Virus record (IMG/VR): IMGVR_UViG_3300006868_000112
Span: 1-23,813 of that record
DNA: 23,813 nt
Direction: 5' to 3' (one strand)
DNA from: a virus
In this document: positions 1 to 23,813 of the stretch, piece after piece
Layout of the letters: every line of letters starts with the position of its first letter
Position numbering within the stretch: position 1 is the stretch's first letter
Position numbers and translations under genes: made by a program
Notes under the pieces: generated by a model
Seen by the model: the letters and a program-made list of their open reading frames with translations, nothing else
Told to the model about the DNA's origin: nothing
Database searches by the model: none

Positions 1-1116
1 GTTCACTTGTTTGAAAGACCCTCCACCAAAGGCGAGCCTGTTTGCTTGCGAAGTCCCGTCTGGCGCTGTGCCGTGGTCGTCAGTCACCGTAAAACCGCCC
101 GAGGTGATGAAGTAGCCAGCCCCAGTCCCCCCCACGTTGTCAGTGGAAGTCATCAAGTTCGTCCGCTCCTCCTCGACCAGTAGACCCAGCGGGTTGCCGG
201 AGGCGTCAAACTCGACGCGGGGGACTTGGGCTGGGCTGGCCGTGCTGGAGACGTACTGGCTCGGCGACCCCGCGACCTCAAACTGTGCGCCGGAGATTGT
301 CACTGCGCCAGTGCCAGCACTGTCGTAACTGCCGCTCGCAGTAACGAAACTCGTGCCCACATCTACGAAAAACTGATATTTGTAACTTGTGTAGGCTGGA
401 TCACCCACCGTTATGCTGAAACGCCACCAATCACCAAAATCCTCGCGGGTCGCCTCAAGTATAGGAGGTTGCGTTGAATTTTTGTCGATCAAGCTGTAAC
501 TACCGTCTTGTGGCTTGATTTGCAGGTCAAGAACGCCAGCGGGGCTTGTTCCTCCAGTATTCAAACGCAGGAGACAGACCTGATCTGTGATTGTGTTCGA
601 TTGTTTTTTGATGAAAAGGCTCGCAGTGAACACGAGGTTACTAACGTTAGAGACCGTGCATTCAATACGTGAAAACGCGGTACTCGTGTCGTCCTTTATC
701 GTCGTAGCGCTCGTCCCGCCAAACGGGTCCGCCTGTCCAGTCGTGAGAAACGGGCTAGAGACATGAGTCCATCCCGCCGCCGTGGAGAAATCGGTGGAAT
801 GAGGCACGAGGTTCTCCACGTACCCGTTAATGAGCTTGCCGTGTGGCCCCATATATTTCGACTGCACGGTCCCCGTCTTGCCCTGCGACACGATCTCGGT
901 CGCGAGCTGGTCGCCGTTGGCTTTCGGCGCAGTCGGGCTTGTCGATGTCCGCCGGAAACTGCTGAGTTGACCGTCGAAGCTCAGGTCGAGGCTTGGAGCT
1001 TCGAAAGCGTTGTCCGCGCTGAGACCGCCGAGGTTTGACACGCCGGGACGCGGTGAGCCGCTAGGCAACGGGTCCGCCCCGATGATGCCGCCGATGTATT
1101 TGTTTTTGCGACTCAT
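1..1116 (-). CDS. Modular fibre / receptor-binding-like protein (3' end outside window)
   Basis: An ATG at 1116 opens a frame without a stop for all 372 codons to the left edge. It begins M-S-R-K-N-K-Y-I-G-G-I-I-G-A-D-P, a short N-terminal pattern typical of phage fibre-attached proteins. Two related segments follow: one at about 98-140 (Y-V-E-N-L-V-P-H-S-T-D-F ... T-T-G-Q-A-D-P-F-G-G-T-S-A-T-T-I) and one at about 314-368 (L-L-V-E-E-E-R-T-N-L-M-T-S-T-D ... D-G-T-S-Q-A-N-R-L-A-F). Between them W-W-R-F-S-I-T-V and V-T-I-S-G-A-Q-F-E-V-A-G-S-P-S-Q-Y look like beta-sandwich, carbohydrate-binding-type strands. The E-E-x-R-T-N-L pattern is widespread in phage tail proteins. Leucine codon choice differs sharply from the capsid gene (11 of 24 are CTC). 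The Shine-Dalgarno is weak. Host recognition is inferred. Confidence 0.85.
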   Translation of the reverse strand, partial: MSRKNKYIGGIIGADPLPSGSPRPGVSNLGGLSADNAFEAPSLDLSFDGQLSSFRRTSTSPTAPKANGDQLATEIVSQGKTGTVQSKYMGPHGKLINGYVENLVPHSTDFSTAAGWTHVSSPFLTTGQADPFGGTSATTIKDDTSTAFSRIECTVSNVSNLVFTASLFIKKQSNTITDQVCLLRLNTGGTSPAGVLDLQIKPQDGSYSLIDKNSTQPPILEATREDFGDWWRFSITVGDPAYTSYKYQFFVDVGTSFVTASGSYDSAGTGAVTISGAQFEVAGSPSQYVSSTASPAQVPRVEFDASGNPLGLLVEEERTNLMTSTDNVGGTGAGYFITSGGFTVTDDHGTAPDGTSQANRLAFGGGSFKQVN

Positions 1117-1120
1117 GGGC

Positions 1121-1465
1121 TTACGTCACGTCAATCAGTTCGTAAGACACAACGGCTGTCACTGCGGATGTCGCGGTAACTTTGATTGTTTCGTTATTGT
1201 TGACGTACATGGGCGATGAAAGCACGTCCAAGCTGGCTTTAGCCGGGATGCTGACGTTGTTAACAAACGTGAACCCGGTAGTTCCGTCATGAAACTGCAC
1301 GTCCACTTCTGCTGCCGCCGATGTGCTGTCGTTAGCAAGCAAGATAGCGTTGACTTTGTAGGTGTGGTTCGCGTTAGTAACCGCAACGATGTTGCTTTCA
1401 GTTGTGATTGTAGCAGTGCCTTCAGTCTTGCCCTGTAGGTCTGTAACAGCGGTAATGTTAGGCAT
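1121..1465 (-). CDS. Small beta-rich virion/fibre-associated protein
   Basis: The 114-residue product begins M-P-N-I-T-A-V-T-D-L-Q-G-K-T-E-G and alternates short hydrophobic strands with Thr/Asn/Val-rich turns, ending V-S-Y-E-L-I-D-V-T. I recognise this layout (start, T-Y-K-V-N-A-I-L-L-A-N, S-I-P-A-K-A-S-L-D-V-L and Y-V-N-N-N-E-T-I-K-V-T-A) as a small beta-sandwich family found near fibre and structural genes in marine phages, including T4-like cyanophages. Its function is not established to my knowledge; a decoration or fibre-adaptor role is inference. ATG at 1465 has AGGAA about 7 bases upstream. It lies 13 bases after the tail fibre stop and 4 bases before the next gene. No signal peptide, membrane segment or cysteine is seen. 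Confidence 0.8.
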   Translation of the reverse strand: MPNITAVTDLQGKTEGTATITTESNIVAVTNANHTYKVNAILLANDSTSAAAEVDVQFHDGTTGFTFVNNVSIPAKASLDVLSSPMYVNNNETIKVTATSAVTAVVSYELIDVT

Positions 1466-1478
1466 GGGTCTGTTCCTT

Positions 1479-3065
1479 TTAGAATACGATGCTCATTGCG
1501 ATGGCAAAGCCGGATGCGGCCTTGTCGTCTTGCAGCGCCTTGCCTTGGGCTGCGCTGAGCGGTGCGGTCGTGCTAGTGCTGGTGAGGTTGTCTACAACGT
1601 CGCCCGGTTGCAGGGCTGCGTCGGCTGTCGTGCCTTGCGCTGCCGTGGCAAAGTCGGTCGTCGCCGCTGCTGCTGCGGTGCCGAGGCCCGACACGTCCCC
1701 GGCTGCAATAGCCAGTGTTGACTTTACGGTGCTTGGATTGACGTTCACCCACTGCGCCGGGTTGCTGTTGTCGCGCATTAGGAAGTCTTGGTAGGACGGG
1801 CCTGTTGCAAAGGTAACGTCACCAGTTGCGCCCAGCGTAGCCGCTGCGTTGACTTGCACGCTGTTGTTCAGTGTCACCCAAACGGTATTGCCAGCGTCGT
1901 AGAACTTCAGATTGTTTGACGTGGTGTTGTAGTACAGGTCGCCATCGGTCAGCGGATCGCCGTTACCGTCCGCACTCGGGTCCGCGCTGTACGCACCAAG
2001 GTACGTCCGGTTAAAGGCTTGAAGCGCCGCCTCTGCCGCTGCCGCGTTCGTTGCCGCGTTCTGCAAGGCGGTCAGGTTTGCCGCTTGCGTCAGGGTCGTG
2101 ATGTTACTGTCTTGCGCGGCCAACGTGTTCACGTTTGCGATAGACCCAGCCACGGTGCCGATTGTGTCTGAGCCGCTAAGGTCTGCGGCGACAACACCGA
2201 TGTCAGCTTCGTCAGCGTTCACGGCTGTCACGTCGGCTGAAATGCTCGACACGTTCGAAACAGCAGCGTTGATGCCTGCCACTGTTGTCACATCGCTGGC
2301 GATTCCGGCCACGGTGCCGATTGTGTCTGACCCGCTCAGGTCCGTCGCGACAACGCCAATGTCAACCTCGTCGGCTGCTACAGCGTTCACGTTGGCGATT
2401 GAGCCGCCCACCGTGTTCACGTTTGCGATAGAGCCAGCCACGGTGCCAATCGTGTCAGAGCCACTAAGGTTTGCCGACACTACCCCGATGTCTGCTTGGT
2501 CTGCCACAACAGCCGTTACGTCTGCCGCAATGCCTGCCACGGTCGTAATGTCAGGCCCAATGCCGCTGTCCACGTCTACCTTGCGGATTGCGTCGTTGTC
2601 GGCTGTCGGCTGCGCGAGGTTCGTAATGCGCAGGTTCGTTGCGTCCCACGCCGTTTGCGTAATGTTCTTGCCCAGGGCAGTCGTAGTGTTTTGCCCGAAT
2701 TCCTCAAGCGCGTAGTTAATTTGCGAGATCAGCGCGTTAATGTCTTCCGCACGCAGTGATGCGCCATCTTGGAACACAGTGATAAGCGTTGATATGTCCG
2801 TAACGCGGCTGATCGTAACAGTGTAACCGGATGCTAAAGCGGTGCCGCCATCTACGTTGTTGATCGTCCCGTATGCGACGACGCGAATTTGAAAGGTTGC
2901 GTCTGGTTTCTGAATCGCTACGTCGTAGTCCGCCGTGTTCGATAACTCATTTCCTACGCTATCGAATACAGTTACGCGTACGTCGCTCTCCCGCAGGAAA
3001 GGAAACGTGATGTTAAAGTCGCGCACGCTTCCGTCTGTGCTGTAAGTGTTTGGCGTATAGGCCAT
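1479..3065 (-). CDS. Tail fibre protein with T7 gp17-type N terminus
   Basis: This 528-residue fibre binds the host surface. Residues 1-165 are the T7 tail-fibre attachment domain: Y-S-T-D-G-S-V-R-D-F-N-I-T-F-P-F-L at 8-24 and the hallmark F-Q-D-G-A-S-L-R-A-E-D-I-N-A-L at 98-112. Residues 172-312 carry three copies of an A-D-I-G-V-V ... L-S-G-S-D-T-I-G-T-V-A-G unit in a Val/Asp/Ala-rich stretch, probably a shaft. A short module with D-G-D-L-Y-Y-N-T-T-S-N-N-L-K-F-Y (375-390) is common in phage fibres, and S-T-T-A-P-L-S-A-A-Q-G-K-A-L-Q-D lies at 498-513. No chaperone or large C-terminal receptor domain is present, so the tip may be carried by the following genes. It starts at ATG one base after the gp16-like stop. 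Confidence 0.92.
   Translation of the reverse strand: MAYTPNTYSTDGSVRDFNITFPFLRESDVRVTVFDSVGNELSNTADYDVAIQKPDATFQIRVVAYGTINNVDGGTALASGYTVTISRVTDISTLITVFQDGASLRAEDINALISQINYALEEFGQNTTTALGKNITQTAWDATNLRITNLAQPTADNDAIRKVDVDSGIGPDITTVAGIAADVTAVVADQADIGVVSANLSGSDTIGTVAGSIANVNTVGGSIANVNAVAADEVDIGVVATDLSGSDTIGTVAGIASDVTTVAGINAAVSNVSSISADVTAVNADEADIGVVAADLSGSDTIGTVAGSIANVNTLAAQDSNITTLTQAANLTALQNAATNAAAAEAALQAFNRTYLGAYSADPSADGNGDPLTDGDLYYNTTSNNLKFYDAGNTVWVTLNNSVQVNAAATLGATGDVTFATGPSYQDFLMRDNSNPAQWVNVNPSTVKSTLAIAAGDVSGLGTAAAAATTDFATAAQGTTADAALQPGDVVDNLTSTSTTAPLSAAQGKALQDDKAASGFAIAMSIVF
2130..2552 (-). repeat. Internal repeats in the tail fibre shaft
   Basis: Three related units of about 66 bases begin at 2152, 2311 and 2440 (plus-strand coordinates; spacings 159 and 129). 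Each starts acggtgcc on the plus strand and encodes A/V-D-I-G-V-V-x3-L-S-G-S-D-T-I-G-T-V. The DNA copies differ mostly at third codon positions, so the repeat is kept at protein level. Shorter S-I-A-N-V-N-T/A-V units lie between them. Confidence 0.85.
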
Positions 3066-3066
3066 G

Positions 3067-6000
3067 TTACTGTTCCTCTGCTGGTGTCATGGCATTAGGG
3101 CCAAAAGACGGTGCCTCACCTGCCACTACAGCGGATGCTGAATTGGTAAATGGCACCACGTATGGAAGCTGGCTCGCACCCATAGTTATATAACGCATGA
3201 GCTGCGTAGTCGAATACTCTGTCGGGTCGCCAGTCATAAGGCGCTTGACGCCTTGCATGCTGTCTAACAGCCCCGTTACGGCTTGCAGGGTAGGGGCCGT
3301 GGGAATGGCACCACGACTAAGCTGCGTGTCTTGCCCAGCGTTGCTCATGATTTGCAACATTGGTGCAACGAATGTCATAGGTGCGGCCATCGCTGGAATG
3401 TAGCTAATGCTCATCTGCGCGACACGTGCCGGGTGCAAACCTTTTTCAAACCGCTCGCGTCGTTTGGTTTCACTCATTCCTGCCGTGCTGACGTACAGCT
3501 TGCTTAGGTACATCATCATGCTCGCCCCCAAGCCCCCGTACAGAATCAGCCGCGCTTTCTTTGCGTTGCCACTGCGCACCCTGGCGTTCAACGGTACAGC
3601 TTGCTTCTCAAACGCGTTCAAGCTGTACGTCATAAACTGCGTAAAGTATTTCATCAGGCCACCTTGCAGCATCGCCGGGGACATACCCATGCTGCTTTCT
3701 TGCACAAGCCTGTGCGCAAACTCGTTGAGTCGTAGCTCAAGGTCGTCGGCTAGCATGGACGCTTCGTCGCTCACGTCGTGCCAAAGGTCAGTCCGCAGGC
3801 TGCGCACGGTGCCTGTGTCTGCGTCTACCTCTGCGAACCGCTTGATAAGATCGTACGCTAAGTCCCGGCGTGGTCCGTCGGGCAAGTTCATAATGACGCC
3901 AAGGTCATATTCATCAAACGGATTGTTCTTGCCGTTAGCGCTTTTGAACAGGTTAGCAACGCTGCGCCTATACGTTAACGCACGCATTAACATAGTGATA
4001 GGCTTCAATAAGTTCAGCGCCATGCTTAACTCTCGCGCCCTACCTGTCATGTTGTAAAACTGCGCAGCTTTTGTCTGACCTTCCGCACGCATGTTTAGAT
4101 CAGGGCGGTCAAAGCGGAACAGCGAGTTAGTGGGGTCAATCCCAGCCACGAACACCATGTCTTCCGCTGTCTGCGTGTCAAACTTTCCAGTTTTGTTTGC
4201 GCGTTTAAGATCGCTAAGCACACTGAAGTTTTCGTTCCAGAACTTCGCATTGCCTAACCCTACCGTTGAAGCTACCTGCACAAACTCAGGAATCTGCGCG
4301 AACATCACTTGAGGCAGGAACACTGCGGTCGTCAGGTTGCGTGCACCGTTGGTGATTTGTCCGAATGCAGAATCGAAGCCTGCTACTTGGCTGCGCGTTA
4401 CGGGGTCAACGTCAATCATTTCGTCGTACGCCCGGTTCGGGTTGCGCCCTGCCGCAGTCATCAAGTCAAAGATGCCGCGATTAACACGATGCTTCTCACG
4501 CTGGATTGTCTTAGCGCTCGTCCCGCGCTTCTTTGCCTTTTCCTTATAGTCCTCAAACTGCTTGCGCATTCGCCGCACTTTGGTTGCTACGGTGTCGTCT
4601 TCTTTTAGAATGCCGCGCTTGCCCAGCACGCTTAGTCTGTTCGCACCCCAACGGGCAGAGTTAGCCAGGTTCAGCGCGTCACTTACGATCAGGTCTTCAA
4701 AGCTAATCCGGTCGCCTTTGCTGATACGACTGCTGCCCAGCGTTTCGTCTAAGCTTGCTGACAATCGCGTCACGTCGGCGTTGCTAAACCCAAGCTCACG
4801 CAATGACATACTGAACGTGTCGTCTAGCCCTAGCTTGCTGTTTAAAAAGTCTGCGTCTGGCCGTTTGCTGTTTGGACGCTGCTTGCGCACTAGAATGTTT
4901 GTGACAAGCTCTGCCATTTCTGCGGCTTCAACGTCGGTTGCGTCAGACTTGAACTCCCGCAGCAACGCCTCAACAATTTCTTCCTCTAGGTCGTCGCTCG
5001 TGAAGTAATCAATCCGACCTTCCCGTGCGTTGCGTACCCGGTCCACAACGTTGTCGTAGTATGCGCGCCCAAGGCGGTTCATGTACGTCTGAGCCTTGGC
5101 CGTAATCTCTGCGTCGTAGTTCTTGAGAATAAAGTCTGTCTTGAACTCAATCGTTGCGCCATCCCCGAAATCGTCAATGCGCACGCCATCAAGTTTAACG
5201 TCACCCAGCGCAACCTTGCGCGCCAAGTATTCTTTGGGCAGTCCTTGCTTTGCCACGATTGCGCCTGTGATAAGCTTGTGCATCTTTTCGCGCTCAAGCA
5301 GGTCATCAAGTAGCATTATGTTGCGATGACTGAACGCCCGTTTGTTGTACGTTTGGCCGTTTAGTTCGGTGAGAATGTCACTTTGGTAGATGTTACTCTC
5401 CACCATCTGTGCGCGTTTTTTCTCGTAGAATTTGTCTAAGTGGTCAGCCGCCTCGTCAATCTGTGGCTTAAGCTTGGCAAACACTTCGGGTTCCATCCGC
5501 AAGTCATCGGCTGTGATTTCTTTGCCCAAGTTACGGAATCGACGCGTGCGCTCAATTGCTACGAGGAAGTCACCTTCGTCTATCCCTGTGTCCGTCAGCG
5601 CGTCCGCCATGCTTTGCCGCAGTTGCTCAAGGCCCAGCGCGTCTTCAGCGTCAAACAAGCGCACCTCTGCTTCAAACTCAGGTGCACCCGCACGAATAAC
5701 TCCGTCGTCAGTTTCTTGCAGAATGCCACCAAGCAACCGGGCAGTCTCACTGACCTCACCAAGCTTGCTCATCTGCGCGCTGCGCCGGGGGCTAAGCCAC
5801 TCGTAAACGTTGCCTAAGAAAGTGTCTTGGCCGAAGACGCGGACAGGTTGCGTTGCCGCATCCCCTGCGCTTGCGCTGTTAACAAGGCGCACAACAGAAC
5901 GCTCAGTTGAGTTAAGCGCTGCGACTGCCTCAAGGTTGCGCAGTTGCTTGCTCGTAGACGCTGCAATCATGCTGCTACCCACGCCGCCAAACAACCCGGT

Positions 6001-6624
6001 TGCCACAATGCTTGCCACGTCCATTTCGTTCTGACCGCTCAGCGCACTGCGACCTGGCTGCATGCCAAGCTCTACAGCAGCTTCAGCACCAAAGCCTGCC
6101 GTAAATGGCTTCCGCCCTATAAAAGACGTAGAGTTTGCAAGCCGCGCACCTTTCGACAATGCGCCTACCGTGCCACCTGTTGCAACGGCTACGCCCAAGT
6201 CAACGGGGTCCAGCAAGCCAGCGACAAGTGAAGCACCAACGCCAACCCCTTCCATTGTCTTGTCGCGCTTCGCAATGTACGCGCCTTGGTCCCGCACGTC
6301 TTGCTCAAACGTGGCGTACTTTCCGTTAGCAAGGAACCGAGTATCCCTGCGCAACTCATTGAATTGCGTTGGGCTAAGATTAAGGTCTCTCGCTACGCTT
6401 GCCGCTAAGTTGTACAGTTCGTCTGTTTCTTCGGCTGGCTGTGCGAAAGGGTTAGCGCGTTGGGCAATCAAGCGCTGCGTGAAGTTTTGCTCGCGTGCGT
6501 GATTAAGGTTCAAGGCGCGCACGACGTTTGCCGTGGTGCCGTACTGCATAGACCTAGCAACCCCACCTACGAAACCCTGTTCGTTGGTCTGGTCTTTGTA
6601 CCCGTACTGACTAACCCACGTCAT
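3067..6624 (-). CDS. gp16-like internal virion (ejection channel) protein
   Basis: This 1185-residue protein follows the gp15-like gene and ends one base before the tail fibre gene, as T7 gp16 (1318) does before gp17. Apolar Gly/Ala-rich segments at about 126-160 and 205-225, and C-terminal hydrophobic stretches at 1026-1045 and 1070-1090, fit a protein that crosses the inner membrane to form the DNA translocation channel. The middle is charged and helical. The N terminus M-T-W-V-S-Q-Y-G-Y shows no transglycosylase motif (no E-S-x-x-x-P type active site), unlike T7 gp16, whose N-terminal domain is a murein transglycosylase. The start ATG overlaps the previous stop (ATGA). Role is inferred mainly from order, length and membrane segments. 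Confidence 0.82.
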   Translation of the reverse strand: MTWVSQYGYKDQTNEQGFVGGVARSMQYGTTANVVRALNLNHAREQNFTQRLIAQRANPFAQPAEETDELYNLAASVARDLNLSPTQFNELRRDTRFLANGKYATFEQDVRDQGAYIAKRDKTMEGVGVGASLVAGLLDPVDLGVAVATGGTVGALSKGARLANSTSFIGRKPFTAGFGAEAAVELGMQPGRSALSGQNEMDVASIVATGLFGGVGSSMIAASTSKQLRNLEAVAALNSTERSVVRLVNSASAGDAATQPVRVFGQDTFLGNVYEWLSPRRSAQMSKLGEVSETARLLGGILQETDDGVIRAGAPEFEAEVRLFDAEDALGLEQLRQSMADALTDTGIDEGDFLVAIERTRRFRNLGKEITADDLRMEPEVFAKLKPQIDEAADHLDKFYEKKRAQMVESNIYQSDILTELNGQTYNKRAFSHRNIMLLDDLLEREKMHKLITGAIVAKQGLPKEYLARKVALGDVKLDGVRIDDFGDGATIEFKTDFILKNYDAEITAKAQTYMNRLGRAYYDNVVDRVRNAREGRIDYFTSDDLEEEIVEALLREFKSDATDVEAAEMAELVTNILVRKQRPNSKRPDADFLNSKLGLDDTFSMSLRELGFSNADVTRLSASLDETLGSSRISKGDRISFEDLIVSDALNLANSARWGANRLSVLGKRGILKEDDTVATKVRRMRKQFEDYKEKAKKRGTSAKTIQREKHRVNRGIFDLMTAAGRNPNRAYDEMIDVDPVTRSQVAGFDSAFGQITNGARNLTTAVFLPQVMFAQIPEFVQVASTVGLGNAKFWNENFSVLSDLKRANKTGKFDTQTAEDMVFVAGIDPTNSLFRFDRPDLNMRAEGQTKAAQFYNMTGRARELSMALNLLKPITMLMRALTYRRSVANLFKSANGKNNPFDEYDLGVIMNLPDGPRRDLAYDLIKRFAEVDADTGTVRSLRTDLWHDVSDEASMLADDLELRLNEFAHRLVQESSMGMSPAMLQGGLMKYFTQFMTYSLNAFEKQAVPLNARVRSGNAKKARLILYGGLGASMMMYLSKLYVSTAGMSETKRRERFEKGLHPARVAQMSISYIPAMAAPMTFVAPMLQIMSNAGQDTQLSRGAIPTAPTLQAVTGLLDSMQGVKRLMTGDPTEYSTTQLMRYITMGASQLPYVVPFTNSASAVVAGEAPSFGPNAMTPAEEQ

Positions 6625-9600
6625 TGGCTAACCCTTTGCGCTTGCGTGTTGTGAATTGCTTCGTCAATCAACGCACGCGACACAGCAAACGCTGCGGTCT
6701 CACTGCCCATTGCGTACTGATACGAAAAGTCGATTGTGCTAATTTCGCCTGTTGCTTCGTCAGGCAAGGCGTCAAGCAGGACTTGTTCGGGAACCGTGTA
6801 GGCAATCATGGACCCGGTGTCGATTGAGCTTTCCATACCAATCCGCCGCGTCTGTGTAAGCTCACTGTTGAGAATGTTAGAACCCGTCAAGCTTACGACG
6901 CTTTGCGCGCCCAGCATCGGCTGCAAGTCTTTTGGGTCTAAGTCCACAACAAAGTCACGCCCGTCCGCTAGCTGCACGGTAGCCTGCAACCGCTGCGTAT
7001 AGTTTTTATCAAAGCTCTTAGTGTTGTTCAACAAGTACGCAGGCGCGCTGGTTCCGTCTTGTCCCATGATGTTGACGCGTGTGCTGCCAGCGTCCTCTAA
7101 GTCAAAGTGTGCAAACCCTTGAATGCCGGGTACACCTTCCTTGCCTTCAACTAAAACGTTGCGTGCAATGAAGCTTTTAGGCGACTCAGCGATGTAGGCA
7201 GACTGATTGCCAATAACTAGGCTGTCCAAAATGCCATTCATGGCGTCTTTGCGCCCTGCTTCCTCAAGTGGTCCGCGAAAGTTCTCAACAAAAACGCCAG
7301 CCACAATGCGCGCCACGTTCTTTTCGTAAACATCTTGCGTTCCAAAAACGCGTTCGTTGATGCCTGATAGCGCGTCACCGACTGGTGAAAGCATGTTGCG
7401 GTCTTTGTTAACCCACCGGGCAGATACATCAGTTAACAAGTTGTCGAACAACACGCCGCTTGAGTCTGCGATTGTAATGCTCTTGGTTTTAAGCGTCTTG
7501 TTCATCGCGTCGTTTGTTAGCTTAGCGATTTTCTGCTGTGTTTCCGCGCTGCGCCCAAACAGCCCAAGCTCTGCGGCTTGCGTAACAACTTCCAGCCGCA
7601 CTACGTCGGCAAGCTGCGGCTCTACGCCACCAATCTGCAAGTCCGTGATGAACTGCAAAGTATCTTGCCCAATGTTGTTCTGCACTATGGAGTCGATTGC
7701 GAGCGCGGCGTCTGCAAAAGTACCACCCTCTTGCTGTACCCGCATCGCGGCAAGTGCAGCCAACGGGTCGCCTTGGAACGTCTCAACAATGTCAACGTTT
7801 GCGCTCAGCGCAGACTCTACGATCAGGTTAAACTGGCCCATGTCCATGCGCCCAAGTTCATCCGGTTCGATGTTAAGCTGATCTAGCAGTTTCGCACCGT
7901 ATCCCGGCATGCCCCACGATTGCGCTTGCTCAAATACACCACGCAACATTCCGGCGTCTTCTTTTGCTAACGCTGCGTTTGCTTGCTCATTTAAAAGCTG
8001 ATTGCGTGCTGCTTTTTCCGCAGACAATTCGGTTTTAAAGACAGTGCGAAGCTTCCCGTCTTCTCCCTGTCTTAACACTTCGTACGGCGCTAGTGGTCCG
8101 TTGGCTGTCACAGCTTGTGTAAAACGTTCCGCGTTAAAAGTTTCCTTAAGTGCTTTTTCTTGATAGTCGCCTACAGTTTCTAGAACGTCTGCTGCATCTT
8201 GGAACAAGGTGTTACCCCCGTTGCCCGTCTGAATTTTGCCAAACAAATCGGTAACGGCTTTGCTACTCATTATTTCTTGCAAAGTGCCTAGCTTCTGCGT
8301 GAAATCATTTAGCTGAGCGCCATTAAGCTCAGTAGATTCTGAAAGCGCGCTGTAAGACTCCAAGTCGCCAAGCAAATCTAATGTAAACTTTTTGATGTCG
8401 ATTGGCCGTTGCCGCAACAGTGCCTCAGCTTTTGTCTCACCTCGTTTGTCTGCGCTTTGCACCTCCACTTGCACTGCGTTGATAGCGTAATTGTCACTAT
8501 TTTCTCTTGCAGTAGCTCTAAGCTTTTCTGTGAACGTACCCCACGCTTTCAGTTTTGCAAGATCACCGTTTTCTAAATGCGTTTCAATCTCTTCAATGCT
8601 TAAACCGCTTTCGCTAGATATTAACGCTTTGAACACTTCCACTGGCTCGCCGTGTCTAGCAATCAGTTGGTTCATTTCGCTGCCGCTTAAGTCTTCGATA
8701 AACGGAATGATTTTAGTTTGTTCAGCGTACTCGTAGTTAAGCTTGATTTCGTTTTTGGCGTCTTGGAACGCTGCGTTGAGCATGCTGGACTGCACGTTGT
8801 CGAACGCTTTGTAAAACCGTTGGTAGGCGCGCTGCACGTGGGGCAGGTTACGGAACGACTGTTCGTCAATCTTGCCGCCCGTGTTGCTTTCGATGATGTT
8901 GCGATACATGTTCAACTCAGCGCGAAGTTGTGCGCCTGCGGCTTGCACTGCGTCCACCGCTGCGCTTGCTGAACCGTCTTCGGCAAACCACTCAGCGTAG
9001 TCAGCGCCTAGCTGTGTCTGAAGCGCTGCGGCAACCGCGTCATCTGTGAAGCCAACGGTCATAGCGTCTCCGCTCTCGCCGCCGTTCACTGCCACGCCGT
9101 AACCTTCCAGCGCTTGCACGGCTACGTTTCCGCTAGGGTCAGAACCGTCCATTGCCAACGGGCGCGCACCGTCGTCTGCGGCAATGTTAATCTTGTTCCC
9201 TGGTAGCCCCTCTTGCCGCATTGCTTGCAGGTTAGGGATAAGTGTATCCAACGCAAACTGCCGTTCCGTGATGATGTTACCATCTACGTTCATCACTGCA
9301 CCTTCGCGCCCTTCCTCGTGCGGAGCCATGATTACCGCCCCGTCGATTGCACCGAGCGTGCGCATCAGCAGGTTTGCGTACCGCTTTTGGAACTCGGGCA
9401 GCATAAAGATTTGCACGGCCATCGGGTCTTCGGCAAAGAATGGCTCAGTGTGAATCGTGTTGCTAAGCCCACGGTTGCCCCCGCCGCTTACTTGTATGCC
9501 GTTGCCTTGGCTCAGCGTGTAACCTTCATACCCAAATTCTTGGAAAAGTTTCTGCACACCGTCCACGTACGCCTTGGCTTGCTTTGTCTGCTGCGGCGTA

Positions 9601-10946
9601 GCGCTGGGGGGAATGACAACAAGCGCGCCACTTGCTCCCGGCGTGCTGTTGAAGTCCAAGCTAATCCGCATTTGGTTAGGCTTAAGGTCGTACGCCTCAC
9701 GACTACCTGCAAAAATCTCAGCGGACCCTGCGGTATTGCGAACAAGCTTGCCTGTTTTAAAAGCCGCTTGTCCTTCGCTGAACAGTTGACCCCAAGGCAT
9801 GTTGGGCAAGGCTTCAAAGATTTTGTCTGTGTTGTACCCACTGATTTCAGCGCGCATAGTGCCTTGCACAAATGCAGCTTTTGCCGCCGTGTCAGACAAC
9901 ACTGCGTCTGCATCCAAGCCAAAGTCGCGCATGATGCTTAGACGGTCCCTGTAAGCTTGCAGTGTGGCTTGGCGGCTTTCTTCGTCGTCAAACTTTGTGT
10001 CTTCAACCGGGCCAGTAAGATTAAGCCCAAACCACTGGCGCACTGCTTGGTCAACGGAGCCTTCGCTGACGCCACGATACTGCGCCCAGAAGCCCATATA
10101 GCGCACGCCATCTTCCATGCTTTTGAACGCAGGCACGGCACGTTGCACTTTGTCCAGGTTCAGCAGGTCCGTGCCGTTAGACACAATGTCCGCACCAAAC
10201 ACGTCGTAGGCTTTTTGCTTCACGCTTTCGGGCGCGTCGGCAATCCAGTTGATAAAGCCAGGGTTATTAAGCTCAAGGTTCGCTGGGGTGTTGACGCCAA
10301 CTTGCTCACCCAGCGCAGCGTATTGCGTACTGCCTGGTGTTGCCGCTGGGGTAACGGTGTAGTTCACACCGCTAGTGCGTCCTGCTTGCTCGATTGCACT
10401 GTAAAGGTCAGGCGCAATGTCCGTGTTGTGCACGGTAACGCCGCCTTGCGACATATCGTTGCTGACCGTTGGGAACGCACCCAAGCCAGCCATCACGCTT
10501 TCGCCCAAGGCAAACGCAGCGTTGTTGCCTTGTGCGTTCATAATGCTGAATTCTTCAGCAGCGCTAAGCTGGTCGCGAATGTCCGCGTCTTGCTCACGCA
10601 GAACGGCTAGCTGCAAGCGCTCCCTGTCCGCCTGCAAAGCGAATGCGTTACGCTGTTCTTGCAGGTCCAAGCGCTTCTGTTGAATCTGCAAGTCTTTCTG
10701 GCGCTGTTCGCCACGCAGTTGCTCGCGCTGGTTCTCCATAATCGCGCCACTCAGCTGATTGAACCGCTGGCCCAGCGCTCCGTAGCTATCCGCTAACGAA
10801 CCTGTTGCGCGCCGCAGTTGCCCGTATGCCTGCGCAAGCTCACCCAATGCGCTGGCTTCACGGTCGTCAAGCAATGGGCGGAAGTAGCTATCACGCCGTG
10901 CAACGGGTGCTGCACCAGGATTGATTGGAGAGATAAATTCAACCAT
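6621..10946 (-). CDS. gp15-like internal virion protein with candidate cell-wall-hydrolase domains
   Basis: At 1441 residues this is about twice T7 gp15 (747), yet it occupies the gp15 position between gp14- and gp16-like genes. Residues 60-120 are a Gln/Arg-rich coiled coil. Residues 224-340 resemble a lysozyme-like muralytic domain of phage structural proteins: L-E-L-N-N-P-G-F-I-N-W, then F-K-S-M-E-D-G-V-R-Y-M at 274 and further W-F-G-L. Residues 425-585 form a second compact domain with S-N-T-I-H-T-E-P-F-F (H499, E501) and A-P-H-E-E-G-R-E-G-A (H543), spaced as metal or catalytic residues might be. The remaining 850 residues are helical and structural. It would be ejected and could open the wall during DNA entry, a task T7 assigns to gp16. 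Ejection-core role is confident; the enzyme calls are tentative. It overlaps the gp16-like start by four bases. Confidence 0.8.
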   Translation of the reverse strand: MVEFISPINPGAAPVARRDSYFRPLLDDREASALGELAQAYGQLRRATGSLADSYGALGQRFNQLSGAIMENQREQLRGEQRQKDLQIQQKRLDLQEQRNAFALQADRERLQLAVLREQDADIRDQLSAAEEFSIMNAQGNNAAFALGESVMAGLGAFPTVSNDMSQGGVTVHNTDIAPDLYSAIEQAGRTSGVNYTVTPAATPGSTQYAALGEQVGVNTPANLELNNPGFINWIADAPESVKQKAYDVFGADIVSNGTDLLNLDKVQRAVPAFKSMEDGVRYMGFWAQYRGVSEGSVDQAVRQWFGLNLTGPVEDTKFDDEESRQATLQAYRDRLSIMRDFGLDADAVLSDTAAKAAFVQGTMRAEISGYNTDKIFEALPNMPWGQLFSEGQAAFKTGKLVRNTAGSAEIFAGSREAYDLKPNQMRISLDFNSTPGASGALVVIPPSATPQQTKQAKAYVDGVQKLFQEFGYEGYTLSQGNGIQVSGGGNRGLSNTIHTEPFFAEDPMAVQIFMLPEFQKRYANLLMRTLGAIDGAVIMAPHEEGREGAVMNVDGNIITERQFALDTLIPNLQAMRQEGLPGNKINIAADDGARPLAMDGSDPSGNVAVQALEGYGVAVNGGESGDAMTVGFTDDAVAAALQTQLGADYAEWFAEDGSASAAVDAVQAAGAQLRAELNMYRNIIESNTGGKIDEQSFRNLPHVQRAYQRFYKAFDNVQSSMLNAAFQDAKNEIKLNYEYAEQTKIIPFIEDLSGSEMNQLIARHGEPVEVFKALISSESGLSIEEIETHLENGDLAKLKAWGTFTEKLRATARENSDNYAINAVQVEVQSADKRGETKAEALLRQRPIDIKKFTLDLLGDLESYSALSESTELNGAQLNDFTQKLGTLQEIMSSKAVTDLFGKIQTGNGGNTLFQDAADVLETVGDYQEKALKETFNAERFTQAVTANGPLAPYEVLRQGEDGKLRTVFKTELSAEKAARNQLLNEQANAALAKEDAGMLRGVFEQAQSWGMPGYGAKLLDQLNIEPDELGRMDMGQFNLIVESALSANVDIVETFQGDPLAALAAMRVQQEGGTFADAALAIDSIVQNNIGQDTLQFITDLQIGGVEPQLADVVRLEVVTQAAELGLFGRSAETQQKIAKLTNDAMNKTLKTKSITIADSSGVLFDNLLTDVSARWVNKDRNMLSPVGDALSGINERVFGTQDVYEKNVARIVAGVFVENFRGPLEEAGRKDAMNGILDSLVIGNQSAYIAESPKSFIARNVLVEGKEGVPGIQGFAHFDLEDAGSTRVNIMGQDGTSAPAYLLNNTKSFDKNYTQRLQATVQLADGRDFVVDLDPKDLQPMLGAQSVVSLTGSNILNSELTQTRRIGMESSIDTGSMIAYTVPEQVLLDALPDEATGEISTIDFSYQYAMGSETAAFAVSRALIDEAIHNTQAQRVSQ

Positions 10947-10948
10947 TG

Positions 10949-11746
10949 TTACCGCCCGTATGGATTGAAGTTAAGAAGGTTGCGCGCTGCCACGTTTGTC
11001 ATGGCCGTACCCAGCGCGGCGTTTGCTTGATTGTACTGCATCTGGTTGTTCAAGCCCTGCATGGTCATGGCGCTACTTTGCTGCATAGTGCTGCGCTGCG
11101 ACTGCAAGCTTTGGATGTTTGTAAACGCGTTGGTGAACCCGGTTACTGCGCCGATTGCCGTACCAAATGCCTGTAGCTGCGTCTGTTGCGCGCCGATGTA
11201 AGCGGCTTGTCTGCGCACCTCAATCGCTTGGATTTGTGCTGGCGACATACGCGGCTCCAAGACGCTAGCAATACGCGCAGTGGTCTCGTCACGCGCTTGC
11301 TCTTTAAGTGCTTGGCCGTAGCGCCGCATAGCCTTTGCCCGGTTCGCCAGACGGTTTTCGTTGCGTCCGCTCTCTGCGTTGATTGCAGCAATTGTGTCTT
11401 GCACAGAAACACCTGACCTACCCAGCGTGGCGTTTGTTGCTTGCGTTGTGCCGCGCACGTTACGTGCTGCAACTAACTGGTCAAACGCTTGGCGCTGTAC
11501 CTCTTTGACGTTCTCTACTGTTTGTTCGTCAATCTGTTCTTGCTGTAGCGCGAAGCTATCAAGAGCCAGTTTCTTGTTGGTTTCGTATTGCCGTTGCTGC
11601 GCAGCGTATTGCTCAAGCAGCATTTGACGCTCAACGCTTGCTTGCTTGTCAGCCAGCGCACGCTGTTGCCCAGCGAGACGGGCTTGCTGCCCAGCCATCG
11701 CCAGGTTCATGACCGGGCCGATAAAACTAGCTACTGCGGTGCACAT
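10949..11746 (-). CDS. T7 gp14-like internal virion (ejection core) protein
   Basis: This 265-residue protein is expected in the internal core stacked on the portal and ejected first, with gp14 forming the outer-membrane pore in T7. The start M-C-T-A-V-A-S-F-I-G matches the M-C-x-A type start of T7 gp14. It is Gln- and Ala-rich and helical, with a long coiled-coil-like region at about 20-95 and a central D-T-I-A-A-I-N-A-E-S-G segment. The frame extends upstream to 11830, but GAGGAT about 9 bases before ATG 11746 and the conserved start favour the shorter form. Residues 185-230 are Ala/Gly-rich and apolar, a possible membrane-insertion stretch. The gp15-like gene follows after 2 bases. Confidence 0.88.
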   Translation of the reverse strand: MCTAVASFIGPVMNLAMAGQQARLAGQQRALADKQASVERQMLLEQYAAQQRQYETNKKLALDSFALQQEQIDEQTVENVKEVQRQAFDQLVAARNVRGTTQATNATLGRSGVSVQDTIAAINAESGRNENRLANRAKAMRRYGQALKEQARDETTARIASVLEPRMSPAQIQAIEVRRQAAYIGAQQTQLQAFGTAIGAVTGFTNAFTNIQSLQSQRSTMQQSSAMTMQGLNNQMQYNQANAALGTAMTNVAARNLLNFNPYGR

Positions 11747-12218
11747 GCCGTAAATCCTCGCGGTGCAGGTAGAAGGCCTTGAAGTAAGCGCCGTTCCACT
11801 TTTGAATCTTAGGGTGCCACTGTGCGCCAAGCCACGTCAGCCAACGTTCGTGAAGCTGATTGCTTGTGTGCACTAGGTTGACGAAGGTAAGCCAATCGCC
11901 GTGTTCGTACATTTGCTCAAGCACGTCACCACTGCGGCGCAGAAATGTTGTGGCGTGGTCGTAAACCCAATCGGTTGTCACCATCCATGCAACGCCAACT
12001 TCGTCTTGGTCTGTACGCACCACGCCAGCCAAAGCTACAGGCGTACCGTCCGCTTCCCCGGCCAGCAAAATGCTGCTGTTTTCTGCGCTTGTTTCAACTT
12101 GCTCGACTGGTGGCACGTCTTTGTTCACGTAACGCGCCTCGACAAGATCAGGTTCCCGCAAGTTGTTTGCGACGTGGTGAACGTGGTGCTGCTTAGCGGG
12201 TACAATCTCAAACGTCAT
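11727..12218 (-). CDS. T7 gp13-like internal virion protein (DUF2833)
   Basis: This 163-residue protein sits between tail tube B and the gp14-like gene, the T7 gp13 position; gp13 is needed to make infective virions. The N-terminal half (M-T-F-E-I-V-P-A-K) and the central G-V-A-W-M-V-T-T-D segment with Y-E-H-G-D-W-L-T-F-V-N-L-V-H-T-S-N and W-L-G-A-Q-W-H further on resemble a GNAT-like acyltransferase fold, which I link to DUF2833. No clear acetyl-CoA-binding loop (R/Q-x-x-G-x-G/A) is visible, so enzymatic activity is unlikely. The ATG at 12218 overlaps the previous stop by four bases; an upstream in-frame start at 12257 would lie inside tail tube B and is not favoured. The last 20 bases overlap the gp14-like start. 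Confidence 0.8.
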   Translation of the reverse strand: MTFEIVPAKQHHVHHVANNLREPDLVEARYVNKDVPPVEQVETSAENSSILLAGEADGTPVALAGVVRTDQDEVGVAWMVTTDWVYDHATTFLRRSGDVLEQMYEHGDWLTFVNLVHTSNQLHERWLTWLGAQWHPKIQKWNGAYFKAFYLHREDLRHVHRSS

Positions 12219-15200
12219 CGCACACTCACAGCCTTCGGGCTTACAAACCCTTGCCACTCAAGTGACGTTAACGTGCTTGGCAAGACCGTACTGTTCTTAA
12301 AGACAATCTTGCACTTTTGGTTCTGCGCGAACACAGGGAACCGGAAGCTTTCAGACGCGAACCGTCGCGTGCCTAACGAAAAGTCTGCAACACCCGGTTT
12401 AAAAGCCTCGTAGTCGTACTTACGCGCCTGCCTACCGTCCGCTGTAACCTCTACGTCAAACGAGCTAGTGTCATCACAGGTTACGGTGCAGTACCGAAGT
12501 TGTAAGCGTGCGTCGGTTTTTCCAACGTTAGACTCACCTGCTTTATAGAAGATTGGCGATTGCTCGTAGGTCAGCGTGTACGCCCTGCCTATCACAAAGT
12601 CTGGCGTAACTGCTGTCGTGATGTTGTTCAGCACCCTGTCTTCCGGCGTAAGGAACACACCGTCCAAACGCCCTATAACAATGACCTTTGTGTTGTCTGT
12701 GTTCACAACGATTGCGTTTATCGCGTCTGCATTTGCCTGCGTCGGGCTTGCCAAGAACGTTCCCGTCGCTGCGGCTAGAGCTGCCTGACTGCTTGCGCTG
12801 TCAATCTCAATGTTCAACGCCGCAACCAACGGAGTGCCGACGCCGTATGCTGCTGCGTCCGTAAAGATTGTGCGAATGTCTGTCGCTGTTGTTTTGTACG
12901 GAAGCTCAACAACACTAAAGTCCAAGCCATCAGGAAGCGGGATAGCAAGCAAATTGCTGCTGCTTAGTGAACTAGTGCTGTACGCAAACGCGTTTTGATT
13001 AGCTTGACTTACCCCGTCGGCGCTGTCCTGTCTGTCACCTTCAACGTTAATACATTGCGCACGCGTCACTCGAAAATCAGCAAGAACTGGGAACGACTTA
13101 GGATTCACCTCTGTGATTTCATTGAGCGGGATGCGCACCATATGCGTCCTCTCTTGGTACGCGCCAAAGTTCGTCCCGGTGCTGTTGTCTAGCTCAAGCG
13201 TCTTGACGTAATCCGGCACGCGTACAGCACAGATAAGATGCAGGTAGTCTTCAAGTACCTCAACGTTAACAATGCGCGTGTCGTCTTCAAGTAACCACTT
13301 ACTCCACGCACTCTGCAAACGTTGGTTTGTTGCGTCGTAATAGTTGTACACGTACAAACAATTCGTATTCGTATGCGATAGCGCAATAAGAATGTTTTTC
13401 TTTGCGCTGTACGCCAGCTTGTGCACGTCGCTAGGAATGTACTTAGGGACTTGCGTAGTGACCTCGTTACTTTCCAAAATGTCCGTATCAATGTCAGCGC
13501 GGAACTCTCGCACTGTCGTACGTTCAACGTCGTTTACTGCTGCAAATACGCTTTTGCCGACGCGCTGTGGCCGCGCAAGCAGTGACGTAGCGTGAGCGCC
13601 TGTCTGCTGGATAAGGCTTGTTGCTGGGGTTAGTGCGCCACTAGACACCAAGCGATATTGAGCGCGCTCGCTAAACAGAAGCAACGTGTTTGCAAACGGG
13701 GCGGCGTAGTTAAGCTTTGCCACGTCGCCCGTCGAAGCGTTTAGATCAATCCGGTCGTCATCTAGTAACTGCACAACCGTTGAGCGAAAAAAGTTTGTAG
13801 TCTGTCCGTAGTCAGTCCCGCTCAAAATTATATTTTCTCCCGCGAGAAAACCAAGGCGACCGCCGTGAACAAAAACGTCATTGATCGTAGAGCCAACAAA
13901 CGAAGGTACTGCGTTGCTGTCGCTATCGCCAGAAATACGCGGGGCATACTGGTGGCGGGTCAACGTGAAATATGGCGTACCGTCCTCTTCAAACAGTCGC
14001 TGGATTTTATGCGGAAGGGTACCCTCATCCAAAATGTACGGTGTCTGATAGGTCTCCACGTACTTTTCTTGATTGTAATCGGCAAGAACGTAGTACCCAC
14101 TGTCACCAATGTCACCCCCCACAAGCGTTACAGCTCCCGGTGCCGCTGTTCCTGAGCCGGGACCACCTGTGCTAAGGGCGGCTAGGTCTTGGAATGTGCC
14201 GACTGACGGAAAGTTGTTACCTGTGTTTACAACTGTGTGAGTCAGAGTAGCGACTGACCAAGGCTGCACATCAGGGAAGACGTTGGGGCCAAGCCAATCG
14301 CTCGCAGAATGCTCTCCTGCGACAACAAAGATAATATCGTTTAGCAGCGTTTCTTCAGCAGTGGTCAGCCCTGACCCACTAGCAATTCCAGTGTTGCTAA
14401 ATGCACTTCCAGCTATTGAGTGTACGCTTAACCCACCCCCAGGCGAAAGGTTCCCAAAATCAATGTCAGGATTAGCATGAGGCCGGATAGCATCGCCAGC
14501 ATAACTGTGGAGCGTAGGGTGGTCGTTTACGCGCAAAAGTCGATACGTTGCACCGTTGTCGTCGGATATTTCTAGCTTACCCGTTGTTGCGTTAATGTTT
14601 AAATCATAGGTCAACGTGCGCCCGTTTACTGTTGGCCTGCTTGAAGACGGCCCATAAGCGCCAGCGGTGCGCGACTTAATCGTATAATCAATGTATGAAT
14701 TTTGTTGGTGATCGACATACGTGGTTGAAAAGAATGGCCCTGCAAGCAAGTCATTTGGCGACAAACTGTATGTACCTGCGGACGTAATACTTCTTTGCAG
14801 CATTTGCGCAAGAAGTTGTGGTGCGTTTGTGTATGACCCCACAGTTGGAATAATGAAGTAAGTGTATTGGTTGACGTTAGCTGCCGCACCTGTATCGGGT
14901 CGAGTTGCATCCGCGTTAGCGCGGTCAGTGAACGTCACGGAAAGCGAGGTAAAAAAGCTGCTTAACGACGTTGTATTACTAGAGACAGCACCGATTGCAA
15001 TATTACGATTGTCAACTTGAAACCCCCACTGTTGGCCGCTGCTTTGGTTTAGGACTGAATTACTTATCTGAATGCGGAAGACCGGCCCGCCTAGCGTACT
15101 ACGCTGCGCCGTGTAGTTTGGGCTAGAGCTACCGTCATCCCCACCGCCACCGCCGCGTTCCGTGTCGTAAGATAGTTGCGGATAAGTGGCAAAATGGTGG

Positions 15201-15661
15201 GCTTCGAAGTTACGGTTCTCACCGCCAGAAACAGTCACGTTCCGGTTGACCACAAACGTCGTGTCAGCCACGGTCGCGAACCGTAGGCTTTGAGCATAGT
15301 CAGTCGTTCCGCTAGTCAGGTAGTCGGTTGAGGCGCTATCGTCCACTTCGACCCGCAACGCTTGCCCGGTGTCAGCATCGAAGGCACGCAGCCCGTTACT
15401 GTCTACGGTTAGCGCGTAGTGTTCCGTAGCGTCTCGGTCAATCCAGTGCACCGCAGCCTTATCGTCTAGCACCAAGTCACTTGTCGTACCGTACGGGTGC
15501 ATTTCGCCCAGCCACTCAGCGGCTTGGCGTTTCTGCATGCCCGTCACCGGACTAAGCATCGCGTTCTCGCACGCTTCCGCTGTGTTGCTGTACCGCAAGT
15601 TGTCTGCCTGCTGCGAGACACCGCCAGTTAGATTTGGGATTGTGTCTGAGATAAGCGGCAC
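12215..15661 (-). CDS. Tail tubular protein B (nozzle), T7 gp12-like, enlarged
   Basis: This 1148-residue protein builds the tail nozzle, the DNA exit channel. The N terminus L-T-G-G-V-S-Q-Q-A-D-N-L-R-Y (11-24), F-V-V-N-R-N-V at about 136-142, and P-S-F-V-G-S-T-I-N-D-V-F ... R-L-G-F-L-A-G-E-N-I-I-L-S at 585-613 align closely with T7 gp12. T7 gp12 is about 794 residues; most of the extra length lies between the second and third landmarks (about residues 165-580). That segment begins with a glycine-aspartate-serine linker (G-G-G-G-G-D-D-G-S-S-S) and is rich in Ser, Thr, Asn and Gly. The start is GTG at 15661 with GGGAG 8 bases upstream. The stop overlaps the next gene by four bases (ATGA). Core identity is certain; the insert has no function I recognise. 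Confidence 0.92.
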   Translation of the reverse strand: MPLISDTIPNLTGGVSQQADNLRYSNTAEACENAMLSPVTGMQKRQAAEWLGEMHPYGTTSDLVLDDKAAVHWIDRDATEHYALTVDSNGLRAFDADTGQALRVEVDDSASTDYLTSGTTDYAQSLRFATVADTTFVVNRNVTVSGGENRNFEAHHFATYPQLSYDTERGGGGGDDGSSSPNYTAQRSTLGGPVFRIQISNSVLNQSSGQQWGFQVDNRNIAIGAVSSNTTSLSSFFTSLSVTFTDRANADATRPDTGAAANVNQYTYFIIPTVGSYTNAPQLLAQMLQRSITSAGTYSLSPNDLLAGPFFSTTYVDHQQNSYIDYTIKSRTAGAYGPSSSRPTVNGRTLTYDLNINATTGKLEISDDNGATYRLLRVNDHPTLHSYAGDAIRPHANPDIDFGNLSPGGGLSVHSIAGSAFSNTGIASGSGLTTAEETLLNDIIFVVAGEHSASDWLGPNVFPDVQPWSVATLTHTVVNTGNNFPSVGTFQDLAALSTGGPGSGTAAPGAVTLVGGDIGDSGYYVLADYNQEKYVETYQTPYILDEGTLPHKIQRLFEEDGTPYFTLTRHQYAPRISGDSDSNAVPSFVGSTINDVFVHGGRLGFLAGENIILSGTDYGQTTNFFRSTVVQLLDDDRIDLNASTGDVAKLNYAAPFANTLLLFSERAQYRLVSSGALTPATSLIQQTGAHATSLLARPQRVGKSVFAAVNDVERTTVREFRADIDTDILESNEVTTQVPKYIPSDVHKLAYSAKKNILIALSHTNTNCLYVYNYYDATNQRLQSAWSKWLLEDDTRIVNVEVLEDYLHLICAVRVPDYVKTLELDNSTGTNFGAYQERTHMVRIPLNEITEVNPKSFPVLADFRVTRAQCINVEGDRQDSADGVSQANQNAFAYSTSSLSSSNLLAIPLPDGLDFSVVELPYKTTATDIRTIFTDAAAYGVGTPLVAALNIEIDSASSQAALAAATGTFLASPTQANADAINAIVVNTDNTKVIVIGRLDGVFLTPEDRVLNNITTAVTPDFVIGRAYTLTYEQSPIFYKAGESNVGKTDARLQLRYCTVTCDDTSSFDVEVTADGRQARKYDYEAFKPGVADFSLGTRRFASESFRFPVFAQNQKCKIVFKNSTVLPSTLTSLEWQGFVSPKAVSVR

Positions 15662-15663
15662 GA

Positions 15664-16257
15664 TTAAACTCCCTGTCGCCAGGTAACGCTGCGTGTTGTG
15701 GTGCTACCAGTGAGCATGCTGTACCCACTGACGCGTAGGTGTTCTGTCATAAGCGTGCTGTACGCAATCGCTTCGTCAATGCGGTCGCCCTGCGCCAAGC
15801 TTTCGCTACTGATCGTTTGCTCTTGGAACATTCGCGCTGCACGCAGTGTAACAAAGCGGCGCGCTGATTCCGGCATTTCGTCAAACGGTAAGCTAACGGT
15901 AAGGTTAACGGTAATGTCCTTGTCAAAATTGTACGTGTGCTTGCTGCGGTCGTAGAGCCTACGGCCTCGCTGCACTAGAGCCAGTCCTTTGTCTTGCCCT
16001 GCGGGTTCCACCATCATCGTGTTCGTGGGCAGAACGATTTCGCCTTTATTGTTGCGCAACATTTTGCGCTCAAGGTCGGTATTCCAGTGCCAGCTTTTAG
16101 TTTGTAACTCACGGCTAACGTTAGTGAGCAAGCTGCGCGCCATCAATGCGTCGACAAGCGTTTCGTCTTCCAAGCTCGATACACTGGTTTCGCCAATGTT
16201 GTTCAGTATCGCGTTGACTGCTTCAAGCTCCGTGCTTGCAATAATGGCTAAGCTCAT
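15664..16257 (-). CDS. Tail tubular protein A, T7 gp11-like
   Basis: This 197-residue adaptor protein forms the ring between portal and tail nozzle. Similarity to T7 gp11 is seen in the N-terminal E-A-V-N-A-I-L-N-N-I-G-E pattern, the E-L-Q-T-K-S-W-H-W-N-T-D segment and the R-R-F-V-T-L-R-A-A-R-M-F-Q helix near the C-terminal half. The frame is open up to 16302, but that would place the start inside the terminator stem; ATG at 16257 begins M-S-L-A-I-I-A-S-T-E, as family members do, with AAGG upstream. It is separated from the tail tube B start by two bases, so the two tail tube genes are co-translated in order. Confidence 0.92.
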   Translation of the reverse strand: MSLAIIASTELEAVNAILNNIGETSVSSLEDETLVDALMARSLLTNVSRELQTKSWHWNTDLERKMLRNNKGEIVLPTNTMMVEPAGQDKGLALVQRGRRLYDRSKHTYNFDKDITVNLTVSLPFDEMPESARRFVTLRAARMFQEQTISSESLAQGDRIDEAIAYSTLMTEHLRVSGYSMLTGSTTTRSVTWRQGV

Positions 16258-16276
16258 GGTCCGTACCTTGTCTGTG

Positions 16277-16304
16277 AAAAAAAGGTGGACCCGAAGGCCC
16301 ACCC
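16277..16304 (-). terminator. Intrinsic terminator directly after the capsid gene
   Basis: On the transcribed strand an 8-bp stem GGTGGGCC / GGTCCACC (one G-U pair) closes a TTCG tetraloop and is followed by seven Ts. It begins about 10 bases after the capsid stop codon and ends before the tail tube A start. It occupies the place of the T7 T-phi terminator downstream of gene 10. Read-through would be needed for the tail genes unless another promoter exists. Confidence 0.93.
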
Positions 16305-16314
16305 TTAAGCGGCT

Positions 16315-17325
16315 TTAGGAGAACGTTCCTGTAATGCCGATGATGCCTTCTTCTCGCAGAATACCATGTCCTACTGCCATACGTGCAACTGCAAGTTGTC
16401 CTTGGCGTCGAATATCATACTCAGCCTCTGTTGCCAGAGTCATAAGCTGAACAGTACCAAGTGCTTCTCGGTGCATACACAGCGCCAAGAAATTAGACAT
16501 GTTGGAACCGTACTTCGACTGGAAGTCAGGGTACTTTGCCGTGTTTGCAGACGCGCCGTGGTTGACCGCCATATTGTTGGTCATAATGATTGGCATGCCA
16601 GCAACACGCAGGACGTTAGCGTTTGCGTAGTCACCGTTTGGTGCGGTCAGAAAGTCCCGGTTCAGAATCTTGTCGTTTTGTACCAGCGCGTAATACACTT
16701 TTGGTGGTACGAAACAGTTGATTTCACCTGCGACGTTCTTTTCAGCAAACTTCTGTGCAGCCAAGTAGATACCGTCAATGATGTCGGACGTGGTGTTAGC
16801 CGTGGTGTTGGTTGCACCAGCCGCGTCAGTATCAAGATCAATCTTTTCAGCTACATCTTGGTCAGCAATACCCGCAGACGACGGGGTGATAACCTTAGAG
16901 CCAGCCATGCCGAAGAGGTTGCGATCATAAGTTTGCGCAAGTGCCTGACCCATTTGGGTAGAGAACTCAGCGCGAACATCGTAATGATTTTTTGCTTCCT
17001 CGTAATTTGAGATAAATGTGTGTGCAATTAGCATGTCGTCTATAGTGACAACTACTTCGTCTTGCTTCACATTATTACCTAGGATTTCCGTCCCTGGCGT
17101 GTGGTACTCAGCCACGGTCTTGCCGATAGCTGCGAAGGTTGCGGATTTACCTGCCTCAATCGTACGCACACGGGTGCGCTCACGCAGGACAGTTGCCGCG
17201 TTAAAGGTTGCAAGGATTTCGTTACCAAAAACCTTAAGGAAAAGTTCATTGCGGTCCGCATAAGTTGCAGCAGACCAGTCAGCGGCATTCTTGATACCAA
17301 GATGCGCCGGAGTAGCATTAGCCAT
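16315..17325 (-). CDS. Major capsid protein, T7 gp10-like (HK97 fold)
   Basis: This 336-residue protein forms the icosahedral shell, close in length to T7 gp10A (345). Supporting features are the N-terminal helix-like region followed by E-I-L-A-T-F-N-A-A-T-V at 36-46, the G-K-S-A-T-F stretch, the D-E-V-V-V-T-I-D-D segment near 90, a long N-arm/E-loop region, and the C-terminal Y-D-I-R-R-Q-G-Q-L-A followed by a G-H-G-I-L-R-E-E-type end, as seen in marine T7-like capsids. It starts at ATG with TAGGAG 8 bases upstream, the best canonical start in the structural block, and is bracketed by the structured leader and a strong terminator. This is consistent with separate, high-level expression. Only 1 of its 22 leucine codons is CTC. 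Confidence 0.95.
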   Translation of the reverse strand: MANATPAHLGIKNAADWSAATYADRNELFLKVFGNEILATFNAATVLRERTRVRTIEAGKSATFAAIGKTVAEYHTPGTEILGNNVKQDEVVVTIDDMLIAHTFISNYEEAKNHYDVRAEFSTQMGQALAQTYDRNLFGMAGSKVITPSSAGIADQDVAEKIDLDTDAAGATNTTANTTSDIIDGIYLAAQKFAEKNVAGEINCFVPPKVYYALVQNDKILNRDFLTAPNGDYANANVLRVAGMPIIMTNNMAVNHGASANTAKYPDFQSKYGSNMSNFLALCMHREALGTVQLMTLATEAEYDIRRQGQLAVARMAVGHGILREEGIIGITGTFS

Positions 17326-17427
17326 TTCGATGACTCCTAAGAATGGCCGTTAAACTGAAACGGTTGTCCGAAGGGCCGGGCCGTGATTTGGGGGTGTGCG
17401 CGGTTGTCCCTTGCGGGGCCGCTCGTC
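17326..17427 (-). promoter_or_regulatory. Capsid gene leader, longest intergenic gap in the window
   Basis: This 102-base gap is the only sizeable untranslated stretch apart from the terminator region. It holds two similar GC-rich hairpin-capable repeats (described separately) and, at its end, the capsid Shine-Dalgarno TAGGAG (17334-17339) 8 bases before the ATG. In T7 the equivalent place carries a phage promoter and an RNase III site that raise capsid expression. I see no recognisable sigma70 or T7-type promoter here, so a promoter is an inference from position only. Confidence 0.45.
17361..17421 (-). repeat. Two imperfect GC-rich hairpin repeats upstream of the capsid gene
   Basis: On the plus strand cggttgtcc occurs at 17361-17369 and again at 17401-17409, exactly 40 bases apart, and each copy is followed by a G-rich run ending in ggccg (copy 1 ends at 17383, copy 2 at 17421). 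On the transcribed strand each begins CGGCCC and ends ACAACCG. Copy 2 can fold as GCGG...CCGC outside and CCC-GCAA-GGG inside, a GNRA-type loop. Copy 1 keeps the outer CGG/CCG pairing with an inner CCG/CGG. No T-run follows either copy, so they are not typical terminators. Confidence 0.55.
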
Positions 17428-17643
17428 TTAGTCTCCGCAGTACGCTTGACGACTAAGGTTGTTCTCTAATGCACTCCGCTGGGTCAGCGGTGTGTCTGCG
17501 GGAGAGACGTAGATGTAGCGCCACGCGCTGCACGTGCTTTCCCTAATCCTCTCGATACCATCCGTTTGCGCGCAAGCGCTGACGAACAGCATCATCGTTA
17601 AGACGCCTAGCTTCCTCGCGTGCTTCAGCAGCTTTCTTGCCAA
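17428..17643 (-). CDS. Rz1-like outer-membrane spanin lipoprotein
   Basis: This 71-residue product begins at TTG (17643) inside the Rz-like gene in a shifted frame, overlapping it by 101 bases. Residues 1-23 are a lipoprotein signal: basic M-A-R-K-L-L-K-H-A-R-K, a hydrophobic core, and the lipobox V-S-A-C with the lipidated Cys at 24. The mature part has S-T-C-S-A-W ... S-P-A-D-T-P and ends Q-A-Y-C-G-D, a pattern I associate with small phage lysis lipoproteins. The mature domain is only about 48 residues, has further cysteines, and is not proline-rich as lambda Rz1 is. GAGGGG lies 9 bases before the TTG (17653-17658). The two in-frame ATG codons (residues 17 and 18) would remove the basic signal region, so TTG is preferred. 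It should pair with the Rz-like protein. Confidence 0.75.
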   Translation of the reverse strand: MARKLLKHARKLGVLTMMLFVSACAQTDGIERIRESTCSAWRYIYVSPADTPLTQRSALENNLSRQAYCGD

Positions 17644-17767
17644 GTAGCTCAGCCCCTCGTACCTGCTTGTCTATCGCCGTTGTCTGCCTGCGGTGTGTCG
17701 CCAAAAGATAAAGCGCCACGGCTACGCCAGCACCAAACGCCGCTAGAAAATTCCGTATTGCTTGCAC
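17543..17767 (-). CDS. Rz-like inner-membrane spanin
   Basis: The start is GTG at 17767, immediately after the endolysin TAA. The 74-residue product has an N-terminal transmembrane helix (residues 7-23, F-L-A-A-F-G-A-G-V-A-V-A-L-Y-L-L-A) followed by a charged, heptad-like helix rich in Ala, Arg and Glu (about 27-66). This topology fits the inner-membrane member of a two-component spanin, which spans the periplasm and fuses the membranes at the last step of lysis. It is short compared with lambda Rz (153) but within the range of small phage spanins. A lipoprotein gene starts inside it in another frame, the classic Rz/Rz1 arrangement. The call depends on topology and context, not on sequence homology. 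Confidence 0.75.
   Translation of the reverse strand: MQAIRNFLAAFGAGVAVALYLLATHRRQTTAIDKQVRGAELLGKKAAEAREEARRLNDDAVRQRLRANGWYRED
17653..17658 (-). promoter_or_regulatory. Shine-Dalgarno inside Rz deciding the TTG start of Rz1
   Basis: The sense strand reads GAGGGG, 9 bases before TTG at 17643. It supports an internal, out-of-frame translation start within the Rz-like gene. Confidence 0.5.
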
Positions 17768-18514
17768 TTAACGCTTGCCTTTTCGCCAATCGTCGTATCG
17801 CACCCACACTAAATACATGGAAATAAGCGCCAACGCAACTAATGCGAATGTCGTGTTGTCTTTAATAAACGCTGCGATTTCATTAGCGGGACCGATTGCA
17901 GGCGCAAGCGCAGTGGTTCCAGACACAATTGTTGCGACGGTTGCAGCCTGTACTGTGCGGCTTTGCGCTACGTTTTTGCGAACCTCTTTCCACGGGGACA
18001 GAAACAAGTTGCGTTCTGCCATCCTCCGTTTTTCCAAGCCTCGTAGCTTTTCACCACCCGCGTAAACCCAGCGCTCAAACTCATCCGCAGCTTTTGCGCG
18101 TAGTCCACTGTTGAGCTTACGCAAGAGTGTGCTGTCACGAAATGCGCCGATGCCAACGTTGAAGGTGAAGCTAACAAGCGCGTCAAATTCGTTCTGGTTG
18201 AGCTTAACGCGCACGGCTTCACGCACGGCTTGCTCATACCCAATGATATGCTCGCGGAACATGTTCCACGTGGCGTCCTCAGAGTACAGCACGCCTTCCT
18301 TGAGATCAGGAACATCGTAGGTCGTGATGCCCAAGCCTACAGTCAGCACGTTCGGCTGCGCTAGGGTGTCCATGTAGACACGACGGTACTTAATCGGCAC
18401 TTCATCGTACCCACCCGGATAAGGCGTCGTGCCATCACTAAGTTTAATAGACGTGGCCGCTTCATAGTACGCAATCAGCGCAAGCCCACGGTCACTGAGT
18501 CGAAGTTGTGACAT
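17768..18514 (-). CDS. GH24 lysozyme (endolysin) with C-terminal membrane segment
   Basis: This 248-residue protein is a muramidase that would cleave peptidoglycan at lysis. Residues 5-175 match phage GH24 lysozymes: catalytic E18 in Y-Y-E-A, Y-M-D (D49) and L-T-V-G-L-G-I-T (T64) correspond to the E-D-T triad, and L-N-Q-N-E-F-D-A-L-V-S-F-T-F-N-V-G at 105-121, S-T-L-L-R-K-L-N and R-G-L-E-K-R-R-M-A-E complete the fold. About 30 residues separate E18 and D49, where the family usually has about eight, and the common G-H-T is G-I-T. Residues 187-216 are small and apolar; residues 222-238 form a clear transmembrane helix ending in a basic tail (R-K-G-K-R). No signal peptide is present. No separate holin gene is seen, so the membrane tail may anchor the enzyme or contribute to lysis timing. 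It starts one base into the scaffold stop. Confidence 0.88.
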   Translation of the reverse strand: MSQLRLSDRGLALIAYYEAATSIKLSDGTTPYPGGYDEVPIKYRRVYMDTLAQPNVLTVGLGITTYDVPDLKEGVLYSEDATWNMFREHIIGYEQAVREAVRVKLNQNEFDALVSFTFNVGIGAFRDSTLLRKLNSGLRAKAADEFERWVYAGGEKLRGLEKRRMAERNLFLSPWKEVRKNVAQSRTVQAATVATIVSGTTALAPAIGPANEIAAFIKDNTTFALVALALISMYLVWVRYDDWRKGKR

Positions 18515-19281
18515 TACAGATTACTCATTCCAATGCGCCGCTCAACGTCTTCACGGTACGCATTATCGTTGCGATAGCGTGGGTCATTGATTGCCTCAAT
18601 GATTTCAGCTTGGCTGCGGAACCCTTCGATAGCGGGTAGGCTACGGCCAGACACACGGCGCGTCGGGTCTTGCGCTGGGGCTTGAGCTTGGAAGTCAGAA
18701 CGGATTTGGTTCATTGCCATCCGCACGGTTGCCAAGTCGTTACTCGCTAGCATGCCGTTCAAGCGCTCAATCATGCCATCATCGTAATTGCGCGCAGCAA
18801 ACGTTGACATGGCGTCCACACTTTCCTGACCACCAAACTCGTTGATGATCTGTTGCCGTGTCTGTTCAGCTTGTGCCACTCGCATGTCACGCACCTGGTC
18901 CACAACAGCACGTGGCACGCCCATCTTTTCGAATTGCTCATACGTGCTGTCCGATAGCTCGCCGCCATTCTCCAAGAACTCAGTTTCCGCAGAACTAATC
19001 AGCCCGTCCATGTTGGTCGCAGACTCTTGGGTTGCCTGTTCTACTGCTTCCTCTTGTTGCTGCTTGTTCGAGCCTAGTTTCTTCTCAAGCTCTGCGTAAC
19101 TACGCGCCATGTCTTCCGGCGTCTTGAATTTTTGTGGCAACCAATCCGGTCTCTCAGGCGTATCGTCTTGCGCTTGCGCTTCCGTAGTCTCTTCAGCATC
19201 TATTGCAGCGGCTTGTTCCTCTAGTGTTGGCCCTGTGTTTTCTTGATCTGGAAACGGCAGGTTGATCTGGTTCTCTGACAT
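18514..19281 (-). CDS. Capsid assembly (scaffolding) protein, T7 gp9-like
   Basis: This 255-residue acidic protein is expected to guide procapsid assembly around the portal and leave before DNA packaging. It has the family's typical make-up: an acidic N terminus rich in Glu/Asp/Gln, the widely shared segment R-P-D-W-L-P-Q-K-F-K-T-P-E-D at about 44-57 followed by A-R-S-Y-A-E-L-E-K-K-L-G, a helical middle, and a C-terminal Y-R-D-V-E-R-type end (A-Y-R-E-D-V-E-R-R) likely to contact the shell protein. It lies between portal and the lysis genes and shares one base with each neighbour (TAATG at both ends), indicating coupled translation. GAGG precedes the ATG by 7 bases. Confidence 0.9.
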   Translation of the reverse strand: MSENQINLPFPDQENTGPTLEEQAAAIDAEETTEAQAQDDTPERPDWLPQKFKTPEDMARSYAELEKKLGSNKQQQEEAVEQATQESATNMDGLISSAETEFLENGGELSDSTYEQFEKMGVPRAVVDQVRDMRVAQAEQTRQQIINEFGGQESVDAMSTFAARNYDDGMIERLNGMLASNDLATVRMAMNQIRSDFQAQAPAQDPTRRVSGRSLPAIEGFRSQAEIIEAINDPRYRNDNAYREDVERRIGMSNL

Positions 19282-20822
19282 TATTGCGCCTCTTGTGGTG
19301 CTAACTGTTTGACTGCTTGCGGCGCTGCGCTCTGCGCTATGCTCGCAAGTTGTTGCTGTTGGATTTGTTGCTGGGCGGCTGCTTGTTCTTGTTGCAGTTG
19401 GTCAGCCGTTTTAATCAGCGAGTCTGACTTAATGCCCAACGCTGTTGTGGCACGGTCAATGAACTCGGAGATGTTCACGTACGTGTCTATCTTGTCTGCA
19501 CCCAGCGCGCCGATTAGTTGCATCAGCGTTTCCATGTTGCGCAAGTCGTACTGACGACCAAACGCAGCGGTTCCTGTGACAACCGTAGGGGTAACAAGCC
19601 CGTTGGTGTTTTCGATCTGCTGTTGCTTCTCCAAGCGTGCGATCAGGCCACGGGCCAGTGGGTCTTGCAGTTCTCGGGCAAGCAGGGTGAACACGCCACC
19701 TAAGTTTTGCTCCATGTTTTGTTGCTGAAGCTCAACTTCACGCCGGGTAACTCGATCACGTCCCTCAAGATTAATCGCATCGAACAGCATAAAGCTTTGA
19801 CCAAGGCGTTGCTCAATCTGGCTAGCCGTTTGCGCTGCAATGCTTAGGTCTACGGCTTTGTCTTGCTGTATAACCGCCACGTCTTGCGCGTTGCCTGCAA
19901 CAAAGTCGCCCGTCTCTGCTTTAGCCAGTGAGTCTACGTCAGTGATTCCGTTCGGGTTCACAACGTAGACAACCTTGCTTGCCATTGCGCTTGCCGCCAA
20001 GATGTTTGCGGACAGACGCTCTAAGCTATCCAAGTCGCCAAGGTGTTGCTCGCAGAAACCACGCCCGTAGTCTTCCGCATCCACCTGGTTCCAGCGAAGT
20101 GCGATCAGTGGCGGCGTGTTAAGCGGCCAGCTACCTTCACTGCCCGGTACGATAACGCCTTCGATTTCCTGATACGTGTGCCAGCGGCCACCGTCCCGAT
20201 AGAACTTCGTGTAAACCGTCACGTTTTCTTTCGGGTTCTGGACTGTAATTAACGATAAGATTTCTTCGTCAAGAACAGCGGGTGACACGGCTTCCTTGAT
20301 TACAGCTTCAAGCAAGTTCCCGCTGTCGTCTCGCATGACCACGTACTTGTCCAAGCTGTAGACACGCACGCCACCACTCGACGGAAGGTACAGCAGCGCG
20401 TTACCCGCCACGATCAGGTGCTTAAGCGCCTCGTGAATTGCGCTGCGCATCCCGCTTCGCTCAACTTCAGACATTACTGTGTCTTCGATAGCGTGCAGGT
20501 CTTTGTCTATCTCAGTCGCCGCTCTTGGATTCTGCGGGTCTTTCTTGCTTTCTAGCAAACGTTTCGCTTGCGCATCCGTTGGGACCAGCCGGAAGAACGG
20601 CATGTCTGGCGGCAACAATGCAAGCAGCAGACGCGCAGCCAAGTTGTTCACACCACGTGAGCCAACGCCTTGGTGCGGGGTAGGGAGCCGTGTGTCACTT
20701 GTCGTGCCTTCGGGCGGGATGAGATACGGGTGCGTGAGCGCTGAGCATTCGCGCGCCCGGTCAAGGTAGCTGCGCCGCAAACTGTCAAGCGCCTCGTACC
20801 GTTCTGCGCAGGGACTAGCCAA
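19281..20822 (-). CDS. Portal (head-tail connector) protein, T7 gp8-like
   Basis: This 513-residue protein forms the dodecameric portal ring at the head vertex. It matches T7 gp8 in length (about 536) and in the N-terminal pattern: H-P-Y-L-I-P-P at 31, then T-P-H-Q-G-V-G-S-R-G-V-N-N-L-A at 48-62, followed by a hydrophobic L-L-L-A-L-L-P-P stretch. The last 45 residues are Gln/Ala-rich, as often seen in podoviral portals. The start is TTG at 20822: a stop codon lies two codons upstream in frame, the TTG overlaps the preceding gene's TAG by 8 bases, and the next methionine (residue 74) lies after the conserved region. The Shine-Dalgarno is weak, so translation is probably coupled to the upstream gene. 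The stop and the scaffold ATG share one base (TAATG). Confidence 0.95.
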   Translation of the reverse strand: MASPCAERYEALDSLRRSYLDRARECSALTHPYLIPPEGTTSDTRLPTPHQGVGSRGVNNLAARLLLALLPPDMPFFRLVPTDAQAKRLLESKKDPQNPRAATEIDKDLHAIEDTVMSEVERSGMRSAIHEALKHLIVAGNALLYLPSSGGVRVYSLDKYVVMRDDSGNLLEAVIKEAVSPAVLDEEILSLITVQNPKENVTVYTKFYRDGGRWHTYQEIEGVIVPGSEGSWPLNTPPLIALRWNQVDAEDYGRGFCEQHLGDLDSLERLSANILAASAMASKVVYVVNPNGITDVDSLAKAETGDFVAGNAQDVAVIQQDKAVDLSIAAQTASQIEQRLGQSFMLFDAINLEGRDRVTRREVELQQQNMEQNLGGVFTLLARELQDPLARGLIARLEKQQQIENTNGLVTPTVVTGTAAFGRQYDLRNMETLMQLIGALGADKIDTYVNISEFIDRATTALGIKSDSLIKTADQLQQEQAAAQQQIQQQQLASIAQSAAPQAVKQLAPQEAQ

Positions 20823-21081
20823 TGTTCAATCCAGTGTAACCAGTGGTGTTGATTGGCGGCGAAACCTTAGCATTGCTTGGCCGCTTAATCATAAGCAGCG
20901 AACGAGACGCCACGCCTTTCTTCCCGCCTGCCATAGCGGGTGCCTGCTGTGTTGGCCCCATCTTTTCCGTTGGTGCGGGTGTAACCGCTGGGGGCTGCAC
21001 GATTACCACGGGCTGTGGCGGTGGGGGTGCAGGCATGGGGGGCATAGGTGGGGGTGCAGAGTTTCTACCGCCAAGACACAT
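20815..21081 (-). CDS. T7 gp7.3-like small virion protein, proline-rich
   Basis: This 88-residue protein sits directly before the portal gene, exactly where T7 places gp7.3, a minor virion/tail protein. Residues 10-45 are a low-complexity stretch of Pro, Ala and Val. The C-terminal half carries A-G-G-K-K-G near residue 53 and ends G-Y-T-G-L-N-I-G, resembling the G-G-K-K-S ... G-G-G-I-N-I end of T7 gp7.3. The N terminus M-C-L-G-G is short with a single cysteine. The ATG has AAAGG about 8 bases upstream, located in the last codons of the preceding gene. The stop overlaps the portal start by 8 bases. Assignment rests on position plus the C-terminal motif, so it is a good but not certain match; the proline-rich part has no T7 counterpart. 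Confidence 0.7.
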   Translation of the reverse strand: MCLGGRNSAPPPMPPMPAPPPPQPVVIVQPPAVTPAPTEKMGPTQQAPAMAGGKKGVASRSLLMIKRPSNAKVSPPINTTGYTGLNIG

Positions 21082-21085
21082 GGCT

Positions 21086-21271
21086 CTAACCTTTCATGTT
21101 TTTCGCTAGCTGTTGGTCGTAAAGGTGACGCAAGTGCGACTGCACTTTTACTGCGCCAACAGATTGCCAGACCTCGCGTTCGCTCCATTCGATGCCTGGG
21201 GCTTTGTCAGGAAAAACTTCCGCGAGGTAATCCAATAATTCTTCGGTGATAGCAGGGGGTTTGTTAGGCAC
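21086..21271 (-). CDS. Small conserved-looking phage protein of unknown function, 61 residues
   Basis: The reading frame extends upstream into RNR, but the likely start is GTG at 21271. It overlaps the RNR stop (GTGCCTAA) and has a strong Shine-Dalgarno (AAGGGAGGT) 7 bases upstream. The product begins V/M-P-N-K-P-P-A-I-T and contains L-L-D-Y-L-A-E-V-F-P-D-K followed by W-S-E-R-E-V-W-Q-S-V-G. It is soluble and predicted mostly helical by eye, with no membrane segment or cysteines. I associate short proteins with an F-P-D... S-E-R-E-V/I-W pattern with podoviruses near the head genes, but I know of no function. Its position between nucleotide metabolism and the gp7.3-like gene does not decide whether it is structural. 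Confidence 0.75.
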   Translation of the reverse strand: MPNKPPAITEELLDYLAEVFPDKAPGIEWSEREVWQSVGAVKVQSHLRHLYDQQLAKNMKG

Positions 21272-22919
21272 CGCAGACACCTCCCTTGCCACCGATCTCG
21301 CAAACATCATGGGTCTCAATAAACGTGATGCCTTGCTGATTCGACGCTTCGCTGTAAGGCACAGCAGTCAACGGCTGACCGCCACGTGAACCGTCCGCGT
21401 AGAACGTCAAGCCTCGCAGCTTGTCCGCGTAACGCGCAACCAAGTCCACGTAATCGTCAAGCGTGTCTTCGTTGTTAAGCTCATGGCCCCACGCTGGCAG
21501 GTTCACCGTGCTACTGATCGACTGGTCCACGTATTTCTGCACGTCCGCTTGGAATTTTAGCCTGCGTTCTGGTTCTGCTGCCAAGTCCAGCGCACTTTCA
21601 ATCTTGTCAGGGTCCACGCCGTAACGATCAATCACCTCTTGGGCAGCGCTATCGACAACGTACTGGTATTGCCACTGATTGTCTGGACCCAGCCAGCGGC
21701 GCTTGTACGCAACAGCAAAGAGCGGCTCGATGCCCGTGGTCGTGCCAGCGAGGATGCCAATGCTCCCGGTCGGGGCAATAGCGCGCACGCCCTTTGGCCG
21801 CGAGACACCAAGAGTTTTGGAGAACGCGGTCGCTTCCGCATCCGATGCGGTCTCGTATACATCTAGCCACGAATGCAATTCATCGTTCACTTCGTAGTTA
21901 TACCCACGCGCCAGCAACCATTCGTGTAGGCCCATGATTCCAAGACCCAGCCTACGGTTTAACTCGCGAGTGCGGTAACATTCTTCATACGGCAAAGCGC
22001 TCGCCAAAGTACCACACAGCAAGAACTTTGTCACAAGGCGGGTTACGTCCTCTAGTTCTTGCAAGTTTTCGATGCGGCTGAAGTTGAGTGACGCTAGGTT
22101 GCACACGTCGTGCGGCGTGTCGATGTGGCTTACTACTTCTGTGCACGCATTACGAAGCGTTTCGCCCTCATGCTCAAACATGTTGAAGCTGAATCCAGGT
22201 TCGCTCGTCCGCAACGCTTGCTCGACGTTCTTGCGGAATACACGACCAGGTTCACCCGTCTTGTAATACTCTTGAACCCATTCAGTGTCGTAGTTGACGG
22301 ACACGTTCATCATGTCTAACGGGGCGGGAAAATTAAAGTCTTCAGCCTTTACGTCTGCGATTGTTTTCCCCGTCCCAGCAATAGGCATGTCGTGCCAGTT
22401 CTTTGCCGCCAAGAAATCGTCTATGTCGCCGTGTTTCCAGTTCAAGCTGCCGTACATGGCGCTGCGACGGTCTCCACCTTGGCGCACCTGTCGGCCAATC
22501 TCATTAATCATTAGCGCCTTGCTTACTGCGCCTGACGCTACGCCACCACTGCGCTTCAGCGGGGAACCCTTTGGTCGGTACGCGGAGAAATCAATACCGA
22601 TGCCGCCACCCATCGTCAGGCAAAGCTCTGACCAGCGGGACAGATTAGCCCAATCCTGACGGGTGTCTTCCGTTGCTGCTAGCAAAAAACAGTTATTGTA
22701 TGCCTTCCATTCCTTGTTCGCGTTCGCCAAGTAGCGTCCACCAGCCAACCATTTGAACTCGGTCATGTACTGCACAAGCTGGTCTTTGTCGTCCGCAGGC
22801 ATAAGGTCGCCACACACCGCGTCCACTAAAGCGCGGCACAGCTTGGGCCATGTCTCTGCCCCTTCGTGAGCGTATTTCTGGTTGAAAATAGTGGTAGCGA
22901 ATTCATTACGAAACATCAT
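21264..22919 (-). CDS. nrdJ: Class II (adenosylcobalamin-dependent) ribonucleotide reductase
   Basis: This 551-residue enzyme reduces ribonucleotides to deoxyribonucleotides for phage DNA synthesis. Visible RNR features are N-N-C (C77, first redox cysteine), the radical-site motif N-A-C-T-E (N257, C259, E261), C-N-L-A-S-L-N (C273, second redox cysteine), P-T-G-S-I-G at 383, G-I-E-P at 396, Q-S-I-S-S-T-V-N-L-P near 466 and a C-terminal cysteine pair at C540 and C549. No separate radical-generating small subunit is adjacent, and the sequence style and length match phage class II enzymes rather than class I NrdA (about 760 residues). There is no room for an N-terminal ATP cone. The enzyme would need B12 from the host. 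The C-terminal pair is spaced C-x8-C, wider than the C-x4-C of the Lactobacillus enzyme. Two adjacent ATG codons are possible starts; GGGG lies 4 and 7 bases upstream of them. Confidence 0.9.
   Translation of the reverse strand: MMFRNEFATTIFNQKYAHEGAETWPKLCRALVDAVCGDLMPADDKDQLVQYMTEFKWLAGGRYLANANKEWKAYNNCFLLAATEDTRQDWANLSRWSELCLTMGGGIGIDFSAYRPKGSPLKRSGGVASGAVSKALMINEIGRQVRQGGDRRSAMYGSLNWKHGDIDDFLAAKNWHDMPIAGTGKTIADVKAEDFNFPAPLDMMNVSVNYDTEWVQEYYKTGEPGRVFRKNVEQALRTSEPGFSFNMFEHEGETLRNACTEVVSHIDTPHDVCNLASLNFSRIENLQELEDVTRLVTKFLLCGTLASALPYEECYRTRELNRRLGLGIMGLHEWLLARGYNYEVNDELHSWLDVYETASDAEATAFSKTLGVSRPKGVRAIAPTGSIGILAGTTTGIEPLFAVAYKRRWLGPDNQWQYQYVVDSAAQEVIDRYGVDPDKIESALDLAAEPERRLKFQADVQKYVDQSISSTVNLPAWGHELNNEDTLDDYVDLVARYADKLRGLTFYADGSRGGQPLTAVPYSEASNQQGITFIETHDVCEIGGKGGVCGA
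21279..21287 (-). promoter_or_regulatory. Strong Shine-Dalgarno inside RNR for the 61-residue gene
   Basis: The sense strand reads AAGGGAGGT, a near-perfect anti-16S match, 7 bases before GTG at 21271. It lies within the last codons of RNR and so decides the start in favour of GTG over the upstream ATG at 21319. Confidence 0.65.
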
Positions 22920-23196
22920 TCATCCCCAGTTCTTCACGTGCGATTTCTTGTTTGATTAGGTAGTGCAGATAAAATTTACATTTCAGCAGGTCTTTAAGCG
23001 GCGACCCTTTGTGTTTGTATCGGGTCAGATACTTTATGCAGTTTGCCTGCGCTGGATTCATGTCGTGCGACATGATGTAATCCAGGCACTCAATGCCCTG
23101 CGTGTAGTGGTCGGGGTGGTAAACTTCTGTGGTGCCAAACTCTGCGTCTGGTGCGGCAAAGCTAAGCTTTAATTTTGCTAAGTCGGCGGGGTCCAA
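22906..23196 (-). CDS. DUF3310 protein (T7 gp1.7 nucleotide kinase-like)
   Basis: This 96-residue protein has the DUF3310 signature: H-P-D-H-Y near residue 27, G-I-E-C-L-D-Y-I, then I-K-Y-L-T-R-Y-K-H-K-G-S-P with D-L-L-K-C-K-F-Y-L after it. DUF3310 covers T7 gp1.7, a nucleotide kinase acting on dTMP and dGMP, so a role in dNTP supply beside RNR is plausible but inferred. No P-loop is visible, as is usual for this family. The start is TTG at 23196, chosen because a good Shine-Dalgarno (CAGGAG, 23204-23209) sits 7 bases upstream and the start overlaps the exonuclease stop. It overlaps the RNR start by 14 bases. Residues 1-25 before the motif are not conserved in any way I recognise. Confidence 0.85.
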   Translation of the reverse strand: MDPADLAKLKLSFAAPDAEFGTTEVYHPDHYTQGIECLDYIMSHDMNPAQANCIKYLTRYKHKGSPLKDLLKCKFYLHYLIKQEIAREELGMNDVS

Positions 23197-23813
23197 AGAT
23201 TTACTCCTGTGTCCAAATCGAATTCAGAAAAGGAACGCAGAATGTACGCAAGACGTGCTTGCGTCAACGCATCGTTTGCAGTTTCGCCAGCTTTTTCGTA
23301 CGCGGAAACGACAACCTCCCATCTTTCTAATGGTGTCGTGCAGTTTTCTAGCAGACGCGCTGCCCGTACCTTGCCTAAACCTGGCACGCCGGGGTAGTTG
23401 TCGGTGCTGTCACCTGTAATGCTTTGGAGCATGTGGTTGTAATTGGCTTCGTCGGCTGTGACCTCAATCACCTCGCCCTCGTTCAAGTCCAAGTGCAAGC
23501 CAGGTACGGTGCGCAAGTCCTTGTCGATGCTAACGATAATGCTGCCCGGTTCACTGCCGTGCATGCCCACTAGGTCATCACCCTCAAGGGTAGGCTTACT
23601 GAACCCACCGTATTTGTCTGTGCAGTACCCGCGCATGTACGACCAGCCAAGCGGACGCCGCCCTTTGCGGTTAGCTTTGTACGCTGGGTAAAGTTCTTTG
23701 CGGTAGTTGTCGTGGTCTGACAGGCAGAACAACAGGCTTGTCGCTTCTGTCTGGTCACGTATTGCTTCGGCCAAGTTGTCAAAGACAATCTCAGCTTCCG
23801 TTGTGCTTAACCA
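23178..23813 (-). CDS. T7 gp6-like 5'-3' exonuclease (5' end outside window)
   Basis: This is the C-terminal 211 residues of a FEN/5'-3' exonuclease-family protein, the nuclease that T7-like phages use to degrade host DNA and remove primers. The frame is open to the right edge: 13 codons precede the first possible internal start (TTG at 23774), so the true start lies outside. Visible motifs are Y-R-K-E-L-Y-P-A-Y-K-A-N-R (basic arch segment), L-E-G-D-D-L-V-G and S-I-D-K-D-L (acidic metal ligands), and G-D-S-T-D-N-Y-P-G-V-P-G-L-G-K followed by A-A-R-L-L (helix-hairpin-helix DNA binding). These appear in the order expected for the family. The stop overlaps the start of the DUF3310 gene by 19 bases, so the two are probably translationally linked. 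I am sure of the family; the missing N terminus cannot be judged. Confidence 0.9.
   Translation of the reverse strand, partial: WLSTTEAEIVFDNLAEAIRDQTEATSLLFCLSDHDNYRKELYPAYKANRKGRRPLGWSYMRGYCTDKYGGFSKPTLEGDDLVGMHGSEPGSIIVSIDKDLRTVPGLHLDLNEGEVIEVTADEANYNHMLQSITGDSTDNYPGVPGLGKVRAARLLENCTTPLERWEVVVSAYEKAGETANDALTQARLAYILRSFSEFDLDTGVNLWTPPT
23204..23209 (-). promoter_or_regulatory. Shine-Dalgarno deciding the TTG start of the DUF3310 gene
   Basis: The sense strand reads CAGGAG, 7 bases before TTG at 23196. No ATG or GTG lies at a sensible distance, so this site supports the TTG start inside the exonuclease 3' end. Confidence 0.6.

Follow-up and report, generated by a model that had tools for sequence, protein, structure and literature searches.

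What is a compact domain with paired His/Glu motifs doing inside a core protein of a marine T7-like phage? The question is raised by a viral window of 23,813 nucleotides (IMG/VR record IMGVR_UViG_3300006868_000112), in which the virion module runs portal, scaffold, MCP, tube, nozzle, gp14-position gene, 1441-aa ORF, gp16-like gene and T7 tail fibre. The genes concerned are:

6621..10946, minus strand: internal virion protein in gp15 position, carrier of the domain (ORF of 1441 aa)
3067..6624, minus strand: gp16-like internal virion protein of 1185 aa, whose phrog_342 match starts at profile position 294
10949..11830, minus strand: gp14-position gene, placed by synteny and by its homologue in L020
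17768..18514, minus strand: separate Phage_lysozyme (PF00959) gene, candidate endolysin (Pfam E = 3e-34)

The 1441-aa ORF occupies the gp15-type position, flanked by the gp14-position gene and the gp16-like (phrog_342) gene of the T7-type virion module. Homology to T7 gp15 was not found, PHROG and Pfam giving no match for the protein; for gp15 homologues, size and synteny are often the sole basis of assignment (PMC8954989). Near-identical full-length copies occur in L002 and L003 and homologues in two T7-like relatives, L020 (39%) and L029, and no tblastn match outside the domain was obtained among 50,697 phage records. The region upstream of the domain, residues ~205-405, is strongly variable and is missing in L029. 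In the gp14-position gene, the true start is likely not the listed TTG but a site ~28 codons further downstream, as read from an alignment in which residue 1 of the L020 homologue falls on residue 29 of the window protein (63% identity).

The initial annotation had placed a self-contained alpha/beta domain at positions 9192-9674 (residues 425-585). A self-contained domain is borne out by the AlphaFold2 model of residues 405-600 (pLDDT 86.8, pTM 0.83) and by other proteins in which the domain forms a module of its own, but its limits have to be moved. The N-terminal boundary lies near residue 405-410, the first strand bearing the invariant R416, and the domain closes with the helix 561-578. Its elements are:

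9213..9734, minus strand: circularly permuted Amidase_3 domain, residues ~405-578 (AlphaFold2 model, homologue alignment, hhalign to the doubled canonical profile)
9699..9701, minus strand: R416, invariant in 19/19, on model strand 6-11
9645..9662, minus strand: S429-L-D431-F-N433-S, counterpart of the SIHANA motif, with its His replaced by D431 and its Asn kept as N433
9435..9461, minus strand: N496-TIHTEPFF-504, counterpart of canonical (V/I)xVEPFF (profile alignment, conservation)
9297..9323, minus strand: P542-H543-EEGREGA-550, counterpart of the canonical N-terminal GHS..PGA / GHGGxDPGA motif (profile alignment)
9213..9266, minus strand: E561 and helix 561-578 (model helix 157-174), counterpart of Amidase_3 helix alpha1

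Amidase_3 (PF01520) is a main cell-wall amidase family of bacteria and phages, and its N-acetylmuramoyl-L-alanine amidases include AmiA/B/C, CwlV, Rv3717, PlyPSA and AmiP. The domain is homologous to this family, in circularly permuted order. Comparison by hhalign of the domain profile with a 12-member clade of canonical phage Amidase_3 revealed two matches that are out of sequence: query 33-128 against template 74-169 with 55 bits, which takes in the initial two thirds of the domain in linear order, and query 140-174 against template 6-40 with 21 bits. When the profile was doubled head to tail, one continuous match of 67 bits was obtained (E = 3e-9 for a single comparison); none of 400 shuffles of the C-terminal part attained the observed score, and the maximum with whole-query shuffles was 21. 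The canonical linear order, with the GH.. motif N-terminal, was not found; the PH..GA and E unit comes after the VE.FF strand. In the AlphaFold2 model the strands and helices of Amidase_3 follow one another in the permuted order, and the succession of secondary structures fits the permutation both in the window model and in an independent member. With a broad Amidase_3 profile (AmiA/B/C plus Gram-positive phage endolysins), the doubled-profile signal was fragile, being lost once gappy columns were removed, and one control gave artefactual scores from shuffled gap columns; the result above accordingly uses the closer canonical clade, reached via the bridging protein L052.

L052 has the canonical order and matches Pfam Amidase_3 above the cut-off and phrog_435 with E = 1.8e-12, and its word NTVLCEPFF is common to the permuted domain. 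The window protein sequence alone gave no match in direct Pfam and PHROG scans. Members of the permuted domain match phrog_435 'endolysin' (best E = 1.3e-5; L024, 3.5e-5), and L024 gives a weak match to Pfam Amidase_3 in the same register (E = 0.06, below the curated cut-off). The best PDB matches in Foldseek for the window domain are Amidase_3 enzymes, as are most of the top 8 for the independent member. These matches have TM-scores of ~0.3-0.4 and E no better than 1.9e-3, low values that are expected for a sequential aligner on a permuted fold and are not proof. A search of the domain profile against PDB sequences returned a kinesin as its sole match, which was dismissed as chance.

The domain is mobile: at least 19 distinct phage sequences contain it, with 26-44% identity to the window domain. 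A motif-pattern scan of viral contigs yielded 27 matches, all homologues over ~170 aa. In L020 and L029 the domain is fused inside the gp15-position virion protein; elsewhere it sits in otherwise unrelated proteins of the structural module. Two scans of bacterial genome contigs gave 10 and 91 pattern matches, none of which was confirmed as a homologue. The only carrier among the 50,697 phage records is cultured, Roseobacter phage CRP-2, whose gp48 (MK613344, annotated hypothetical) shares the permuted domain with the window protein at 34% identity. This protein of 307 aa, from a podovirus of the HMO-2011 type, stands alone, in contrast to the window domain, which is fused to a gp15-type protein. 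A second hydrolase was sought at the place of gp48 in CRP-1, with no Pfam match.

Residue conservation was counted in 19 permuted-domain sequences and compared with the 12-member canonical clade. The ligand set of Amidase_3 is His/Glu/His with a catalytic Glu (PMC9929850). In the permuted domain, H543 maps to the zinc-ligand His of the GHGG/GHS motif, E561 to the zinc-ligand Glu of helix alpha1 (12/12 in the canonical clade), E501, on the last core strand, to the catalytic Glu, and N433 to the SIHANA Asn (canonical 12/12); all four are present in 19/19, and the canonical clade is invariant at the same positions. H499, two residues before the catalytic Glu position, where canonical enzymes have Leu/Ile, is likewise 19/19. 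The search pattern contained H499 and E501, while H543 and E561 were never selected for. Release of H499 from the pattern brought in a single genuine new homologue, an amidase of canonical order, and release of E501 brought in none; the relaxed-motif loci L053, L054 and L055 were discarded as chance matches with stop codons. R416 may be the counterpart of the 'TR' strand beta2 of Amidase_3. The metal site is non-canonical: the SIHANA zinc-ligand His (12/12 in the canonical clade) is Asp in 18/19, D431 in the window, and Gly in 1/19.

Reading of the ORF finds both motifs noted at the outset where they had been reported, N496-T-I-H499-T-E501-P-F-F504 and P542-H543-E-E-G-R-E-G-A550. The initial annotation had paired H499/E501 with H543/E544 as a metal site, suggestive of a zinc amidase or peptidase. 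The amidase class stands, though the permutation had gone unseen, and H499, E501 and H543 are invariant; E544 is Glu in only 1/19 and E545 in 3/19, so both are rejected as metal ligands for want of conservation. The conserved acid is E561, overlooked together with N433 and R416, while E501 corresponds to the catalytic Glu and not to a ligand, and D431 and N433 to the SIHANA motif.

We consider it probable that the domain is a zinc-dependent Amidase_3 module, circularly permuted and grafted into a gp15-position ejection protein, which opens peptidoglycan at entry. The starting arrangement would be the canonical beta1(GH..)-alpha1(E)-beta2-beta3(SIHANA)-beta4-alpha3-beta5(VE.FF)-alpha4, giving beta2-beta3(SLDFN)-beta4-alpha3-beta5(NTIHxEPFF)-alpha4-beta1(PH..GA)-alpha1(E). 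The window domain resembles Amidase_3 in predicted fold class, in strand motif order apart from the permutation, and in the catalytic Glu, first zinc His and helix Glu. It differs by the N-terminal beta1-alpha1 unit moved to the C-terminus, the Asp in place of the SIHANA His, the extra invariant His ahead of the catalytic Glu and a reduced helix alpha2. The zinc would be held by H543, E561 and either H499, a possible substitute for the SIHANA His, or D431, with E501 as general base/acid.

The permuted fold might instead have lost its catalytic activity and act in the ejection tunnel as a structural or peptidoglycan-binding module, but this is unlikely. The loss of the SIHANA His in 19/19 favours such a reading, but the other three active-site positions are invariant despite the low identity and the unrelated carrier proteins, with an invariant His newly acquired next to the catalytic Glu; degenerate domains usually lose active-site residues.

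An active amidase that serves host lysis at the end of infection, as an endolysin and not in entry, is less probable still. The closest sequence relatives found are indeed phage endolysins, the phrog_435 amidases with (V/I)xVEPFF (L052, Shewanella phage X14, Vibrio phages), which have EPFF, NA/NS, RG(V/L/I)K and GA..E words in common with the window domain but are free-standing, with canonical order and ligand set, and the CRP-2 version stands alone. Yet the domain is fused inside a gp15-position virion protein in the window, L020 and L029, and the window has its separate Phage_lysozyme gene. Slightly more doubtful is a metallo-enzyme of broadly the same fold class with other chemistry, e.g., a peptidase or LigB/DODA-like enzyme acting on a different bond. 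The changed ligand set could alter specificity, and DODA/LigB dioxygenases and purine nucleoside phosphorylase are among the lower-ranked Foldseek matches, but these have TM-scores of 0.23-0.33 and rmsd of ~8-12 Å, and the sequence profiles point specifically to Amidase_3. Coincidental motifs in a purely structural part of the core protein, a reading to which the lack of a family match for the window sequence alone lends itself, are hardly credible for a conserved module that is mobile, keeps residues of catalytic type invariant and has significant homology at the profile level.

For the permuted amidase acting at entry, precedents exist in function. In T7 the transglycosylase is located in the N-terminus of gp16, and gp15 homologues are known to acquire hydrolase domains by swapping; gp35 of K1E/K1-5 is a gp15-type protein with a peptidoglycan-hydrolase domain (PMC8954989), and the PhiM1 OEP has a lysozyme-like domain in a gp15-type protein (PMC11440229). 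The proposed job is the same in all of them, with an internal protein opening the wall locally once ejected, but theirs are glycan-strand-cleaving lysozyme or transglycosylase folds, neither amidase nor permuted. The internal proteins would be ejected into the periplasm carrying the amidase domain, which would hydrolyse the MurNAc-L-Ala bond and open the peptidoglycan for the ejection channel. The domain would take the job of the gp16 transglycosylase; the window gp16-like protein has no Pfam SLT match and, on direct reading of its N-terminus, no recognisable lytic transglycosylase part.

No circularly permuted Amidase_3 member was found in the 5.39 million open papers searched, and neither the swapped order nor the altered metal site in the databases and literature searched. 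The earlier remark that no characterised T7-type core protein has such a domain holds for an amidase within the reach of these searches. We regard as evenly balanced the fuller proposal of a natural Amidase_3 permutation with a rebuilt zinc site (Asp for the SIHANA His and a new His on the adjacent catalytic strand), spread as a phage-only module that replaces the T7 gp16 transglycosylase in ejection proteins. If the domain is active, the Amidase_3 fold would tolerate its first zinc-binding unit at the opposite end and a zinc ligand shifted to the neighbouring strand, and a T7-type ejection protein would have an amidase, not a glycosidase, as its module for opening the wall. The motif NT.H.EPFF ... 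PH..(D)xGA ... E is currently missed by annotation pipelines, and the finding provides a testable function for an unannotated family of marine-phage proteins, cultured CRP-2 included.

The initial annotation had placed two paired His/Glu motifs, H-T-E and P-H-E-E, within a gp15-like protein, and both the reading frame and the motifs were confirmed on the sequence.

6621–10946, minus strand: 1441-aa ORF at the gp15 position, carrying both motifs

This ORF belongs to a T7-type virion module on the minus strand, which runs through head-tail connector, scaffold, a Phage_lysozyme gene, major capsid, tail tube, nozzle, gp14-position gene, the 1441-aa ORF, gp16-like protein and T7-type tail fibre. 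As no PHROG or Pfam family was matched by the sequence of the 1441-aa protein, its gp15 label is by gene position alone. The segment before the domain under study, residues ~205–405 (window 9732–10334, minus; containing NNPGFINW and VRQWFG), is variable in L020 and absent in L029, two T7-like relatives, and therefore looks like a further optional module. Elsewhere, the Pfam Phage_nozzle profile (794 positions) aligns to the nozzle protein (1148 aa, 12215–15661, minus) in three stretches, suggesting large insertions. A 551-aa ribonucleotide reductase-like protein (21264–22919, minus) matches Ribonuc_red_lgC and, more weakly, a class II (B12-dependent) insertion domain.

The key to identifying the domain is L052, a canonical-order Amidase_3 amidase of 173 aa from another phage sequence (Pfam PF01520 above cut-off; phrog_435, endolysin). 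In L052, MHFNAF stands at the place of SIHANA, and NTVLCEPFF is the counterpart of the domain's NTIHxEPFF. Against a canonical profile of 12 members, in which L052 was aligned with its relatives from cultured phages, the domain aligned in two pieces that were out of sequence, the first two thirds of it with the second half of the template and its C-terminal part with template positions 1–40. When the profile was doubled head to tail, a single continuous match was obtained (67 bits, E 3e-9) with each of four versions of the domain alignment, and shuffling the C-terminal columns alone did not reach the observed score in any of 400 trials. At the level of sequence profiles, this behaviour is the signature of a circular permutation. 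Independent evidence came from several members matching phrog_435 and one weakly matching Pfam Amidase_3, all in the register that the permutation predicts. The zinc-amidase class suggested at the outset thus finds support as Amidase_3 homology. In Vibrio phage BUCT194, a canonical Amidase_3 endolysin (L063, MZ447858.1 70989–71519) has been labelled alanyl-tRNA synthetase, apparently in error.

The window domain (pLDDT 86.8, pTM 0.83) and an independent member, L017 (pLDDT 91.5, pTM 0.89), were modelled with AlphaFold2, and both models show the order beta2, beta3, beta4, alpha3, beta5, alpha4, beta1, alpha1 predicted for a permuted Amidase_3. For both, the top Foldseek matches in the PDB were Amidase_3 enzymes, with the low TM-scores (about 0.3–0.4) expected of a sequential aligner applied to a permuted fold.

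With the whole 1441-aa protein as query, 50,697 phage records yielded a single match, Roseobacter phage CRP-2, confined to residues 407–543; the domain forms the C-terminal half of CRP-2 gp48, a separate 307-aa protein. Three more member sequences, run against phage records, again found CRP-2 only. Among 2.9 million viral contigs, a DNA pattern for NT.H.EPFF picked out 27 loci, all encoding the ~170-aa domain; in L020 and L029 the domain is fused inside gp15-position proteins, and in other phages it sits in proteins that are otherwise unrelated. In bacterial and archaeal genomes, scanned twice, no occurrence of the domain was confirmed.

Across 19 distinct sequences (26–44% identity to the window domain), R416, N433, G483, G493, N496, T497, H499, E501, P502, F503, F504, H543, G549 and E561 are invariant and D431 is present in 18. 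Hence H499, E501 and H543, three of the four residues singled out initially, are fixed, whereas the fourth, E544, is variable, as is E545. Because H499 and E501 were part of the search pattern itself, it was relaxed at one of them in each of two further scans; freeing E501 gave zero new homologues and freeing H499 only L052. At the position of the SIHANA His, only L014 (5892–6458, minus) has Gly instead of Asp (AVGFN), which makes it a natural test of the need for D431.

In Amidase_3, zinc is bound by His of GHGG, Glu of helix alpha1 and His of SIHANA, and a Glu on a late strand is also used (His17, Glu32, His85 and Glu145 in AmiP; PMC9929850). Of these, the domain keeps the GHGG His as H543, the Glu of helix alpha1 as E561 and the catalytic Glu as E501. 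The SIHANA His is replaced by Asp, and an invariant H499 stands two residues N-terminal of E501, at a position that is always Leu or Ile in the canonical clade. The SIHANA strand adjoins the catalytic-Glu strand in the sheet of the Amidase_3 fold, so a putative shift of the third zinc ligand between strands is plausible.

In T7, the wall is opened by the gp16 N-terminal transglycosylase, and gp15 homologues can acquire hydrolase modules, as in K1E/K1-5 (PMC8954989) and PhiM1 (PMC11440229). Hydrolase domains within internal virion proteins are already known. Here, the gp16-like protein (3067–6624, minus) is missing the transglycosylase part, its phrog_342 match starting at profile position 294 and Pfam SLT being absent; unlike in T7, it is the gp15-position protein that bears a putative wall-opening domain, the predicted amidase. 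The Phage_lysozyme gene (PF00959; 17768–18514, minus), a likely endolysin kept in L020 and L029, is flanked by the scaffold and major capsid genes, which is unusual for an endolysin; this separate gene can serve lysis. Thiohalocapsa phage LS06-2018-MD04 may offer a parallel without permutation: a canonical-order amidase (L064, OP947166.1 21445–22095) is encoded immediately upstream of a gene whose annotation reads 'internal virion protein with endolysin domain'. No published account of a permuted Amidase_3 was found in the literature searched; what is new here is an Amidase_3-class amidase in an internal virion protein, its permutation and its altered predicted metal site. The best reading of the domain is that of a virion-borne amidase that would act at entry.
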